From Ralstonia sp. A12 (GTDB lineage Bacteria > Pseudomonadota > Gammaproteobacteria > Burkholderiales > Burkholderiaceae), in NCBI RefSeq assembly GCF_000801955.1, contig NZ_JSZO01000011.1, positions 124,001 through 188,000 of the forward strand: a stretch of DNA of 64,000 nt, written 5' to 3'. The notes under the pieces are model-generated. The model was not told the origin of the DNA, ran no database searches, and worked only from the letters and a program-made list of their open reading frames with translations. Within the stretch, counting starts at the first letter, position 1. Every line of letters begins with the position of its first letter. Shown here piece after piece: positions 1-64,000 of this stretch. The translations under genes were made by a program, and so were the position numbers.

Positions 1-500
1 GCGGTATCGCCATCCCGGATTTCTCGCCAGACGTAGACGGCGTACGCGGCAAGGAAGAGCACACCCAGCCACGGCTTGTAGGCGAACGCGACCAGCCCCA
101 GGGCGACCTTGACCACAAAGACGCCCAGGAAGGCAGCCTGGTCGCGGCTCATCCGCATGTGGTCGACTTTGACTTCTGTCGTTGGCCGTCCAAGGCGTTT
201 CCGGTTCGCGATCAATGCCAAGCCGACCACGGCATAGGCGAGGGTCGCCAGCACAAGCGGGCCGCCCATTGCTGCGCCGACACCGAGGTCCTTCTTCTCG
301 GGCGTGGAGCCGAACGCGACCGCTACAAACGTCACGGCGCTTTCAGGCAGCGCGGTGCCAAACGCGGCCAATACCGAACCCACCGCAGTGGCGCCCAGAT
401 TCAGCCGCTTGCCGCACCATTCAATGCCGTTGACGAAGTATTCGCAGGCCAGGTAGATGGCACCTGCCGACATCAGGAAAAGACCGATCGTGAGAAGCAT
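1..500 (-). CDS. Na+/Ca2+ exchanger-family membrane protein, C-terminus beyond window
   Basis: This is the first ~166 residues of a cation/Ca2+ exchanger (CaCA) family inner-membrane protein; the rest lies beyond base 1. The translation shows hydrophobic segments and the alpha-1 repeat signature FGTALPES at about residues 54-61, the ion-binding region of the family. The ATG at 498-500 gives a start close to the first membrane helix. The frame stays open upstream (TTG and GTG codons up to about base 574) and no strong ribosome site precedes the ATG, so the start is uncertain. A candidate Mn2+ riboswitch lies about 70 bases upstream on the same strand, which suggests the real substrate may be Mn2+ export. 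The family call is firm; the substrate is inferred. Confidence 0.8.
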   Translation of the reverse strand, partial: MLLTIGLFLMSAGAIYLACEYFVNGIEWCGKRLNLGATAVGSVLAAFGTALPESAVTFVAVAFGSTPEKKDLGVGAAMGGPLVLATLAYAVVGLALIANRKRLGRPTTEVKVDHMRMSRDQAAFLGVFVVKVALGLVAFAYKPWLGVLFLAAYAVYVWREIRDGDT

Positions 501-911
501 GAAATGTGAGGGGCCGGGCGACGCGATCAACCAATGGCGCAGCAACGCACGTCGCCCAGCCCTGGGGAGCACGTTGCGGCCAAAGGTCTCGCCTGGCGGT
601 TCCGCTTGCAGCGGTCGCTGTCCACACCATGAGGCATTGGCGCCTCAAGTTTGTTGATGTGGACTTCCGAGCATTGCGCCCGGAATGGCTACTCCCCAAT
701 GACAACGGGCGCGAGTCTATCACGTGGGCGACAGGCGTTCTACCGGCCATTTACGTGGCGTAATACCGTCGTCACCCTCACTGTAGGCAGCTGATGCGCC
801 CGTGCCACAACGGCATTCCGACGAGAGCCGAAGCGACGCCCTGGCATTCTGGCGATGGCCAGCATCGACATGGCGCAGTTTGGCGACGTGTTGTTGTCGT
901 CCTGACTGCAC
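501..911. other. Intergenic leader region (411 bases)
   Basis: No credible gene lies here; the short open frames on both strands have no family resemblance. Bases about 572-712 hold the candidate riboswitch. Bases 501-571 link it to the exchanger start. Bases 713-911 should carry the exchanger promoter and the 3' flank of the lysR-type gene, but I see no confident -35/-10 pair or terminator there. Confidence 0.6.
572..712 (-). ncRNA. Candidate yybP-ykoY (Mn2+-sensing) riboswitch
   Basis: Read on the minus strand, the leader contains GGGGAGTAGC (697-688) and, about 95 bases later, GGCGAGACCTTTGG (594-581). These match the two conserved halves of the yybP-ykoY aptamer (GGGGAGUAGC ... GCAAGACCUUU). 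Between them are a CATCAAC element and two hairpin-forming arms (TCCACA/TGTGGA and GAGGC/GCCTC). CGTTG upstream and CAACG downstream can close the outer helix. Just after the aptamer, GCTCCCCAG (573-565) can pair with the 5' aptamer strand TTGGGGAG, a plausible switching partner. It precedes a cation-exchanger gene on the same strand, as expected for a Mn2+ efflux switch. It was recognised by eye, with no covariance-model score. Confidence 0.7.
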
Positions 912-1769
912 TCAGTCTGTGCGCCCAGCACGCAGGTCGCTCTTGCGGATGAGTTGCAGCAGCGTTTCCGCAGGCTTGGTCAGGCGCCGTGCCGACAGCG
1001 TGATGAACTCGATGGCCGGCAGGGGAGGCAACGCATCGCCGTTGACGGGCGGCACCAGTCCACCGCCGGCCAGGTCTTGCGCGCGCACCGTAATCCCCAG
1101 TCCGCCGCGTGCTGCGGCAATACAACCGGAATGGCTGCTGCTGGTGCAGACCACGCGCCAGAGCCAACCGGCTGCGGCCAGCGTGTCCAGCACCACCGAG
1201 CGGGTCACACTCGGCTCATTGACCAGGATGAGCGGCAGCGGCTGGTCCACGTCCACCACGGTGCCGGGTCGCGCCAGCCATTCGAGCTGCCCTCGGAATA
1301 GCGGCACCCCACGCCGCCCGCCTTCGCGGCGCTTGCCGATGATCAGGTCGAGCGAGCCGTCTTCGATGCCCTCGTAGAGCTTGCTGGTCATCCCCATCGT
1401 GATCTCGAGTTCGACATCGGGATGCGTCGCCCGGAACGCCGCCAGCAGATTGGGCAGTGGCCCTTGGGCCAGGTCTTCCGATGTCCCCAGCCGAACGCGC
1501 CCCTGCAGCCGCGGTGCGCTGAACTGCAGTTCGGCGCGCGCCAGTGATTCGAGGATCAACCGTGCGTGCACGAGCAACGCCTCGCCATCGGGCGTGAGCG
1601 ACAGGGAGTGGGTGTCTCGTACGAACAGCCGCCGGCTCACGCTCTGTTCCAGGCGGCGGATGTGATCGCTGACCGACGATTGCGACAAGCCAAGCTGGCG
1701 CCCGGCATCGGTAAAGCTGCGCGCCGCGGCCACGGTGGCGAAGGTCTGGATCCAAACGGGATTGAGCAT
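912..1769 (-). CDS. LysR-family transcriptional regulator
   Basis: A 285-residue LysR-type regulator of normal length. The N-terminal winged helix-turn-helix covers about residues 3-62 (AARSFTDAGRQLGLSQSSVS), followed by the periplasmic-binding-protein-like effector domain from about residue 90. It is divergent from the MdtD-type exporter at 1894. A TCGGA-N3-TCCGA dyad that fits the T-N11-A rule sits only 12 bases upstream of its start codon. The usual LysR arrangement predicts autoregulation and control of the exporter. The effector is unknown. Confidence 0.9.
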   Translation of the reverse strand: MLNPVWIQTFATVAAARSFTDAGRQLGLSQSSVSDHIRRLEQSVSRRLFVRDTHSLSLTPDGEALLVHARLILESLARAELQFSAPRLQGRVRLGTSEDLAQGPLPNLLAAFRATHPDVELEITMGMTSKLYEGIEDGSLDLIIGKRREGGRRGVPLFRGQLEWLARPGTVVDVDQPLPLILVNEPSVTRSVVLDTLAAAGWLWRVVCTSSSHSGCIAAARGGLGITVRAQDLAGGGLVPPVNGDALPPLPAIEFITLSARRLTKPAETLLQLIRKSDLRAGRTD

Positions 1770-1780
1770 GCGGCATTGTC

Positions 1781-1795
1781 ATCGGAGATTCCGAT
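1781..1795. promoter_or_regulatory. LysR-type operator dyad
   Basis: ATCGGA-GAT-TCCGAT is a perfect inverted repeat (6-base arms, 3-base centre) that satisfies T-N11-A. It lies between the divergent lysR-type gene (start 1769) and the exporter (start 1894), so it is the best candidate for the regulator's recognition site. Confidence 0.6.
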
Positions 1796-1856
1796 TACAG
1801 TCAACGACTCTAGAGGGGTTCCCGATTGGTCAACCATGCGTAGCATTGCGGGTGGA

Positions 1857-1876
1857 TGTCCGGAGCTTTCCGGACA
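1857..1876. promoter_or_regulatory. Perfect 8-base dyad just upstream of the exporter start
   Basis: TGTCCGGA-GCTT-TCCGGACA is a perfect inverted repeat ending 17 bases before the ATG at 1894. It could be a second operator or an RNA hairpin next to the ribosome-binding region. It shares TCCGGA-type half-sites with the dyad at 1781, which favours a protein-binding role. Function is inferred. Confidence 0.5.
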
Positions 1877-1893
1877 GGCATTCCAGGATTCAC

Positions 1894-3306
1894 ATGCAGA
1901 CCGCTTCAACCTCCGCTGCCTCGCAAGACACCTCGCAGAAGGCCATGCTGTGGATCGTCTTTGCCGGCTTCTTCATGCAGGCGCTGGACACGACGATCGT
2001 CAATACCGCGCTGCCCTCGATGGCGCGCAGCCTGGGCGAAAAGCCGCTCGATCTGAAATCGGTGGTGGTGGCCTACACGCTCACCATGGCGCTGCTGACG
2101 CCGGCGTCGGGTTGGCTGGCCGACAAGTTCGGCACGCGGCGCGTCTATTTCAGCGCCATCCTGATCTTTGTGATCGGCTCGGTGTTCTGCGCTACGGCAC
2201 ATACGCTGCCGCAACTGGTCATCGCCCGCGTTCTGCAGGGTGTTGGCGGGTCCATGCTGCTGCCGGTGGGGCGGCTGGCGGTGTTGCGCAATATCCCGGG
2301 CGAGCAGTACATCGCGGCGCTGGCGTTCGTGTCGGTGGCTGGGCAGGTTGGCCCGCTCGTGGGGCCGGCCCTGGGCGGGTGGCTTGTGCAGGACGCCTCG
2401 TGGCACTGGATTTTCCTGATCAACGTGCCGGTGGGCCTAGTGGGGTTGTTTGCTGTGCGGCGCTATCTTCCGCAGGACGCGTCGAGCGCGGTGGCGCCAT
2501 TCGACTGGATCGGTTGCGGTCTGCTGTCGATGTGCATGGTGACTTTTTCGCTGGCGCTCGAAAACGGCGCGAACAGCCCGTGGAGTGCGCTGCTCATCGC
2601 TGTCAGCCTTGTCAGCGCGTTGCTGTATATCCCGCATGCAAGGCGGCGGGTTGCGCCGTTGTTCCGACTGACGCTGTTCCGCGAACCGAATTTCAGCGTT
2701 GGCCTGGTCGGCAACCTTTTCTGCCGGATTGGTTCGGGCGCGGTGCCATTCCTGCTACCGCTGCTGTTCCAGTTGCAGTTGGGCTACTCGCCGTTTCGCT
2801 CGGGGTTGCTGCTGTTGCCGATCGCCATTGCGGGCATGCTTGCCAAGCGCTGGGTCGTGCCCCTCGTGAACCGGTTCGGCTACGACGGTTTCCTGCTGAT
2901 CAACACGTGGATCGTCGGCCTATCCATTGCATCGTTTGCCGCCATGTCGCCGGGCTGGCCGCTGGTACTGTCGATCCTGCAGCTGTCGATTTTCGGCTGC
3001 GCGAATTCGATGCAGTTCGCGGCCATGAACAGCATCACGCTCAAGGGCCTGTCGCATGAGGACGCCGGCAGCGGCAACAGCCTGTTCTCGATGGTGCAGA
3101 TGCTGGCGATCGGCCTGGGTGTGACGATTGGCGGTGGGCTTGTCAGCCTGTTCTCGGTCAGGCTCGGTATGGCCGGCCCGGCCTATCAGTTCGCGTTTCT
3201 CACCATGGGCCTGGTGACCGTGGTGTCTGCGCTGATTTTCCGTCGGTTGGATGCGAAGCCGTTCAATCCGGCGCGTGTCGAGCCAGCGGCCGCACGGGCA
3301 CGGTAG
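1894..3306 (+). CDS. MFS drug exporter, EmrB/QacA (DHA2) family, MdtD-like
   Basis: A 470-residue proton-coupled multidrug exporter of the inner membrane, the usual length for MdtD. The signature [14 protein letters not shown] lies in the first membrane helix (about residues 29-42). The A-type motif GWLADKFGTRR lies between helices 2 and 3, and the motif-C-like segment VGPLVGPALGGWL in helix 5. The ATG at 1894 was preferred over in-frame codons from 1735 because the upstream residues do not resemble the family and overlap the divergent regulator. A paralogue of the same subfamily sits at 60425. It is probably controlled by the divergent LysR protein. Substrate is unknown. Confidence 0.88.
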   Translation: MQTASTSAASQDTSQKAMLWIVFAGFFMQALDTTIVNTALPSMARSLGEKPLDLKSVVVAYTLTMALLTPASGWLADKFGTRRVYFSAILIFVIGSVFCATAHTLPQLVIARVLQGVGGSMLLPVGRLAVLRNIPGEQYIAALAFVSVAGQVGPLVGPALGGWLVQDASWHWIFLINVPVGLVGLFAVRRYLPQDASSAVAPFDWIGCGLLSMCMVTFSLALENGANSPWSALLIAVSLVSALLYIPHARRRVAPLFRLTLFREPNFSVGLVGNLFCRIGSGAVPFLLPLLFQLQLGYSPFRSGLLLLPIAIAGMLAKRWVVPLVNRFGYDGFLLINTWIVGLSIASFAAMSPGWPLVLSILQLSIFGCANSMQFAAMNSITLKGLSHEDAGSGNSLFSMVQMLAIGLGVTIGGGLVSLFSVRLGMAGPAYQFAFLTMGLVTVVSALIFRRLDAKPFNPARVEPAAARAR

Positions 3307-3330
3307 CGCGGCGCTGGTGGCGACTGGTCT

Positions 3331-4683
3331 TCAACGAGGGCAGTCCCCCGCTTGTGCCGCCGGGTTCTTCTGCAGCAGCAGTTGCGCAACGTCCGGATGC
3401 CCATAGCAGCGCGCGTAGGCAAGTGCGGTCAAGCCCGACGGGGATTTGGCGTTGGGATCTGCGCCCGCATCCAGAAGCCGTCTCGTCAACGGCAAGTCGC
3501 CATAGACGGCGGCGCGGACCAGCAAACTGTATCCCCGGGCATCCCGTGTGGTGACGTCAACAAGACGGCTCGGCGGCGACATCGCGTTCAACTGATCGTT
3601 GAAGCGCTTGAGCTGAACTTCGGGAATGGCATCCAACGCTTGAAACAGCACGGTTTTCATACGCTGGTTCACTTCGTCAGGAATCAGCGGCTGCGGCGAG
3701 ATACCAAGCATCATCTCCAGCGCACGGGTATCGCCCTTGACGGCAATCTGGGCGCTACTCATGAGCGGAGACGTCCAGACGCCTGTCGAGTGACGCTCGA
3801 CCGGAAGCGCGTAGCGGCGTTGAATCAAGGATTCGAGGATGTCCAGGCGACCGGCATGGATTGCGGCATCCCAGACCGCCATCTCGGGCGGGGCGGGTTC
3901 ATGCATGTCCAGCAAGGTCTTTACGACGTCAATGGGCGCGCGCTTGCGAATGGCAGCCGTGATATCCGCGCTCCTGAGCGGATAGCTCACACCCGGGTCC
4001 CGTTGCCAGGCGTCGCGGCTTGGCGTGAATTGGTCGAACTTGGCCTTGAGCCGTTGCAGGGCTTCTGTTCGTTGCGGCTCTGGCAGGTCAGCGATCCCTG
4101 ACCAAAGCGTCGACAGGTTAGCCGTTTGCTCCGCGGGCGCCTTGTCGAGCAGGCGATCGAGGAAGATGCGAGCCACCTGTGCCGTATCTTCTGGCGTGGC
4201 GCGTCCACTGCTGAGTATTTGCAGGAAGCGCCCGACATCTCCCCAGGCGTACCGCCCGTCTTGCGTTGGTGTGGCGCCATCGTCAAGCAGCGACTCGATC
4301 CCGCGCAACACGGGCTTCATATGCAGTTGGTTTGGCGCCAGGTTGATAAAGAAGGCCAGGCGTTTGTTGTTCAGCGCTGCGCGATCTTCCGGACGCGCAC
4401 CATCACGGAACGCGAGCCAGTCACCCTGCCGAAGGTTTTCAGTGGCGATCTTCCCCAGCGTGTACACGGTATGCGGGCACTTCCCGGAGGGTTGAATCGG
4501 TTCGCCCAATGCGCGCAGGCGTTGCATATCACCATCAATGACTGCCTCACATTGCTTTTCAGATGCCGTTTCCGGTTCTGCTGCACTCGCCGCCATTGCT
4601 AGCGTTGCACCTCCAAACACCACGTTCAATATCACAGACAGCCGAACCGCGTGGTGCAAGCGTGCAGATGAGAATGGGGTCAC
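3331..4683 (-). CDS. Exported ankyrin-repeat protein
   Basis: A 450-residue protein with a hydrophobic N-terminal stretch ending in ASA (about residues 12-35), consistent with a signal peptide. Only the C-terminal part is recognisable: two ankyrin-type repeats (about residues 382-445), with RAAVYGDLPLTRRLLDAGADPNA followed by a TALAYARCYGHPDVAQLLL-like repeat. The central 300 residues match nothing I recognise. Ankyrin repeats mediate protein-protein contacts, so a periplasmic partner-binding role is plausible. It lies downstream of the HU terminator on the same strand and appears to be its own unit. Confidence 0.75.
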   Translation of the reverse strand: MTPFSSARLHHAVRLSVILNVVFGGATLAMAASAAEPETASEKQCEAVIDGDMQRLRALGEPIQPSGKCPHTVYTLGKIATENLRQGDWLAFRDGARPEDRAALNNKRLAFFINLAPNQLHMKPVLRGIESLLDDGATPTQDGRYAWGDVGRFLQILSSGRATPEDTAQVARIFLDRLLDKAPAEQTANLSTLWSGIADLPEPQRTEALQRLKAKFDQFTPSRDAWQRDPGVSYPLRSADITAAIRKRAPIDVVKTLLDMHEPAPPEMAVWDAAIHAGRLDILESLIQRRYALPVERHSTGVWTSPLMSSAQIAVKGDTRALEMMLGISPQPLIPDEVNQRMKTVLFQALDAIPEVQLKRFNDQLNAMSPPSRLVDVTTRDARGYSLLVRAAVYGDLPLTRRLLDAGADPNAKSPSGLTALAYARCYGHPDVAQLLLQKNPAAQAGDCPR

Positions 4684-4770
4684 TTAAACAATCCTCGACG
4701 GGTGGAGATAGCGTGCCGTTTAGCCGGGTGAGTGTATGACAGGGTTTGCACGCTTCAACTCAGCATAAAA

Positions 4771-4795
4771 AAAGGGGGCCGAAGCCCCCTTTTTC
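4771..4795 (-). terminator. Rho-independent terminator of the HU gene (probably bidirectional)
   Basis: GGGGGC-4 bases-GCCCCC is flanked by A and T tracts. Read on the minus strand it is GGGGGC-TTCG-GCCCCC followed by seven Ts, 13 bases past the HU stop codon. A stable TTCG tetraloop and long U tract make this a textbook intrinsic terminator. The T tract on the other strand could also stop plus-strand transcripts. Confidence 0.92.
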
Positions 4796-4808
4796 TTGTT
4801 GCGGCGTA

Positions 4809-5219
4809 TTACCCGTTCAGGGCTGCGTCCTTGACCTTTTTCAGGGCACGGACTTTCACACGCACCGTTGCCGGCTTTGCTTCGAACCACTGCTCCAAAC
4901 CGGTGAAGGGGTTCTTGCCAAAGCGGCGCTTGGTTGCGGGAACCTTCACAGACGTCACCTTGAAGAGGCCCGGCAGCGTGAACTCGCCGGCACCCTTCTT
5001 GTGCAGTGCGCCTGTGATGGTGTTTTCCAGGTGGAGAAGAACGGCCTTCACGGCTTTGGCATCAACCTGCGCCTGTTCGGCAAGATGGCTCACCAGGCTC
5101 GACTTGGTGAACGTGTCTTTCAACGGCTTGACGGACACAGCGGTCGCGGCAGACTTCTTTGCCGGCGCGGCCTTCTTCGGTGCTGCCTTTTTTGCTGCTG
5201 TTTTAGCTTTGGTTGCCAT
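4809..5219 (-). CDS. HU/IHF-family DNA-binding protein with Lys/Ala-rich N-terminal tail
   Basis: A 136-residue nucleoid protein. Residues 1-35 form a histone-H1-like tail rich in AKKA/PKKA units (TAAKKAAPKKAAPAKKSA). The rest is an HU fold, with the DNA-clamping beta arm around the RFGKNP motif near residue 100. HU itself is about 90 residues, so the tail is an addition, as in some Bordetella and other betaproteobacterial proteins. The ATG at 5217-5219 gives the tailed form; an in-frame upstream ATG at 5288 adds residues unlike the family. It is monocistronic, closed by the terminator at 4771-4795. Confidence 0.9.
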   Translation of the reverse strand: MATKAKTAAKKAAPKKAAPAKKSAATAVSVKPLKDTFTKSSLVSHLAEQAQVDAKAVKAVLLHLENTITGALHKKGAGEFTLPGLFKVTSVKVPATKRRFGKNPFTGLEQWFEAKPATVRVKVRALKKVKDAALNG

Positions 5220-5547
5220 GGGAGTATTCGGAAGTAGGTGAATGGGCCAGCAAGAGTTGAGCGTATCGCACAGCGCGACACGCTGCAAGAAAGGATAGCA
5301 AAACTCGCGCTGATCGCATGCAGAAATCAGCCGTCAGGGGCGCATTTTGGCTGATCGCACGGGTGACTCCTCAAGGTTTCCATCATCTGGTGAGTACGTT
5401 CGTTGAGCGTTGCCGTCGTTGTGTGCATGGCCCGCACCGACACTTTGACCGAGACCGAACCGTTCCTTCTGGGGAAACACCCCGGCCCCGGCTACGCTCC
5501 TCAGACATTGCACGTCAGCCGATGACCGTCAGCGGAAGGGGATTCAG
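5220..5547. other. Divergent intergenic region between HU and the EamA transporter (328 bases)
   Basis: No gene is supported here. The region holds a repeated 10-mer GCTGATCGCA (5309-5318 and 5350-5359, spaced 41 bases start to start) and an inverted repeat ATCAGCC (5326-5332)/GGCTGAT (5349-5355). The promoter of the HU gene should be here, but I see no hexamers good enough to call. Confidence 0.5.
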
Positions 5548-6465
5548 GTGCCAAAGACCGACACATCTGCAACCAGCAACCTGGCCGGGTTGGTGTTGCT
5601 TCTCGTCCTATCCAGCTTGTGGGGCGCGTCTTACACCTTCATCCGGATGGGCGTGGAGACCATTCCGCCGCTGACCTTCATTGCCGCAAGAACGCTGATC
5701 GCAGGCCTGCTGCTGTTGCTTTGGATGCAGGGCCGTCGCATTCCAATGCCCAGCGAACGGGCCGTCTGGATGCGTTTTGGCGTGCAGGCGCTGCTCAACA
5801 GCGTGGTGCCGTTCACGCTCATCGCATGGGCGGAGCGCTCGGTGGGGGCGGGGCTGGCCACCATCCTGAACTCAACGTCGCCGGTCATGGTGTTTCTGGG
5901 TACGGCGCTGATCACCCGACACGAGCCGGTGTCTGTGCGCAAGCTCGTTGGCGTGATCGCGGGGTTGATTGGAACGTGTATGGTGATCGGCCCGAGCGCC
6001 ATCGATGGGCTGGGCGACCAGCTCATTCCGCAGTTGGCGATCGTGGCGGCGACGGCATGCTATGCCGGCGCCGCAATCTACGGCCGATCCTTCAAGGGCT
6101 TGAATCCCGCTGCCCCTGCCGCCGGGTCGTTGATTGTCGGCGCACTGCTGCTGACCCCTGTCAGCCTGGTGGTCGATCGGCCGTGGGAAGTCCATCCTTC
6201 TACACGCTCGTTGACGGCGTTGTTGGCACTGGCGGTGTTCTCGACGGCCCTGGCGTTCGTCATCTACTTTCGGCTCATTCAAGTGCTGGGGGCGATCGGC
6301 ACCACGGCGCAGGCCTATCTGCGTGTTCCGATTGGTGTTGGGATCAGCGTTGCGTTCCTGGGCGAGTCGCTGGCACCTTCGGCCTGGTTGGGGCTGGGGT
6401 GTGTCGTTGTTGGCGTTGCCGCGATGTCGATACCCGCGCGCCTCACGCGAGCGCAGCGGGCGTAG
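5548..6465 (+). CDS. DMT-superfamily (EamA) transporter
   Basis: A 305-residue inner-membrane protein with two EamA repeats and ten predicted helices, the standard length. The first repeat begins SSLWGASYTFIRMG (about residues 20-33). The second contains YFRLIQVLGAIGTTAQAYLRVP (about residues 237-258), typical of the family's C-terminal half. Members export amino acids, metabolites or drugs; the substrate cannot be assigned. The start is a GTG with a purine-rich AGCGGAAGGGG stretch upstream. The next gene is convergent. Confidence 0.85.
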   Translation: MPKTDTSATSNLAGLVLLLVLSSLWGASYTFIRMGVETIPPLTFIAARTLIAGLLLLLWMQGRRIPMPSERAVWMRFGVQALLNSVVPFTLIAWAERSVGAGLATILNSTSPVMVFLGTALITRHEPVSVRKLVGVIAGLIGTCMVIGPSAIDGLGDQLIPQLAIVAATACYAGAAIYGRSFKGLNPAAPAAGSLIVGALLLTPVSLVVDRPWEVHPSTRSLTALLALAVFSTALAFVIYFRLIQVLGAIGTTAQAYLRVPIGVGISVAFLGESLAPSAWLGLGCVVVGVAAMSIPARLTRAQRA

Positions 6466-6484
6466 GTTGCACGTCCGCAGGCCA

Positions 6485-7291
6485 TCACATCGGCAGGCAG
6501 CTTGGCCGTTCGGTATGGCCAAGTTCCAGCGTTTCGCCATCGGCGGGAATGCGCAGCCGCGTTGCGACGCCGGCTTCCCTGGCGGCGCGCCTGAGGTCGT
6601 CACGCGTCACGGGGCAATGGCTCAGTGCTTCAAGGTGATTCGCCACGACGATGCTGGGCGCCTGGCGCGTGAATTCGATGACCTCGTCGATGCCCATGAT
6701 GATCTCGCCGCCGAGATCGAAGCGTGCGCCGCCTGCTGGCACGACACACACGTCTGGACGGCGCCGCGCAACGAAGTCCGTGACGGTGGGCGTCAGTACC
6801 GTGTCGCCAGTCAAGTAGAGCGAGGGCTCGCCGGGCGCTTCGATCAGGTAGCCGACGCCATGCTCCATCAGCCGGCCCACCAGCCCGCGACCGTGTGTGC
6901 AGCGTACGGTGCGTATCGTGCCGCCCAGGAACGGGCCAGGTTGCGCGTGCTCACGGTGCAGCGGCTGCACGTTCAGGCCGCGCTGGGTCAGATGCTCGGC
7001 ATCATGCGGCGTGCAGATGACGGGAATCTGCCGCTCACGCAGCCACCGTTTCGCGGCGCGGTCCAGGTGGTCGAAATGACCGCGCTGGCAGTGGGTAATC
7101 AGGCAATGCGTGACGGATTCCAGCGCCGGCCAGGCAACGTCAGGAAGCTCGACCAGCGGATTGCGTTGCCGCGCGCCGGACAGCCGCAGCGGCGGCAGCG
7201 CGTGTCTGGGCGCCAGCATGGGATCGACCAGGATGCGGTTGGCGCCGATCTCCACGATGAGGGTGGCATTGCGTAGCTGTTGGATTTTCAT
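6485..7291 (-). CDS. Metallo-beta-lactamase-fold hydrolase, UlaG-like
   Basis: About 268 residues. The N-terminus (LRNATLIVEIGANRILVDPM) and THCQRGHFDHLD metal motif (about residues 65-76) place it with UlaG/YtnP-like metal-dependent hydrolases. The spacing departs slightly from canonical HxHxDH. A second ligand region follows at CTHGRGL and LTGDTV. An ATG two codons further upstream (7297) is also possible. It is divergent from a GlxA-type regulator with a symmetric dyad between them, so they may form a regulator-target pair. Substrate unknown. Confidence 0.82.
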   Translation of the reverse strand: MKIQQLRNATLIVEIGANRILVDPMLAPRHALPPLRLSGARQRNPLVELPDVAWPALESVTHCLITHCQRGHFDHLDRAAKRWLRERQIPVICTPHDAEHLTQRGLNVQPLHREHAQPGPFLGGTIRTVRCTHGRGLVGRLMEHGVGYLIEAPGEPSLYLTGDTVLTPTVTDFVARRRPDVCVVPAGGARFDLGGEIIMGIDEVIEFTRQAPSIVVANHLEALSHCPVTRDDLRRAAREAGVATRLRIPADGETLELGHTERPSCLPM

Positions 7292-7337
7292 GAACACGTC
7301 TCCCCGGATACGCGTTCATTGTGTCGAGGTTCATCGG

Positions 7338-7352
7338 CTGCCAGAATGGCAG
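7338..7352. promoter_or_regulatory. Operator-like dyad between divergent hydrolase and GlxA-type regulator
   Basis: CTGCCA-GAA-TGGCAG is a perfect inverted repeat in the 90-base gap between the divergent genes. An offset outer pair, TGTGTC (7320-7325) and GACACA (7358-7363), brackets it. The position suits a site bound by the AraC-type protein encoded at 7382. Inferred. Confidence 0.5.
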
Positions 7353-7381
7353 GATTAGACACATTTGATTCATTTTTCGCC

Positions 7382-8353
7382 ATGCCTAAACCGCTCCGGA
7401 TTGGCCTGCTGCTTTACCCGCATTGCATGCCGGCAGGCGTGCTGGCGTTCGCCGATCTGCTCCACGCGGCCAACCGCCGCGCAGGGCGGGTGATTTTCGA
7501 GCCACGCTATGTCTCGCTGCAACCTGCTGAGGTCGTTTGCGGCCAGGGGCTCTCTCTGCAAGTCAGGCATGCGTTGGATGCGCAGGCGCTCGACGCTGTC
7601 TTGGTGCCTGGCTTCTGGGCAGAGTCGGCCGCGCAGATCGAAGCGGTGCTGGGCGCCAATATGGCGTTGATCCAGGCATTGGCAGCGTTTGACCGAAGCA
7701 AGCGGCTCTGGGGGTATTGCACTGGCGTGTGCCTGCTGGCCGCCAGCGGCAAGCTGAACGGCCAACCGGCCACCGTGACATGGTGGGCGGCAGACGCCAT
7801 GCAACGGCACTACGGCAAGGTCCGCTGGCAGGCCGAGCGAAGCTGCATCGTCAACGCACGCACGGCAACGGCTTCCGGCGTGAGCGGCTATCTCCCCATC
7901 GCCCAGGCGCTCATCGAGCAGCACGTAAGCGCGGAAGCCTTGCACGATCTCGTCAAGCTGATGGTCCTGCCGCGCCCTGCGCAGACACACGAGGCGTTCC
8001 AGTCGATGAGCTTGATTGAGCAGGGCAGCCCGATGCTGCGCCGGCTGCACGCGCTGGTGGGGCAGCTTCCGGCGGAGTCCATCACCGTAACGAGCCTTGC
8101 CGATGCGCTTGGCATGTCTGCGCGCACCTTGGCGCGGAAGGTCGTCAGCGAGACGGGGGTACCGGTCGCCGAGTATGCGCGCCGGGTGAAGTTGAATCAG
8201 GTCAGCGAGCGTCTTGTGTTGACGTCGGTGCCGGTCGGCACCATCAGTGCGGACCTTGGGTTCAGCAGTGATTCGAACATGCGGCGCATGTTCAAGGTGC
8301 TGACGTCGATGACGCCCGTCGAGTACCGCAGGAAGTATTCGCGGCAATCGTGA
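7382..8353 (+). CDS. GlxA-family transcriptional regulator (DJ-1/PfpI domain plus AraC DNA-binding domain)
   Basis: A 323-residue protein with an N-terminal class I glutamine-amidotransferase-like domain (about residues 4-175) and a C-terminal AraC/XylS double helix-turn-helix (about residues 222-320; LADALGMSARTLARK and SADLGFSSDSNMRRMFK). The nucleophile-elbow position reads GYCTGVCLLA, so the cysteine is retained, although in this family the domain generally senses rather than catalyses. The ATG at 7382 starts at the conserved IGLLLYPH strand. The divergent metallo-hydrolase is the likely target. Confidence 0.9.
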   Translation: MPKPLRIGLLLYPHCMPAGVLAFADLLHAANRRAGRVIFEPRYVSLQPAEVVCGQGLSLQVRHALDAQALDAVLVPGFWAESAAQIEAVLGANMALIQALAAFDRSKRLWGYCTGVCLLAASGKLNGQPATVTWWAADAMQRHYGKVRWQAERSCIVNARTATASGVSGYLPIAQALIEQHVSAEALHDLVKLMVLPRPAQTHEAFQSMSLIEQGSPMLRRLHALVGQLPAESITVTSLADALGMSARTLARKVVSETGVPVAEYARRVKLNQVSERLVLTSVPVGTISADLGFSSDSNMRRMFKVLTSMTPVEYRRKYSRQS

Positions 8354-8367
8354 TCTGGCCTGACGTT

Positions 8368-8760
8368 TTACGCGCCACTTCCAGACAAGTCCTGTCCCAC
8401 CATCATTCGATGTCCATCTGGCGTTGCCACAACGAACTCCCGCATGCCATGTGGCCTGTCGGTGGGCGCCTGAAGAATGATGGCGCCCTTGCCAACAAAC
8501 TCGTCGTGAAGCGCATCAGCATTGTCGACATGGAGGTAGCCGAAATAGCTGTGGTCGCCCGTTGCGGCAGGTGACAGTGCGTCCGGGCAATGGCCCATCA
8601 TGATGCGCACACCCCCTCTGGTTGCGAGTTGCCACCCTAAACCATCGGGCCACGCAAGCCGAAAGCCGAGCGCGTCACGAAAGTAGGAGGCGCTCCGTTG
8701 AAGGTCAGGTACCGCAATCACAAAAGAAAATGAACGCAGATTGGCTTCGGATGCGGACAT
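8368..8760 (-). CDS. VOC-superfamily (glyoxalase/bleomycin-resistance-like) protein
   Basis: A 130-residue single-module vicinal-oxygen-chelate protein, with paired beta-alpha-beta-beta-beta units starting at FSFVIAVPDLQRSASYF and a second at YFGYLHVDNADALHDEF. The length is that of a one-domain dimeric member. Ending with an ATPDGHRMMVGQ strand is typical of glyoxalase/dioxygenase-like proteins. The ATG at 8758-8760 begins the conserved region; upstream in-frame codons run toward the crotonase gene. It lies 97 bases downstream of the crotonase gene on the same strand. Substrate unknown. Confidence 0.82.
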   Translation of the reverse strand: MSASEANLRSFSFVIAVPDLQRSASYFRDALGFRLAWPDGLGWQLATRGGVRIMMGHCPDALSPAATGDHSYFGYLHVDNADALHDEFVGKGAIILQAPTDRPHGMREFVVATPDGHRMMVGQDLSGSGA

Positions 8761-8857
8761 GTCGGCAACTCCAGAAGAGGGATTGTGCGATTTTATCCAG
8801 GGCGCTCCTGAGGCTTGTGGCTCCGTCAGAGCGATGCCGTTTGTGCCGCAGATGCGT

Positions 8858-9652
8858 TTACTCCCGCCACTTGGCCGGCCGCTTCTCCAGAAACGCGTCA
8901 ATCCCTTCGCCGGCATCCTCTTCCATCATGTTGCGCGCCATGACATCGCCTGCGTAGGCGTAGGCATCGTTCAGCGCCATTTGCCGCTGTCGATAGAACA
9001 TCGCCTTGCCGTAGCGGATCGCGGTGGGGCTCTTTGACAGGATCTCGGCCACCTTGCGGGCGACGGCATCGTCAAGCGCCGCATCGGGCACGGCCTCGTT
9101 GATGAGTCCCCAGTCTGCTGCGGTGGCAGCGTCGATGAAGCGGCCCGTCACCAGCATGTCGAACGCGCGCTTGGCCGATACGTTGCGCGACAACGCCACG
9201 GCGGGTGTCGAGCAGAACAAACCGACGTTGATGCCCGACACCGCAAAGCGCGCTGCTTCTGAGGCGATTGCCAGATCGCAACTGGCCACAAGCTGGCAGC
9301 CTGCCGCCGTGGCAATGCCATGCACGCGCGCGATGACCGGCACCGGCAGCGCCTGGATGGCCTGCATCACCACGCTGCAGCGCGCAAACAGCGCCTGGTA
9401 GTAGGCAAGTTGCGGCGTGCCGCGCATTTCGCGCAAGTCGTGTCCGGCGCAAAATGCCTTGCCTGCGGCGGCCAGCACCACGCAGCGCACGCTACCGTCT
9501 GCCGCAATGTCGACCAGGGCACGCTGCAGTGCATCCAGCATGGCTTCGGACAGCGCGTTGAATTGCTGCGGACGGTTCAGCGTGAGGGTGACCACGCCTT
9601 CACGCGCTTCGCACAGCACCAGCGCGTCTGTTGTGGTGGGGCTGGATTCCAT
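8858..9652 (-). CDS. Enoyl-CoA hydratase/isomerase (crotonase) family protein
   Basis: A 264-residue crotonase-fold protein. It has NRPQQFNALS near residue 26, the first oxyanion-hole segment AGKAFCAGHDLRE (about residues 63-75), and the second loop ATAAGCQLVASCDLA (about residues 113-127). The usual second catalytic glutamate is not obvious in SGINVGLFCSTPA, so it may act as an isomerase, hydrolase or ECHDC3-like hydratase rather than a classical beta-oxidation hydratase. It lies 8 bases downstream of the TetR gene on the same strand, almost certainly one transcript. Confidence 0.88.
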   Translation of the reverse strand: MESSPTTTDALVLCEAREGVVTLTLNRPQQFNALSEAMLDALQRALVDIAADGSVRCVVLAAAGKAFCAGHDLREMRGTPQLAYYQALFARCSVVMQAIQALPVPVIARVHGIATAAGCQLVASCDLAIASEAARFAVSGINVGLFCSTPAVALSRNVSAKRAFDMLVTGRFIDAATAADWGLINEAVPDAALDDAVARKVAEILSKSPTAIRYGKAMFYRQRQMALNDAYAYAGDVMARNMMEEDAGEGIDAFLEKRPAKWRE

Positions 9653-9660
9653 ACATGCAC

Positions 9661-10215
9661 CTACAGGGGGAGGGAGGACGAAAGCCCGCCACTGCGCAGC
9701 CGCGTGATCGCCAACTGTGCGAGCTGGGCGAACGAAGCCGGTTGGCTCCGGTCGCCCGATTGCTGCCCGCCGATGAGCCACAGGTGTGCAAAGCGTGCGA
9801 CGAGTTCTGCGTCAACCGGGTTGTCCATCCGCGCGCGGCAGGTCGAGATGGCGAACGACAAACGGGTGCGGTCGACCCGGTCCTGGTACTCGGCAACCAG
9901 CCGGTCCCGGCGTGCCCATGCCCGAATCGCAATCTCTCGCTGCGGATGCTTACCGGCAGCCACCGCCAGATAGCGCGCGAGCACATCTTCCAGGGTGAGA
10001 CCTTCTGCCGCATGCGCGAGCATCCGCTCGGTGTAGTCCTGCTCCCATTGCGTGAGCACGGCGCGGACAAAGGCTTCCCGGCTGCGGAAGTGGTGATAGA
10101 ACGAGCCCCGCGTCACATTCAGGCGTCGGGACAGGCGCTCGGCAGACACGCCCGCATAGCCCTCGTGGTCGAGGGCATCAAATGCGGCGGCAATCCATTG
10201 ATCTCGCGTCAACAT
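9661..10215 (-). CDS. TetR/AcrR-family regulator
   Basis: A 184-residue repressor-type protein with an N-terminal helix-turn-helix (about residues 5-50; VSAERLSRRLNVTRGSFYHHF) and an all-helical ligand domain. The ATG at 10213-10215 was chosen because MLTRDQWIAAAFDAL begins the first family helix; the longer in-frame form is less likely. It is cotranscribed with the crotonase gene and divergent from a DJ-1/PfpI gene. A TACA-N5-TGTA element 20 bases upstream is a candidate autoregulatory operator. Confidence 0.9.
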   Translation of the reverse strand: MLTRDQWIAAAFDALDHEGYAGVSAERLSRRLNVTRGSFYHHFRSREAFVRAVLTQWEQDYTERMLAHAAEGLTLEDVLARYLAVAAGKHPQREIAIRAWARRDRLVAEYQDRVDRTRLSFAISTCRARMDNPVDAELVARFAHLWLIGGQQSGDRSQPASFAQLAQLAITRLRSGGLSSSLPL

Positions 10216-10234
10216 TGGGTGGGTACCGATAACG

Positions 10235-10247
10235 TACAGACTGTGTA
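10235..10247. promoter_or_regulatory. TetR-type operator candidate
   Basis: TACA-N5-TGTA, overlapping ACAG-A-CTGT, lies in the 80-base gap between the divergent TetR gene (start 10215) and DJ-1/PfpI gene (start 10296). The half-sites resemble those of AcrR-type repressors. The symmetry is short, so confidence is modest. Confidence 0.4.
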
Positions 10248-10295
10248 TGGTCGTGCCGGCGTCACTAGACTGCGGCTTCGATTCTGGAGCCGCCA

Positions 10296-10907
10296 ATGAA
10301 GCAAATCGCACTGATCGCCTTTGAGCAATTCACCGACATCGACCTGTTCCTGATGTGGGACATTCTGGGTCGCAATCAGAACGATTGGCAAGTTCGGATT
10401 CTGGGCCAGCAACCGGAACTTCGCTCGGCCCATGGCCTGGTGATTCCCACGCATGGCCGGCTTGAAGAAGCCAACCAGGCCGATGTCGTGCTCTTTGCCA
10501 GCGGCAAGGAAGGCGTGCCCACTGCCATGTCGGACGCCGCCTTCATGGGCGCGTTTCAGCTGGATTCGAGCCGCCAGTTGATCGGCTCCATCTGCGCGGG
10601 CGCGTTCATTCTTGCGCGACTCGGTCTGCTTCCCCAGCCCCTGGCCACGACACACCCCGAGGCACGCGCGGCGCTACGGGCAGAAGGCGTGGAACCCGAC
10701 GAGCGGCCGTTCGTGAGCGACGGCAATGTCGCCACGGCCGGCGGGTGTCTTGCAGCGCTCTATCTGGTCGGCTGGGTTGCCGAGCGCCTGTTTGGCGCAG
10801 AGAAATGCTTGGAGACGCTGCGGCCGGTACTGCCTGCGGGGCAGTACGGCATGTATGAGACGCTGATCGTGTCCAGCCTGGAGCAGGGCAGCACGCAGCA
10901 TGCATGA
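10296..10907 (+). CDS. DJ-1/PfpI-family protein (isonitrile-hydratase-like)
   Basis: A 203-residue stand-alone DJ-1/PfpI domain. The nucleophile elbow is GSICAGAFILARLG (cysteine about residue 100), as in cyclohexyl-isocyanide hydratase-like and GlxA N-terminal domains. There is no DNA-binding domain. A GGAG sequence precedes the ATG. It is divergent from the TetR-crotonase unit with a shared intergenic operator candidate. Enzymatic function is not assigned. Confidence 0.82.
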   Translation: MKQIALIAFEQFTDIDLFLMWDILGRNQNDWQVRILGQQPELRSAHGLVIPTHGRLEEANQADVVLFASGKEGVPTAMSDAAFMGAFQLDSSRQLIGSICAGAFILARLGLLPQPLATTHPEARAALRAEGVEPDERPFVSDGNVATAGGCLAALYLVGWVAERLFGAEKCLETLRPVLPAGQYGMYETLIVSSLEQGSTQHA

Positions 10908-11043
10908 GCCACGGCGCCGGACTGCACAGTAGCGCGCGTTATGCCGCCGGCGCATGACCTCATCGTTTTATCTTCGTTCAGCCCGGAGGGCTGCTGTCAC
11001 AGACTTTCTTGCTGCTGTTCCACAACAACCACAAGGAAGAAAG

Positions 11044-12405
11044 ATGACCCCGCAGTTCTCTCCCCGTGTGCAGCCCCGGTTTGCCCGTTCGCTTCGTGTG
11101 GCGGGCGTGGCCGCGCTCTTCGCGGCGCTGGCTGTGCCAGTTCAGGCGGCTTCACCGCTTGCCACGGCCGATCAGGTTGCACTCGATGCGCTGGCCGTGC
11201 AGATCAACCGGAACAACGGCTATCCAGTGCTCAAGGCGGAAGCCAAGGCCGCATACGCCCTGGCCTATGGCGGCAACGTCAGCGCGGAAGCCGCAAGCCG
11301 CCTCGACAACGCCATCAATGAACTGGCATTCAGCGCCATCCAGAAGTCGGTCAATGGCGATCCGTTCAACCCCAAGGTGTACTGGGTGGATGCGCCACCG
11401 CGCAACTGGCCGGGCGTGAACGTGCCGGGCGGGCGCTATTCCTATGACAACCCGGACAACATCTACCGGACCATCCCGATCGACGGGTCGTCGCGCTACG
11501 TCATCAAGGGCAAGCGTACGTATCCTGGCCCGACCGATGTCACGTTCTCGCTCATCAGCAATCCGAACTCGCAGCAGACCGTGGCCATCCTGACGGGGCC
11601 GGATCTGGTCGTGGACGCTGACGGCACATACACCATCACCGTGGACAATGCGCCGGCCAACGGCCGCGTGAACCATATTCAGTCCAACGGGCAGGCGCGG
11701 CAACTGTTCATCCGCAACAACCTTGGCAACTGGAATACGGAAACGCCTGACACGCTGAGCGTAAAGCGCGTGCCGGACGGCCGGAGCTATCCGGCCAAGG
11801 GGGCCTTTGCCATCGCGGCCGATGCGTGGTTGAACCTGCAGGAATCCATCTTCGACTACGGCGTGGGTGCACTGGGCCTCAAGACGCATACCAACCCGGT
11901 GAATACGCTGTCTAGCCCAACGGTCTCGTCCACCCTGGGTACGCTCACCACGCAGGCCAGTTCGTTCGGCTACTTCAAGCTGGCGGACGACGAGGCGCTG
12001 GTTGCCACGGTGCAGACGGGCGGTGCGGGGTACGTAGTGTTTCCGGTGACGGACCCGTGGCTGGTCACAGTTGATCCGATTCGCCATCAGTCCAGCCTGA
12101 ACAACGTGCAGGCCGCACCGAACCCCGACGGCAGCTATACCTTCGTGGTGTCGACCCAGGACCCGGGTGTGGCCAACTGGATCGATCCGGTGGGGCTGCA
12201 TGAGGGCACCATCATGGTCCGCTGGCAGAACCTGCCTGCCACCAAACCGCTGGCTGGCGGACCAGCCATCCAGACGCAGGTGGTGAAGCTGGGCAACCTT
12301 GCAGGTGCACTGCCGGCCAGCACGCGCTATGTGAGCGCTGCCCAGCGGGCTCAGCAATTGACCGACCGCGCCGCAGGGTATGCGCGGCGCGTAGCCCTCC
12401 AGTAA
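11044..12405 (+). CDS. Secreted DUF1214-like protein
   Basis: A 453-residue exported protein. Residues 1-38 carry an Arg-rich start, a hydrophobic core and an AQAA-like cleavage region (AALAVPVQAAS). The C-terminal third (VQAAPNPDGSYTFVVSTQDP, then NWIDP and a final strand ending RWQNLP) resembles DUF1214-type beta domains. The middle (RYVIKGKRTYPGPTDVTFSL) is also beta-rich. The ATG at 11044 follows an AAGGAAGAAAG ribosome site. It appears to be a single-gene unit. No function is known. Confidence 0.7.
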   Translation: MTPQFSPRVQPRFARSLRVAGVAALFAALAVPVQAASPLATADQVALDALAVQINRNNGYPVLKAEAKAAYALAYGGNVSAEAASRLDNAINELAFSAIQKSVNGDPFNPKVYWVDAPPRNWPGVNVPGGRYSYDNPDNIYRTIPIDGSSRYVIKGKRTYPGPTDVTFSLISNPNSQQTVAILTGPDLVVDADGTYTITVDNAPANGRVNHIQSNGQARQLFIRNNLGNWNTETPDTLSVKRVPDGRSYPAKGAFAIAADAWLNLQESIFDYGVGALGLKTHTNPVNTLSSPTVSSTLGTLTTQASSFGYFKLADDEALVATVQTGGAGYVVFPVTDPWLVTVDPIRHQSSLNNVQAAPNPDGSYTFVVSTQDPGVANWIDPVGLHEGTIMVRWQNLPATKPLAGGPAIQTQVVKLGNLAGALPASTRYVSAAQRAQQLTDRAAGYARRVALQ

Positions 12406-12643
12406 CAAGCGAGGAGGGGGCGACTACGATCGTTCTCCTCCCAGCGCCGCTCCGCATATTCCAGGGGGCTGGCCCGTCCTGACGGTGCTCGCCACCTCGC
12501 GTCACAGTCCCGCTACGCCGCAGCTTCGGAATCGTCCCGATATGCGGCTTGCGCATACCCCGTCATCGAAATTTGTCGCTTCCCGGGTGGAATCGCACGC
12601 CGACACAATGGCCGCGCATAACCCCCTTGGACGCGACATCGCA

Positions 12644-13168
12644 ATGACTTCCCCCACCCAAAAGCAGCTCTACATCGGCGAAGGCTTTGAAGGCCCCGGC
12701 GTCAACCTCGCGCACATCAACGTGCTGATTGGCCCGCGCAACGGCCCTGCTGGTCAGGCATTCTCCACCGCACTGGCGACACCGTCGGCTGGCCATGCAC
12801 CGTTCGTCATCATCGCGCAGCCGGGCATCCCGACCAAGCCGCTCACGCTGTACGTGAACAAGGCGCCGATCGAGAGCGACTTCCACGGCAACGCCACGTG
12901 GGGCGCATCGCAGGCCGGTATCGCCAAGGCCGTGGCCGAAGCGCTGGAGAACGGCACGCTGCCGCCGGAAGCGGAGAACGACTGGGTGGTCGTGTCGGCC
13001 AACTGGGTGAACCCCAAGACCGACAACCTCGACGCTGTGTTCGAGAACAACTACAAGGCCTGCCGCAACGCGATCATCGCCGCCATGGAAGGCCTGCCGC
13101 GCAAGGAAGCCGTGTTTGCCGCCGCGCGTGATGTCTCCAACCCGTTCTACACCCCGAAGAAGGGCTGA
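12644..13168 (+). CDS. Formaldehyde-activating enzyme (Fae) homologue
   Basis: A 174-residue match to Fae, the enzyme that condenses formaldehyde with tetrahydromethanopterin in methylotrophs. The N-terminus aligns as YIGEGFEGPGVNLAHINVLIGPR. His24 sits where Fae has its catalytic histidine, followed by GPAGQAF, SAGHAPF and ENDWVVVS family landmarks. No tetrahydromethanopterin-pathway gene is nearby. The gene leads a unit with an aldo/keto reductase (11 bases downstream) and an aldehyde dehydrogenase, suggesting handling of another small aldehyde or formaldehyde released in catabolism. The start at 12644 fits the family; an ATG at 12608 is in frame. Confidence 0.85.
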   Translation: MTSPTQKQLYIGEGFEGPGVNLAHINVLIGPRNGPAGQAFSTALATPSAGHAPFVIIAQPGIPTKPLTLYVNKAPIESDFHGNATWGASQAGIAKAVAEALENGTLPPEAENDWVVVSANWVNPKTDNLDAVFENNYKACRNAIIAAMEGLPRKEAVFAAARDVSNPFYTPKKG

Positions 13169-13179
13169 GGAGACCCAAG

Positions 13180-14202
13180 ATGGAGTACGTCCGCCTGGGC
13201 CAATCCGGCCTGAAGGTGTCGCGCCTGTGTCTGGGCACGATGAACATGGGCACGCCGCAATGGAAGCCCTGGATTTTTGATGAAGCGCAAAGCGAGCCGA
13301 TCGTGCGCCACGCACTGGAAGCCGGTGTCAACTTCATCGACCTGGCCGACTTCTACTCGACCGGTGTCGGCGAGGAAGTTGTCGGCCGCATCCTGAAGCG
13401 CCTCGCGCGCCGCGAAGAGCTGGTTGTGACCACCAAGGTCGGCTACGACATGGGCAACTACCCCAATGCGGGCGGCCATTCGCGCAAGCACATCCTCGAT
13501 GGCATTGACGCGTCGCTCAAGCGGCTCGACATGGATTATGTCGATGTCTACATGCTGCATTTCTTTGATGTGAACACGCCCGTTGAAGAGACCATGCGCG
13601 CGATGCATGACGTTGTTGAGGCGGGCAAGGCGCGCTACCTCGGCGTGTCGACCATGTACACGTGGCAGTTCGCCAAGATCATGCAGGTGTGCGAGCGCAA
13701 CGGCTGGCACAAGCCGATCAACATGCAGCTCCAGCTCAACCTCGCTTACCGCGAAGAAGAGCGCGAGATGGTGCCGTATTGCATCGACCAGGGTGTGGGC
13801 GTGTCGGTGTTCAGCCCGCTGGCGCGCGGCTTGCTGACCTGCGAGCCGACATCGACGCGCAACCAGACCGATTTCTTCACCGCGCAGATGTATGGCGACC
13901 CGGCATCGCTGGCGATTGCGGACTCGGTGGCCAAGGTGGCCAAGCGCCGCGGCGTGCCGGCCGCGCAGATCGCGCAGGCGTGGGTGCTGAGCCGCCCGGG
14001 CATCGCCAGCATGCTGGTGGGCGCCGATTCGGTTGCGCAATTCGATAGCGCACTGGGTGCGCTCGAAACCAGGCTGACCGAAGACGAGCTGTTCGAGCTC
14101 GACCGCAACTACACGCCGTGCGACCTCATCAACGACTACACGGCCGGCAAGCGCTGCGCACGTGAAGCGCGTCCGCCGCAAGGCGTTTTTGCGGCAGATT
14201 GA
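13180..14202 (+). CDS. Aldo/keto reductase
   Basis: A 340-residue NADPH-dependent TIM-barrel oxidoreductase. The catalytic tetrad is visible: Asp in FIDLADFY (about residue 51), Tyr57 region, Lys in TTKVGYD (about residue 86) and His in VYMLHFF (about residue 126). The sequence SRKHILDGIDASLKRL is typical of the YajO/1-deoxy-xylulose-like branch. GGAGACCCAAG precedes the ATG, and the stop is followed within 14 bases by the ALDH start, so fae-like, reductase and dehydrogenase are cotranscribed. It could reduce or oxidise an aldehyde intermediate of the same pathway. Confidence 0.9.
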   Translation: MEYVRLGQSGLKVSRLCLGTMNMGTPQWKPWIFDEAQSEPIVRHALEAGVNFIDLADFYSTGVGEEVVGRILKRLARREELVVTTKVGYDMGNYPNAGGHSRKHILDGIDASLKRLDMDYVDVYMLHFFDVNTPVEETMRAMHDVVEAGKARYLGVSTMYTWQFAKIMQVCERNGWHKPINMQLQLNLAYREEEREMVPYCIDQGVGVSVFSPLARGLLTCEPTSTRNQTDFFTAQMYGDPASLAIADSVAKVAKRRGVPAAQIAQAWVLSRPGIASMLVGADSVAQFDSALGALETRLTEDELFELDRNYTPCDLINDYTAGKRCAREARPPQGVFAAD

Positions 14203-14216
14203 AGGAGCAACACACG

Positions 14217-15665
14217 ATGAGCGAATTTCTCAAGACAGGTCATTACATCAGCGGCGAATGGTATGTGCCGCAAGCGGGCGCAGCAACGTATCCCGTGCTG
14301 AACCCCGCCACCGGCGAGACGATCGTGCAGGTCGCCAAGGGTGGCGCTGCTGAAACCCAGCAGGCCATCGACGCGGCAGGGCGCGCTTTGCCGGCTTGGC
14401 GCGCACTCACCGCCAAAGAGCGCGGCGCACGCGTCAAGCGTTGGGGCGAGCTGATGCTCGAACACCGTGATGCGCTGGCCGAACTGATGTCGCGCGAGCA
14501 GGGCAAGCCGCTGGCCGAAGCCAAGGGCGAAGTGGCCTACGCGGCCAGTTTCCTTGAGTGGTTTGCCGAAGAAGCCAAGCGCATGTACGGCGACGTGATC
14601 CCGAGCCCGAAGCCGAACGCACAGATTGTGGTCACGCGTGAGCCGATTGGCGTGGTGGCGGCGATCACGCCGTGGAACTTTCCGCTGGCGATGATCACGC
14701 GCAAGGCCGGCCCCGCGCTGGCAGCCGGTTGCACGATGGTACTCAAACCGTCGGAAGAGACGCCGCTGTCGGCCTTTGCACTCGCCGTGCTGGCCGAGCG
14801 CGCGGGGGTGCCGGCCGGCGTGTTCAACATCGTGTCGGGCGATGCCGTGGCCATCGGCGGTGTGATGACCGAATCACCGGTCGTGCGCAAGCTGTCGTTC
14901 ACGGGCTCGACGCGTGTGGGCAAGCTGCTGGCCAAGCAATCGGCTGACACGCTGAAGAAGCTGTCGCTCGAACTGGGCGGCAATGCGCCGTTCATCGTGT
15001 TTGACGATGCGGACCTCGACGCGGCCGTGGAAGGTGCGATGGCATCGAAGTTCCGCAATACAGGCCAGACCTGCGTGTGTGTGAACCGTTTCTTTGTGCA
15101 GGAGGGCGTGTATGACGCCTTCACGCAGAAGCTGGCGGAAGCGGTGCGCAAGCTGCGCGTCGGCAATGCACTCGCAGGTGAAACCGATCAGGGCCCGTTG
15201 ATCAATGCGGTAGCGTTGGCCAAGGTGGAGTCGCACGTGGCCGATGCAACCGAGAAGGGCGCTTCCGTGGTCACTGGCGGCAAGCGCCACGCGTTGGGCG
15301 GCACGTTCTACGAGCCGACCGTGCTGACCGGCATGCAGGCCGACATGCTGATTGCCGAGGAAGAAACCTTCGGTCCCGTTGCTGCTTGCTTCCGCTTCAA
15401 GACCGAGGAAGACGCCATTGCTGCCGCCAACGACACGCCGTTTGGTCTGTCTGCGTACTTCTACACGCGCGATCTTGGCCGCGCATGGCGCGTGTCGGGT
15501 GCGCTGGAGTCGGGCATGGTTGGCGTCAATGACGGAATCATCTCCACCGAAGTCGCACCGTTCGGCGGCGTGAAGCAATCCGGCCTCGGCCGCGAAGGCT
15601 CGAAGTACGGCATCGACGAGTACGTCGAGCTGAAGTACACGTTGATGGCCGGTCTCGGCCGCTAA
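14217..15665 (+). CDS. NAD(P)-dependent aldehyde dehydrogenase, succinate-semialdehyde dehydrogenase-like
   Basis: A 482-residue ALDH of the GabD/SSADH group. The general-base Glu252 sits in LSLELGGNAPF and the nucleophile Cys286 in NTGQTCVCVNRF, with a second cysteine (Cys288) two residues later, as in redox-sensitive SSADHs. The ATG at 14217 has GAAGGAG 10 bases upstream; an in-frame ATG at 14199 overlaps the reductase stop. It is the third gene of the fae-like unit and presumably oxidises the final aldehyde to an acid. Exact substrate is not determinable. Confidence 0.9.
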   Translation: MSEFLKTGHYISGEWYVPQAGAATYPVLNPATGETIVQVAKGGAAETQQAIDAAGRALPAWRALTAKERGARVKRWGELMLEHRDALAELMSREQGKPLAEAKGEVAYAASFLEWFAEEAKRMYGDVIPSPKPNAQIVVTREPIGVVAAITPWNFPLAMITRKAGPALAAGCTMVLKPSEETPLSAFALAVLAERAGVPAGVFNIVSGDAVAIGGVMTESPVVRKLSFTGSTRVGKLLAKQSADTLKKLSLELGGNAPFIVFDDADLDAAVEGAMASKFRNTGQTCVCVNRFFVQEGVYDAFTQKLAEAVRKLRVGNALAGETDQGPLINAVALAKVESHVADATEKGASVVTGGKRHALGGTFYEPTVLTGMQADMLIAEEETFGPVAACFRFKTEEDAIAAANDTPFGLSAYFYTRDLGRAWRVSGALESGMVGVNDGIISTEVAPFGGVKQSGLGREGSKYGIDEYVELKYTLMAGLGR

Positions 15666-15712
15666 ATCGCTTCCCAAGCGATAAGTGCCGTGCACCTTCT
15701 CTGGGTGCTCGG
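15666..15712 (+). terminator. Two tandem hairpins after the aldehyde dehydrogenase
   Basis: The stop codon is followed at once by ATCGCTT-CCC-AAGCGAT (15666-15682), then by CCGTGCACC-7 bases-GGTGCTCGG (15688-15712, one mismatch) and a pyrimidine-rich tail. They may partly terminate transcription or stabilise the upstream mRNA relative to the transporter gene. No long T tract is present. Confidence 0.5.
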
Positions 15713-15778
15713 CGCTCCCTTTCCCTCGCCGTGGCGTCCCACGCCCGCGCGCCATCACTAAAAAATCAGAGGAGAGCC

Positions 15779-17152
15779 ATGAGCCAATCGAATGCTCAGT
15801 ATGTTGCTGACGGCGCAATGCCGCGGTCTCCAGCCGTTGAACGGCTGCAAGGTCGGGTCAATCTCGACGATGTTCCGCTGAACCGTTTCCATATCAAGAT
15901 CGCCGGCTTGACCTTTGGTGCACACCTGACCGAAGGCTACGTGATCGGTACCGTCGGCTACGCGCTCAGCGCCATGGGCAATCAGATGCCGCTCGATCCG
16001 TTCTGGATGGGAATGCTTGGTGGTTCCGCGCTATTCGGCATCTTTATCGGCAGCCTGCTGTTTGGCCGCTTGTCCGACATCATGGGCCGTCAGAAGATCT
16101 TCCTGACGAGCTTCCTGATCATCACCGTCGCGTCCGCCGCGCAGTTCTTCGTGACTTCGCCAACAGAGCTGTTCCTGTTGCGTGTCCTCATTGGCATTGG
16201 GATGGGGGGAGACTTCTCGGTCGGCCATGCGATTCTTGCCGAGTTCTCGCCGCGCAAGCATCGTGGTGTGTTGCTGGGTTCGTTCAGCGTGATCTGGACC
16301 GTGGGCTACGTGATTGCCAACGTGCTCGGCATGGCCTATGCGCACGCCACGCCTGATGCCTGGCGCTGGCTGCTGGCCTCGGCCGCATTGCCTGCCGCAA
16401 TCATCCTGGTCTTGCGCATGGGTACGCCGGAATCCCCGCGCTGGTTGGCCGGTAAGGGGCGCGTGAAGGAAGCGCGCGCGATTGTCGCCAAACTCTTCGG
16501 CCCGAATGTCGTGCTGGATGGTGCGGCTGAACCGCATGAGAACGTTGGTTTTGCGCGCCTGTTCCAACCGGATCTGATTCGCCGCACGGTCTTCAACTGC
16601 GTGTTCTTCATGTGCCTGGTGATCCCGTACTTTGCGATCTACACGTTCCTGCCGACGATTCTCTGGACGATCGGCTTGTCGCAAGGCTTTGGCACGGATC
16701 TGCTGCTCAACGCCTTCCTCGTGCTGGGCGCGCTGGTTGGTATCTGGCTCACGATCGTACTGTCGCGGCGTGGCTTCCTGATCGGCTCGTTTGCAGTGAC
16801 TTGCGCGTCGCTGTTGGCACTGGCACTCCTGCCGTCCACGGCTTCAGTCGCCATGATCATCGCGTTTGCGATATTCACGCTCACGATGTCGGCGTTCAGC
16901 AACCTCGTTGGCGTGTTTCCTCCCGAATGTTTCCCAACGGAGGTACGAGCGAGTGGCGTGGGCCTCTCGGTAGCGTGCAGCCGGTTGGGCTCTGCGGTTG
17001 GCACGTTCCTGCTGCCGGTCAGTATTACGACGCTTGGCTTCCAGGCAACGATGTTTGCGCTGGCAGCCGTGCTGTTGATCGGAATGATCGTGTCGATTGC
17101 GTGGGCGCCGGAGACAAAGCATTTGACGCTCAACCAGGCGGCTGGTCACTGA
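15779..17152 (+). CDS. MFS transporter, aromatic acid/sugar:H+ symporter type
   Basis: A 457-residue inner-membrane carrier with 12 predicted helices. The motif GRLSDIMGRQK follows helix 2 and PESPRWL precedes the central loop (about residue 220), as in the metabolite:H+ symporter group (AAHS/SP-like). A GAGGAGAGCC ribosome site lies just before the ATG. It lies 113 bases after the ALDH gene with hairpins between, so it probably takes up the substrate processed by the Fae/AKR/ALDH enzymes. The convergent LysR gene follows. Confidence 0.87.
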   Translation: MSQSNAQYVADGAMPRSPAVERLQGRVNLDDVPLNRFHIKIAGLTFGAHLTEGYVIGTVGYALSAMGNQMPLDPFWMGMLGGSALFGIFIGSLLFGRLSDIMGRQKIFLTSFLIITVASAAQFFVTSPTELFLLRVLIGIGMGGDFSVGHAILAEFSPRKHRGVLLGSFSVIWTVGYVIANVLGMAYAHATPDAWRWLLASAALPAAIILVLRMGTPESPRWLAGKGRVKEARAIVAKLFGPNVVLDGAAEPHENVGFARLFQPDLIRRTVFNCVFFMCLVIPYFAIYTFLPTILWTIGLSQGFGTDLLLNAFLVLGALVGIWLTIVLSRRGFLIGSFAVTCASLLALALLPSTASVAMIIAFAIFTLTMSAFSNLVGVFPPECFPTEVRASGVGLSVACSRLGSAVGTFLLPVSITTLGFQATMFALAAVLLIGMIVSIAWAPETKHLTLNQAAGH

Positions 17153-17195
17153 AGCATCTACAACCGCAACAAGCGGGTGGTGGGGCGCCTGTCAG

Positions 17196-18071
17196 TCAGG
17201 TTCGCTCCGCCACTTGCTCCCGCAACCACGTGGCAAACACAAGCACGTGTTCAACTGCGGCGTTGGTTGGCGCAACGTCTAGCCAATAACCGAACGGGCC
17301 GACCACCTGCGCGGGCGACAACTGCACGAGCGTGCCGTCGCCGATCTCTTCCTCGATCATGTTCAAGTCGACGATGGCGAGTCCGGCACCCTTGCGGGCG
17401 GCGTGGATCGCTTGCTCAAGCGTCGAGAATTCGATGCCGTCCCCGACGCGCTTGTAAGGGAAGCCTGCCCGCGCGCACCAGTCGGCCCACATCGTCAGGC
17501 GCTTGCCCTCGTGCAGCACATGCAATGGCGGCAGCGTGCCGAGCAGTGTGTCGAGTGGCTCACCGGAAAACTTTGGTGCGCCCACCAGGGCGTGCCGTTC
17601 CATCATCAGCAGTTCCGAATGCATGTCGGGCAGCGCGGCGCGTCCGAAGCGGATATGGCAATCGCTGTCGTCTGACGCATCCGTGCGGATCGACAATTCA
17701 ACATCCGGCTGTGCCTCCGAGAGCGTCCCCAACCGTGGCGAGAACCACTGGGTCGCGAGTGTGGGCGGCAGCGATACCGTGAGGCGGCGCTTCGCTTCCG
17801 GAGGCTCCGCGGCAACTTCGCCAACGCCGCGCTCGATAGCGTCGAACGCCTGCTCCACGAAGGGGAGTAACCGCTGACCCGCATCGGTCAGGCTGACGCC
17901 CTTGTGGTCACGCTCGAAGAGCTGCACGCCAAGCGAATCTTCCAGCAGCCTGATTTGCCGACTGACGGCGCTTTGCGTCACGAACAGCGAGCTTGCTGCG
18001 CGGCTGAAGCTCAGATGCCGCGCGGTTTCCTCAAAGAATCGCAACGCGATCAGCGATGGTAGGCGTCGCAT
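17196..18071 (-). CDS. LysR-family regulator, GcvA-type
   Basis: A 291-residue LysR protein of the GcvA group: MRRLPSLIALRFFEETARHLSFSRAA is the characteristic start of the helix-turn-helix, followed by FVTQSAVSRQIRLLE. The C-terminal effector domain begins about residue 93 (RRLTVSLPPTLAT). It is divergent from the AldA-like dehydrogenase at 18449 and separates the two catabolic units. The 377-base divergent region contains several dyads. It most likely controls the plus-strand operon 18449-25594; whether it also acts on the unit starting at 12644 is unknown. Confidence 0.9.
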   Translation of the reverse strand: MRRLPSLIALRFFEETARHLSFSRAASSLFVTQSAVSRQIRLLEDSLGVQLFERDHKGVSLTDAGQRLLPFVEQAFDAIERGVGEVAAEPPEAKRRLTVSLPPTLATQWFSPRLGTLSEAQPDVELSIRTDASDDSDCHIRFGRAALPDMHSELLMMERHALVGAPKFSGEPLDTLLGTLPPLHVLHEGKRLTMWADWCARAGFPYKRVGDGIEFSTLEQAIHAARKGAGLAIVDLNMIEEEIGDGTLVQLSPAQVVGPFGYWLDVAPTNAAVEHVLVFATWLREQVAERT

Positions 18072-18448
18072 GGTGTCGGTGTCCTCTGGTTCATCGATGC
18101 CGGTTCTGCGGGTCAGCGGAGAGTCAAACTATGTCACAACGTCCGGGCATCTTTTGGACGTCGATGTCGCGAGACGTTATGCGCTTCGTTGCCTGGCAGC
18201 ATTCGGATACGTCCGAAAATTGCGCGGCTCCGTGATCCGCAATCTGCATTGCGAAATCTCGCACAGCCATATGCGGTGTGCGCTTGTGGCGGATCGATCA
18301 GCTCAGCATGAGTTTTACGCATACCCGCTGTAACAATAAGTCGTTTGTCGTGCACTGAACGCCTGAACAGAATGCGCTCCTGTCCAGTGATGCGTGATCG
18401 CTAGTCGAAGTCGAAGCGATTCGCTCATCCACCCGAAGGAGCGTCTTC
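18072..18448. other. Divergent control region between GcvA-type lysR and aldA-like operon (377 bases)
   Basis: No gene is supported. Three symmetric elements are visible: ACGTCC-N11-GGACGT (18139-18161), TTCGGA-TACG-TCCGAA (18202-18217), and ATTGCG-N13-CGCAAT followed 3 bases later by another ATTGCG (18219-18252). Their density upstream of a LysR-controlled operon suggests activator and repressor sites. The last stretch before the ATG carries a clear GAAGGAG ribosome site. I could not place a convincing -35/-10 pair. Confidence 0.6.
18202..18217. promoter_or_regulatory. LysR-type operator candidate
   Basis: TTCGGA-TACG-TCCGAA is a perfect 6-base inverted repeat roughly midway between the divergent lysR and aldA-like genes. 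It is the tightest dyad of the region and resembles the TCGGA/TCCGA half-sites next to the unrelated LysR gene at 912-1769. Confidence 0.5.
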
Positions 18449-19873
18449 ATGCGTACCGAGTGCAACTACGTGAACGGCCGTTTTGCCGCTGCAGCAAGCG
18501 ATGCATTCATCGTTGTTCACAATCCCGCCACTGAGGCGCCGTTCGCACGTGTGTCCGCCGCGACAGCGGACGAAGCCGTTGCCGCCGTCGAGGCCGCCGC
18601 CGCTGCACAGAATGCCTGGCGCAAGCTGCCCAGCACCGAGCGCGCTGCCTACCTGCACAAGCTTGCCGACGCGCTGACGGCACGCGCCCCCGAGATTGGC
18701 GCGGCGCTTGTGCAGGAGTCCGGCAAGAGCGTTGAAGATGCTTCGAATGAAGCCATCTATGCCAGTCAGATCACGCGCTATCACGCCGAGTGGGCGCGCC
18801 GGATCGAGGGCGAGATCATCCCCAGCGATACGCCTGACGAGACGCTTCTTTTGCAACGCGAGCCGATTGGTGTTGTGGCCTGCCTGATCCCATTCAACTA
18901 TCCCGTCTATACGCTGCTGCGCAAGATCGCGCCTGCACTGATCACGGGCAACACGGTGGTGGTGCGCCCCAGCAACAACACGCCTGTCTCGGCATTCGAG
19001 ATTGCCAAGGCGGTGGATGAAGCGGGGTTCCCGCCGGGTGTCGTCAACATCCTGGCGATGGATCACGCCACGGCCGAGGTGCTGTGCACGCGCCCGGCGG
19101 TAGGCATGATCACGCTCACGGGCAGCGTGAATGCGGGCCGCAAGGTGCTCGACTACTGCAAGGTGAACATTGCCAGGCCATCGCTCGAGCTTGGCGGCAA
19201 GACGCCTGCCATCGTTGAGCCGGACACCGACCTGGAGGCCGTGGCCGCGGCGCTTGTCGCGGCCAAGATCGCGCACTGCGGTCAGCGTTGCACCGCCATC
19301 GAGCGCGTCTACGTGCATGAGAGCGTGCACGACCGCCTAGTCGCGCTGCTCAAACAGAAGATGGCCGCCGTGCGCATCGGCGACCGTGCCGTCGACCCGT
19401 CGTGCATGGGGCCGCAGGTGAGCGCATCGGCGCGCGCCAACATTCACGCGATGGTCGAACGTGCGATTGCCGACGGTGCAACGCTGGAGACCGGCGGCAA
19501 GATGCCCGAGGGCCCCGGCTTCTTCTACCCGGCCACGCTGCTGACCAACTGCCGTCAGGACATGGAGATCGTGCAGGAAGAAACCTTCGGCCCGATTCTG
19601 GCCGTGCTGCGCTACTCGACCATCGACGAGGCCATCGCCTTGGCCAACGACCACCAATTCGGGCTGGCCTCCGTGCTCTACACCGAGAACTACCGCGTGG
19701 CGATGCAGGTCGGGAACGCGATCGAAGCCGGCGAGCTGTACGTCAACCGCACGCCGGCCGACCCCTACCAGGGCTACCACGCCGGCTGGAAGCGCTCCGG
19801 CCTCGGCGGCGACGACGGCAAGCACGGGATGCTGGAGTTCACGCAAACACGCTTGGTGGTCATGAAGTATTGA
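18449..19873 (+). CDS. Aldehyde dehydrogenase, lactaldehyde/glycolaldehyde dehydrogenase (AldA)-like
   Basis: A 474-residue NAD-dependent ALDH with catalytic Glu247 (LELGGKTPA) and Cys281 (HCGQRCTAIE). The C-terminus YQGYHAGWKRSGLGGDDGKHG closely resembles E. coli AldA, which oxidises L-lactaldehyde and glycolaldehyde, and AldA is almost the same length (479). GAAGGAG precedes the ATG. It is the first gene of an operon with two carriers, a sugar-acid dehydratase-like enzyme and a GMC dehydrogenase, so it may oxidise a short hydroxy-aldehyde released from a sugar or sugar acid. Confidence 0.88.
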   Translation: MRTECNYVNGRFAAAASDAFIVVHNPATEAPFARVSAATADEAVAAVEAAAAAQNAWRKLPSTERAAYLHKLADALTARAPEIGAALVQESGKSVEDASNEAIYASQITRYHAEWARRIEGEIIPSDTPDETLLLQREPIGVVACLIPFNYPVYTLLRKIAPALITGNTVVVRPSNNTPVSAFEIAKAVDEAGFPPGVVNILAMDHATAEVLCTRPAVGMITLTGSVNAGRKVLDYCKVNIARPSLELGGKTPAIVEPDTDLEAVAAALVAAKIAHCGQRCTAIERVYVHESVHDRLVALLKQKMAAVRIGDRAVDPSCMGPQVSASARANIHAMVERAIADGATLETGGKMPEGPGFFYPATLLTNCRQDMEIVQEETFGPILAVLRYSTIDEAIALANDHQFGLASVLYTENYRVAMQVGNAIEAGELYVNRTPADPYQGYHAGWKRSGLGGDDGKHGMLEFTQTRLVVMKY

Positions 19874-19981
19874 TCGGCGCGGTTGCGCCCAACCCGTGCG
19901 CTTGCTACCGAGCGCACGGCACATCTGTTTCCCCATAAGAACAATCGGAATCGCGCAACGCGCTTTCCAAGGAGACTTCCA

Positions 19982-21298
19982 ATGACGACTTCATCGTCAA
20001 CAGCGCAGACAGCGTCGCTTTCTGCCGGTAGTGCGCAGCAGTCCGCGCGCGTGCAGCGTTACATCCAGTTGGCGCTGGTGTTGCTGGCCGCAGGCACGAT
20101 CTACCCGATGCTGTATCTGCGCAAGGTGTATGAAGTCACGATCTTGGAGTTCTTCCAGCTCAATGATCTGCAGCTCGGCACGCTGTATTCCATCTTGGGC
20201 ACGGTGTTTGTGATTTGTTATATGCCAAGCGGTTGGTTGGCAGACCGCGTCCGCCCGCGCATTTTGATCAGCTTTTCATTGGTGATGACGGGTGCGCTGG
20301 GTTATCTGTATTCCACCGCACCCTCCTATGAAACGCTGTGCGTCATTTATGCCTGCTGGGGCGTCACCACGGGCTTGACCTTCTGGTCGGCCATTATCAA
20401 GCGCGTCAACTCAATCTCCTTGCCTGAGGAGCGGGGCCGTTTCTTCGGCATTCTGGATGGCGGCCGTGGCTTGGTGGAAGCCGCACTGGCGGTGATTGCG
20501 CTGACGGTGTTTTCGTACTTTGCCAGCCAGAATGCAGAAGCGACCGGCTTTCGCATGATCCTGCTGATGTATGCCACGCTGTGCGTGACGTTGGGCACGA
20601 TCTTGTTTTGCTTGAAAGATCCGCAAGGCGCAGAGAAAGGCAGCGCGCCGGTTGAAAAGAAAAAGAGCAACCTGTGGGCGGATCTCAAAACCCTGGCAGG
20701 CATTCCGGAACTTTGGATTCTGGCGGCCGTGGTGTTTTGTGGCTATCAGATGTTCTGGGTGTCGTACAAGTTCTCTGCGTTCGTGCGACTGCCTGAATTT
20801 GGCACGTCGGCAACCATTGCCGCCACCATTACCGTCGCCATGATGTGGATGCGCCCCATTGGGGGTGTCGGTGGTGGATTCTTGGCCGACAAGTTCTCGC
20901 GTGAATTGGTGTTGGCGGGTGTTCTGGTCTGTGGTGCGCTTGGCCTGGCTGGCTTGAGCATGGTGCCGGCCGGTGCATCGGTCCCGGTATTGCTGGGCTT
21001 TGTGTTGCTTCTCGGCATGTTGGGCTATGCGGTGCGCGGCTTGTACTGGGCGCTGGTGGGTAAATGCGGCATTCCCGACCATTGCGTTGGCTTGGCCATC
21101 GGCATGGTTTCGATGGTGGGCTATTCGCCCGATATTTTCCTGCCGAAGATCAGTGCTTACCTCACCACGAAGTACGCCGGTGTGCTCGGTTACCGGTATT
21201 TCTTCGGCTACATCATCGTGATGGCATTGCTCGGTGCGTTGGGTGCATTGGTGCTCAAGTATCGCTTTGGTCGTCTTGCCAAAAACGCGAAGGCGTAA
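19982..21298 (+). CDS. MFS transporter, YihN-like (first of a tandem pair)
   Basis: A 438-residue inner-membrane carrier with 12 predicted helices. It shares GTIYPMLYLRKVYEVTILEFF, PSGWLADR and ILDGGRGLVEA with its downstream neighbour, so the two arose by duplication. The closest family I recognise is the YihN-like group of uncharacterised MFS proteins. AAGGAG sits 7 bases before the ATG. Its codons look more T-rich (many TTG leucines) than those of its paralogue, hinting at different ages or origins. Substrate unknown; the context suggests a sugar acid or polyol. Confidence 0.85.
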   Translation: MTTSSSTAQTASLSAGSAQQSARVQRYIQLALVLLAAGTIYPMLYLRKVYEVTILEFFQLNDLQLGTLYSILGTVFVICYMPSGWLADRVRPRILISFSLVMTGALGYLYSTAPSYETLCVIYACWGVTTGLTFWSAIIKRVNSISLPEERGRFFGILDGGRGLVEAALAVIALTVFSYFASQNAEATGFRMILLMYATLCVTLGTILFCLKDPQGAEKGSAPVEKKKSNLWADLKTLAGIPELWILAAVVFCGYQMFWVSYKFSAFVRLPEFGTSATIAATITVAMMWMRPIGGVGGGFLADKFSRELVLAGVLVCGALGLAGLSMVPAGASVPVLLGFVLLLGMLGYAVRGLYWALVGKCGIPDHCVGLAIGMVSMVGYSPDIFLPKISAYLTTKYAGVLGYRYFFGYIIVMALLGALGALVLKYRFGRLAKNAKA

Positions 21299-21326
21299 AG
21301 CCTTGACTGAAGCGGCGGACAACACA

Positions 21327-22649
21327 ATGCCAACTCGATCGGCTCACGTCACATCCGTGCCGTTGCCTGCAGAGGTGCAAGCGTCGCGCAACGCGCGCAC
21401 GCAGCGCTATGTGCAACTGATATTGCTGGTAGTCGCTGCGGGCGCGATTTACCCGATGCTGTATCTACGACAGGTCTATCAATCGACGATGCTGGAGTTC
21501 TTCCGCATCGATGATGTGCAACTGGGCTACCTGTATTCGTCGCTTGGCACGATCTTCCTGCTGAGCTATCTACCCAGCGGCTGGTTGGCTGACCGTCTGC
21601 CCCCGCGCTGGCTGATCTGCTTCTCACTGTTGGCGACGGGGGCACTTGGCCTGCTGTACGCCACGGGGCCGGCGTTCCCGGTGTTGGTGATGATCTTTGG
21701 CGCGTGGGGCCTGAGCACGGGACTCACGTTCTGGGCTGCGGTCATCAAGCGCGTGAATCTGATTGCCGGGCCGGGCGAGCAGGGCCGCTTCTTCGGTTTG
21801 CTCGATGGCGGGCGCGGGCTGATTGAGGCATCGCTGGCCACCATTGCGATTGCGCTGTTTGCCTACGTCACGCAAACGCGTGGCGAATCGGATGTCGAGG
21901 GCTTCAAACACGTTGTCCACCTGTATGCATTCTTCTGCATTGCATTGGGTGTGCTGCTCGCGCTGGTGAAGGACGGCCGGCCCGCCGCGCAGCGTGACGT
22001 CAAGGCCATCCAGGCCAAGCGCGGCAACGTGTTGAGCGATTTGAAGACACTTGCTGCCATTCCCGAGTTGTGGCTGGTCGTCGCGATCGTGTTCTGCGGC
22101 TATCAGGTGTTCTGGGCGACCTATAGCTTCTCGGCCTATCTGCACGAAGGCGGTTTTGGGTTGAGTGCTACCGCAGCCGGTGTGATCACCACGCTCAAGC
22201 TGTGGATGCGCCCGATCGGCGGCATCGGTGGTGGTTTGCTGGGCGACCGCACGTCCAAGGTGTCCGTGCTGCTCTGGGCGTTGGTGCTGGCGGCGGTATC
22301 GCTGGTGGGAATGATCTTTGCACCCACCGATAGTCCGGCCGCCATTCTCGTGGTGCTCGTGCTGTTCATCGGCATCCTGACGTATGCGGTGCGCGGGCTG
22401 TACTGGTCGTTGCTCGACGACTGCAAGGTACCCCAGCACTGCGCGGGGCTGGCCATTGGCCTGATCTCGGTGCTGGGCTACGCCCCCGACGTCTTCCTCC
22501 CTCTGATCAACGGCTATGTCACGCAGACCTTCGCGGGGGCGCGTGGTTATCAACTCTATTTCGGCTACATCGCTGCCATTGCGCTGCTGGGTGCGGGCGC
22601 GGCCGCCGCGCTCAAACAACGCTTGAACCGCAACAAGGAAACATCATGA
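21327..22649 (+). CDS. MFS transporter, YihN-like (second of a tandem pair)
   Basis: A 440-residue paralogue of the preceding carrier with the same landmarks (GAIYPMLYLRQVYQSTMLEFF, PSGWLADR, LLDGGRGLIEA). The ATG at 21327 has only a weak ribosome site. A TTG at 21303 is preceded by GAAGGCG and would add eight residues, so it may be the real start. The stop codon overlaps the next start (ATGA), indicating translational coupling to the enolase-superfamily enzyme. The paired genes may encode carriers with different specificity or a heteromeric transporter. Confidence 0.84.
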   Translation: MPTRSAHVTSVPLPAEVQASRNARTQRYVQLILLVVAAGAIYPMLYLRQVYQSTMLEFFRIDDVQLGYLYSSLGTIFLLSYLPSGWLADRLPPRWLICFSLLATGALGLLYATGPAFPVLVMIFGAWGLSTGLTFWAAVIKRVNLIAGPGEQGRFFGLLDGGRGLIEASLATIAIALFAYVTQTRGESDVEGFKHVVHLYAFFCIALGVLLALVKDGRPAAQRDVKAIQAKRGNVLSDLKTLAAIPELWLVVAIVFCGYQVFWATYSFSAYLHEGGFGLSATAAGVITTLKLWMRPIGGIGGGLLGDRTSKVSVLLWALVLAAVSLVGMIFAPTDSPAAILVVLVLFIGILTYAVRGLYWSLLDDCKVPQHCAGLAIGLISVLGYAPDVFLPLINGYVTQTFAGARGYQLYFGYIAAIALLGAGAAAALKQRLNRNKETS

Positions 22650-23863
22650 AAATCGTCTCGCTTGAAACGCATGTTGTCGCTGTTCCGCCGCCGCATGTGG
22701 GCGGCATGTACTGGCTGTTCGTCAAGCTCAAGACGGACGACGGCATCGAGGGCGTGGGTGAGATCTACTCCGCCACGTTCCACCCGAAGGCGATGGTGCC
22801 GGCCATTGAAGACACGTTCGAGCGCTACCTGCTGAACCACGATCCGCACCACGTCGAGCGCCTGTTCCGCCAGTGCTATTCGAGTGGCTTCACACAGCGC
22901 CCTGACCTGACCATGATGGGCATCGTCAGCGGCCTGGAGATGGCCTGCTGGGACATCATCGGCAAGGCCGCAGGCAAGCCCGTGTATGAGCTCTTGGGTG
23001 GCATGGTGAATGAGCGTCTGCGGTCATATACCTACCTCTATCCGAAGAACGCCCAGGGTGAGTACGACTACGACGATCCGGATCTCGCCGCTGAATGCGC
23101 GCTGGAGAACGTCAAGCTCGGCTTTACCGCCGTGAAGTTCGATCCGGCGGGTCCGTACACCGCGTATTCCGGTCATCAGATTTCGATGGAAGTGCTCGAC
23201 CGCTGCGAGCTTTTCTGCCGTCGTGTGCGCGAAGCGGTTGGCAGCAAGGCTGACCTGCTGTTCGGCACGCATGGGCAAATGGTGCCGTCGTCGGCCATCC
23301 GCCTTGCCAAGCGCTTGGAGAAGTACGACCCGCTGTGGTTTGAAGAGCCGGTGCCGCCGGGCCAGGAAGAGGCCATGGCGACGATCGCGCAGCACACGTC
23401 GATTCCCATCGCGACGGGGGAGCGTCTGACCACCAAGTACGAATTCCACAAGCTGCTGCAAGCGGGCGGCGCGTCGATCCTGCAGTTGAACGTGGCGCGT
23501 GTCGGCGGCCTGCTCGAAGCCAAGAAGATCGCCACGCTGGCCGAAGTGCATTACGCGCAGATCGCGCCGCACCTCTACAACGGCCCCGTGGGTGCAGCTG
23601 CGAGCATCCAGCTTGCCGCCTGCACGCCGAATTTCCTGATCCAGGAAAGCATCATGACGTGGGACGGTTTCCACGCCGAGGTCGTGAAGACGCCGATCCG
23701 CTGGGAAGACGGCTACATCATCCCATCGAGCGAGCCGGGCCTGGGCATCGAGTTGAACATGGACGTGGTGCGCGCGCATTCGCCGTACACCGGCCAGCGC
23801 CTGCACCTGCAGATGGGCGAGAAGCCCGTCGACGTGAAGGACCTGGCGCCCGCCAAGGGCTGA
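22646..23863 (+). CDS. Enolase-superfamily enzyme (mandelate racemase/sugar-acid dehydratase subgroup)
   Basis: A 405-residue protein with the N-terminal capping domain and C-terminal barrel of the mandelate racemase/muconate-lactonising group. Visible landmarks are VKFDPAGPY near residue 157 (catalytic Lys region), FGTHGQM (about residue 206), DPLWFEEPVPP (metal-ligand Glu), ATGERLTT (third ligand region) and the HLYNGPVG histidine segment (about residue 310). This suits dehydration or cycloisomerisation of an aldonate-type acid, as in galactonate dehydratase-like enzymes. It overlaps the upstream carrier by 4 bases. The exact acid is not determinable. Confidence 0.85.
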   Translation: MKIVSLETHVVAVPPPHVGGMYWLFVKLKTDDGIEGVGEIYSATFHPKAMVPAIEDTFERYLLNHDPHHVERLFRQCYSSGFTQRPDLTMMGIVSGLEMACWDIIGKAAGKPVYELLGGMVNERLRSYTYLYPKNAQGEYDYDDPDLAAECALENVKLGFTAVKFDPAGPYTAYSGHQISMEVLDRCELFCRRVREAVGSKADLLFGTHGQMVPSSAIRLAKRLEKYDPLWFEEPVPPGQEEAMATIAQHTSIPIATGERLTTKYEFHKLLQAGGASILQLNVARVGGLLEAKKIATLAEVHYAQIAPHLYNGPVGAAASIQLAACTPNFLIQESIMTWDGFHAEVVKTPIRWEDGYIIPSSEPGLGIELNMDVVRAHSPYTGQRLHLQMGEKPVDVKDLAPAKG

Positions 23864-23881
23864 TTGCGCAAAGAGGGCTGC

Positions 23882-25594
23882 ATGACTTACGACTACATCA
23901 TCGTCGGTGCAGGCTCGGCCGGTTGCATTCTGGCGAACCGGCTGAGCGAGTCCGGCAAGTATTCGGTGTTGTTGATCGAGGCAGGTGAGCGCGACGCCTC
24001 GTTCTGGTTCAAGGTGCCGGTGGGCTTTACCAAGACTTACTACAATCGCAGGTACAACTGGATGTACTACAGCGAGCCGGAAGCGGAGCTGGAAGGACGT
24101 ACGCTGTATTGTCCGCGCGGCAAGGTGGTGGGCGGCTCCGGCTCGATCAACGCGATGGTGTACGTGCGTGGTCAGCGCAGCGACTTTGATGATTGGGCCG
24201 CAGCGGGCAATCCGGGCTGGTCGTTCGACGATGTGCTGCCGTACTTCCGAAAGCTGGAGACGCACGCGGCTGCCGGAGTCGATCCGGAGCATCACGGCGC
24301 AGCCGGGCCGATTCACATCACATCGATGCAAGCGGATGTGCACCCGATCGTCCACGAGTTCCTGAAAGGTTGCGAGCAACTGAAGCTGCCGCGCACGACC
24401 GACTTCAACGGCGCGCAGTTCGAGGGCGCAGGCATTTACGACCTGAACACCAGGAACGGTGAGCGCTGCTCGAGCAGCTTCGCGTATCTGCGACCGGCAG
24501 AGAGCCGCCCGAGCCTGACCGTGCGCTCCGGCACTCTTGTGCGCCGCGTGCAGTTTGAAGGCAAGCGGGCGGCTGGCGTGGTCGTGGCCGGCCCCAATGG
24601 CGACGAGACGATCAATGCGTCGCGCGAAGTGATTCTCGCTGCGGGCGCTGTCGATACCCCCAAGCTGCTGCAGCTGTCTGGCGTGGGTGACCCGACGCTG
24701 CTCCGGCGTCATCAGGTACCGGTTGTGCAAGCGCTGCCGGCGGTTGGACGCAACCTGCAGGACCACCTGTGCGTGAGCTTCTACTTCAAGGCGAATCGCC
24801 CCACGTTGAACGACGAGATGGGCACGCTGCTCGGCAAGATGAAGATCGGCCTGCGCTACTTGTCGACCAAGCGCGGCCCGCTTGCGATGAGCGTGAATCA
24901 GGCGGGTGGCTTCTTCCGGGGTGGGCCTGACGAGCAGGAACCGAATATTCAACTCTACTTCAACCCGCTGTCATATCGGATTCCGAAGAGTGAGCACGCG
25001 AGCATCGAACCCGAGCCGTACTCGGGATTTCTGATCGCGTTCAATCCGTGCCGGCCGACCAGTCGGGGCTCGATCGAGATCGCATCGAACCGTGCGGAAG
25101 ATGCGGCAAAGATCCATATCAACGCGCTGACTACGCAGAAGGATTTGGACGAAGCCGTGCAGGGCAGCAAGCTGATCCGCGCGCTGATGAAGGCGCCTGC
25201 GCTGAAGACGATGACGATCGAAGAGATTTCACCGGGGCCGCAGGTGCAGTCCGATGAAGACATGCTCCAGTACTTCCGCGAGCAATCGGGTTCGATCTAC
25301 CACCTGTGCGGCTCATGCGCGATGGGCCCGGATGCGGCCACCTCGGTCGTCGACGCTGCGCTGCGGGTGCATGGCCTTGAGGGCCTGCGGGTGGTTGACG
25401 CATCGATCTTCCCGAACATCACGTCCGGCAACATTAATGCGCCGACGATGATGGTCGCCGAGAAGGGCGCCGGCCTGATTCTGCGCGACGCGCAGCGCAG
25501 CGAGGTGACGACGCGCGATGCAAGCCACTTGCCGAGGCAGACCGACAAGGCGCTTGAGCCTGTGACGTCGTCAGCAACCGATTCGAACGATTGA
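23882..25594 (+). CDS. GMC-family FAD-dependent alcohol oxidoreductase
   Basis: A 570-residue choline-dehydrogenase-like flavoprotein. The ADP-binding motif VGAGSAGCILANRL begins at residue 8. GMC signature 1 is PRGKVVGGSGSINAMVYVRG (about residues 77-96). Signature 2 lies at GAVDTPKLLQLSGVG (about residues 256-270). The catalytic region SIYHLCGSCAMG carries the active-site histidine, and NAPTMMVAEKGA follows near the C-terminus. The ATG at 23882 follows AAAGAGGGC; an in-frame TTG at 23864 is less likely. It lies 18 bases after the dehydratase-like gene. A polyol or sugar-like alcohol is a reasonable substrate guess. Confidence 0.9.
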   Translation: MTYDYIIVGAGSAGCILANRLSESGKYSVLLIEAGERDASFWFKVPVGFTKTYYNRRYNWMYYSEPEAELEGRTLYCPRGKVVGGSGSINAMVYVRGQRSDFDDWAAAGNPGWSFDDVLPYFRKLETHAAAGVDPEHHGAAGPIHITSMQADVHPIVHEFLKGCEQLKLPRTTDFNGAQFEGAGIYDLNTRNGERCSSSFAYLRPAESRPSLTVRSGTLVRRVQFEGKRAAGVVVAGPNGDETINASREVILAAGAVDTPKLLQLSGVGDPTLLRRHQVPVVQALPAVGRNLQDHLCVSFYFKANRPTLNDEMGTLLGKMKIGLRYLSTKRGPLAMSVNQAGGFFRGGPDEQEPNIQLYFNPLSYRIPKSEHASIEPEPYSGFLIAFNPCRPTSRGSIEIASNRAEDAAKIHINALTTQKDLDEAVQGSKLIRALMKAPALKTMTIEEISPGPQVQSDEDMLQYFREQSGSIYHLCGSCAMGPDAATSVVDAALRVHGLEGLRVVDASIFPNITSGNINAPTMMVAEKGAGLILRDAQRSEVTTRDASHLPRQTDKALEPVTSSATDSND

Positions 25595-25599
25595 GGTAT

Positions 25600-25640
25600 C
25601 CGCGGCCGCAACCGGTGCCGCGGTGGCGTTCTTTTGCTCT
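25600..25640 (+). terminator. Intrinsic terminator-like hairpin after the GMC gene
   Basis: CCGCGGC-10 bases-GCCGCGG forms a perfect 7-base GC stem (25600-25623) just past the stop codon, followed by a T-rich stretch (TTCTTTTGCTCTTTTC). The T run starts a few bases late, so termination may be partial, which would set porin expression apart from the operon. Confidence 0.65.
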
Positions 25641-25712
25641 TTTCTTTCCAGTGCACACGGATGTGCGGATTCGAATCAATACAAAAAAACACTAACCAGG
25701 GAGTATTAGGGA

Positions 25713-26855
25713 ATGAGGAAACATGCATTGGCACTGGCGGTCTCCGCCACGTGCGTTGGCTCGGCTGCAGCCCAGAGCAGCGTTACGCTGTACGGCATCA
25801 TCGATACGGGTCTGAACTACACCAGCAACGTGGGTGGCCATGCGGTGACGGAAATGGCGAGTGGCCATGTGAACGGCAGCCGCTGGGGTCTCAAGGGGAA
25901 CGAAGATCTGGGCGGAGGCAACAAGGCCGTTTTTCAGCTTGAGAACGGTTTTGCCGGAGATACGGGCCGCTTTGGTCAAGGCGGCCGTATGTTCGGTCGA
26001 CAGGCCTATGTGGGCCTGAGCAGCAACGACCTGGGCACGCTGACGCTGGGTCGCCAGTATGACGCCGTGGTCACCTACTTCGCGCCCACGACGGCAAACG
26101 GCAACTGGGCCGGATACCAGTTTGCGCATCCGCTCGACAACGACAACACCGACAACTCATTCCGCCTGGACAACGCGATCAAATACGCGAGCCCGAACTT
26201 TGGCGGCCTGGAGTTCGGCGGCACGTACGCATCGAGCGACAGCACGTCGTTTTCCAACAACCGTGCTTACAGCATGGGCGCGAAATATACCTACGGTGAA
26301 TGGCGCTTCGGCATCGGCTATCTGCAAGCGGACAACGCGGGCACGACGGAGGGCGGCGGCATCGCCACAAGCGATGCCAGCTACATCAGCGAGCGGATGC
26401 GCATCTTTGGCGCGGGCATCAACTACACGACCGGCCCGGCCACCGTTGGCGTGGCGTACTCCAACACCTACAACAAAAATCCGTCGGGCAATGGTTACCT
26501 GGGGGCGTCGTTCATGCCGGCTGGGGCCGTCAGCGCGATCAAGTATCACAACATCGAGGTCAACGGAAAGTACCAGCTCACGCCGGCATTTTTCCTCGGC
26601 GGTCAGTATGTTCTCTCGCTGTTGAAGTACGACGCCTCGACGGGGCGGGCCGCGCCGCGCATCCATACCGTCGGGTTGATGGCGGACTACGCTTTCTCGA
26701 AGCGCACGGACATCTACCTGCAGACGTCGTACCAGCATGTGGTCGGCGGCAAGACGGGCTCGGTCCTGGATCAGGCGTTCGTGCTCGGTTCGCAGGCGCC
26801 CTCGTCGACGGCCAGCCAGGTGGCGGTGCGATTGGCCCTGCGTCACAAGTTCTGA
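25713..26855 (+). CDS. Gram-negative trimeric porin (OmpC/Porin_4-like)
   Basis: A 380-residue outer-membrane porin of the Burkholderiales type. A signal peptide ends near AAAQSSVTLYG, the usual first strand of the mature protein (about residue 21). Characteristic segments are SRWGLKGNEDLGGGNKAVFQLE, FGRQAYVGL and a final strand ending LRHKF with the C-terminal phenylalanine needed for barrel assembly. A GGGAGTATTAGGGA-like leader precedes the ATG. It sits at the end of the catabolic operon behind a terminator-like hairpin and may admit that pathway's substrate. Confidence 0.92.
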   Translation: MRKHALALAVSATCVGSAAAQSSVTLYGIIDTGLNYTSNVGGHAVTEMASGHVNGSRWGLKGNEDLGGGNKAVFQLENGFAGDTGRFGQGGRMFGRQAYVGLSSNDLGTLTLGRQYDAVVTYFAPTTANGNWAGYQFAHPLDNDNTDNSFRLDNAIKYASPNFGGLEFGGTYASSDSTSFSNNRAYSMGAKYTYGEWRFGIGYLQADNAGTTEGGGIATSDASYISERMRIFGAGINYTTGPATVGVAYSNTYNKNPSGNGYLGASFMPAGAVSAIKYHNIEVNGKYQLTPAFFLGGQYVLSLLKYDASTGRAAPRIHTVGLMADYAFSKRTDIYLQTSYQHVVGGKTGSVLDQAFVLGSQAPSSTASQVAVRLALRHKF

Positions 26856-26964
26856 TCTAACCGGGTTTGGGCGGAGTTTCGACAATTCGTTGAAAATACA
26901 AGGGTTTGCCGCCAGGCGTCGGCCTGCGGCGCCCCTCGGTTGGTAGCGATATGGTCTGTACTGG

Positions 26965-27016
26965 CGGCCGCCTGCCGCTTGTTGCGCCGATTGGCGTGGC
27001 AGGCGGCGGGCGGCCG
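26965..27016 (+). other. GC-rich stem-loop upstream of ilvE
   Basis: CGGCCGCCTGCC (26965-26976) and GGCAGGCGG...CGGCCG (26998-27016) can form a long stem with a 21-base loop and a small bulge, followed by TTTG. It lies 110 bases downstream of the porin stop and about 100 upstream of ilvE. It could be a porin terminator or a leader structure of ilvE. Confidence 0.45.
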
Positions 27017-27118
27017 TTTGCGTCATGTGCCGTTGAATACGCAACCAAATTGCACCGCCGATGGCGCAAAATAGCGGTCTTGGCGCTCTGCGCGCCCCCA
27101 GCACTCCATGGAGACGGT

Positions 27119-28219
27119 ATGAACAACGTTGTCGAATCGACCCTTTCGATCGAAAGGAACCCGAACCCCGTTGCGGCGGATGAGCGCGCGCGCCGTCTGG
27201 AGAACCCGGCGTTCGGCCGCGTGTTCACCGACCACATGGCCACTATCCGCTACACCGAGGGACGGGGCTGGCACGACGCCAAGATCGGCGCCCACGGCCC
27301 GATCTCGTGCGATCCGTCCACGCTGGTGCTGCACTACGCGCAGGAAATTTTCGAGGGCATGAAGGCATATCGGCTGCCGGACGGCGGCGGCGCGCTGTTC
27401 CGCCCGGACGCCAACGCACGCCGTTTCCAGAACTCTGCCAAGCGCCTGGCGATGCCTGCGCTGCCTGAAGACCTGTTCCTGGAGGCCGTGCGGGAGCTGG
27501 TCAAGCTGGACCGCGACTGGATCCCGTCAGGGCAGGGCGCGGCGCTCTACCTGCGGCCCTTCATGATTGCCACCGAGGTAGTGCTCGGCGTGAAGCCGTC
27601 GGCTGAATACCTGTTCTGCGTGATCGCCTGCCCGGTGGGCGCGTACTTCAAGGGTGATGCGTCGAAGGGCGTCACGATCTGGGTATCCGACAACTACACG
27701 CGCGCAGCGCCGGGCGGCACCGGCGACGCCAAGTGCGGCGGCAACTATGCCGCCAGCCTGGTCGCCCAGGCTGAAGCCACGCGCGAGGGCTGCGACCAGG
27801 TGGTCTTCCTCGATGCAGTGGAGCGCCGCTGGATTGAAGAGCTTGGCGGTATGAACGTGTTCTTCGTCTTTGAAGACGGCTCGCTGCAGACGCCGCCGCT
27901 GACCGGCACGATCCTGCCGGGCATCACGCGCGATTCGCTGATCACGTTGGCACGCGGCATGGGCCTGACCGTGCGCGAAGAGCCGTACTCCATCGACCAA
28001 TGGCAGGCCGACGCCCAGAGCGGCCGCCTGCGTGAAGCCTTTGCCTGCGGCACCGCCGCCGTGGTCACGCCCATTGGCAAGGTGAAGGGTCACAAGCACA
28101 ACTTCACCATCGGTGATGGCGGTGTGGGTGAGTTGACCGGCAAGCTGAAGGCGGCCTTGGTCGACCTGCAGAACGGCCGCGCGCCGGACCCGCACAACTG
28201 GCTCGACCGCCTGTTCTGA
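27119..28219 (+). CDS. ilvE: Branched-chain amino acid aminotransferase
   Basis: A 366-residue fold-type IV PLP aminotransferase of the longer (class II) BCAT group, which interconverts Leu/Ile/Val with their 2-oxo acids. Visible are LHYAQEIFEGMKAYR (about residues 70-84), the PLP-lysine region GGNYAASL (about residues 205-212, preceded by AKC), FLDAVERRWIEELGGMN, and ACGTAAVVTPIG near the C-terminus. The ATG at 27119 gives the family start; the frame is open upstream to 26906 without similarity. It stands alone between the porin gene and a hydrolase. Confidence 0.9.
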   Translation: MNNVVESTLSIERNPNPVAADERARRLENPAFGRVFTDHMATIRYTEGRGWHDAKIGAHGPISCDPSTLVLHYAQEIFEGMKAYRLPDGGGALFRPDANARRFQNSAKRLAMPALPEDLFLEAVRELVKLDRDWIPSGQGAALYLRPFMIATEVVLGVKPSAEYLFCVIACPVGAYFKGDASKGVTIWVSDNYTRAAPGGTGDAKCGGNYAASLVAQAEATREGCDQVVFLDAVERRWIEELGGMNVFFVFEDGSLQTPPLTGTILPGITRDSLITLARGMGLTVREEPYSIDQWQADAQSGRLREAFACGTAAVVTPIGKVKGHKHNFTIGDGGVGELTGKLKAALVDLQNGRAPDPHNWLDRLF

Positions 28220-28259
28220 ACCCGAAGTTCGTTCAATCGTCGGATGCAGGCGCGCGGAT

Positions 28260-29063
28260 ATGACTGAGTCGCTTTCCCTGGAGGCGGTCGAGACCTGGGT
28301 GACCACCGTCAACGGCCGTCTCTATGCCAAGCAGTGGGGCGGTACGGCGGATGACGCCGCGCTGCCGCCCATCGTGCTGCTGCACGATTCGCTCGGCTGC
28401 GTTGCGTTGTGGCGTGATTTTCCGCAGCGGCTCGCGCAGGCGACTGGACGCACGGTGATCGCCTACGACCGGCTCGGCTTCGGCCGATCCGACCCGCATC
28501 AGGGCAAGATCAGCGCGGACTTCATTCGGCAGGAGGCGCATACCGGCTTCTCCGCACTTATCGACCAGCTTGGTGTGGAGCGTTTCATCGTCTTCGGCCA
28601 CAGCGTGGGCGGCGGTATGGCGGTGTCGATTGCTGCTGCGTATCCGGACCGTTGCGTTGGGCTGATCACCGAGTCTGCGCAAGCCTTTGTGGAGGAGCGG
28701 ACGCGCGAAGGCATCCGCACGGCCCAGGCCCAATTTGCCGAGCCCGGTCAGATGTCGCGCCTGGAGCGGTACCACGGTGACAAGGCACATTGGGTCCTGG
28801 ACGCCTGGGTCAGCACCTGGTTGTCGCCCGAGTTTGCCGGCTGGTGTCTGGATGAGGAACTGCTGGGCGTCCGCTGCCCGGTTCTCGCCATGCATGGTGT
28901 GGAAGACGAGTACGGATCGACCGCGCAGCCCGAGCGCATCGTGACCTTGGCCGGTGCGCCGGCTCGGCTGGCGCTGTTGCCGCGCTGTGGGCACGTGCCA
29001 CATCGGGAGCAGGAGTCGGTGGTGCTTGATGCGGTGAAGACGTTTGTTGCTGCGTCCAACTGA
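28260..29063 (+). CDS. Alpha/beta-hydrolase
   Basis: A 267-residue alpha/beta-hydrolase fold protein. The oxyanion-side motif is VLLHDSLGC (about residue 40), the nucleophile elbow FGHSVGGG (Ser about residue 117), and the catalytic histidine lies in CGHVPHREQ near residue 244, with an Asp candidate in GVEDEYG. The N-terminal VNGRLYAKQWG is typical of esterase/haloperoxidase-like members. It is followed 28 bases later by a LysR gene on the same strand. Substrate unknown. Confidence 0.87.
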   Translation: MTESLSLEAVETWVTTVNGRLYAKQWGGTADDAALPPIVLLHDSLGCVALWRDFPQRLAQATGRTVIAYDRLGFGRSDPHQGKISADFIRQEAHTGFSALIDQLGVERFIVFGHSVGGGMAVSIAAAYPDRCVGLITESAQAFVEERTREGIRTAQAQFAEPGQMSRLERYHGDKAHWVLDAWVSTWLSPEFAGWCLDEELLGVRCPVLAMHGVEDEYGSTAQPERIVTLAGAPARLALLPRCGHVPHREQESVVLDAVKTFVAASN

Positions 29064-29091
29064 TCCGCGATCGGCTGTCTAGCGCAGACCC

Positions 29092-29985
29092 ATGGAACTC
29101 TATCAACTCAAAGCCGTACTCGCCGTCGCGCGCACGGGGCAGCTCGCGCGTGCCGCCGAGCAACTGCACCTGACGCAATCCGCCATCTCCAAGCAGATCA
29201 AGGGGCTGGAGGATGAGCTGGGTGTGCTGCTGTTCGACCGCACGCCCACCGGCATGACCGTCACCGCGGCTGGCCGGCGCCTGCTGCCGATTGCAGGGCG
29301 CGTCGTAGACGCTACGCAGGAGATGACCGCACTGGCATCGTCGCTGCGCGGCAATGTGTCCGGCGTGCTGCGGCTCGGAACGATCATCGATCCCGAGTCG
29401 ATCCGCCTGGGCCCGCTGCTGGCGGCGCTGCTGCAGTTTTATCCGCATATCGACGTGACGCTGGCTCACGGCATTTCTGGCAGCGTGCTGCAGATGCTGC
29501 GTGACGGTCAGGTGGATGCCGGTTTCTACCTGGGCACCTTGCACGATCCGGAGATCACGGTGCACCCGCTGGCTGTGGAGCACTACGTGGTGGTGGCGCC
29601 CGCCGCCTGGGAGGCGAAGCTGCGCGGGGCCAGCCTGCAGGACCTTGCCGCCATGCCGTGGCTGGCCACGCCCGCTGGCAGTTCGCAGCACGGCATGGTG
29701 GCGCAGATGTTTGCGGAGCGTGGCCTGTCGTACAACACCGTGGTCGAGGCCGATCAGGAAGCGTCGATGATCGAGCTGGTGCAGTCCGGCGTGGCCCTGG
29801 GCATCATGCGCGAGCGGCTGGCCGCCGGCATGGTGCAGAGCGGTCAGGCTGTCATCTGGGACGGCGCTCGGCTGCCGTGCCCGCTGTGCTTGCTGCACCG
29901 CCGCGCCAGCGCAGACAACCCCATGGTCCAGGCCCTGCTGGCCACCTTGCCGATGATCTGGCAGCCTGAGGCGGACGTCGTCTGA
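29092..29985 (+). CDS. LysR-family regulator
   Basis: A 297-residue LysR-type regulator. The N-terminal helix-turn-helix is at residues 5-60 (RAAEQLHLTQSAISKQIKGLE) and the effector domain follows from about residue 92. Being 28 bases downstream of the hydrolase on the same strand, it is probably cotranscribed with it rather than divergent from a target. A perfect 12-base palindrome lies 20 bases past its stop. Effector and regulon unknown. Confidence 0.9.
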   Translation: MELYQLKAVLAVARTGQLARAAEQLHLTQSAISKQIKGLEDELGVLLFDRTPTGMTVTAAGRRLLPIAGRVVDATQEMTALASSLRGNVSGVLRLGTIIDPESIRLGPLLAALLQFYPHIDVTLAHGISGSVLQMLRDGQVDAGFYLGTLHDPEITVHPLAVEHYVVVAPAAWEAKLRGASLQDLAAMPWLATPAGSSQHGMVAQMFAERGLSYNTVVEADQEASMIELVQSGVALGIMRERLAAGMVQSGQAVIWDGARLPCPLCLLHRRASADNPMVQALLATLPMIWQPEADVV

Positions 29986-30005
29986 ACCGGCTCCCATCCT
30001 AGGGT

Positions 30006-30017
30006 TTGCCCGGGCAA
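30006..30017. promoter_or_regulatory. Perfect palindrome TTGCCCGGGCAA
   Basis: A 12-base perfect palindrome lies 20 bases downstream of the LysR gene and 140 bases upstream of the glycerate kinase gene. It may be an operator for the kinase gene. Alternatively it is part of a terminator region with the short CCCC-ATCA-GGGG hairpin at 30047-30058, which is followed by TTTCC. Confidence 0.35.
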
Positions 30018-30158
30018 GAATCCCGGTCGTTGGCTGCAAAGCCTTGCCCCATCAGGGGTTTCCTGGGCGTTCAGGCCGTCTTGAAGATTCTCCAATAGGC
30101 GGGCTGCACGCCGCTCCGTAGACTGCCTCCAATCTGTTCATACCGTTCGAGGCTTCTC

Positions 30159-31451
30159 ATGCAACCCACGTCCACCGCCAAGCAACCCGCGCTGCTGCGC
30201 GCCATGTTCGATGCCGCCGTGGCCAGCGCCCAGTCCTCGCTCTGCCTGGCGCAGCATCTGCCGCCGGCGCCCAAGGGGCGGACCATCGTCATTGGTGCCG
30301 GCAAGGCATCGGCCGCCATGGCGCAGGCACTTGAAGCGCACTGGCCGGGGCCGCTAGAAGGGCTGGTCATCACGCGCTACGGCTATGCCGTGCCGTGCGA
30401 GCGCATCGAGATCGTCGAAGCCGCACACCCGGTGCCCGACGCGGCCGGCCTGGAAGCCACCGCACGCGTGCGCCAACTGGTGTCCGGCCTGACCGAAGAC
30501 GACCTCGTCATCGCGCTGATTTCCGGCGGTGGTTCGGCGCTGCTCGTGGCACCGGGCGAGGGCATCAGCCTGGCCGACAAGCAGGCCGTGAATTCGGCGC
30601 TGCTCAAGAGCGGCGCCAACATTGCCGAGATGAATTGCGTGCGGCGCCACCTGTCGCAGGTCAAGGGCGGGCGGCTGGCGGCGGCGTGCCACCCGGCGCG
30701 CGTCGTGACGCTGCTGATTTCCGACGTGCCGGGCGACAACCCGGTCGATATCGCGTCCGGCCCCACGGTGGCGGACCCGACCACGCGTGCAGACGCCCTG
30801 GCGATTCTCGAGCGCTACCGGATTGCCGTGCCCGACAACGTACGTGCATTCCTTGCCAAGGACGAAGCCGAAAGCATCAAGCCGGGCGACGCACGCCTGC
30901 AGAACATCACCACGCGCATCATCACCGCACCGCAGATCGCCCTGGAAGCGGCCGCCAAGGTGGCGGAGGCGGCAGGCTATACACCGTACATCCTGGGCGA
31001 CAGCCTGGAAGGCGAGGCGCGCGATCTGGGTCTGGCCATGGCCGGCATCGCACGCCAGGTGGTACAGCGCGGCCAGCCGTTCAAGACGCCGTGCGTGCTG
31101 CTCTCGGGCGGCGAGACGACTGTCACCGTCACGGGCACCGGCCGCGGCGGGCGCAACGTGGAGTTCCTGCTCTCGCTGGCGGTGGCGCTGGACGGGCTGC
31201 CGGGCGTGCACGCCATTGCTGGTGACACCGACGGCGTGGACGGTGCCGAAGAAATTGCCGGCGCCATCATTGCGCCGGACACGCTTGCCCGTGCATGGGC
31301 AGCCGGCATTCAACCGCGCAAGAGCCTCGACAACAACGACGGCCACGGCTTCTTCCTGGCATTGGGCGATTCGGTCATCACCGGCCCGACGCTGACCAAC
31401 GTCAACGACTTCCGCGCCATCATCATCGACACGCAGACTGACGCAGCGTAA
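30159..31451 (+). CDS. Glycerate 2-kinase (MOFRL/TtuD family)
   Basis: A 430-residue glycerate kinase of the GckA/TtuD type, which phosphorylates D-glycerate to 2-phosphoglycerate. The N-terminal domain has IVIGAGKASAAMA (about residues 44-56), AAHPVPDAAG and ALISGGGSALL (about residues 118-128). The C-terminal MOFRL domain shows LLSGGETTVTVTGTGRGGRNVEF (about residues 315-338) and AGDTDGVDG. These genes often sit with hydroxypyruvate reductase or pyruvate kinase in tartrate or glyoxylate use; neither is adjacent here. A hairpin and an intrinsic terminator follow. Confidence 0.9.
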   Translation: MQPTSTAKQPALLRAMFDAAVASAQSSLCLAQHLPPAPKGRTIVIGAGKASAAMAQALEAHWPGPLEGLVITRYGYAVPCERIEIVEAAHPVPDAAGLEATARVRQLVSGLTEDDLVIALISGGGSALLVAPGEGISLADKQAVNSALLKSGANIAEMNCVRRHLSQVKGGRLAAACHPARVVTLLISDVPGDNPVDIASGPTVADPTTRADALAILERYRIAVPDNVRAFLAKDEAESIKPGDARLQNITTRIITAPQIALEAAAKVAEAAGYTPYILGDSLEGEARDLGLAMAGIARQVVQRGQPFKTPCVLLSGGETTVTVTGTGRGGRNVEFLLSLAVALDGLPGVHAIAGDTDGVDGAEEIAGAIIAPDTLARAWAAGIQPRKSLDNNDGHGFFLALGDSVITGPTLTNVNDFRAIIIDTQTDAA

Positions 31452-31460
31452 GCCGAAACG

Positions 31461-31488
31461 TGCTGCCTGACGCGCTTGTCGGGCAGCA
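31461..31488 (+). other. Long stem-loop after the glycerate kinase
   Basis: TGCTGCCTGAC-GCGCTT-GTCGGGCAGCA forms an 11-base stem with one G-U pair, 9 bases past the stop codon. There is no T tract, so it may protect the 3' end or assist the terminator at 31560. Confidence 0.6.
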
Positions 31489-31512
31489 TGTGCGTTTGCA
31501 CTGCACCAAAAT

Positions 31513-31526
31513 CGAACGATCGTTTG
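31513..31526. promoter_or_regulatory. TetR-type operator candidate
   Basis: CGAACGATCGTTTG contains the perfect palindrome AACGATCGTT and matches in 12 of 14 symmetric positions. It lies 207 bases upstream of alkB but before the terminator hairpin at 31560, so its target promoter is unclear. Half-sites of the ACGA/TCGT kind are typical of fatty-acid-responsive TetR repressors. No TetR gene is adjacent. Confidence 0.4.
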
Positions 31527-31559
31527 TAAAACGCCGGTTTCAATCACCAGCGTTTTCCC

Positions 31560-31593
31560 CGCCCGTGCGCGCCATGCCACGGGCGTTCTTGTT
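31560..31593 (+). terminator. Intrinsic terminator between glycerate kinase and alkB
   Basis: CGCCCGTG-10 bases-CACGGGCG forms a perfect 8-base stem (31560-31585), followed by TTCTTGTTT. It separates the kinase transcript from alkB. Confidence 0.75.
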
Positions 31594-31732
31594 TGGAAGT
31601 GCCAGCCTAAACTGAGACATTGGCAACCTCCTCCTGCCGCCCCTATAAAACAGGCGTTGGGCATGACCCGACGGCGCACCCCTGTGCGTACACAAGCCAA
31701 CCGAATCAAGCGGGGCAAATAGGAGGAAGACA

Positions 31733-32896
31733 ATGGCCACACCCGGCACCGTCGCGTCCATTGAGTGGACCGACAGCAAGCGGTATCTCTGGATGCTCGG
31801 CGCGTTGACGATCACGCTGCCGATGATTGCCGCCGCCCTGGCGCTGTCCACTGGGTGGCATCCGCTATGGTGGGCCGGGCCGTTCATCGTGTTCACGATC
31901 ATTCCGCTGCTGGACTACCTGATCGGCGACGACCGGGACAACCCGCCCGAAGCGGTCGTCCCCGAACTGGAAAAGCAGCGCTATTACCGCCGCATCGTCT
32001 ATCTGGCGACCACGGTGCTCTATGTGAGCTTTGCTGCGGCCATGTGGGTGCTGCATACCTATCAGCTCACGTGGTACGACTACATTGCATTTGCATTCTC
32101 GCTGGGCGTGGTGACGGGCATCTCGATCAACACCGCGCACGAGCTTGGCCACAAGACCAACGGCTTCGAGCGCTGGCTTGCGAAGATCACGCTGGCGCCC
32201 GTGGCGTACGGGCACTTCTTCGTCGAGCACAACCGCGGCCATCATGTGCGCGTGGCCACGCCGGCTGACCCGGCAAGCGCGCGCTTTGGTGAGTCGTTCT
32301 GGGAGTTCCTGCCGCGCACGGTGGTGGGCAGCGTCAAGTCGGCCTGGGCACTGGAGAAACAGCGCCTGGAGCGCAACGGGCATTCGGTGTGGTCGTGGCG
32401 CAATGACGTGCTCAACGCCTGGGCGATGACGGTGGTGCTGTGGGCCGTGTGCATCGCGTTTGTCGGCATCAAGGCCGTGCCTTTTCTGCTGATCCAAGCC
32501 GTCTACGGTGCTTCGTTGCTGGAGGTGGTGAACTATCTGGAGCACTACGGCCTGTGCCGCAAGCAACTGCCCAGTGGCCGCTACGAGCGCTGTACGCCGC
32601 AGCATTCGTGGAACAGCAATCACGTGGTGACGAACCTGTTCCTGTATCAACTGCAGCGCCATGCCGATCACCACGCCAATCCGACGCGCTCGTTCCAGGC
32701 GCTGCGCCACTTCGAGCACTCACCGCAACTGCCCGCCGGCTATGCGGCGATGGTGATGCTCGCCTATGTGCCGCCGCTGTGGTTTCGCGTGATGAACCCG
32801 CGTGTGATCGCGCATTACCAGGGCGACATGTCGCAGGCGAACATCAAGCCATCGATTCGCGAACAGGTGGTGGCGCAATATCCGGCGCGCGCCTGA
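31733..32896 (+). CDS. alkB: Alkane 1-monooxygenase (membrane diiron hydroxylase)
   Basis: A 387-residue integral-membrane non-haem diiron enzyme that hydroxylates n-alkanes at the terminal carbon. All histidine boxes are present: HELGH at residues 136-140, HNRGHH at 166-171, and RHADHH at 309-314, with the additional NYLEHYG box around His271. About six membrane helices are predicted. An AGGAGGAAGAC ribosome site precedes the ATG. TTGGCA (31620) and TATAAA (31641) 15 bases apart may be its promoter. No rubredoxin, rubredoxin reductase or alcohol dehydrogenase gene is adjacent, so electron donors must be encoded elsewhere. Confidence 0.93.
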   Translation: MATPGTVASIEWTDSKRYLWMLGALTITLPMIAAALALSTGWHPLWWAGPFIVFTIIPLLDYLIGDDRDNPPEAVVPELEKQRYYRRIVYLATTVLYVSFAAAMWVLHTYQLTWYDYIAFAFSLGVVTGISINTAHELGHKTNGFERWLAKITLAPVAYGHFFVEHNRGHHVRVATPADPASARFGESFWEFLPRTVVGSVKSAWALEKQRLERNGHSVWSWRNDVLNAWAMTVVLWAVCIAFVGIKAVPFLLIQAVYGASLLEVVNYLEHYGLCRKQLPSGRYERCTPQHSWNSNHVVTNLFLYQLQRHADHHANPTRSFQALRHFEHSPQLPAGYAAMVMLAYVPPLWFRVMNPRVIAHYQGDMSQANIKPSIREQVVAQYPARA

Positions 32897-32979
32897 CGGG
32901 GCAAGCACGCGGATACGTTATCGCCGGCCGACCATGTGCTGCACGCCGTGCGGGCCGTAGCGCTCGGCGTGCGCGGCTG

Positions 32980-35679
32980 TCACCGTTGCCAAGGCGCGTC
33001 GTTCATGGGCAGGTGTTTGCCATAGCGCGCAACCGCTTCGCGTACCACGGTGCGATCCAGCTCACCGTCGTCAGCGAGTGCCTGCAGTGCGGCGATGACG
33101 ATGGATGCGCGGTCCACTTCAAAGAACTCGCGCAACGCCCGGCGCGAGTCGCTGCGGCCAAAGCCGTCGGTGCCGAGCGTGACATAGCGGTGCGGCACAT
33201 GCGCCCGAATCAGTTCCGGCACCGCGCGCACATAGTCGGTGGCCGCGATGACGGGGCCGTGCGATTCACGCAACACCGTTTCCACATACGACGGTGCGGC
33301 GTCACCCTCCAGGCGCGCAGTGCGTTCTGCCGCGATGGCTTCACGGTGCAGTTCCGAGAAGCTCGTCACGCTCCAGGTGGCGGCGTCGATGTTCCAGTCG
33401 TCCTTGAGCATCTGGGCGGCGGCCATCACCTCACCGAGAATGGCGCCCGAGCCCAGCAATTGCACGCGCGCGGTCGATAGGCTGTGCGGTGTCAGCGGAT
33501 ACATGCCCTTGAGGATGCCTTCTCGCAGGTCGCTATCGGGTAGCGACGGCTGCGCATAGTTCTCGTTCGTGACCGTCAGGTAGTAGAACGTGTCCTGCTG
33601 GCGCTCCAGCATCTCGCGCATGCCTTCGTCGAGGATGACGGCAATTTCGTAGGCAAACGCCGGGTCGTACGCACGGCAGTTGGGGATTGTCGATGCGGCA
33701 AGGTGGCTGGTGCCGTCCTGATGCTGCAGCCCTTCGCCGCCGAGCGTCGTCTTGCCTGACGTCGCGCCGATGAGGAACCCGCGCGCACGCTGGTCCGCCG
33801 CCGCCCAGATGAGATCCCCAATGCGCTGGAAACCGAACATCGAGTAGTAGATGTAGAACGGCAGCATTGGTAGATCGTGCGTGCTGTACGCGGTGGCTGC
33901 GGCAATCCACGACGAGATGGCGCCGGCCTCCGAAATGCCTTCCTCCAGAATCTGCCCGCCGGTTTCTTCGCGGTAGTACAGCATCGAACCCAGATCTTCC
34001 GGCTCGTACTGCTGGCCCAGCGGCGAATAGATGCCGACCTGGCGGAACATGCTGGCCATGCCGAAGGTGCGGGCCTCGTCGGCCACTACCGGCACGACAC
34101 GCGGGCCGAGGGTCTCGTCTTTCAGCAGGTTGCCGAACATGCGCACGATCGCCATCGTGGTCGACATCTCGCGGCCTTCCGCTTGCAACGCGAATTGCCC
34201 CCAGGATGACAACGCAGGCGCGGTCAGTCCCTGTGTTGCCGCCTTCCGCCTTCTGGGCAGATAGCCTCCGAGGGCAGCCCGGCGCGCATGCAGGTATTGC
34301 ATCTCCGGGCTGTTTGGCGCTGGCTTGTAAAACTTCACTTGCTCGACGTCGGCATCCGACAGCGGCAGGCGGAAGCGATCGCGAAACGCCTTGAGCTGAT
34401 CGACGTCGAGCTTCTTCTGCTGGTGCGTGGTCATCCGGCCTTGCCCAACGCTGCCCATGCCGAAGCCCTTCATGGTCTTGGCGAGGATCACGGTGGGTTG
34501 CCCCGTGTGTTGCAGCGCCTTCGCATACGCGGCATGGAGCTTGCGCACGTCGTGGCCGCCGCGGCGCAGGCGGTCGATGTCTTCGTTGCTGAAATGCGAG
34601 ACGAGCGCGGCAAGCTCTGGGTTCTGGCCGAAGAAGCGCTCGCGGTTGTAGGCCCCGTCGTTGGCGGAGAAGGTCTGGAACTGGCCGTCGACGGTCTGCG
34701 CAAACGCGCGCAGCAGGGCGCCCGAGCGGTCGCGGGCGAAGAGGGCATCCCAGTCCGAGCCCCACAGCACTTTGATGACGTTCCAGCCGGCGCCGGTGAA
34801 CTGGGCTTCGAGTTCGTCGATGATGCGGCCGTTGCCGCGCACGGGCCCGTCGAGTCGCTGCAGATTGCAGTTGATGACGAACACGATGTTGTCGAGCCGC
34901 TCGCGTGCCGCCAATGACAGCGCGCCGATCGACTCGGGCTCATCCATTTCACCGTCGCCGAAGAAGCCCCATACCTTGCGCTCCGACGTCTGCAGCAGGC
35001 CACGGTTCTGCAGATAGCGCATGAAGCGCGCCTGGTAGATCGCGTTGATAGGCCCGATGCCCATCGACCCGGTGGGGAACTGCCAGAAGTCCGGCATCAG
35101 CCACGGATGCGGATACGAGCACAGTCCCGGCCCGGTGATCTCGCGCCGATAGTGTTCGAGATGTGTCTCGTCGAGAAATCCTTCCAGGTATGCACGCGCG
35201 TAGACGCCGGGGGACGAATGCGGCTGGAAGTAGACGAGGTCGCCGCCGTGCTTGGCATCGTCGGCATGGAAGAAGTGGTTGAAGCCCACTTCAAACAGAT
35301 CGGCGGCCGACGCATAGCTTGCAATGTGGCCGCCCAGCTCGCCGTAGGCCTGGTTGGCGCGCACCACCATGGCGAGCGCATTCCAGCGCAGCGCGGCGGC
35401 CAGCCGCTCCTCGGTGTCGATGTCGCCCGGATACGGCGGCTGTGCTTCAACGGGGATCGTGTTGGCGTAGGGCGTGACGCGGGCGAGCGCGGTGCCGACG
35501 CCGAGCTTAGACGCACGCTCTGCCAGACGGTCGAACAGGAACTGCGCGCGCGAGGTGCCGGCATGCTGGACGACCGCATCCAGCGCGTCGAGCCATTCGG
35601 CCGTTTCCCCAGGGTCGCTGTCTTCGGTGCGCTGCGCGAGGGAGCGCATCGACGCGGCCCCCGTCGATAAATCCGTCAT
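32980..35679 (-). CDS. Pyruvate dehydrogenase E1 (AceE)-type component, possibly 2-oxobutyrate dehydrogenase E1
   Basis: An 899-residue homodimeric-type E1 of 2-oxo acid dehydrogenase complexes. The thiamine-diphosphate motif is GFFGDGEMDEPES (about residues 239-251). PTGSMGIGPINAIYQARFMRYL, KTMKGFGMG, and DGTSHLAASTIPN are AceE landmarks. No E2 or E3 gene is adjacent. It lies 90 bases downstream of acdS on the same strand, and AcdS produces 2-oxobutyrate. AceE-like proteins such as MdeB of Pseudomonas putida act on 2-oxobutyrate, so that substrate is a reasonable inference. It would then borrow the E2/E3 of the housekeeping complex. Plain pyruvate activity cannot be excluded. Confidence 0.88.
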   Translation of the reverse strand: MTDLSTGAASMRSLAQRTEDSDPGETAEWLDALDAVVQHAGTSRAQFLFDRLAERASKLGVGTALARVTPYANTIPVEAQPPYPGDIDTEERLAAALRWNALAMVVRANQAYGELGGHIASYASAADLFEVGFNHFFHADDAKHGGDLVYFQPHSSPGVYARAYLEGFLDETHLEHYRREITGPGLCSYPHPWLMPDFWQFPTGSMGIGPINAIYQARFMRYLQNRGLLQTSERKVWGFFGDGEMDEPESIGALSLAARERLDNIVFVINCNLQRLDGPVRGNGRIIDELEAQFTGAGWNVIKVLWGSDWDALFARDRSGALLRAFAQTVDGQFQTFSANDGAYNRERFFGQNPELAALVSHFSNEDIDRLRRGGHDVRKLHAAYAKALQHTGQPTVILAKTMKGFGMGSVGQGRMTTHQQKKLDVDQLKAFRDRFRLPLSDADVEQVKFYKPAPNSPEMQYLHARRAALGGYLPRRRKAATQGLTAPALSSWGQFALQAEGREMSTTMAIVRMFGNLLKDETLGPRVVPVVADEARTFGMASMFRQVGIYSPLGQQYEPEDLGSMLYYREETGGQILEEGISEAGAISSWIAAATAYSTHDLPMLPFYIYYSMFGFQRIGDLIWAAADQRARGFLIGATSGKTTLGGEGLQHQDGTSHLAASTIPNCRAYDPAFAYEIAVILDEGMREMLERQQDTFYYLTVTNENYAQPSLPDSDLREGILKGMYPLTPHSLSTARVQLLGSGAILGEVMAAAQMLKDDWNIDAATWSVTSFSELHREAIAAERTARLEGDAAPSYVETVLRESHGPVIAATDYVRAVPELIRAHVPHRYVTLGTDGFGRSDSRRALREFFEVDRASIVIAALQALADDGELDRTVVREAVARYGKHLPMNDAPWQR

Positions 35680-35769
35680 GGCTGGTCCTGCCTGAGAGGA
35701 GGAGTGGAAGGCGAGCCGTCTTGGTTGATGACGGCCCGCGTTCAGATGCGCCGATGCGGCGCTGCGTCT

Positions 35770-36786
35770 TCAACCGTTGCGGAAGATAAAGCTGTACGCG
35801 TTGAGGGCCGGCACGCCGCCCAGGTGGGCGTAGAGCACGCGCGAGCCTTCAGGGAATTCGCCATTGCGCACCATATCGATCATGCCGTGCATGGACTTCC
35901 CTTCGTACACGGGGTCGGTCAGCATGGCTTCCTGGCGCGCGCACAGGCGGATGGCTTCCAGCGTGCCCTCGTTGGGCAGGCCGTATTCCGGGCCGCCGTA
36001 GCGTGTGTCGAGCACCACGTCTTGCTCGGTGATGCGGCGGCCGAGGTCGACCAGCTCGGCGGTGTTCTGCGCAATGCGCAGGATCTGCGCGCGCGTCTGC
36101 TCAGGTTTGGCGGAGGCATCGATGCCGATCACCTTGTCGGCCCGGCCATCGGCTGCGAAGCCGACGATCATGCCGGCCTGCGTGCTGCCGGTGACCGAGC
36201 ACACCACGATGTAGTCGAACTTGAAGCCCAGTTCCGCTTCCTGCTGGCGCACTTCTTCAGCAAAGCCCACAAAGCCCAGGCCGCCGAGCGGGTGTTCCGA
36301 GCAACCGGCCGGAATCGGGAACGGCTTGCCGCCGCGCTTGCGCACATCCTCCATGGCCTGTTCCCAGCTCGGTCGGATGCCAATGTCAAAGCCCGCGGCG
36401 TCGAGGCGCACATCGGCGCCCATGATGCGCGACATCTCGATGTTGCCGACGCGGTCGTACACGGCATCGGAGTAGTTCACCCAGTTCTCCTGCACCAGCA
36501 CGCACTTGAGCCCGAGGTGCGCTGCCACGGCTGCCACCTGGCGCGTCTGGTTCGACTGAATGCCGCCAATGGAAACCAGCGTGTCGTATCCGCCTTCCAG
36601 CGCTTCCGGAATCAGGTATTCCAGCTTGCGCGTCTTGTTGCCGCCGAAGGCCAGGCCGCTGTTGCAGTCCTCGCGCTTGGCATACAGCTCCACTTTGCCA
36701 CCCAGGTGCGCGCTCAGCCGTTTCAGCGGCTGGATGGGCGTCGGCCCGAACGTCAGGGGATAGCGGGGGAATTTCTGCAGGTTCAT
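35770..36786 (-). CDS. acdS: 1-aminocyclopropane-1-carboxylate deaminase
   Basis: A 338-residue PLP enzyme cleaving ACC, the plant ethylene precursor, to ammonia and 2-oxobutyrate. Residues that separate true deaminases from D-cysteine desulfhydrases are present: Lys51 (PLP Schiff base), Ser78 (GGIQSNQ), Tyr294-Glu295 (DPVYEGKS) and Leu322 (HLGGVPAL). The length equals the classic Pseudomonas enzyme. GAAGGAG sits upstream of the start. A divergent Lrp-type gene is in the standard acdR position. The encoded enzyme lowers host ethylene in plant-associated bacteria. Confidence 0.96.
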
Positions 36787-36931
36787 GAGGTGGCTCCTTC
36801 AGTGCCGCAAGTGGCGGGATGTCGGGAATCAATGGTACGCAGAACACGACGAAATGAGCTTGCAAAGATCAGCTAGTATCCAGAACGTATCCGGGTGGGA
36901 ATTCAATTTCGAATGTCTTTGTTTCTTTGAA
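36787..36931. promoter_or_regulatory. acdS-acdR divergent promoter region
   Basis: This 145-base, comparatively AT-rich gap separates the divergent acdS and acdR starts. It contains AATTCAATTTCGAAT (36899-36913), an AT-rich, partly symmetric stretch of the kind Lrp-family proteins bind, near the acdR end. By analogy with other acd loci it should hold the acdS promoter and AcdR/Lrp sites. Individual hexamers could not be assigned with confidence. Confidence 0.5.
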
Positions 36932-37453
36932 ATGAGAAAAAGCGAAACAAAATTGCAGAGCGCATCCAGCGATGCAGCGGCTTCCGTGCGCCACGCCTTG
37001 GACCGCACCGATCGGGCGATTCTCCGAGCACTCCAGCGCGACGCGTCCATCTCCAACGTTGCGTTAGCCGCAAAGGTGAACCTGAGCCCGCCCGCCTGTT
37101 TGCGCCGTGTGGAGCGGCTCAAGGAGCTGGGCCTGATCAAGGGGATCGTCGCGCTGCTCGATCCGCGTGCACTGGATCTGGGCTCGCTGGTGATGATCGG
37201 CGTCGTGCTGGATCGCTCCACGCCGGAATCCTTCACGGCATTCGAGAAAGCGGTGCAGAAGGTGCCCGGCTGTCTGGAGTGCCACGTTGTGACCGGCGAG
37301 TTCGACTACTTCATGCTCGTCCGCACGAAAGACAACGAGGGCTACAACCGGCTCCACGCCGAACAGTTGCTGTACCTGCCGGGTGTGCGTCAGATCCGGA
37401 CGTTCATGGTGCTCAAGCAGGTGCTGTCGACCACGGAATTGCCGGTGGCTTAA
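36932..37453 (+). CDS. acdR: Lrp/AsnC-family regulator of ACC deaminase
   Basis: A 173-residue Lrp-family protein. The N-terminal helix-turn-helix (about residues 18-65; DRTDRAILRALQRDASISN, LSPPACLRRVERL) is followed by the RAM ligand domain (about residues 80-165; VPGCLECHVVTGEFDYFM). The ATG at 36932 gives the family length; the frame is open upstream to 36785 with unrelated residues. In known systems AcdR responds to ACC and activates the divergent acdS. The same arrangement here makes the assignment strong. Confidence 0.92.
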   Translation: MRKSETKLQSASSDAAASVRHALDRTDRAILRALQRDASISNVALAAKVNLSPPACLRRVERLKELGLIKGIVALLDPRALDLGSLVMIGVVLDRSTPESFTAFEKAVQKVPGCLECHVVTGEFDYFMLVRTKDNEGYNRLHAEQLLYLPGVRQIRTFMVLKQVLSTTELPVA

Positions 37454-37543
37454 GCGGGCAATGCGTGGCATGCAGGCGGGTGGGCACAGGGCGGCAATCG
37501 GGCGCAGAATGTCGGGGCGATTCCCGCGCCGACTGCTCAAGCC

Positions 37544-38458
37544 ATGCACACCATTCTGCCCGTTGCGTCATCCACCTTCACGCCGGAACCCGCCCCGATC
37601 CGCCTGCGCTCGAGTGAGGATCTCGGCTGGGACGGCTTTGCCGCCACGCTGCTCGGCATCCGCCCTGGCACCTACAGGGTGCCGGCAATGGAACATCACC
37701 GTATCAATGTGCATGTCGGCGCACCGGTCCGCGCGAACTGCGTGTGTGACGGTCGACGCTATTCGCGCATCCAGGCGCACGGCGATGCCGACGTGATCCC
37801 GGCCGGATTGCCCGGAATGTGGACAGACGATGCCGACTGCCGCATCCTCCGGATCGCCATCAGCGATGCGTTTGTACGCTGCATCGGCGAGCAGATTGGG
37901 ACGCTGCAGGCAGAGATCGCACCGCGTCTGCAATGGCGCGACGCACGCGTGCATCACCTGGCTTCGGCGCTTGGTGCAGAGCTGGAGGCGGAAGACACCT
38001 CCGACCCGCTGTATGCGGAAAGCCTGTGCACGGCGCTGGTGGTCCGCCTGCTGAACAGCAGCCGGGATGTTGTCGCTGGTGAGCGCAACAGCGCGCGCAC
38101 CCTGGCACCCCGCGTGGCCACGCGCGTGATCGACTACATCGAAGCCCACCTGCCCCAACGGTTGACGCTGGCCGAGCTGGCAGCGCAGGCCGGTTTGAGC
38201 ACGCCGCACTTCAAGGTGCTGTTTCGCGCCACGCTGGGCGTGCCCGTGCATCGCTACGTTGTGCAGCGCCGTGTGGAGCGCGCGAAGGCGCTGCTGCTGG
38301 AAGGCCATCGCAGCGCATCGCAGATTGCGCTGGACGTCGGCTTTGCACACCAGAGCCATATGACGCAGTGGATGCAGCGGCTGCTGGGCGTGACCCCGCG
38401 CGAAATTGTTCGAGCAGGCAGGGCTGCGGTGGCTTCTGCCGACATGCTTGCCGCATAG
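37544..38458 (+). CDS. AraC-family regulator
   Basis: A 304-residue protein with an N-terminal sensor domain of no clear type (about residues 1-190) and a C-terminal AraC double helix-turn-helix (about residues 195-295; LAELAAQAGLSTPHFKVLFR and ASQIALDVGFAHQSHMTQWM). It is followed 105 bases later by an NmrA-like oxidoreductase gene on the same strand, the usual place for its target. The segment between contains no obvious operator. Effector unknown. Confidence 0.9.
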   Translation: MHTILPVASSTFTPEPAPIRLRSSEDLGWDGFAATLLGIRPGTYRVPAMEHHRINVHVGAPVRANCVCDGRRYSRIQAHGDADVIPAGLPGMWTDDADCRILRIAISDAFVRCIGEQIGTLQAEIAPRLQWRDARVHHLASALGAELEAEDTSDPLYAESLCTALVVRLLNSSRDVVAGERNSARTLAPRVATRVIDYIEAHLPQRLTLAELAAQAGLSTPHFKVLFRATLGVPVHRYVVQRRVERAKALLLEGHRSASQIALDVGFAHQSHMTQWMQRLLGVTPREIVRAGRAAVASADMLAA

Positions 38459-38563
38459 CCGGCACGACCCAATCCTCCGTATCTGCCAGATTCCTCCGTT
38501 CCTGCAAGTTCGTCTTGCCGGGCCGGCCTAAGCTCGCGTCTCACATCTGAAAGGAGCGCGAGC

Positions 38564-39454
38564 ATGTACGTCATCTTTGGGGCATCGGGCAAGGTCGGGC
38601 GTGCCACGGCCATTGCGTTGCGCAACGCGGGCCGTCCGGTGCGTGCAGTGGTGCGCCAGGCCAAGCAGGGCGAGACACTGGCCAAGATCGGCTGCGAAAT
38701 CGTCTGCGCTGATTTGACCGATCCCACCTCCGTCACCTCCGCCATCAAGGGCGCCACGGCGGTGCAGATCCTGTGTCCGGTGCCGGTGGGCGATACGGAC
38801 CCGGCATCGACCATGCAGCGCATGATCGACGTTGCCGCCGATGCGCTGCGCGCCAATCCGCCCCCGGCCGTGCTGGCGCTGTCGGACTACGGCGCTGAGC
38901 TTGACCGGGGCACCGGCCTGACGCGGTTGTTCCACCTGCTGGAAGAACGGCTCAAGCCGCTGGCGACGCATCTGACGCTGCTGCGTTCGGCCGAGCACGC
39001 GCAGAACTGGGCGGCGATGCTGCCCGTCATGCTGGCGACGGGGCGGTTGCCGAGTCTGCACGCTCCGCTGGATCGCGCCTTTGCGACGGTCTCAACGCAG
39101 GACGTCGGCGCGTTGGCTGCCGAGTTGCTGCTTGAGGCGCCGTCGGCCGAAACGCCGCGTATCGTCAGTGTGGAGGGCCCGCGCCGCGTGAGCCTGAACG
39201 AGGTGGCGCGTGCGTTCAGCGCCGTCGTCGGCCGAGAGGTCGTCGCCAACGCCGTGCCGCGCGAAGCCTGGGCGCCAATGCTGCAGCACGCCGGCCTGAG
39301 CGAGAACCACGCGCAGCTCATCACCGAGCTGTACGACGCGGTCAATGCGGGGCAGATTGATGTGGAGAAGGGCGTGTCCGAGCAGCGCTTCGGCAAGACT
39401 GAGCTGACGGACGCGTTCACCGCGATGCTGGCGGCGCATGTGAAATCGAGATGA
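38564..39454 (+). CDS. NmrA-like NAD(P)-binding protein
   Basis: A 296-residue atypical short-chain dehydrogenase. The Rossmann motif YVIFGASGKVGRATA is at residues 2-16, the second strand ends VVRQAKQ, and DLTDPTSV follows at about residue 46. It lacks an obvious YxxxK catalytic pair, as in NmrA/HSCARG-like redox sensors and quinone-reductase-like relatives. GAAAGGAG precedes the ATG. The gene is probably controlled by the upstream AraC protein. Substrate unknown. Confidence 0.85.
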   Translation: MYVIFGASGKVGRATAIALRNAGRPVRAVVRQAKQGETLAKIGCEIVCADLTDPTSVTSAIKGATAVQILCPVPVGDTDPASTMQRMIDVAADALRANPPPAVLALSDYGAELDRGTGLTRLFHLLEERLKPLATHLTLLRSAEHAQNWAAMLPVMLATGRLPSLHAPLDRAFATVSTQDVGALAAELLLEAPSAETPRIVSVEGPRRVSLNEVARAFSAVVGREVVANAVPREAWAPMLQHAGLSENHAQLITELYDAVNAGQIDVEKGVSEQRFGKTELTDAFTAMLAAHVKSR

Positions 39455-39548
39455 TCGTGTGGCGCGGCCGCCCGCAAATGCGAATGCCTCTTATGCGGAT
39501 TTCTGTCTGCGCCTTCCGGTTATTGCGCACAACGCTCATCTCGCCCCT

Positions 39549-39576
39549 ATGATCTCGGGAATTTTCCCGGGATCAT
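39549..39576. promoter_or_regulatory. Near-perfect 13-base inverted repeat abutting a start codon
   Basis: ATGATC-T-CGGGAA (39549-39561) and TTCCCG-G-GATCAT (39564-39576) form a dyad ending one base before the ATG at 39578. A TATGAT -10-like hexamer (39548-39553) overlaps its left arm, and no Shine-Dalgarno sequence is present. It could be an operator covering the promoter, or an RNA hairpin occluding translation initiation. Confidence 0.6.
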
Positions 39577-39577
39577 C

Positions 39578-40372
39578 ATGCTGCTCACTCGTGCCATACG
39601 TGCCACCGGTGCTGTCTGGATCGCTGCTGCGCTCTGCAGCGTCGCGCTGCCCGCGCGTGCGGTCCTGCCGGATGAAATCCAGGTCTACACCGGAGACATC
39701 AACGCCCCCGGGCAGTTCGGCCTGGAGCTGCACCTGAACACCACGCCCAGCGGCATCAGCGAGCCCAGCTATCCGGGCGAGGTCACCACGCCGCACGGGT
39801 GGCGTGCCACGGCGGAGTTCTCCTATGGGCTCACGCCATCGCTGGAGCTTGGGCTGTACGTGCCGACCACACTCACGCGCGAGAACACGACCTACGTGAC
39901 CGGCCCCAAGCTGCGCCTGAAGTGGATGCCGGTGCGGCCCGAAGATGACGTAGGCCAGTTTGCCGGCATCAACGTGGAGGTGGCGCATGTTGCCGGGCGC
40001 TTCGAGCAATCACAGAACGGGCTGGAGCTGCGGCCCATCTATGGGTACCAGGATGCGCGCTGGCTGTGGGCGGTCAACCCGGTACTCGACTGGAACCTGT
40101 CTGGCCCGGGGCGCAGCGGCGTGCCGGAGGCCGCGCCGAGCTTCAAGATTGCGCGCACGGTCACGACGGGCGTGCGGGCCGGCATGGAGTACTACGCGGG
40201 TCTTGGCCCCATCAACCACATCGCGCCGCTGCATGAACAGCAGCACACGGTGTTTCTGGCATTCGACGTCGACCTGAAGCCCTTCGTCTTCAACTTTGGC
40301 ATCGGGCGTGGCCTGACGCGCGCAACGGACCGATGGACGCTGAAGTGGATCTTTGAGATCCCACTCGGTTGA
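39578..40372 (+). CDS. Exported protein, probable outer-membrane beta-barrel
   Basis: A 264-residue protein with a signal peptide (residues 1 to about 28, ending ALPARA). The mature part alternates short amphipathic strands (FGLELHLNTT, SLELGLYVPTTL, LRLKWMPV, RWTLKWIFEIPLG), as in small outer-membrane barrels. I do not recognise the family. Its start has no ribosome site and follows a large inverted repeat, so expression may be tightly controlled. The following small exported protein is on the same strand 75 bases later. Confidence 0.6.
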   Translation: MLLTRAIRATGAVWIAAALCSVALPARAVLPDEIQVYTGDINAPGQFGLELHLNTTPSGISEPSYPGEVTTPHGWRATAEFSYGLTPSLELGLYVPTTLTRENTTYVTGPKLRLKWMPVRPEDDVGQFAGINVEVAHVAGRFEQSQNGLELRPIYGYQDARWLWAVNPVLDWNLSGPGRSGVPEAAPSFKIARTVTTGVRAGMEYYAGLGPINHIAPLHEQQHTVFLAFDVDLKPFVFNFGIGRGLTRATDRWTLKWIFEIPLG

Positions 40373-40447
40373 GCCCTGGCGGCTACGCCATGGTGCACCT
40401 ATGCTTGGCAGCAACCGATTGCGCTCGGGTCTGCCAAGGAGGCCGCC

Positions 40448-40975
40448 ATGATGATCGACATCCGCTGCCTTGCAGCGGCCTTGCTGTTGTTCAGCACACC
40501 GGCCATCCACGCAGAAGACGACCTGCAGAACCGCGGCCACGATCCGTTCTTCCAGATTTCGTCGGGCGTTGCCAACTGCCCCGAGCCCGCTGGCCCGCGC
40601 ATCAGCGAGGCCGAGTGGAAGCGCGATTCCCACCACCGTATCGAGCACGGCAACCACTGCTGGGTTGAAGGCCGCTGCCGCTTGCCCAATGCTTTTTCCT
40701 ACGATGACGAGATTGCTGAAACGGCGCAGCGGCGCCTGCAGTGGATGGCGATCCACGTGCCAGGGTGGAAGCAGAGCACCACGCTGTGGGTAACGGTGTG
40801 GCAGCGCTGGATGCTCGTGCAGGGTTGTGTGGCGCCGGGGTATGCGTTTGAGCCGTTCATGACCGCGCTGCACGACGTGCCGGATGTCGAGCGCTTCATC
40901 AACGAGACGACGGCACACCCGGAGCGCGGCGTGCCGTACGCGCTGTTCCGCAAGGGTGCGGTAGCCAAGCCCTGA
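40448..40975 (+). CDS. Small exported protein, possibly BON-domain-like
   Basis: A 175-residue protein with a signal peptide (residues 1 to about 20, ending IHAED). Residues about 80-155 read like a divergent BON domain: an acidic helix start, a central TLWVTVWQRWMLVQGCV hairpin, and DVPDVERFINET. Two mature-part cysteines (NHCWVEGRCRL) may form a disulfide. AAGGAGGC lies just upstream of the first ATG (40448). I am not certain of the domain call. Function unknown; periplasmic location likely. Confidence 0.6.
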   Translation: MMIDIRCLAAALLLFSTPAIHAEDDLQNRGHDPFFQISSGVANCPEPAGPRISEAEWKRDSHHRIEHGNHCWVEGRCRLPNAFSYDDEIAETAQRRLQWMAIHVPGWKQSTTLWVTVWQRWMLVQGCVAPGYAFEPFMTALHDVPDVERFINETTAHPERGVPYALFRKGAVAKP

Positions 40976-40993
40976 ACCGGTTGAAATGCAGGC

Positions 40994-41563
40994 TCAGGGT
41001 TTGTGCTTCTGGTAGGTGCCGACCAGTTCAGCCTCAGCGATGACGTGGCCGCGCATCGCACGTTCCAGCGCGGCCTTGTCGGGTGCACCCATCTCCGGCA
41101 GTTCCACGTTCAGCGCGTAGAGCTTGTGGTAGTAGCGATGGCGCCCGACAGGCGGGCAAGGGCCACCGTAAGCAGTGCGCTGCCAGTCGTTGGTGCCGGC
41201 GCGCGTGCCGGGCGGCAACCCCTTGCGCGCGGCATCCTCAGCCAGCGCTGCTGCACTGGGCGGGATGTTGTAGAGCAGCCAGTGCACCCAGGTCATTTGC
41301 GGCGCGGCGGGGTCCGGCGCGTCCGGATCGTCGACGATCAGGGCCAGGCTGCGGGTGCCTGCCGGTACGCCAGTCCAGGCCAGCGGTGGAGATGTGTCCG
41401 AGCCTTCGCATGTGAGTTGGCTGGGCATTGCACCACCGGTGGCAAAGGCGGGGGAGGTCAAGGTCAGCGTCATGGCTTTCTTCACTTGAGCGGAGATGGG
41501 AGGGCCACACAAGCTCGCCAGCAGCAACGTCAAGACGCACATTCGGCGGGTTGCTGGTGGCAT
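40994..41563 (-). CDS. YbhB/YbcL-type phosphatidylethanolamine-binding (PEBP) family protein, exported
   Basis: A 189-residue PEBP-fold protein with an N-terminal signal-like segment (residues 7-25; CVLTLLLASLCGPPISAQ). Landmarks are LTCEGSDTSPPLAWTGVP (about residues 52-69), LALIVDDPDAPDP, WVHWLLYNIPP and the ligand-site YGGPCPPVGRHRYYHKLYAL. Bacterial members are annotated as Raf-kinase-inhibitor-like, but their ligands are unknown. Location is probably periplasmic. It is convergent with the BON-like gene and downstream of the DUF1304 gene. Confidence 0.88.
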   Translation of the reverse strand: MPPATRRMCVLTLLLASLCGPPISAQVKKAMTLTLTSPAFATGGAMPSQLTCEGSDTSPPLAWTGVPAGTRSLALIVDDPDAPDPAAPQMTWVHWLLYNIPPSAAALAEDAARKGLPPGTRAGTNDWQRTAYGGPCPPVGRHRYYHKLYALNVELPEMGAPDKAALERAMRGHVIAEAELVGTYQKHKP

Positions 41564-41587
41564 GTGTGAAGTCCCGTTGGTGATACC

Positions 41588-41602
41588 GCATCCAATGGAT
41601 GC
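41588..41602. promoter_or_regulatory. Dyad upstream of the PEBP gene
   Basis: GCATCC-AAT-GGATGC is a perfect inverted repeat 24 bases upstream of the PEBP start (41563), between it and the DUF1304 gene. It may be an operator of the PEBP promoter or a small hairpin. Confidence 0.4.
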
Positions 41603-41673
41603 AGCACCTTTCGACTCCTTCAAGCTAGTGCGCAATGGCGATGCCGACAAGCGCCGCCGGATTCGCATCACCT

Positions 41674-42048
41674 TCAGGCGAAGTACCCCAGCGCCAGCGC
41701 CACGACTGCCGGCACCGTCTGCACGTAGAGGATCCGCTTGCTGACCGTGATCGCGCCCCAGATACCGGCCACCGCCACGCAGATCAGCCCAAACAGCGCA
41801 AACGATGCATTGACCACCGGGTCTGGCGCCACCAGCCCGATCACCAGCGCCACCACCAGAAAGCCGTTGTACAAGCCCTGGTTGGAGGCCATCGCTGCGG
41901 TTTCTGCCGCCTTCTCCGGCGTGATGCGGAACACCTTGGGGCCGCGCGTCTTCCACAGCACCATCTCCAGCACGACGATGTAGACGTGGATCAACAGCAC
42001 CAGCAGATAGACGATCAGGGCAAGGGTTTTGACCATGGCAGTTGTCAT
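41674..42048 (-). CDS. DUF1304 family membrane protein
   Basis: A 124-residue protein with four predicted membrane helices, matching DUF1304: LEMVLWKTRGPKVFRITPE after helix 1 (about residues 27-45) and SNQGLYNGFLVVAL in helix 2. Family members are uncharacterised inner-membrane proteins. It lies 67 bases downstream of the MarR gene on the same strand and may be part of that transcript. Confidence 0.82.
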   Translation of the reverse strand: MTTAMVKTLALIVYLLVLLIHVYIVVLEMVLWKTRGPKVFRITPEKAAETAAMASNQGLYNGFLVVALVIGLVAPDPVVNASFALFGLICVAVAGIWGAITVSKRILYVQTVPAVVALALGYFA

Positions 42049-42115
42049 GTCAGGAATGAGCGTGCCGCCATGATAGAGACTTTGCGCCGCCTGCCTGCTC
42101 CCATGAGGAGGGGTA

Positions 42116-42550
42116 TCAAAGCACCCTCAGAATGCGGGCATCGGCAAAGACGTGGAGCGCGGCTTCTGCGGATGCAGCGGATGCGGGCTCGATCGGCATC
42201 AACGCTTGGCCGCTGAGCCAGCCGATGGTTTCGCGCGCGTTGTGCACCAGCGTCTTGCCTGCGGGGCGAATGGCAATCCGGCGGCCTTCGTGTGCGCTGT
42301 GGCGTTCGACCAGGCCGATCTTTTCCAATGCCAGCACGCGCTTGAGTACGGCGGGGCGCGGCAGCCCGAGCGGTTGCACGCATTGCACGAGGCTGGCGTG
42401 GCCGTCTGCATGTGAGAGCAGCCAATCCAGCAGCACGAAATCAGCAAAGTCGATGCCGTAATGCGTGCCGAGTTTGTCGTCGAGCTTGAGGCGCAGGCTG
42501 GCATGTGCACGCTGCACGGCCATGCAGAACGCGAATCCGGCGGTGCTCAT
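42116..42550 (-). CDS. MarR-family regulator
   Basis: A 144-residue MarR/winged-helix protein. The recognition region is LVQCVQPLGLPRPAVLKRVLALEKIGLVER (about residues 53-82), followed by the wing HEGRRIAIRPAGKTLV. The start ATG (42548-42550) overlaps the stop of the upstream GIY-YIG gene by 4 bases (ATGA), giving translational coupling. Two similar palindromes upstream of the GIY-YIG gene are candidate binding sites, implying autoregulation of the pair and possible control of the divergent dienelactone hydrolase. Confidence 0.87.
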   Translation of the reverse strand: MSTAGFAFCMAVQRAHASLRLKLDDKLGTHYGIDFADFVLLDWLLSHADGHASLVQCVQPLGLPRPAVLKRVLALEKIGLVERHSAHEGRRIAIRPAGKTLVHNARETIGWLSGQALMPIEPASAASAEAALHVFADARILRVL

Positions 42551-42909
42551 GCTGCGCGCTCCTCGTTCTCGTAACCGGATGCGCCCTGGCACGGAACCTC
42601 CTGGCGCCAGAGCGTGACCAGCGTTTCCAGTTCGCGTGCGGCATCAAAGTCCGGCGCTTCACGGTGCTTGACCAGGTCGAGCACTTCAAACACGAAGCTC
42701 GATTCGCCGTGGTCTGCCCAGTCCTGGCGCAGCAAGGCGTTGGCATGGCTGCCGTGCTTCAGCTCGAAGTGATGCCGGTTGAGTGCGGCCTGCGCGTGGG
42801 TACTGCCGTTGACCAGGGCTTTGCCTGTGACAAGGTTGCGGATGGCGTACACGCCGGCGCGGGTTCGGGTCTCCAGGTACTGGCGCTTCAGTTCCCGTCG
42901 GTCGGTCAT
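42547..42909 (-). CDS. GIY-YIG nuclease-fold protein
   Basis: A 120-residue stand-alone GIY-YIG-like domain. The first strand carries the GVY variant (RAGVYAIRNLVTGKALV, about residues 17-33) and the second motif is degenerate (VNGST rather than YIG). A conserved-looking Arg/His region (RHHFELKHGSHANALLRQDW) and FEVLDLV with a downstream Glu follow. Similar small proteins are found beside regulators in many proteobacteria; catalysis is unproven. It is translationally coupled to the MarR gene, so a DNA-damage or stress-linked role is possible but speculative. Confidence 0.78.
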   Translation of the reverse strand: MTDRRELKRQYLETRTRAGVYAIRNLVTGKALVNGSTHAQAALNRHHFELKHGSHANALLRQDWADHGESSFVFEVLDLVKHREAPDFDAARELETLVTLWRQEVPCQGASGYENEERAA

Positions 42910-42978
42910 GGTGGGTCCTTGCGTGATTCCGTGATGGCGCGGCGTTCAAAGATCGGGTGTGCCGCCGATCGGCAATTA

Positions 42979-43018
42979 TTATCCGGGTATAAATAAAGAG
43001 TCAATATTACCCGGGTTA
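42979..43018. promoter_or_regulatory. Paired MarR-type operators in an AT-rich divergent promoter
   Basis: TTATCCGGGTATAA (42979-42992) and TTACCCGGGTTAA (43007-43019) are two related palindromic sites with centres 27 bases apart, about 2.5 helical turns. They sit in an AT-rich island between the GIY-YIG/MarR unit and the dienelactone hydrolase gene. This is a typical arrangement for cooperative MarR repression of divergent promoters. Confidence 0.6.
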
Positions 43019-43130
43019 AATATTGATCGTGGTGTGCCTTAGCGCACTTCGCCTGTCGTGCGCGCGGCTGCAAATTTCACCGCCGAGGGCTATGCTGTGC
43101 GCTTTCGTTTCAGGCAGAGGAGCTTTTCGT

Positions 43131-43847
43131 ATGACTGCACCGCAAGGAACCATGATTTCGTTCAAGCGCCCGGACGGGCAGGAACTCCAGGGCTATCTGG
43201 CCAAGCCGGCCAAGGAGGAGGGCGCCCCCGGCGTGGTCGTCATCCAGGAGTGGTGGGGCCTGAACGACCAGATTCGTGGCGTGGCTGACCGCCTCGCACG
43301 CGCCGGCTATGTGGCGCTGGTGCCCGACCTCTATCGCGGCAAGATGACGGTGGAAGAGGAAGAAGCCCACCACCTGATGACCAATCTGAACTTTGGGGAT
43401 GCAGCCACGCAGGATGTGCACGGTGCCGTGCAATACCTCAAGCAGAGTTGCGACCGCGTGGGCGTGACGGGCTACTGCATGGGCGGCGCGCTCACGCTGC
43501 TGGCGTTGTGCAACGTGCCGGAAGTGGCGGCCGGTGTGGTGTGGTACGGCTTCCCGCCGCTGGAATACATCGATGCCTCGAAGATCAAGGTGCCGGTGCA
43601 GGGCCACTGGGGCACGCAAGACAACGCCTTCAAGATCGAAACGGTGGATGCGCTGGAGAAGAAGCTGCTGGATGCCGGCGTCGACGTCGACTTCCATCGC
43701 TATCTCGCGCATCACGCCTTTGCCAACGAAACGGCGGTCGGCGAGAACCGCATCGCCATCACGCAGTACGACCCGGTCTGGGCCGAGCACGCCTGGGATC
43801 GTGCACTGACGTTCTTCGGCCGCACGCTCTGGCCGCGTCAGGGTTAA
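43131..43847 (+). CDS. Dienelactone hydrolase family protein
   Basis: A 238-residue alpha/beta-hydrolase of the DLH type. The nucleophile is cysteine in VGVTGYCMGGALT (about residue 120), the acid Asp is in WGTQDNAF (about residue 168) and the histidine in YLAHHAFANE (about residue 199). EWWGLNDQIRGVADRLARAGY is the family's N-terminal hallmark. The ATG at 43131 fits the family start; in-frame codons upstream to 43023 do not. It is divergent from the GIY-YIG/MarR unit and may share its operators. No other chlorocatechol genes are nearby, so the substrate is open. Confidence 0.9.
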   Translation: MTAPQGTMISFKRPDGQELQGYLAKPAKEEGAPGVVVIQEWWGLNDQIRGVADRLARAGYVALVPDLYRGKMTVEEEEAHHLMTNLNFGDAATQDVHGAVQYLKQSCDRVGVTGYCMGGALTLLALCNVPEVAAGVVWYGFPPLEYIDASKIKVPVQGHWGTQDNAFKIETVDALEKKLLDAGVDVDFHRYLAHHAFANETAVGENRIAITQYDPVWAEHAWDRALTFFGRTLWPRQG

Positions 43848-43873
43848 AGCAAAGGTCTAAAGCCCCGTCACCC

Positions 43874-45496
43874 TCAGGCGGCCAGGATGGACCGCGCCGC
43901 CTGATCGCCCCACCACGCCGCTTCTTCAAACACCGAATAGCCGGACAGATCCGCATGTGCATAGTGGATCGGCCCGGTGTTCTCGCGCAGGCGCGCAATG
44001 CCCGGGCGCGAGAGAAAGCCCGGCGTGGGAATCGCCATGGCATGCCCGCGCAGGGTCAGATCGGCACGGCGGATCTGCGTGCGCAGGCGGATGCCGTAGA
44101 CCCTGTCCAGATCGGCCAGCGCGCGATCGAGCAGCGCCTGCGGTGATGCGTTCAGCATCCATTCACGTGCCGCCTTCGGCGTCATGTCTGACAGCGCCAC
44201 ATAGGCCGTGAACACACTCTGCGCGGGTGGCCCCACGCGAATGTCCTGGTGATTGGCCACCACATAGCCCAACCCCGTGCCGCGATAGACCACGTTGTCC
44301 CATGCGAGCGGCGTGTCGTCGTACTCGGGCGGAAAACCATCGATCAGCAGGTTGGCAAGCAGCCACGGCGCAGCCTCGGGCAGCTCGGCGGCCGGCACGT
44401 CAAAGCCTTCGACGACGTGCTTGGCGACGTGCAGCGGCATCGCACTGACCACGTGGTCGGCCAGCAGGCGCACCACGCGGCCGTCCGCTTGCAGCACGTC
44501 GGCATAGACGCGTGCACCACTTTCGGTTGTCTTGCCGATGCGCGCGGCGCTGCCCGGGAGCAGGCGTCCGGCATCGTTCAGCCCAGCGGCCGCGAACAAG
44601 CGCTCGGCCATCCAGTCCAGCCCTTCCGGCCAGGTAAGCACGGTGCCCTGTTCCGCGTTGCTGGCCATGCCGCCGCGGCTGGCGAAATAGGCGATGCCGG
44701 CCCAGGCGGAGACGTGATCCGCCGTGGCACCGTAGTCGTCGCGGCAGCAGTAGTCGGCATACCAGTGCAGCGTGGCGGCTTGGTAGCCCTCGCGGTGCAG
44801 CCAGTCGCGGAAGGTGAGCGTATCGAGCGCGCGCCAGGCCGGGTCGGCGGAGGAGAGCGCGGTGGGTACGGTGAAGATGCGGCGGCCGTCGGTGCCGGTG
44901 GTCTGGCGCAGGCGGTCAATCTCGGCAAAGAAGCGGGTGTGCTCGGCGCGCTCGGCTTCAGTAATGCCTTCATGCGGCACGAAGCCGTCTTGCCAGCGGT
45001 TGCCCAGCCACAGGCGTTCGTCGGGGGCGTGAACGAGCACGCGTTCGTCGTAGGTCGGGCGCAGCGCAAACGGATTGCGCTCAATGACGCCAAAGTCGGC
45101 CAGCATCTCGCGTACGTGCGTCGATTCCATCGACGGTAGCGGCAGGTAGTGCGCGCCGGTCGGGAAGCGTTGGTTGCCGAACGCACCGCCGGCGGCATTG
45201 CCGTAGCGTTCCGGCCCCTCCACAACCACCACGTCGCGCCGGCCGCTTTTGGCCAGCCGCCACGCACAGCTCAACCCGCCAATGCCGCTACCGCAGATGG
45301 CAACGCCTATGCGGCGTGTCTCCGATGGGGCGGGCAATGCCTTCAGGTCGCGCAACTGGTGGCCGGCAGCTTGGCCGGGCATGCGCACGTTGGGCGTGAT
45401 CTCGGTCAGCGCGCGAAAGCCGGCCCACGAGGCGGCACCGGCGGCGGCCACGCCGGCTGCCGCTGCGCCGATCAGGAAGCTGCGTCTGCTGTTCAT
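43874..45496 (-). CDS. Tat-exported FAD-dependent oxidoreductase (amine-oxidase-like)
   Basis: A 540-residue flavoprotein. The N-terminus NSRRSFLIGAAAAGVAAAG is a twin-arginine signal. The dinucleotide motif AICGSGIGGLSCAWRLAKSG begins near residue 66, and VVVVEG follows. The C-terminal part resembles the substrate/FAD domain of NAD(P)-binding Rossmann amine-oxidase-like proteins (TGPIHYAHADLSGYSVFEEA). Start at the ATG 45494-45496, 13 bases after the spermidine-synthase-like gene. That neighbour makes a polyamine or a derived amine the obvious substrate guess. The protein would act in the periplasm. Confidence 0.83.
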   Translation of the reverse strand: MNSRRSFLIGAAAAGVAAAGAASWAGFRALTEITPNVRMPGQAAGHQLRDLKALPAPSETRRIGVAICGSGIGGLSCAWRLAKSGRRDVVVVEGPERYGNAAGGAFGNQRFPTGAHYLPLPSMESTHVREMLADFGVIERNPFALRPTYDERVLVHAPDERLWLGNRWQDGFVPHEGITEAERAEHTRFFAEIDRLRQTTGTDGRRIFTVPTALSSADPAWRALDTLTFRDWLHREGYQAATLHWYADYCCRDDYGATADHVSAWAGIAYFASRGGMASNAEQGTVLTWPEGLDWMAERLFAAAGLNDAGRLLPGSAARIGKTTESGARVYADVLQADGRVVRLLADHVVSAMPLHVAKHVVEGFDVPAAELPEAAPWLLANLLIDGFPPEYDDTPLAWDNVVYRGTGLGYVVANHQDIRVGPPAQSVFTAYVALSDMTPKAAREWMLNASPQALLDRALADLDRVYGIRLRTQIRRADLTLRGHAMAIPTPGFLSRPGIARLRENTGPIHYAHADLSGYSVFEEAAWWGDQAARSILAA

Positions 45497-45509
45497 GACA
45501 TGCAGGCCA

Positions 45510-47093
45510 TCAGCGCAGCACGCCGTGCCAGTCTTCTTCAAAGTACCGCACCAGCGACTGGTTGTTCAGCCGGTTGGGCTCCACTTGCGGGCGTGGCATG
45601 TCGGGTGCGAAGCTGAACATCTGGTGCGTAGTGTCGGCGTCCAGGAAGCGTGTTGGCACACGGTATGACGTGGGCGGCTGGAAGTCTGCGCGGCCAGGCG
45701 CGGCCAGGATGAAGCCCCATTCGCCAAACGATGGCACCAGCGCGTGGTACGGCCACGTGCGATAGCCAGCTTCCTTCAAGGTTGCATCCACGCACCAGTA
45801 CGAACGCGGCGCGAAGTAGGGGGAGGTCGCCTGAATGACCACCAGCCCCGTATCCGCCACGTGGCGCGACAGCAGCCTGTAAAACGGCACCGAATACAGC
45901 TTGCCGATACTGAAGTTGGACGGATCCGGAAAATCGACGATGGCCACGTCGAACATGTCGGTGGCGGTCTGCAGCCATTGCCCCGCATCGGCGTTGACCA
46001 CCGTCACACGCGGGTCGCTGAAGGAGTGCTGGTTGAGCGCCACCAGCGCTTCGGCGTGCGAGAACAGGTTGGTCATGCGCGGGTCCAGATCGACCAGCGT
46101 GACGTGTTCGATCTGCGGGTATTTCAGGATTTGCCGCAATGCCAGGCCATCACCGCCGCCCAGTACCAGCACGCGCCGCGCGCCGCGCACGGATTCCAGC
46201 GCGGGCAGCACCAGCGCCTCGTGATAACGGTATTCGTCGCGCGAGGAGAACTGCAGGTTGCCGTTGATATAGAGACGCAGATCGTCCTTCCAGCGCGTGA
46301 CCACCAGCCGCTGGTAGGGCGAGGAAATCGCATGGATGATCTCATCGCCAAAGAGCGCGCGTTCGGACCAATGCGTGAGCTTGTCGGATGCTGCAAAGCC
46401 CGCCAACAACGCTGCCGCCACCGCACCTGCGCGCCATGCCATCGCACTGCGCATGCGGGCCGTGAGCGCCAGCTCTTTGCGGAAGTGCCAGAGCGTCCAG
46501 ACCGCAATCGCCGTATTGAGCAGGCCGAACAGGAAGCCGGTGCGCACTAGCCCTAGGCGCGGCGCCAGCACCAGCGGAAACAGCAGCGACACCGCCAGCG
46601 CACCCAGGTAGTCGAACGTCAGCACGCGGCTGACCAGGTCCGAGAACTTGGCCTGCCGGCGATGCAGCATGCGCATTACCAGCGGGATCTCCATGCCCAC
46701 CAGCACGCCAATCACCGTCACCAGCGCATACAGCACCAGCCGGAACGGCGCCGACTCCACCGCAAACAGCACAAACAGCGCCGCCGCCGATACGCCGCCA
46801 AACAGCCCCACCAGCAGTTCCAGATCGACAAAGCGCGCGAGCAGCGCGTCGTCCGCCACGTAGCGCGAGAGCCACGAGCCGATGCCCATCGCAAACAGAT
46901 AGGCGCCAATGATGGAGGAGAACTGCAGGATCGAATCGCCCAGCAGGTAGGAGGCCAGTGCCCCGGCAATCAGTTCGTAGGCCAGCCCGCACGAGGCGAC
47001 CACGAACACGGCCAGGACCAGCAGGGCGTTGCCGCGACCTTGTGGCTGTTGGGGCGATGAGGATTCGAGACTGGCGTCGGGCTGCGGCGTCAT
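45510..47093 (-). CDS. Membrane-anchored spermidine-synthase-like protein
   Basis: A 527-residue fusion. Residues about 24-235 form six to eight membrane helices (LAYELIAGALASYLLGDSILQ, GMEIPLVMRML). Residues about 250-527 are an aminopropyltransferase-like Rossmann domain: SPYQRLVVTRW, LQFSSRDEYRYHEALV, the AdoMet-binding VLVLGGGDGLALR (about residue 308), VDLDP and VDFPDP. The catalytic-loop aspartate of soluble SpeE appears as DFPDPS, so activity is plausible. It is cotranscribed with the FAD oxidoreductase and lies 140 bases downstream of a Liv-type transporter. An S-adenosylmethionine decarboxylase gene, supplier of the cosubstrate, is at 55594. Confidence 0.87.
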   Translation of the reverse strand: MTPQPDASLESSSPQQPQGRGNALLVLAVFVVASCGLAYELIAGALASYLLGDSILQFSSIIGAYLFAMGIGSWLSRYVADDALLARFVDLELLVGLFGGVSAAALFVLFAVESAPFRLVLYALVTVIGVLVGMEIPLVMRMLHRRQAKFSDLVSRVLTFDYLGALAVSLLFPLVLAPRLGLVRTGFLFGLLNTAIAVWTLWHFRKELALTARMRSAMAWRAGAVAAALLAGFAASDKLTHWSERALFGDEIIHAISSPYQRLVVTRWKDDLRLYINGNLQFSSRDEYRYHEALVLPALESVRGARRVLVLGGGDGLALRQILKYPQIEHVTLVDLDPRMTNLFSHAEALVALNQHSFSDPRVTVVNADAGQWLQTATDMFDVAIVDFPDPSNFSIGKLYSVPFYRLLSRHVADTGLVVIQATSPYFAPRSYWCVDATLKEAGYRTWPYHALVPSFGEWGFILAAPGRADFQPPTSYRVPTRFLDADTTHQMFSFAPDMPRPQVEPNRLNNQSLVRYFEEDWHGVLR

Positions 47094-47233
47094 GCGCGGG
47101 GTGGGCGAGGGATGGGAGTGGGCGGATCATGATCGGGCGTTAATAAACTACCGACGCACCGGGTGGGCCAACAAGCTGGCGAGCGCGATTGTGCCGATTT
47201 TTTGCCGAACCGGCGACCCCACTGCGCCGGCCC

Positions 47234-47950
47234 CTATGCCGCTGCTGCCGCGCTGGCCCCCGTCAATGCGCGCACCCGGTGCTCGTCCGCCGCCAGCTCC
47301 CGCGCGTTGCCCGCGTGGACGATGCCCCCGTCGTCAAGCACATAGGCGTAGTCGGCAATTTCCAGGCTCATGCGTGCGTTCTGCTCGACCAGCAGGACGG
47401 TGATGCCTGCGTCGCGCATCTGCGACACCACGCGAAACACCTCACGCACCACCAGCGGCGCCAACCCCTGAGACGGCTCATCCAGGATCAGCAAACGCGG
47501 GTTGAGCAGCAGCGCACGACCCAGCGAGAGCATCTCCTGCTCGCCGCCCGAGAGCGAGCGCCCGCGGCTGAACTTGCGTTCGGCCAGGCGTGGGAACAGC
47601 TCATATATGCGGGGGATCGTCCATGGGCCGCTGCGCTCGATGGGCACCTTCAGGTTTTCTTCGACCGTGAGGTTGGCGAAGATCCGGCGGCCTTCCGGCA
47701 CGTAGCCAACCCCGCTGGCGGCGATGCGGTAGGTGGGCCAGCGCGTGGTGTCGGCGCCGAAGATCGTCACGCGCCCTTGCCGGGCAGGCGTCAGGCCCAT
47801 CAGCGTGCGCAGCGTGGTGGACTTGCCCGCACCGTTGCGGCCGAGCAGCACGGTGATGCAGCCTTGCGCCGCCTCCAGGCTGACACCGTGCAGGATGTGG
47901 CTCTTGCCGTAGCAGGTGTGCAGTCCTTCTGCCGTCAGCGCCGCGGTCAT
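47234..47950 (-). CDS. livF: ABC transporter ATP-binding protein, LivF type
   Basis: A 238-residue ATPase of a branched-chain amino-acid-type uptake system. Walker A is GRNGAGKST (about residues 38-46), the signature LSGGEQEMLSLGRAL (about residues 134-148) and Walker B LLILDEPSQGL. It ends the five-gene Liv operon, overlapping livG by 4 bases. The gene order K-H-M-G-F is the standard one. Substrate specificity lies with the binding protein; the neighbourhood suggests it may not be a simple leucine importer. Confidence 0.92.
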   Translation of the reverse strand: MTAALTAEGLHTCYGKSHILHGVSLEAAQGCITVLLGRNGAGKSTTLRTLMGLTPARQGRVTIFGADTTRWPTYRIAASGVGYVPEGRRIFANLTVEENLKVPIERSGPWTIPRIYELFPRLAERKFSRGRSLSGGEQEMLSLGRALLLNPRLLILDEPSQGLAPLVVREVFRVVSQMRDAGITVLLVEQNARMSLEIADYAYVLDDGGIVHAGNARELAADEHRVRALTGASAAAAA

Positions 47951-48696
47951 GATGTGCTCCCGAGGTAGGCAGCCTGCACGGCCTCGTTGGCGGCAATCTG
48001 CGCTGGCGTGCCTTCGGCCAGCAGCCGCCCCTGGTCGAGCACGGTAATGCGATCGGCCAGGTCGAACACCACGCGCATGTCGTGCTCGATCAGCACGATG
48101 GTGAAGTTGTTCTCACGGTGCAGGCGGTGGATGAGCTGCATGGTCTCGTCGGTTTCCTGGTCGCCCATGCCGGCGGTGGGTTCGTCGAGCAACAGCAGGC
48201 GCGGGCGCAGTGCCAGTGCAATGGCAATCTCGGTGGTGCGCTGGTCGCCGTGCGCCAGTTCGCCCGCCAGCCGGTTGGCCTTGCCATGCAGGCCGGTGAG
48301 CTCGAGCGTCTGCGCAACGTGCTCGCGCACGCGGGCGGTGTCGGCAGGGCTGACCCACGGGCGCAGGCGAAAGCCCGCGGCGGTCTCCGCGCTGATGCGC
48401 ACGTTCTCGAACACCGTCAGCTCGGGAAAGATCTCCGTGATCTGGAAGGTGCGCGCAATGCCGGCCGCCACGCGCCGGTGCGCGGGCAGGGCGGTAATGT
48501 CCTGTCCTTCAAAAGCGATGGTGCCTGCAGTCGGCCGGAAGAAGCCGCTGATGAGGTTGAAGAAGGTCGTCTTGCCGGCGCCGTTTGGGCCGATGACGGC
48601 GCGCAGTTCACCGGGCTCCACGGACAGCGAAACATCCTGCACCGCGACCAGGCTGCCGAAGTGCTTGCTGACGCGGTCAACGGCAAGCACGCTCAC
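47947..48696 (-). CDS. livG: ABC transporter ATP-binding protein, LivG type
   Basis: A 249-residue ATPase. Walker A is GPNGAGKTTFFNLISGF, followed by the LivG-type IARTFQITEIFPELTVFENV. The signature region AHGDQRTTEIAIAL replaces the usual LSGGQ with ELAHGDQ, as is normal in this subfamily. Walker B is LLLLDEPTAGMG. The start is the GTG at 48694-48696, overlapping the livM stop (GTGA) and preceded by CAGGAG. Coupled translation with livM and livF is expected. Confidence 0.92.
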   Translation of the reverse strand: MSVLAVDRVSKHFGSLVAVQDVSLSVEPGELRAVIGPNGAGKTTFFNLISGFFRPTAGTIAFEGQDITALPAHRRVAAGIARTFQITEIFPELTVFENVRISAETAAGFRLRPWVSPADTARVREHVAQTLELTGLHGKANRLAGELAHGDQRTTEIAIALALRPRLLLLDEPTAGMGDQETDETMQLIHRLHRENNFTIVLIEHDMRVVFDLADRITVLDQGRLLAEGTPAQIAANEAVQAAYLGSTS

Positions 48697-49652
48697 GATT
48701 CGCTCCTGCGCCGGATCACCCCCAGCAGCCCGCGCGGGAAGAACAGCACGATCGCCACGAACAGCATGCCGACAAACGACATCCAGTTGATGGTGATGCT
48801 CGACAGGTAATCCTGCAGCACAACGAAGACCACCGCGCCCAGCAGCGGCCCCCAGAAGCTGCGCATGCCGCCCATGACCGCCATCATCACGAAATCGCCC
48901 GACTGGCTGTAGTGCAGGCCGCGCGGGTCGGCAAAGTTGTTGAGCAGCGCATAGAGCGCGCCGGCAAAGCCCATGAAGAAGCACGACAGCGTGAAGGCGA
49001 TCCAGATGTGCCGGTTGACCGGAATGCCGAGAAAGCGCGCACGTTGTTCGTTCTCGCGAATGGCGATCATGGTGCGGCCGAATGGGGATCGCAACACGCC
49101 CGCCATCACCCCCGTCACCAGTGCAAGGCAGGCGAGCACGAAGTAGTAGAACGCGTCGGCATTCGACAGGATGTCGATGGTGGTGAAGCCCAGGTGCAGC
49201 GGTGCACGGGCGAAACCGCGCAGCCCGTCATCGCCGCCGGTGAGCGAACTCCACTGGAAGGCGATGTAGTAGAACACCTGCCCGAAGGCGATGGTGACCA
49301 TGGCGAAGTACACGCCGCGCCGCCGCACGCTCAACGCGCCCAGCAGCGCACCAGCGATGCCGCCCAGTAGCGTGCCGCATACGAGCGCCAGCGGTGTGCT
49401 CTGCGCCAGGAACTTCAGCGCCAGGCCCGCCCCATACGCGCCTAGCCCGAAGTACGCCGCATGGCCGAACGACAGCACGCCGGTAAAGCCCAGCAGAAAG
49501 TTGACCGCCATAGCCGCCAGCCCGAGCACCAGCACGCGCGTACCCAGCGCGGTGTAGCCGCCCAGCAGCGGCATCCAGTAGGGGGCAAGCAGCAGCACCG
49601 CCCAGATGGCCAGCAGCCCCAGTACACGACGAAGCTGTGCTGGGTCGCTCAT
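48693..49652 (-). CDS. livM: ABC transporter permease, LivM type
   Basis: A 319-residue inner-membrane permease with about nine to ten helices. The family segment FLLGFTGVLSFGHAAYFGLGAYGAG (about residues 52-76) and RLGxP-like EAA region ENEQRARFLGIPVNRHIWIAF (about residues 201-221) are clear. It overlaps livH upstream and livG downstream by 4 bases each. It pairs with LivH to form the channel. Confidence 0.92.
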   Translation of the reverse strand: MSDPAQLRRVLGLLAIWAVLLLAPYWMPLLGGYTALGTRVLVLGLAAMAVNFLLGFTGVLSFGHAAYFGLGAYGAGLALKFLAQSTPLALVCGTLLGGIAGALLGALSVRRRGVYFAMVTIAFGQVFYYIAFQWSSLTGGDDGLRGFARAPLHLGFTTIDILSNADAFYYFVLACLALVTGVMAGVLRSPFGRTMIAIRENEQRARFLGIPVNRHIWIAFTLSCFFMGFAGALYALLNNFADPRGLHYSQSGDFVMMAVMGGMRSFWGPLLGAVVFVVLQDYLSSITINWMSFVGMLFVAIVLFFPRGLLGVIRRRSES

Positions 49653-50518
49653 GTCAGCATGCCTTCTTCACCCAGCAGCCCACGCGGGCGCAACAGCAGT
49701 ACGAGCGCCATCATCACGTAGATGACCGCCTCGCTGGCCGCGGGCACGAACACCGCCGTCACGCCCGAGGCCACCCCGATCAGCAGGCCACCCAACAGCG
49801 TGCCCGTCAGGCTGCCGACCCCGCCGACGATGATGGCGATGAAGCTCGGCATCAGAAGCCCCGTGCCCATGGTCGGCTCCAGCCCGAGCTGCCCGGCTGC
49901 CAGCACGCCCGAGAGGCCCGCCAGGTAGATGCCCACGGCAAAGTTCAGCGAGCGCAGCCGCCCCACATTGATGCCGAGCGCTGCCACAGTTTCCAGATCC
50001 AGCGTACCGGCGCGGATGCGGATGCCCATGCGCGTGTAGCGCAGCAGCAGAAAGAGCGCCGCCACCGTCACCGCCACGGTGCCCACCATGAACAGCCGGT
50101 AGCCGGTGATGAAGAAGAGTTCGTTGGAGAGCGGTTGCGCCAGCGCTTCCGGAATCGTCACCGGCTTGCCTTGCGCACCCCAGATGAAGCGCGTGCCGTC
50201 TTCAAACACGAAGGCCAGGCCGAAGGTCAGCAGCAGGCTGTAGAGTGGGTCGCGCCCATACACGCGGCGGATCAGCAGGCGTTCCAGCACCAGCCCGATG
50301 AGCGCGGCAATCGGCGGGGCAATCAGCAGCGCCCCCCAGAAACCGACATACGGCGTGATGGTGTAGGCGATATAGCCGCCGATGACCAGAAAGCCGCCAT
50401 GCGCGAAGTTGATGACATTGCTCAGGTTGAGAATGAGCGACAGCCCGAGCGCCATCAGCACGTAGAACGCGCCGATGATCAGCCCGTTGGTGATGTTGAA
50501 GAGCAGCAGTTGTGTCAT
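49649..50518 (-). CDS. livH: ABC transporter permease, LivH type
   Basis: A 289-residue permease. GAFYVLMALGLSLILNLSNVINFAHGGFLVIGGY (residues about 16-49) is the LivH N-terminal hallmark, and TRMGIRIRAGTLDLETVAALGINV the cytoplasmic coupling loop. The ATG at 50516-50518 is preferred over one four codons upstream. It lies 41 bases downstream of the binding-protein gene and overlaps livM. Confidence 0.92.
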   Translation of the reverse strand: MTQLLLFNITNGLIIGAFYVLMALGLSLILNLSNVINFAHGGFLVIGGYIAYTITPYVGFWGALLIAPPIAALIGLVLERLLIRRVYGRDPLYSLLLTFGLAFVFEDGTRFIWGAQGKPVTIPEALAQPLSNELFFITGYRLFMVGTVAVTVAALFLLLRYTRMGIRIRAGTLDLETVAALGINVGRLRSLNFAVGIYLAGLSGVLAAGQLGLEPTMGTGLLMPSFIAIIVGGVGSLTGTLLGGLLIGVASGVTAVFVPAASEAVIYVMMALVLLLRPRGLLGEEGMLT

Positions 50519-50559
50519 GGCTCCCCACACGCGTGCTGGCTGGCGGCCGGCCTAAAAGA

Positions 50560-51819
50560 TCAGGTCGGCCATTTGACCGTGCAGCCGGTCGCGCTCTCGG
50601 GCGGCGCGGTCTGGTCGCCAGGCACCACGTGATCGACGCGGAACAGGTCTTCCGGGTCGCCCGCCGGTTTGGTCAGCGCCTCACCTACGAATGACGACGT
50701 CATCAACTGGTGATCCCCCTTGCGGTAGTAGCACTTGTTGGGTTGCAGCTTCACGTCATCGGGTAGCTCGTAGCCGCCCAGCGCCTCGGCCAGCTTGCGC
50801 GCATCGAGGGTCTTCTCGCGGTTGGCGACGCCCGCAAGCGTATGCACCGAGGTGTAGCCGAACCAGTGGCGCGCGGTTGGTACCTTGCCGTTGTTGACCT
50901 TGCGGATGTCGGCAACGAACTTCTCCACGTGCGGCACGCCCGGCTGCTTCCAGTACCACTCGAACATCCAGACGCCGACGCGCGCCTCGGGCGGCATTGC
51001 TTCCAGCGATTCCAGCTCCTGCTGCAGCCCCGCAATGTGCATCTGCTTGCCGATACCGAACTGTGCGATCTGCTTGAGGCAGTTGACCATGTCCGAGCCC
51101 TGCGGCAGCACCAGCAGCACGTCGGGGTTGGCGGCGCGCGCCTTGATGAGGAACGAGGAGAAATCGGTCGTGCCCAGCGGTGTCAGCTCGTTGCCGGTCA
51201 TGGTGCCGCCGAGCTTCTGCAGATCCGCCGCCGCGGCCTTCTGCAGCGTGTGGCCGAAGGCGTAGTCCGGCGTGATGAAGTGCCACTTCTTGCCGTACTT
51301 GGTGAACAGCAGGCTGGCCACCGCGTTGGCTTCCATGCTGGTGGTGTTGCACACGCGGTAGACGTTCCACTTGCAATCGCTGCCGGTGATGGTGTCGGTG
51401 TGCCCGCCCGAGACGATATGCAGCACCTTCTTCTCGTTGCTGACCTGAGCGATGGCTTGCGCAATGCCGGAGTTCACGTCGCCGATCAGGAAGGTCACCT
51501 GGTCGCGCTCGATCAGCTTGCGCGCCTTCTGCACGCCGGTACCGACGTCGTTGGCGGAGTCTTCCACCAGCAGCTCGATTGGCCGGCCGAGGATGCCGCC
51601 GCGGGCGTTGATCTGTGCCACGGCAAGCTTGGCGCCCGTGACTTCGTTTTGCGCGACCGCGGCATAGACCCCTGTCAGCGGGTCGACCATGCCGATGCGC
51701 AGGGGAGCGTCGCCGCGTGCCTTGATGATGAAGGGCGGTGCCAGTTGCACCGCTGCCGCCGCAGCGGCGGTTTTCAGGACAGTGCGACGGTCAATGTGGA
51801 TGCAATTTGGTGTCGTCAT
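50560..51819 (-). CDS. Periplasmic substrate-binding protein of a Liv-type ABC transporter
   Basis: A 419-residue type I periplasmic binding protein (Peripla_BP_6). The N-terminus IDRRTVLKTAAAAAAVQLAPP is a twin-arginine-like signal, unusual for simple Liv proteins but common among amide/urea-type binding proteins. LRIGMVDPLTGVYAAVAQNEVTGAKLAVAQIN opens the mature domain, and LLVEDSANDVGTGVQKARKLIERD follows. TPDYAFGHTLQKAAAADLQKLGG marks the second lobe. It heads the five-gene operon. Position between polyamine-related gene sets leaves room for a polyamine-precursor or amide substrate, but no residue evidence decides this. Confidence 0.87.
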   Translation of the reverse strand: MTTPNCIHIDRRTVLKTAAAAAAVQLAPPFIIKARGDAPLRIGMVDPLTGVYAAVAQNEVTGAKLAVAQINARGGILGRPIELLVEDSANDVGTGVQKARKLIERDQVTFLIGDVNSGIAQAIAQVSNEKKVLHIVSGGHTDTITGSDCKWNVYRVCNTTSMEANAVASLLFTKYGKKWHFITPDYAFGHTLQKAAAADLQKLGGTMTGNELTPLGTTDFSSFLIKARAANPDVLLVLPQGSDMVNCLKQIAQFGIGKQMHIAGLQQELESLEAMPPEARVGVWMFEWYWKQPGVPHVEKFVADIRKVNNGKVPTARHWFGYTSVHTLAGVANREKTLDARKLAEALGGYELPDDVKLQPNKCYYRKGDHQLMTSSFVGEALTKPAGDPEDLFRVDHVVPGDQTAPPESATGCTVKWPT

Positions 51820-52139
51820 GGCAGCCCCCTGACAGTCGGTCGAATTGACCAATCCCTGTCACTCACTTTAGGTGTGCGCACTGAGTTGCACAAGACAGGT
51901 CAACCCGCGAAAACGGTTGATGGGCAAGGGTTTCTACGGGACGGGGGAGGTGGCGCGGGTGAGTCTGCGGCTGCCATGTACCGGCGGCCGCACGCCGGCA
52001 AAAATTAAGGCGCGATAACAAATGCTGCGCAAACGCTTGGCAGGCTGACGCACCGGCATCTGTGGGGGGTACGCAAGCGACGCATCAGCCGCTATAGTGG
52101 CGCCACTTGTGCACTGCCCAGGCTGATTGCCTTCTGCCC
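51820..52139. other. Divergent promoter region between the Liv operon and the DUF350 operon (320 bases)
   Basis: No gene is supported. On the minus strand TTGTGC (51893-51888) and TAAAGT (51870-51865) are 17 bases apart and form a reasonable sigma-70 promoter for the Liv operon. The palindrome GTGCGCAC (51874-51881) lies between them, a good operator position. On the plus strand TATAGT (52093-52098), overlapping the palindrome TGGCGCCA (52098-52105), is a possible -10 for the DUF350 operon without a clear -35. Confidence 0.5.
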
Positions 52140-52538
52140 ATGCCCGATATGACCGCTTCCGTCATCGCCTACGTCTCGCACTTGCTGGCGGGCGCTGTGG
52201 TGTTTTCCGGTTTCTTCTTCGTCTACCTGCGCCTGACGCCGTACGACGAGTTCAAGCTGATCCGTGAAGGCAACGTCTCTGCGGCGCTGTCGCTGGCCGG
52301 CGCGCTGCTCGGCTTCGTGCTGACCATCGCGTCCAGCATCGCGCACGCCGATGGTCTGCTGCCGTTCCTGTTCTGGTCGGTGATGGCGTCAGTCGTGCAG
52401 TTGATCGTCTTCCTGGTGCTCACGCGCCTGATGCCCGACTACCGCTTGCAGATCGAGCACAACAACACCGCCGCCGGTATGCTGTTCGGCGTGAGCGCGC
52501 TGGCGGTGGGTGTGATCAACGCTGCCTGCCTGTCCTGA
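52140..52538 (+). CDS. DUF350 family membrane protein
   Basis: A 132-residue protein with four predicted helices. YLRLTPYDEFKLIREGNVSAALSLAGALLGFVL (about residues 30-62) is the DUF350 signature. DUF350 proteins (YjfL in E. coli) are uncharacterised inner-membrane proteins often found with glutathionylspermidine or spermidine synthase-like genes. Two in-frame ATGs (52140, 52149) lack a good ribosome site and an upstream GTG at 52107 is possible. It leads the plus-strand unit DUF350, SPFH, DUF4178, small protein, SpeH. Confidence 0.85.
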   Translation: MPDMTASVIAYVSHLLAGAVVFSGFFFVYLRLTPYDEFKLIREGNVSAALSLAGALLGFVLTIASSIAHADGLLPFLFWSVMASVVQLIVFLVLTRLMPDYRLQIEHNNTAAGMLFGVSALAVGVINAACLS

Positions 52539-52576
52539 TTGTTCCTGCCCCGCGAATCCACGCGAAGGAGTTTCCT

Positions 52577-53620
52577 GTGAGCCTGTCGAGTTTCATCAAG
52601 AAGCAGTTTATTGACATCCTGCAGTGGACGGAGAGCGAAGACGGCGTACTCGCCTGGCGCTACCCCATGCAGGACATGGAAATCCAGACCGGCGGCACCC
52701 TGGTCGTGCGCGACTCGCAGATGGCGATGTTCGTTAACGAAGGCCAGATCGCCGATGTGTTCGGCGCCGGCACCTTCAAGCTGACCACGCAGACGCTGCC
52801 GGTTCTCACGTACCTGAAGAACTGGGACAAGCTGTTCGAATCCCCCTTCAAGTCCGACGTCTACTACTTCAGCACACGCCAGCAGCTTGGCCGCCGCTGG
52901 GGCACGCCGCAGCCGGTGACGGTGCGCGACAAGGATTTCGGCATGATCCGCCTGCGCGCCTTTGGCGTGTATGCGTATCACGTGGCCGATCCGAAGCTGT
53001 TCTACCAGCAGGTGAGCGGCACGCGCGACATCTACACCGTCGATGAAGTCGAGGCTCAGCTTGGCCCCGTCATCATGGGCGCCATGGCCACGGCCTTCGG
53101 CGAATCCGGCGTGCCGTTCCTGGATCTGGCCGCCAACCAGACGCTGATGTCGAACAAGGTGCGCGAGACCCTGGCGCCGCAGTTCACGCAGTACGGTCTG
53201 GCGCTCGACAGCTTCCAGGTCTCCAGCGTCACGCTGCCGGACGAACTGCAGGCCGCGATGGACCGCCGCATCAGCATGGACATGACCGGCGACATGGGGC
53301 GCTTTACGCAATACCAGACGGCCGAATCGCTGCCGCTGGCTGCGCAAAATCCGGGCGGTATTGCCGGCACTGGGGCGGGGCTGGCCGCAGGCTTGGCGAT
53401 GGGTCAGGCGATGGCCGACAGCCTGCGCACGGCTGTGCAGGGCAACGCTGGTGCTGCGCCTGCCGCACAGCCGGCGGCCGCCGCACCTGCTGCACCGGCC
53501 GCAGACGACCCCACCGCGCGCCTGGGCAAGCTTAAGGAGCTGCTCGACAAGGGCCTGATCACCCAGGCCGACTTTGACGCCGGCAAGGCTGCCGTGCTCA
53601 AGGCACTGACCGGAGGCTGA
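52577..53620 (+). CDS. SPFH-domain protein with C-terminal SHOCT motif (YdjI/virion-core-like)
   Basis: A 347-residue protein. The SPFH-like domain covers about residues 1-225 (VLAWRYPMQDMEIQTGGTLVVRDSQMAMFV, FGAGTFKLTTQTLPVLTYLK, FGVYAYHVADP). An Ala/Pro-rich linker follows (about residues 285-312), and the tail DPTARLGKLKELLDKGLITQADFDAGK is a SHOCT oligomerisation/membrane-targeting motif. The start is GTG with GAAGGAG eight bases upstream. There is no N-terminal membrane helix, unlike stomatins. Such proteins are thought to scaffold membranes; here it would organise the DUF350/DUF4178 system. Confidence 0.87.
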   Translation: MSLSSFIKKQFIDILQWTESEDGVLAWRYPMQDMEIQTGGTLVVRDSQMAMFVNEGQIADVFGAGTFKLTTQTLPVLTYLKNWDKLFESPFKSDVYYFSTRQQLGRRWGTPQPVTVRDKDFGMIRLRAFGVYAYHVADPKLFYQQVSGTRDIYTVDEVEAQLGPVIMGAMATAFGESGVPFLDLAANQTLMSNKVRETLAPQFTQYGLALDSFQVSSVTLPDELQAAMDRRISMDMTGDMGRFTQYQTAESLPLAAQNPGGIAGTGAGLAAGLAMGQAMADSLRTAVQGNAGAAPAAQPAAAAPAAPAADDPTARLGKLKELLDKGLITQADFDAGKAAVLKALTGG

Positions 53621-53644
53621 GCACAGCCTCGCTGATCCGATGAC

Positions 53645-53935
53645 CGGGCGGCGAGGGGCTGTTCCCCTATGTGACGTGCGCACGTTGGCCCGAGCGGGGG
53701 GCCAGATGCACGAAGGACGCCGCCGCAAAGGGTCCTTCCCTTTGCAAGGCGTTCCGACAAAGCAGATGGCCCCCGCTCGGGCCAACCCGGAGGGCAAGGT
53801 GCAGATGGGCCGCATGGCGTCGTTGCGGCCGGCTTGCTTGGAATGACCAAGCGGCGCCGTCCACGCCTAGCCCTGCGACCCATCTGCACCTTGCGTGCGC
53901 ACGTTACATAGGGGAACAGCCCCTTTAGCCGCCCG
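53645..53935. repeat. Nested inverted-repeat element with three-way-junction fold
   Basis: This 291-base element fills the gap between the SPFH and DUF4178 genes. Outer arms A (53645-53684) and A' (53894-53935) are near-complementary over about 40 bases. Inside, arm B (53684-53704) pairs with B' (53767-53786), and C (53794-53813) pairs with C' (53875-53894). The B loop holds hairpin GCAAAGGG-TCCTT-CCCTTTGC (53725-53745). The C loop holds GCTTGG-AATGA-CCAAGC (53836-53852). A abuts B and C' abuts A', so the whole folds as a closed three-way junction. No target-site duplication is seen. It could be a structured RNA or a MITE-like repeat. Confidence 0.85.
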
Positions 53936-53963
53936 TTTTGCTGTGCAATCGAACGACCCGACC

Positions 53964-55415
53964 ATGTTTCATGCCAACTGCCCGGCGTGTGGCGCGCCGG
54001 TGGAACTGAAGTCCGCCGCTGCCGTAATGACGGTGTGCAGCTTCTGCAAGAGCACGCTGCTGCGCGACGGCGAGACGCTGTCCGACATCGGCAAGATGTC
54101 TGCCGTGCTGGAAGACTACGCGCGCGTGCAGATCGGCACCACCGGGCGCTACAAGAACAAAGCCTTCACCGTGGTCGGCCGCATCCAGTTGCGCTACGAC
54201 GCGGGCTTCTGGAACGAGTGGTACGTGCTGTTTGACGACAGCACCGACGGTTGGCTGGCCGAGGCTTCGGGCCAGGTCACCATGACCTTCTCGCGTGGCG
54301 TGCCGCGCAACGCCGTGGCGTTCGAGACGCTGCGCCCCGGCCAGCTTTACGATGCCGAGGGCAAGCAGTTCACGCTGTCCGACGTGCGTGAGGCCGATTG
54401 CACCGGCGGGCAAGGTGAATTGCCCTTTCGCGTGGGCGAGGGGTGGCACGCACGTGTGGCCGATGGCCGCCGCGAAGACGCCTTCATCACGCTCGACTAC
54501 TCCGACGGCACCGCGCCCACGCTCTATTTGGGCGAGGCCACCACGCTCGAAGCGCTCAAGTGTCAGCTCCTGCGCACGGACGCCGAGATCAAGGAAACCG
54601 CCGGCCGCGTCCCCCGCAAGCTCACCAACCTCGACTGCCCGCAATGCGGCACGTCGATTCCGTTCAGCCCCGGCGTGACGGGGCACGTGCTGTGCCCAGG
54701 CTGCGGCGCGGCCATTGATGCGGCCACGCCGCGCGGCGAGATCATCGCCCGCGCACGGTCCGTCCCGCAGGTCGTTACCACGCTGGAACTGGGCGACAAG
54801 GCACTGATTGACGGCCAGCAATGGCAGGTGATCGGCGTGATGCGCCGCACGGTGGTCGACGGCGGCGGCGAGTGGTTCGAATATCTGCTGTACACCCCCA
54901 AGCGCGGCTTTACGTGGATGGTGGAAACCGATGACGGCTGGTTCCGCGCCAACGTGCTCGACCGCTGGCCCACGCAGACCGACGGCCGCAAGGCCACGCT
55001 CGGCAACACGCAGTACACCCGCGACGAGGATTACACCTCCCGCGTGACCTACGCTGCCGGCGCTTTCAACTGGCGTGTGCAGGCGGGTGACCAGACGCGC
55101 GTTGTTGAATACACGGCGGGTCAGGAAAGCCTTGCCGCAGAGAGCGATGCACATGAGCTGAGCTGGTCCAAGAGCACACCCGTCAGTACCGCGCAGATCA
55201 AGGCGTGGTTCGGCAAGGTGGTGCCGGAACCGGTGGCGCAGACATCAGCCTCGGGCTACATGACCGTGGCGGTGGTGTCCTGCGTGCTGCTCGGCCTGCT
55301 GAATCTGGTGCCGTTCTTCATGGCGCCGGGTTCCGTGTTCGGGATCACGTTCTTTGCGGCGCTGATGCTGATCGTGCCGGCATGGCTGGTCGCCAAGGTT
55401 GGGGGTGGGGAATGA
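53964..55415 (+). CDS. DUF4178 zinc-ribbon membrane protein
   Basis: A 483-residue protein. An N-terminal zinc ribbon (CPAC at 6-9, CSFC at 25-28) leads into a first DUF4178-like beta domain (about residues 60-185; VQIGTTGRYKNKAFTVVGRIQLRY, WNEWYVLFDD). A second zinc ribbon (CPQC at 225-228, CPGC at 244-247) leads to a second copy (LELGDKALIDGQQWQVIGVM, WFEYLLYTP). Two membrane helices close the protein (about residues 428-478). The tandem ribbon-DUF4178 layout is striking. It overlaps the next gene by 4 bases. DUF4178 is uncharacterised but linked by neighbourhood to polyamine and membrane-stress genes. Confidence 0.87.
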   Translation: MFHANCPACGAPVELKSAAAVMTVCSFCKSTLLRDGETLSDIGKMSAVLEDYARVQIGTTGRYKNKAFTVVGRIQLRYDAGFWNEWYVLFDDSTDGWLAEASGQVTMTFSRGVPRNAVAFETLRPGQLYDAEGKQFTLSDVREADCTGGQGELPFRVGEGWHARVADGRREDAFITLDYSDGTAPTLYLGEATTLEALKCQLLRTDAEIKETAGRVPRKLTNLDCPQCGTSIPFSPGVTGHVLCPGCGAAIDAATPRGEIIARARSVPQVVTTLELGDKALIDGQQWQVIGVMRRTVVDGGGEWFEYLLYTPKRGFTWMVETDDGWFRANVLDRWPTQTDGRKATLGNTQYTRDEDYTSRVTYAAGAFNWRVQAGDQTRVVEYTAGQESLAAESDAHELSWSKSTPVSTAQIKAWFGKVVPEPVAQTSASGYMTVAVVSCVLLGLLNLVPFFMAPGSVFGITFFAALMLIVPAWLVAKVGGGE

Positions 55416-55597
55416 AAGGCTGGTTCGTGTTGTACGCCGTGTGTGTGGTGATCGGCGCAACGGTCATGGACTGGAAAGCCGGCTTTGCCGCGCCGCGCAC
55501 GCCGTCGTATGGCAGCGGCACCAGCGGGTCGTCCTACTGGGGTGGTTCGTCGAGCGGAAGCGGTTACGGCGGCGGCTTCAGCGGGGGCCACAAGTGA
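55412..55597 (+). CDS. Small membrane or exported protein with Ser/Gly/Tyr-rich tail
   Basis: A 61-residue protein: one hydrophobic segment (residues 4-18, GWFVLYAVCVVIGAT) followed by a low-complexity tail of SGS/GGS/GYGG units ending GGHK. It overlaps the DUF4178 gene (ATGA) and the SpeH gene (GTGA), so it is translated as part of the chain, which argues that it is real. Glycine-serine tails of this kind occur in small proteins of membrane-stress loci. I recognise no named family. Confidence 0.78.
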   Translation: MKGWFVLYAVCVVIGATVMDWKAGFAAPRTPSYGSGTSGSSYWGGSSSGSGYGGGFSGGHK

Positions 55598-56013
55598 CGC
55601 GCACAGACGCGACACCGCACGCCGAGGCGATCTCCGTTGCCGTGGGCGAGCATCTGCTGCTCGACCTGTATGGTGTGGCACCTGCACTGCTGCGCGATGC
55701 TCAAGCACTGGAGGCCGCGCTGCGCGAGGCTGCCGCGGCGCTGGGCGCCACCATTCTCCATGCGCATCTGCATCGCTTCGATTCGCTGCGTGTGGGCGCA
55801 CCTGCCGGTGAGCAGGGCGGTGTGACCGGCGTGTTGCTGCTGGCGGAGTCCCACCTGTCGATCCACACCTGGCCCGAGCACGGGTTCGCCGCCATCGATG
55901 CCTTCATGTGCGGCACCGGCACAACGCACGGCGCACGCGCCGTGTTTGAACGCGCACTGGCACCAGAGCGTGTCGACGTGCGCGTTGCGCAGCGCGGTTG
56001 CGCACCAGCGTAA
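55594..56013 (+). CDS. speH: S-adenosylmethionine decarboxylase proenzyme (SpeH type)
   Basis: A 139-residue prokaryotic AdoMet decarboxylase that supplies decarboxylated AdoMet for aminopropyl transfer. The self-cleavage site is Glu85-Ser86 in LAESHLSIHTWPE, where Ser86 becomes the pyruvoyl group. The catalytic proton donor is Cys106 in DAFMCG. The N-terminus VGEHLLLDLYGV is canonical. The start is GTG at 55594, overlapping the previous stop (GTGA). It is the last gene of the DUF350 unit. A matching aminopropyltransferase-like gene lies at 45510 on the opposite strand. Confidence 0.95.
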   Translation: MTRTDATPHAEAISVAVGEHLLLDLYGVAPALLRDAQALEAALREAAAALGATILHAHLHRFDSLRVGAPAGEQGGVTGVLLLAESHLSIHTWPEHGFAAIDAFMCGTGTTHGARAVFERALAPERVDVRVAQRGCAPA

Positions 56014-56227
56014 AGCATTCGGTTTAATCCAATATCGTTTTCGGCCCACGCTTCAAGCAGGCAGTGGGCTTGGCCACCGCCGCCCGTATGCGGCGCTCGG
56101 CAATGCCTCGTTGTGAGTGAAATACGCACGCATTGACGTGCCATGATGGACGTTCGGATTGCATCCCGGTGGTCGATGCAAGGCCATCGGCGTTTGGTTC
56201 TCCCATCACCAACCCGACGAGGCCTTC

Positions 56228-57517
56228 ATGACCACGCTGCCTACGCGCGTCTCTTCTGCGCTACTCCCCACACCTTCTCCCGCCGCGCCGGCATTGCCGG
56301 ACTGGATTGCCGTTCGCATGCGGCGTCACTATGACGATCGCATGGGCAAGCTTTGGGGCGGAGACCACCTGCTCCACGGCCGTACGCCAGGGCCCGATGC
56401 CCTGTTCCTGAACAGCAACGACTACCTGTGCCTGCTCGGCGAGCGGGAACTGGTACGTGCCCAGGCGCGCGCACTGCTCGGGCACGAGCGTGAGTTGCTC
56501 ATGTCCGCGGTGTTCCAGCACGGCGATACCCCGCAGAGCCGGCTGGAAGCCCGGCTGGCTGCCATGATGCGCGCCGAGGCTGGCCTGATCGCCCAGTCCG
56601 GCTGGGCTGCGAATGTGGGGTTGATCCAGTGCATCGCAGGGCCGGGGGTGCCGGTCTATATCGACATGACCGCGCATGCCTCGCTGTGGGAAGGTATCAC
56701 CGCGGCTGGCGCGCAACCGGTGCCGTTTCGCCATAACGACGTCGACCATTTGAGCCGGCAACTGGAGCGCACCGGGCCCGGCATCATCGTCGTGGATTCC
56801 GTCTATAGCACGACCGGCAGCGTGGCACCGTTGACGGCGCTGGTGGCGGCGGCGGAGGCCAGCGGCTCGGGCATCGTCGTAGATGAATCCCACTCGCTGG
56901 GCACGCACGGGCCGGGCGGGGCTGGCCTGGTGGTGCAGCTCGGGTTGGAGCGCCGTGTGCACTTCCGCACGGCATCGCTGGCCAAGACATTTGCCGGCCG
57001 TGCGGGGTTCGTCGCCTGCAGTGGCCTGTTCAAGGACTTCTTTGCCGTGGAGGCCCGCCCGGCCATCTTCAGTTCGGGGCTGCTGCGGCATGAGCTGGCT
57101 TGGTTCGAGGCCGCGACGGATTTCATTGGCGCGGCAGATGCTCGGCGCGAGAGTCTGCACGCCATCACCCGTTCTGTGCGCGCAGGTATCGCCGCGCTGG
57201 GCTACAACATCAGTGACGGCACCGAGCAGATCATCGGGCTGGAGGCCGGGTCGGAGCCGCAGGTCAAGGTGCTGCGCGACGCATTGCAGGCCCAGGGCAT
57301 CTTCGGTGCGGTATTCTGTGCGCCGGCTACGCCCAGAAACCGGGCGTTGGTGCGCCTCACGCTGCATGCCAAGCTCACGCCCGCAGAGATCGGTCGGCTG
57401 CTTGGTGTCCTGGCGGAGATTCGTGATCGGGTGGGGCTGGACGACTGGCCGTCCACGCGCCGGATGCGAAGACCTGCAGCCGCCGTTCAACTCAATGCAT
57501 GTTTGGCGAACGCATGA
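56228..57517 (+). CDS. cqsA: Alpha-hydroxyketone autoinducer synthase (CqsA/LqsA/JqsA-like)
   Basis: A 429-residue PLP-dependent alpha-oxoamine-synthase-family enzyme very close to Vibrio CqsA. Shared landmarks are LNSNDYLCL (61-69), AQSGWAANVGLIQ (122-134), GPGIIVVDSVYSTTGSVAPL, VDESHSLGTHGPGGAGL and TASLAKTFAGRAG with the PLP lysine Lys253. CqsA joins an acyl-CoA to S-adenosylmethionine to make CAI-1-type signals. The protein is about 40 residues longer than Vibrio CqsA, with extra residues at both ends. It overlaps the sensor kinase gene by 4 bases. The upstream gene, speH, also consumes S-adenosylmethionine. Confidence 0.93.
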   Translation: MTTLPTRVSSALLPTPSPAAPALPDWIAVRMRRHYDDRMGKLWGGDHLLHGRTPGPDALFLNSNDYLCLLGERELVRAQARALLGHERELLMSAVFQHGDTPQSRLEARLAAMMRAEAGLIAQSGWAANVGLIQCIAGPGVPVYIDMTAHASLWEGITAAGAQPVPFRHNDVDHLSRQLERTGPGIIVVDSVYSTTGSVAPLTALVAAAEASGSGIVVDESHSLGTHGPGGAGLVVQLGLERRVHFRTASLAKTFAGRAGFVACSGLFKDFFAVEARPAIFSSGLLRHELAWFEAATDFIGAADARRESLHAITRSVRAGIAALGYNISDGTEQIIGLEAGSEPQVKVLRDALQAQGIFGAVFCAPATPRNRALVRLTLHAKLTPAEIGRLLGVLAEIRDRVGLDDWPSTRRMRRPAAAVQLNACLANA

Positions 57518-58812
57518 CGAACACAGTGGGTGGAGTCCCCGCAGACAATTCGGGTCGCTGGCCGGCCCGCGTCTGGCAATACCTCGCTACCTTCCTGACG
57601 AGCGCGGCGCTACTCGACGAAGAGAGCGCCGCGCGGCTGCGCCGCATCCGTTTCGTTGGGGCGCTGGGTGTGATCGGCCACCCGCTGTACTTCGTGATCT
57701 GGTCGCATGTTTTTCCACAGCCTTACGAGAACATCTGGCTGCGCGCCGTGTGCACGCTGCTGTTCATTCCGCTGCTGTTTGCCAACCGACTGTCGCAATA
57801 CAAGTGGCTGCCGGCCTATGCCTTGTTTGCCATCACGGCCGGGCTGCCCTTTGCCTTCATCTTTTTCTATCTCGAGAACGCCGGGACGATGGTGTGGGCG
57901 GAGTCGGTGGTCATTGCGGTCGTCATCCTGTTCCACTTCAGCACGGCGTTTGCGCTGATCTCGCTCATCAGCGGGGCGGTTGCTGCGACGGCGCTGTTCT
58001 TGCTGGCCGGCAACGCGGTGGCGGCGTTCCCGTGGCACGCGCTGCTGGAGCAGGTGCCCGTGGTGGCGTTTGTGATGGCCGTGCTGGTCGTCATCAAGCT
58101 GGATCGCCAGATCCTGGCGGAGCAGAAACAGCGCGGCGTGGCGCTGGCGCTGGGCACCGTGGCCCATGAGCTGCGCACGCCGCTGGCCAGCGTGGCCCTG
58201 ACGGCGCGCGGCATTCAGGACCGCTTGCCCAAGCTGGTGTCGCCCGATCATCCAGACCTGCCGGCGGTGCAGCATGCGGTCGAGCGCATGCGCACGGACG
58301 TCATGCGCGCCAACAACAGCATCGAGCTGCTGGTCGCCAATTCAAAAGACCCGCAGACCGTCAGCATCAACTGGTTTGACCCGCATGAGGCAATCTGCTC
58401 GGCCATCGCAGCCTTTCCGTTTGAACCCGGCACGCGCGAACTGATTTCCATCGCGCCGAGTATCGGCGTGCGGGTGTTGGGCAACGCCAGCCTGTTCGAA
58501 CACATCATCACCAACCTGACCAAGAACGCGCTGGAGGCCATCCAGCGCGTGGGCAAGGGTGATCTGCACATCAGCTACGAGCGGTCGTCGCGTGCTGTGG
58601 AGATCGTGGTGCGCGACACGGGCTCGGGCATCTCGTCGACCGTGCTCAAGCGGATGTTTCAGCCCTTCTTCTCGTACCCGGCGCATCGCGGCACGGGCAT
58701 TGGGCTGATGTTCTGCCGCAAGGTCCTGCGCGGTTGGGGTGCGAGCATCTCGTGCCGGTCGGTCGAGCACGAGTACACCGAATTCCGCCTCCGCTTCCCG
58801 AACCCGCGCTGA
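57514..58812 (+). CDS. cqsS: CqsS/LqsS/JqsS-like membrane sensor histidine kinase
   Basis: A 432-residue kinase. The N-terminal sensor has about six helices and the CqsS hallmark GVIGHPLYFVIWSHVFPQPYENIWLR (about residues 52-77). The dimerisation/phosphoacceptor motif VAHELRTPL places His218. The N box is NLTKNALEAI, and the ATP lid boxes are DTGSGISS and GTGIGLMFCRK. Vibrio CqsS carries a C-terminal receiver; this protein ends right after the kinase domain. ATGA overlap with cqsA fixes the start at 57514. No response regulator lies in the window, so its partner is elsewhere. Confidence 0.92.
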   Translation: MTNTVGGVPADNSGRWPARVWQYLATFLTSAALLDEESAARLRRIRFVGALGVIGHPLYFVIWSHVFPQPYENIWLRAVCTLLFIPLLFANRLSQYKWLPAYALFAITAGLPFAFIFFYLENAGTMVWAESVVIAVVILFHFSTAFALISLISGAVAATALFLLAGNAVAAFPWHALLEQVPVVAFVMAVLVVIKLDRQILAEQKQRGVALALGTVAHELRTPLASVALTARGIQDRLPKLVSPDHPDLPAVQHAVERMRTDVMRANNSIELLVANSKDPQTVSINWFDPHEAICSAIAAFPFEPGTRELISIAPSIGVRVLGNASLFEHIITNLTKNALEAIQRVGKGDLHISYERSSRAVEIVVRDTGSGISSTVLKRMFQPFFSYPAHRGTGIGLMFCRKVLRGWGASISCRSVEHEYTEFRLRFPNPR

Positions 58813-58846
58813 TGTTTGCAACGCGGGGCTCGGGGCGGCCTGTGGC

Positions 58847-60232
58847 TTACCGGCCGACCATGTTCTCTGGCCGCACCCACGCGTCGAACTGCTCGGGCGT
58901 CACGTAGCCGAGTGCCAGCGCGGCTTCACGCAGGCTCGTGCCTTCCTTGTGCGCCTTCTTGGCGATCTGCGCAGATTTGTCGTAGCCGATGTGCGGATTG
59001 AGCGCTGTCACCAGCATCAACGAGCGCTGCACCAGCTCGTCAATGCGGGCGCGGTTGGGCTCGATGCCCACGGCGCAGTGGTCGTTGAAGCTGCGCATGC
59101 CGTCGGCCAGCAGGCGCACGCTGTGCAGGAAGTTGTAGGCAATCATCGGGCGGAACACGTTCAACTCGAAGTTGCCTGATGCGCCGCCAATGTTGACCGC
59201 CACGTCGTTGCCGAACACCTGGGCGCACAGCATCGTCACAGCTTCGCTTTGCGTGGGGTTGACCTTGCCCGGCATGATGGACGAGCCGGGCTCGTTCTCG
59301 GGAATGGATATCTCGCCCAGGCCGCTGCGGGGGCCGCTCGCCAGCCAGCGGATGTCGTTGGCGATCTTGGTGAGGCTGGCGGCCAGCGTTTTCAGCGCGC
59401 CGTGCGCATGCACCAGGCCATCGGCCGAGGCCATGGTCTCGAACTTGTTGGGCGAGGTCACGAAGGGCAGGCCGGTCAGATCGGCCAGTTCGGCCGCCAC
59501 TTGTTGCGCATAGCCAGCCGGTGCATTCAGGCCGGTGCCCACTGCCGTGCCGCCCAGTGCCAGCTCACACAGGTGCGGCAGCGCCGCGTTCAGGTGCGTC
59601 TCGTTGTGCTGCAACTGAGCGACATAGCCGGAGAACTCCTGGCCGAGCGTGAGCGGCGTCGCGTCCTGCAGGTGCGTGCGGCCGATCTTGATGATGTCGT
59701 CGAAGTCTGCCGCTTTCTTGGCAAGCGTTTCGCGCAGTGTGCGCAGCGATGGGATCAGGTGCCGCGTGATGGCGGTGACGGCCGCCACGTGCATCGCCGT
59801 CGGGAACACATCGTTGGACGACTGGCTGCGGTTGACGTCGTCGTTCGGGTGCACGAGGCGGCTCTCGCCACGCTCGCCGCCCAGCAGTTCGCTGGCGCGG
59901 TTGGCGAGCACCTCGTTCATGTTCATGTTGCTCTGCGTGCCAGAGCCGGTCTGCCAGACCACCAGCGGAAATTCATTCGGGTGCTTGCCGGCGATGACTT
60001 CATCCGCCGCGCCGATGATGGCGTTGGCCTTCTCGGCCGGCAGCAGGCCCAGGCGATGGTTGACGGCAGCGCTTGCGCGCTTGATGCGGGCCAGTGCGTC
60101 GATCAGCTCGCGTGGCATGCGGTCACCCGCAATGTCGAAGTTCTGCAGCGAGCGCTGCGTCTGCGCGCCCCACAAATGATTGGCGGGGACTTCAATCGGT
60201 CCAAAGGTGTCGCGTTCGGTACGAGTGGTCAT
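58847..60232 (-). CDS. fumC: Fumarate hydratase class II
   Basis: A 461-residue fumarase C, the iron-independent tetrameric enzyme of the citric acid cycle. The signature [15 protein letters not shown] (about residues 317-331) carries the catalytic serine loop. [16 protein letters not shown] and [21 protein letters not shown] are the other two conserved regions, with His188-type catalysis supported by RTHLQDATP. The ATG at 60230-60232 gives the family N-terminus ([12 protein letters not shown]). Convergent with the cqsS-like gene. Confidence 0.96.
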
Positions 60233-60424
60233 GACAGGTCTGCACGAGGGTGACTGGGACGAACGCCCACCAGTATAGGCGTCCGGTGTGTGCAACTCGG
60301 TGCCCGCGTTTGCTGTAGGGTGACCGGCGCGTGACATTGTTTGCGAGCCTGCGCCGCGCACGCCACAATGTCGGCTCGCCCTGTCGTACCGCGCCATACG
60401 AAGTTCCGCCGCCCACTGCCTGCC

Positions 60425-61849
60425 ATGTCCACCTCCGTTTCCGTCGACAAGTCCCTCCAACCGTTGCTCTGGCTGGTGGCGGTTGGCCTCTTTATGCAGA
60501 CGCTGGATTCCACCATCGTCAATACGGCATTGCCGGCCATGGCGCGCAGCCTGTCGGAGAGCCCGCTGAAGATGCAGTCGGTCATCATCGCCTACACGCT
60601 GACGACCGCTATGCTGATGCCCGCCTCGGGCTGGCTGGCCGATCGGTTCGGCACGCGGCGCATGTTCTTTGTGGCGATCTTTCTCTTTACGGTCGGCTCA
60701 TTGCTGTGCGCCGAGTCGCGCAGCCTGACCATGCTGATCATCGCGCGCGTGGTGCAGGGCGTCGGCGGCGCGTTGATGATGCCCGTGGGGCGGCTGACGG
60801 TGCTGCGTGTGGTGCCGCGCGAGCAGTTTCTGGCGGCTATGAGCTTTGTCACCATCCCTGGGCTGATCGGCCCACTGATCGGCCCCACGCTGGGCGGCTG
60901 GCTGGTGCAGGCAGTGTCGTGGCACTGGATCTTCCTCATCAACATTCCGGTGGGGGTGGTTGGCGCGATGGTCACGCTCAAGGTCATGCCCGACGTGCGC
61001 GCGGACGATGACAGCCGCTTCGACTGGTCGGGCTATCTGATGCTGGCCTTTGGCATGGCGGCGGTGTCGTTCTCGCTCGACGGCCTTTCGGAACTGGGCT
61101 TTCAGCACGCCACGGTGCTGGTGCTGCTGGTGTTTGGGCTGGCGGCGCTCACGGCGTATTGGCTGCATGCGGGCCGGGTGATGGGGCCACTGTTTCCGCG
61201 TTCGCTGTTCGGCATCCCGAGTTTTTCCATCGGCATTCTCGGCAACCTGTTTGCGCGCATCGGCAGCAGCGGCATGCCGTTTCTGATTCCGTTGCTGTTG
61301 CAGGTGAGCCTGGGGTATTCGCCATTGCAGGCCGGGCTGATGATGGTGCCGGTGGCGGCTGCGGGCATGGCGGCCAAGCCGTTGGGCAACTGGCTCATCA
61401 AGCGCTACGGTTATCGCGACATGCTCTTCGCCAACACGCTACTGCAAGGGCTGATGATTGCCAGCTTTGCGCTGGTGGCGCCCGGTTGGCCGCTGTGGGT
61501 GCGTATCGTGCAACTGGCGCTGTTCGGCACCTTCAACTCGATGCAGTTCACCGCCATGAACACGCTCACGCTCAAAGACTTGAACGGGCCGCATGCCAGT
61601 TCGGGCAACAGCATGCTCTCGATGGTGATGATGCTGGCGATGAGTCTGGGTGTGGCGGCGGCGGGCGCATTGCTGACGGGCTTTACCGACTTTACCGCCG
61701 GGCCCGAAGGGCACGACACGCTGGCCGCGTTCCACAAGACCTTCATCTGCGTGGGCGTGATGACCAGCGCGGCAGCGTGGATCTTTGCGCAGCTCTCGCA
61801 CGCGGAGCCGGCACAGGTGCTCAAGCGCGCCGAAGTGGACGTCGAGTGA
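60425..61849 (+). CDS. MFS drug exporter, EmrB/QacA (DHA2) family, MdtD-like
   Basis: A 474-residue inner-membrane exporter, paralogous to the one at 1894. Both share the [17 protein letters not shown] helix-1 motif (here about residues 25-41), [14 protein letters not shown], and [17 protein letters not shown] near the C-terminal half. The ATG at 60425 fits the family start; the open frame extends upstream to 60341 without similarity. Divergent from fumC with a 192-base gap and without a local regulator, unlike the copy at 1894. Substrate unknown. Confidence 0.88.
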
Positions 61850-64000
61850 CTATTTCTGCCAGTAGCCGCGCATCTTCTTGGTGAGGTCCACCTTGGCGGC
61901 GGCGCGTGCTTCGGCCGCCGGGTCCGCACCAGGCTCGGGCGGCGGCCATGCGCAGGCCTCGAACAGCGGCAGCAGCGCGGGCGGAATGAAGCGCGTGCGC
62001 GAAGCGTAGAGGTGGCGATCGCCATTCGGCGTCTGCTGCGTGACGTAGAAACGCTGCGGCACCAGGATGTCCAGGTGTTCACGGGCGCGCGTCATGGCGA
62101 CGTAGAGCAGGCGGCGTTCCTCTTCCAACTCTTCGTGCGAGCCGGCGCCCAGGTCGGCAGGCATGCAGCCGTCCACGGCGTTGAGCACGTACACGGCTTT
62201 CCACTCCTGCCCTTTTGAAGAATGGATCGTGGAGAGGATCAGGTAGTCCTCATCGCGGTACGGGGCGCCGGATTCATCGCTGGTCAGCTCCGGTGGGTCG
62301 AGCGTCATCTCGGTCAGGAAGCGCTCGCGCGTGGCATAGGTGGCGGCCATGCGGGCGAGTTGGTCCAGGTCGCCCTGGCGCACGGCGGCATCGTCGTGCA
62401 GGCGCTCCATGTGCGGCGTGTACCAAGCGCCCGCGGCTTCGAGTTCGCTGGCCCATGCCAGGCTGTCCTTCGGCGTGCGCAGCAGTTGCATCAGCGTCAT
62501 CAGCGCGGCCCAGTCACCGGCCAGGCGGGCGGGGGGCTCGTAGGCAAGCAGTGCGGCAATCGGGTCCACCGCTTCGGCCATGGCGTCGAGCACGCGTGCC
62601 GCCGTGGCAGGGCCGGCGCCCGGCAGCAACTGGATCACGCGAAACCCGGCGATGCGGTTGCGCGGGTTCTCGGCCCAGCGCAGCACCGAGAGCACGTCCT
62701 TCACGTGCGATGCTTCGAGAAACTTCAGCCCGCCGTATTTCACGAAGGGGATGTTGCGGCGGGTGAGCTCGATCTCCAGCGGCGCGCTGTGGCTGGCTGT
62801 GCGGAACAGCACCGCCTGTGATTTCAGCGCGAGGCCACCTTCCCGCTGATGCAGCACCTGCTCGGCCACGCAGCGCGCCTGCTCGGCCTCATCGCGCACC
62901 GAGATCAAACGTGGTCGATGTGTCGACGCACGATCCGTCCACAACGTCTTGGCAAAGCGTTCGGTGGCAAAGCGCATGACGCCGTTGGACGCATCGAGGA
63001 TGGGCTGCGTTGACCGGTAATTGCGCTCCAGCAGCACCGTGTGCGCGGGCCGCGAGAAATGACGCGGGAAGTCGAGGATGTTGCGCACCGTCGCTGCGCG
63101 AAACGCGTAGATCGATTGCGCGTCGTCACCCACCACCGTCACGCCGCGGCCGTCCGGGCGCAGCGCACGCAGGATGGACGATTGCAGCCGGTTCGTGTCC
63201 TGGTATTCGTCGACGAGGATGTAGTCGAAGCGCGCGCCGATCTCCGCCGCCAGTTCAGCGTCGGACACCATGGCGTGCCAGTAGAGCAGCAGGTCGTCGT
63301 AGTCGAGCACGTGCTGCGCCTGCTTGGCTTCGACGTAGGCGTCGAACAGTGTGCGCAGCTGCGCCTCCCACATCGCGCACCACGGAAAGTGGTGCTTGAG
63401 CACGGCGTTCAGCGGGCTTTCAGCGTTGATGGCGCGCGAGTAGATGGCCAGGCACGTCTGCTTGAGCGGGAAGCGGCGTTCCTTGGTCGACAGGTTCAGT
63501 TCGTGGCGCACGACGTTCAGCAAGTCGGCGGAATCGCTGCGGTCGTGAATGGTGAAGTCGGGCGCGAGGCCGACGCGTTCGGCGTACTCGCGCAGCAGGC
63601 GCGCACCGATGCCGTGGAAAGTGCCGGCCCAGGGCAGGGTGGTCTGGTACGACGTGCCGGCCGCATTGAGCGCGCTGTTAGTGCGCTCGCCGTGCATGGC
63701 ACGCGCAAGCAGATGACCGGCACGATTGGACAATTCACTCGCGGCGCGGCGCGAGAACGTCAGCAGCAGGATGCGCTGCGGGTCTGCTCCGTTGGCGACC
63801 AGATGCGCGACGCGCCAGCCCAGCGTGTGCGTCTTACCCGACCCAGCGCCGGCCAGCACAAGCAGCGGGCCGGTCTCGGCGGCATCTGCCCCAGAAATGC
63901 CGAACTCGACCGCCTGGCGTTGCTGGTCGTTCAGTTGCGCCAGATAGCCCGGGGCAGTCTGGGCGCTGGTGGTGTCAGGGGTGGGGGCGGCAGCGGGCAC
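61850..64000 (-). CDS. UvrD/Rep-family ATP-dependent helicase, N-terminus at window edge
   Basis: At least 716 residues of a superfamily 1A 3'-5' DNA helicase. Motif I is LVLAGAGSGKTHTL (about residues 47-60), motif II DYILVDEYQDTN, motif III VVGDDAQSIYAFR, motif IV ERNYRST, motif V STIHSSKGQEWKAVYV and motif VI LLYVAMTRARE, so all helicase motifs are intact. The frame is open to the last base, which reads GTG; the real start may be that codon or lie beyond the window. The stop abuts the exporter's stop on the other strand. Role: DNA unwinding in repair or replication restart. Confidence 0.9.
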   Translation of the reverse strand: MPAAAPTPDTTSAQTAPGYLAQLNDQQRQAVEFGISGADAAETGPLLVLAGAGSGKTHTLGWRVAHLVANGADPQRILLLTFSRRAASELSNRAGHLLARAMHGERTNSALNAAGTSYQTTLPWAGTFHGIGARLLREYAERVGLAPDFTIHDRSDSADLLNVVRHELNLSTKERRFPLKQTCLAIYSRAINAESPLNAVLKHHFPWCAMWEAQLRTLFDAYVEAKQAQHVLDYDDLLLYWHAMVSDAELAAEIGARFDYILVDEYQDTNRLQSSILRALRPDGRGVTVVGDDAQSIYAFRAATVRNILDFPRHFSRPAHTVLLERNYRSTQPILDASNGVMRFATERFAKTLWTDRASTHRPRLISVRDEAEQARCVAEQVLHQREGGLALKSQAVLFRTASHSAPLEIELTRRNIPFVKYGGLKFLEASHVKDVLSVLRWAENPRNRIAGFRVIQLLPGAGPATAARVLDAMAEAVDPIAALLAYEPPARLAGDWAALMTLMQLLRTPKDSLAWASELEAAGAWYTPHMERLHDDAAVRQGDLDQLARMAATYATRERFLTEMTLDPPELTSDESGAPYRDEDYLILSTIHSSKGQEWKAVYVLNAVDGCMPADLGAGSHEELEEERRLLYVAMTRAREHLDILVPQRFYVTQQTPNGDRHLYASRTRFIPPALLPLFEACAWPPPEPGADPAAEARAAAKVDLTKKMRGYWQK

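What the first reader, a model, noticed from the sequence alone, without database searches (positions are those of the whole stretch)
56228..58812. CqsA/CqsS-type quorum-sensing pair with a receiver-less kinase and no local response regulator
The synthase carries essentially every landmark of Vibrio CqsA, including the PLP lysine (Lys253), and the kinase carries the CqsS sensor signature followed by an intact His218 kinase core. The genes overlap by ATGA. Legionella (Lqs) and Janthinobacterium (Jqs) systems normally have a response regulator in the cluster, while Vibrio CqsS has a fused receiver. Here neither is present within the visible 5 kb downstream, where fumC, an exporter and a helicase follow. 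The phosphorelay partner is therefore unlinked or novel.
Basis: partly seen in the sequence, partly recalled or inferred. Interest (0 to 1): 0.8.

Follow-up and report, generated by a model that had tools for sequence, protein, structure and literature searches.

The report
Hydroxyketone signalling pair, regulator elsewhere
A Ralstonia bacterium carries an intact gene pair for making and sensing an alpha-hydroxyketone cell-density signal, and the regulator that seemed to be missing is most likely PhcX, a known LqsR-family protein encoded elsewhere in the genome beside a second quorum-sensing system.

Summary
Window 56228-57517 encodes an alpha-hydroxyketone (AHK) synthase (570.8 bits, cut-off 428). 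Window 57514-58812 encodes a CqsS/LqsS-type kinase overlapping it by ATGA, without a receiver; no receiver match lies in the window. The "missing" regulator is not new: the genome has one LqsR ortholog, PhcX, beside phcBSRQ on another contig. That decoupling is published for Cupriavidus and R. insidiosa (PMC10653808, passages and one section). Added here: 78 of 79 synthase-positive genomes of the family sample have an LqsR match; the 32 LqsR-only genomes are all g1 (Ralstonia) or g3 (mostly titled Cupriavidus). In Ralstonia the pair sits between speD and fumC; the 11 genomes without it have a GAF-GGDEF cyclase (9 of 11 shown in that slot), and the same 5/11 split separates two PhcB/PhcS types, possibly one historical event. 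That CqsS phosphorylates PhcX is inferred; the interface test was inconclusive. Verdict: new member of a known kind (Lqs type, regulator unlinked).

The parts
56228..57517 (+). cqsA/lqsA: PLP-dependent alpha-hydroxyketone autoinducer synthase, 429 aa, PLP lysine K253
   Evidence: NCBIfam NF005526 570.8 bits vs cut-off 428; PDB 3hqt E 1.1e-101; dN/dS 0.044-0.105 vs four Ralstonia
57514..58812 (+). cqsS/lqsS: membrane sensor histidine kinase, 432 aa, phospho-acceptor H218, no receiver domain; overlaps cqsA by ATGA
   Evidence: HisKA and HATPase_c, no receiver; sensor motif of CqsS/LqsS; dN/dS 0.059-0.142 vs four Ralstonia
57622..58128 (+). sensor region of cqsS (residues 37-205): hydrophobic, with the family motif at residues 57-77 and W128/S131, the likely equivalents of V. 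cholerae W104/S107
   Evidence: alignment, motif, hydropathy scan, meaning of W104/S107 from PMC3376566 section 4.3; the numbering match is inferred
58129..58809 (+). kinase core of cqsS (residues 206-432): H, N, G1, F and G2 boxes
   Evidence: motif positions, Pfam
55600..56013 (+). speD, S-adenosylmethionine decarboxylase (start not determined): left border of the slot, not part of the signalling system
   Evidence: TIGR03330 112.9 bits vs cut-off 75.65; PF02675; same left neighbour in other Ralstonia
58847..60232 (-). fumC, class II fumarate hydratase: right border of the slot, not part of the signalling system
   Evidence: TIGR00979 781.1 bits vs cut-off 664.75; same right neighbour in other Ralstonia

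Best explanation
This is a Lqs-type AHK quorum-sensing pair whose response regulator has moved away. CqsA/LqsA condenses SAM (or 2-aminobutyrate) with a medium-chain acyl-CoA to give an AHK or its enamine precursor (inferred from the family). The signal accumulates and binds the membrane sensor region of CqsS/LqsS (inferred), which switches the H218 kinase between kinase and phosphatase states (inferred). With no receiver on the kinase and none nearby (shown), the phosphoryl group most likely goes straight to the aspartate of the LqsR ortholog PhcX, encoded once in this genome beside phcBSRQ (presence shown, transfer inferred), so the AHK input would join the Phc regulatory network through PhcX.
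For: Synthase identity. Receiver-less kinase with the conserved sensor motif. One LqsR-family match at E <= 1e-40 in the genome (345 aa; PDB 6sy9 'Response regulator', E 1.9e-49), upstream of phcB-phcS-phcR-phcQ on the same strand. In relatives the three proteins form one cluster, lqsA -> lqsR <- lqsS: LqsR lies within 5 kb of the synthase in 29 of 29 g21 genomes and 6 of 7 genomes of other genera (the seventh, G326, is split over short contigs), but in 0 of 5 Ralstonia (g1) and 0 of 38 g3 genomes. 78 of 79 synthase-positive genomes have an LqsR match at E <= 1e-100 (G158's is cut by a contig end); the exception, G397, is a 730-contig assembly with 8% contamination. In the A, S and R trees the Ralstonia and g3 proteins group with the linked relatives G004 and G566, consistent with descent from one cluster. 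G098 keeps phcBSRQ about 460 bp from cqsS-cqsA, with PhcX 23 kb away; G004 has a linked cluster plus a second LqsR beside phcBSRQ. Pair presence is all or none in Ralstonia: 5 of 5 with the synthase have the kinase, 0 of 11 without. A passage of PMC10653808 says both Lqs and Phc were shown to be functional in C. taiwanensis.
Against: No phosphotransfer or binding datum exists here. The kinase-facing helix of PhcX (alpha 1) is identical in 10 of 10 Ralstonia compared, 6 of them without CqsS, and equals the common form in 16 of 21 g3 genomes without the pair and 35 of 37 with it, so CqsS cannot be its only reason to be conserved. The genome has 86 receiver matches, and I did not score the others as partners. 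Two kinases on contig C59 share the CqsS-type core (39-40% identity), also without a receiver match within about 15 kb. The S-tree group also takes in the f2 genomes G416 and G754, which lie elsewhere in the R tree. The same passage of PMC10653808 says the Lqs system of C. taiwanensis had few influences on growth, motility, biofilm or EPS. The AHK product of this strain is unknown.
Confidence: 0.65

Rival explanations
1. The AHK pair works, but CqsS signals to another regulator: PhcR or PhcQ of the Phc operon, or an unrelated orphan regulator. PhcX serves the Phc system or another kinase.
For: PhcX is present in 16 of 16 Ralstonia, with an unchanged alpha 1 helix in the 6 compared that lack CqsS. 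phcBSRQ lies about 460 bp from cqsS-cqsA in G098. 86 receiver matches exist in the genome.
Against: Of the regulators seen, only PhcX belongs to the family that is clustered with this synthase/kinase pair wherever the cluster is intact. PhcR and PhcQ belong to an operon with its own kinase PhcS.
Confidence: 0.25
2. The pair is a relic: still made, but no longer coupled to any output after its regulator was taken over by the Phc system.
For: The pair is absent from 11 of 16 Ralstonia and patchy in g3 (at least 10 changes on a quick PhcX tree with many unresolved forks; some absences may be assembly gaps). PMC10653808 (passage) reports few Lqs effects in C. taiwanensis.
Against: Both genes are intact with low dN/dS in four comparisons each (0.044-0.142); the sensor region gives 0.053-0.057 and the kinase part 0.068-0.183 in three comparisons. 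Synthase and sensor are kept or lost together.
Confidence: 0.1
3. A Vibrio-like relay: CqsS to a free-standing HPt protein to a LuxO-like regulator.
For: The kinase core is nearest to LuxN among NCBIfam models, though far under its cut-off (105.2 vs 1550 bits). One of 11 HPt matches lies in a short open frame (C4:49668-49907, 181 aa).
Against: The kinase has no receiver to feed an HPt. The other 10 HPt matches lie in open frames of 744 aa or more. LqsR-type regulators accompany the pair instead.
Confidence: 0.03

Closest known systems
Lqs system of Legionella pneumophila (LqsA, LqsS, LqsR)
   Same: AHK synthase family, receiver-less sensor kinase, LqsR-family regulator (PDB 6sy9 matched over residues 3-329 of 345; that 6sy9 is LqsR is recalled)
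   Different: In the window's genome the regulator is not in the cluster but beside phcBSRQ on another contig; synthase and sensor are tandem and overlap by ATGA
lqsA-lqsS with unlinked PhcX/LqsR in Cupriavidus and Ralstonia insidiosa (PMC10653808)
   Same: Same genes, same decoupling, PhcX next to phc genes; this is the kind to which the window belongs
   Different: The parts read name only R. insidiosa among Ralstonia; here R. soli and Ralstonia sp. ASV6 also carry the synthase and the kinase. The speD-fumC slot, its alternative content and the PhcBS split were not in the parts I read
Jqs system of Janthinobacterium HH01 (PMC3566124, passages)
   Same: Synthase and neighbouring sensor kinase; the HH01 synthase is reported closest to that of Cupriavidus necator
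   Different: jqsR flanks jqsS in the cluster
Vibrio CqsA/CqsS
   Same: Synthase family and the sensor motif
   Different: CqsS of the Vibrio-like loci is 681-729 aa, with a fused receiver in the one scanned, and V. cholerae CqsS relays through LuxU to LuxO (PMC3376566, passages)

Membership tests
AHK (CAI-1/LAI-1) autoinducer synthases, NF005526 | Score over the curated cut-off | tested here: met
   570.8 vs 428 bits
AHK (CAI-1/LAI-1) autoinducer synthases, NF005526 | PLP lysine equivalent to CqsA K236 | tested here: met
   SLAKTF lysine aligned with V. cholerae CqsA, residue 253; K236 from PMC3376566 section 4.2
AHK (CAI-1/LAI-1) autoinducer synthases, NF005526 | Makes an alpha-hydroxyketone | not testable with these tools
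   Needs culture extracts and LC-MS
[quoted passage not shown]
   Motif at residues 57-77; in 40 of 46 CqsS/LqsS rows, four more with one change, 0 of 4 other kinases of the genome
CqsS/LqsS sensor kinases | Six transmembrane helices | tested here: inconclusive
   A crude hydropathy scan gives six partly overlapping peaks between residues 72 and 202 and none over residues 57-71; no structure prediction was run
CqsS/LqsS sensor kinases | HisKA and HATPase_c with intact boxes | tested here: met
   HisKA 27 vs cut-off 26.9 bits
Vibrio Cqs type | Receiver domain fused to CqsS | tested here: not met
   Absent in P0002; present in the one Vibrio-like kinase scanned
Lqs/Jqs type | Receiver-less kinase plus an LqsR-family regulator in the genome | tested here: met
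   One LqsR match in G000, E 3.4e-154, positions 1-334 of 335
Lqs/Jqs type | LqsR gene in the same cluster | tested here: not met
   On contig C21, the pair on C3
PhcX (Ralstonia LqsR ortholog) | LqsR-family protein beside phcBSRQ | tested here: met
   Gene order in L082; same order X-B-S-R-Q in 9 of 9 other Ralstonia phc loci; the phc names rest on PMC10653808 and on gene order, not on a named reference sequence
PhcX (Ralstonia LqsR ortholog) | Phosphorylated by CqsS | not testable with these tools
   The sequence proxy (alpha 1 helix in genomes with and without CqsS) was inconclusive

The most novel reading that the evidence does not exclude
In Ralstonia, quorum sensing exists in two alternative two-locus states. 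State I has the AHK pair in the speD-fumC slot and PhcB/PhcS of type I; state II has a GAF-GGDEF diguanylate cyclase in the same slot and PhcB/PhcS of type II. Both share PhcX, PhcR and PhcQ nearly unchanged. On this reading PhcX, once the AHK regulator, became the fixed hub, and the inputs (signal synthase, receptor, and possibly c-di-GMP) are swapped as a package.
Probability: 0.2. Interest if true: 0.65.

Novelty: new member of a known kind. Interest (0 to 1): 0.4.

Why it matters
It turns a puzzling orphan pair into a testable wiring: AHK signalling and the Phc ester signalling of Ralstonia may meet at one LqsR-family regulator, whose input is unknown in species that lost the AHK pair. Comparing species with and without the pair would show what PhcX answers to.

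Tried and rejected
Rejected: generic BioF/KBL/SPT enzyme (NF005526 is over its cut-off; bioF and the other models listed are below theirs). Rejected: hybrid kinase cut short by a frameshift. The ORF ends after the G2 box, the fumC gene ends 34 bp further on the other strand, and no receiver match lies in the window. Rejected: recent horizontal gain. In the A and S trees the five Ralstonia are sister to the main group of 12 g3 rows (17-row group 100/100 in both).

Inconclusive: whether PhcX lost its kinase-facing residues where CqsS is gone. Mean entropy of alpha 1 was 0.028 in 37 g3 genomes with the pair and 0.174 in 21 without (rest of receiver 0.237 vs 0.217; C-terminal part 0.287 vs 0.315), but this comes from one clade of four genomes plus G165. 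The other 16 of 21 are unchanged, and 2 of the 37 with the pair also differ; 10 of 10 Ralstonia are identical there. Some 'without' genomes are incomplete (G393 78%, G389 86%). Inconclusive: which of the two LqsR copies of G004 is closer to PhcX (support 88/32). Lead not verified: the 7TM kinase matched in 16 of 16 Ralstonia resembles the description of Shk (RSp0220, seven TM; PMC12993560, passages). I could not compare sequences, and that paper's pull-down lists PhcR, VsrC, RSc0291 and RSc0040, not PhcX, which speaks against it as PhcX's kinase if they are the same. No structure prediction was run. The Fisher test (78/1/32/287) ignores shared ancestry and is not used as a probability.

Rows dropped: the A, S and R trees hold 46, 46 and 41 rows chosen by hand from the loci fetched by then; further g3, g21 and Vibrio-like loci were left out. 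Sensor alignment: 22 of 50 rows were printed, all 50 were tested for the motif. Labels: g1 and g3 are the tool's genera; records matching g1 genomes are titled Ralstonia, and those matching g3 mostly Cupriavidus, but one (G107) is titled Ralstonia sp. 25mfcol4.1.

Conflict told: the rpoB-region tree makes the 11 pair-less Ralstonia one clade (94/95), but the fumC-mfs tree puts G087 (R. soli, with the pair) among them with strong support (99/98). One or two switches are therefore possible, and the 5/11 correlation may be a single historical event.

Full report
What is there. The window lies in a 6.1 Mb genome (G000, contig C3:124001-188000). cqsA (56228-57517) is an AHK synthase by NCBIfam and by its nearest solved structure, the CAI-1 synthase. 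cqsS (57514-58812) overlaps it by ATGA and has HisKA and HATPase_c but no receiver match. Both evolve under purifying selection. In the family sample 79 of 398 genomes carry this synthase; in the phylum sample 16 of 398. The system is uncommon but far from unique.

Type. In the phylum sample the six Vibrio-like loci have kinases of 681-729 aa and no LqsR match in the stretch fetched; the one scanned carries a receiver. The six loci from the other families outside the window's family have shorter kinases (431-470 aa) with an LqsR-family gene in the cluster. The window's kinase (432 aa) is of the second type. It keeps W128 and S131, which by alignment spacing correspond to V. cholerae W104/S107, said to set head-group preference (PMC3376566 section 4.3, read in full); this mapping is inferred.

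Where is the regulator? LqsR proteins from linked clusters, searched against 19 stretches of the own genome chosen around receiver matches, found one ortholog on C21 (52.6% identical to the LqsR of G004); a profile search of the whole genome gave the same single place at E <= 1e-40. It lies upstream of phcB, phcS, phcR and phcQ on the same strand and matches PDB 6sy9 over residues 3-329 of 345 (the listing says 'Response regulator', that it is Legionella LqsR is recalled). It is PhcX by position. PMC10653808 (passages; section 17) reports PhcX as the LqsR ortholog, its separation from lqsA/lqsS in Cupriavidus and R. insidiosa, and loss of lqsA in other Ralstonia. Literature searches.

Is the link real? 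In the family sample an LqsR match at E <= 1e-100 occurs in 110 of 398 genomes: 78 of the 79 with the synthase and 32 without. All 32 are g1 (11) or g3 (21), the two genera where LqsR has left the cluster. In the other genera 35 of 36 synthase-positive genomes have LqsR within 5 kb; the exception, G326, is split over short contigs. So LqsR follows the pair, and where it has moved it persists without it. The gene trees of A, S and R agree on G004 and G566 as the closest linked relatives, with long branches flagged by the program; the S-tree group also takes in G416 and G754. Intermediate arrangements exist: G098 with phcBSRQ next to cqsS-cqsA, G004 with two LqsR genes, and G290 and G350 with the pair convergent and no LqsR between. 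These are facts about gene order; that CqsS phosphorylates PhcX is an inference from them.

Tests that did not help. PhcX's alpha 1 helix is unchanged in Ralstonia with or without CqsS (10 rows) and mostly unchanged in g3. PhcX therefore probably has another partner or role at that surface. Candidates are PhcS/PhcR and a 7TM kinase matched in 16 of 16 Ralstonia, whose core is the nearest to CqsS in the genome (39-40%); published pull-downs for a 7TM kinase called Shk do not list PhcX (PMC12993560, passages), and I could not show that the two are the same.

The slot. In Ralstonia with the pair it sits between speD and fumC (own, G087, G129, G137; in G158 next to speD and a fumC piece at a contig end). 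The 11 genomes without it have a GAF-GGDEF diguanylate cyclase gene (11 of 11; 0 of 5 with the pair, E <= 1e-60; domains of the G067 copy). It was shown contiguous with both speD and fumC in 9 of 11; in G105 only DGC-fumC was matched, in G144 the contigs are broken, and in G151 (one of the nine) the gene is split over two frames. The same 5/11 split separates PhcB and PhcS: 92-97% and 89-97% identity to the window genome in the four others with the pair, 73-74% and 71-74% in the 11 without, while PhcX, PhcR and PhcQ are 88-98% in all that could be scored (trees). Within the plant-wilt complex, phcB and phcS are reported under balancing selection (PMC6580516, passages), so the PhcBS types may be older polymorphisms and one genome per species may mislead. 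The rpoB-region tree supports one switch; the fumC-mfs tree conflicts with it. In the listings (open-licence PubMed Central only) I saw no title on the slot or this pairing, and the passages of PMC10073495, a genus comparison, do not mention it.

Judgement. Observation confirmed; mechanism most likely AHK synthase to CqsS to unlinked PhcX. It is a new member of a known kind.

Noticed in passing
window 56014-58846 compared with L183-L191 and L229-L240: The speD-fumC slot holds cqsA-cqsS in the Ralstonia genomes with the pair, whereas the other 11 have a GAF-GGDEF diguanylate cyclase (9 of 11 shown contiguous in the slot) that was not found in the 5.
   Followed up: partly
L082 10760-13498 (G000:C21) compared with L113-L127 and L223-L228: PhcB and PhcS fall into two sharply separate types in Ralstonia that match presence or absence of the AHK pair (5 of 5 vs 11 of 11), while PhcX, PhcR and PhcQ do not split that way.
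   Followed up: partly
L107 5690-10231 (G000:C59): Two 7TM histidine kinases (PF16927) flank a small thioesterase-like gene (4HBT_2), with a methyltransferase gene upstream and no receiver match near; it could be another fatty-acid-derived signalling locus. A kinase of this type is matched in 16 of 16 Ralstonia.
   Followed up: partly
L110 and L111 (G098, g3): phcBSRQ and cqsS-cqsA are convergent neighbours about 460 bp apart, with PhcX 23 kb away: all three modules near each other.
   Followed up: no
L069 and L109 (G004): One genome has both an lqsA-lqsR-lqsS cluster and a second LqsR gene beside phcBSRQ.
   Followed up: no
G290:C2:822404-823585 (L078): A second synthase copy with one TGA inside the match and no kinase match in the 17 kb fetched: possibly a decayed duplicate.
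   Followed up: no
window 53895-56013: A DUF4178 protein gene precedes speD; this pair of neighbours is also seen in 9 of the 11 pair-less Ralstonia.
   Followed up: no
window 56166-56190: A 9-pair inverted repeat ends 37 bp before the cqsA start; no consensus sigma-70 promoter was found in 55900-58950, and terminator-like sites there were 5 against 2.1 expected.
   Followed up: no
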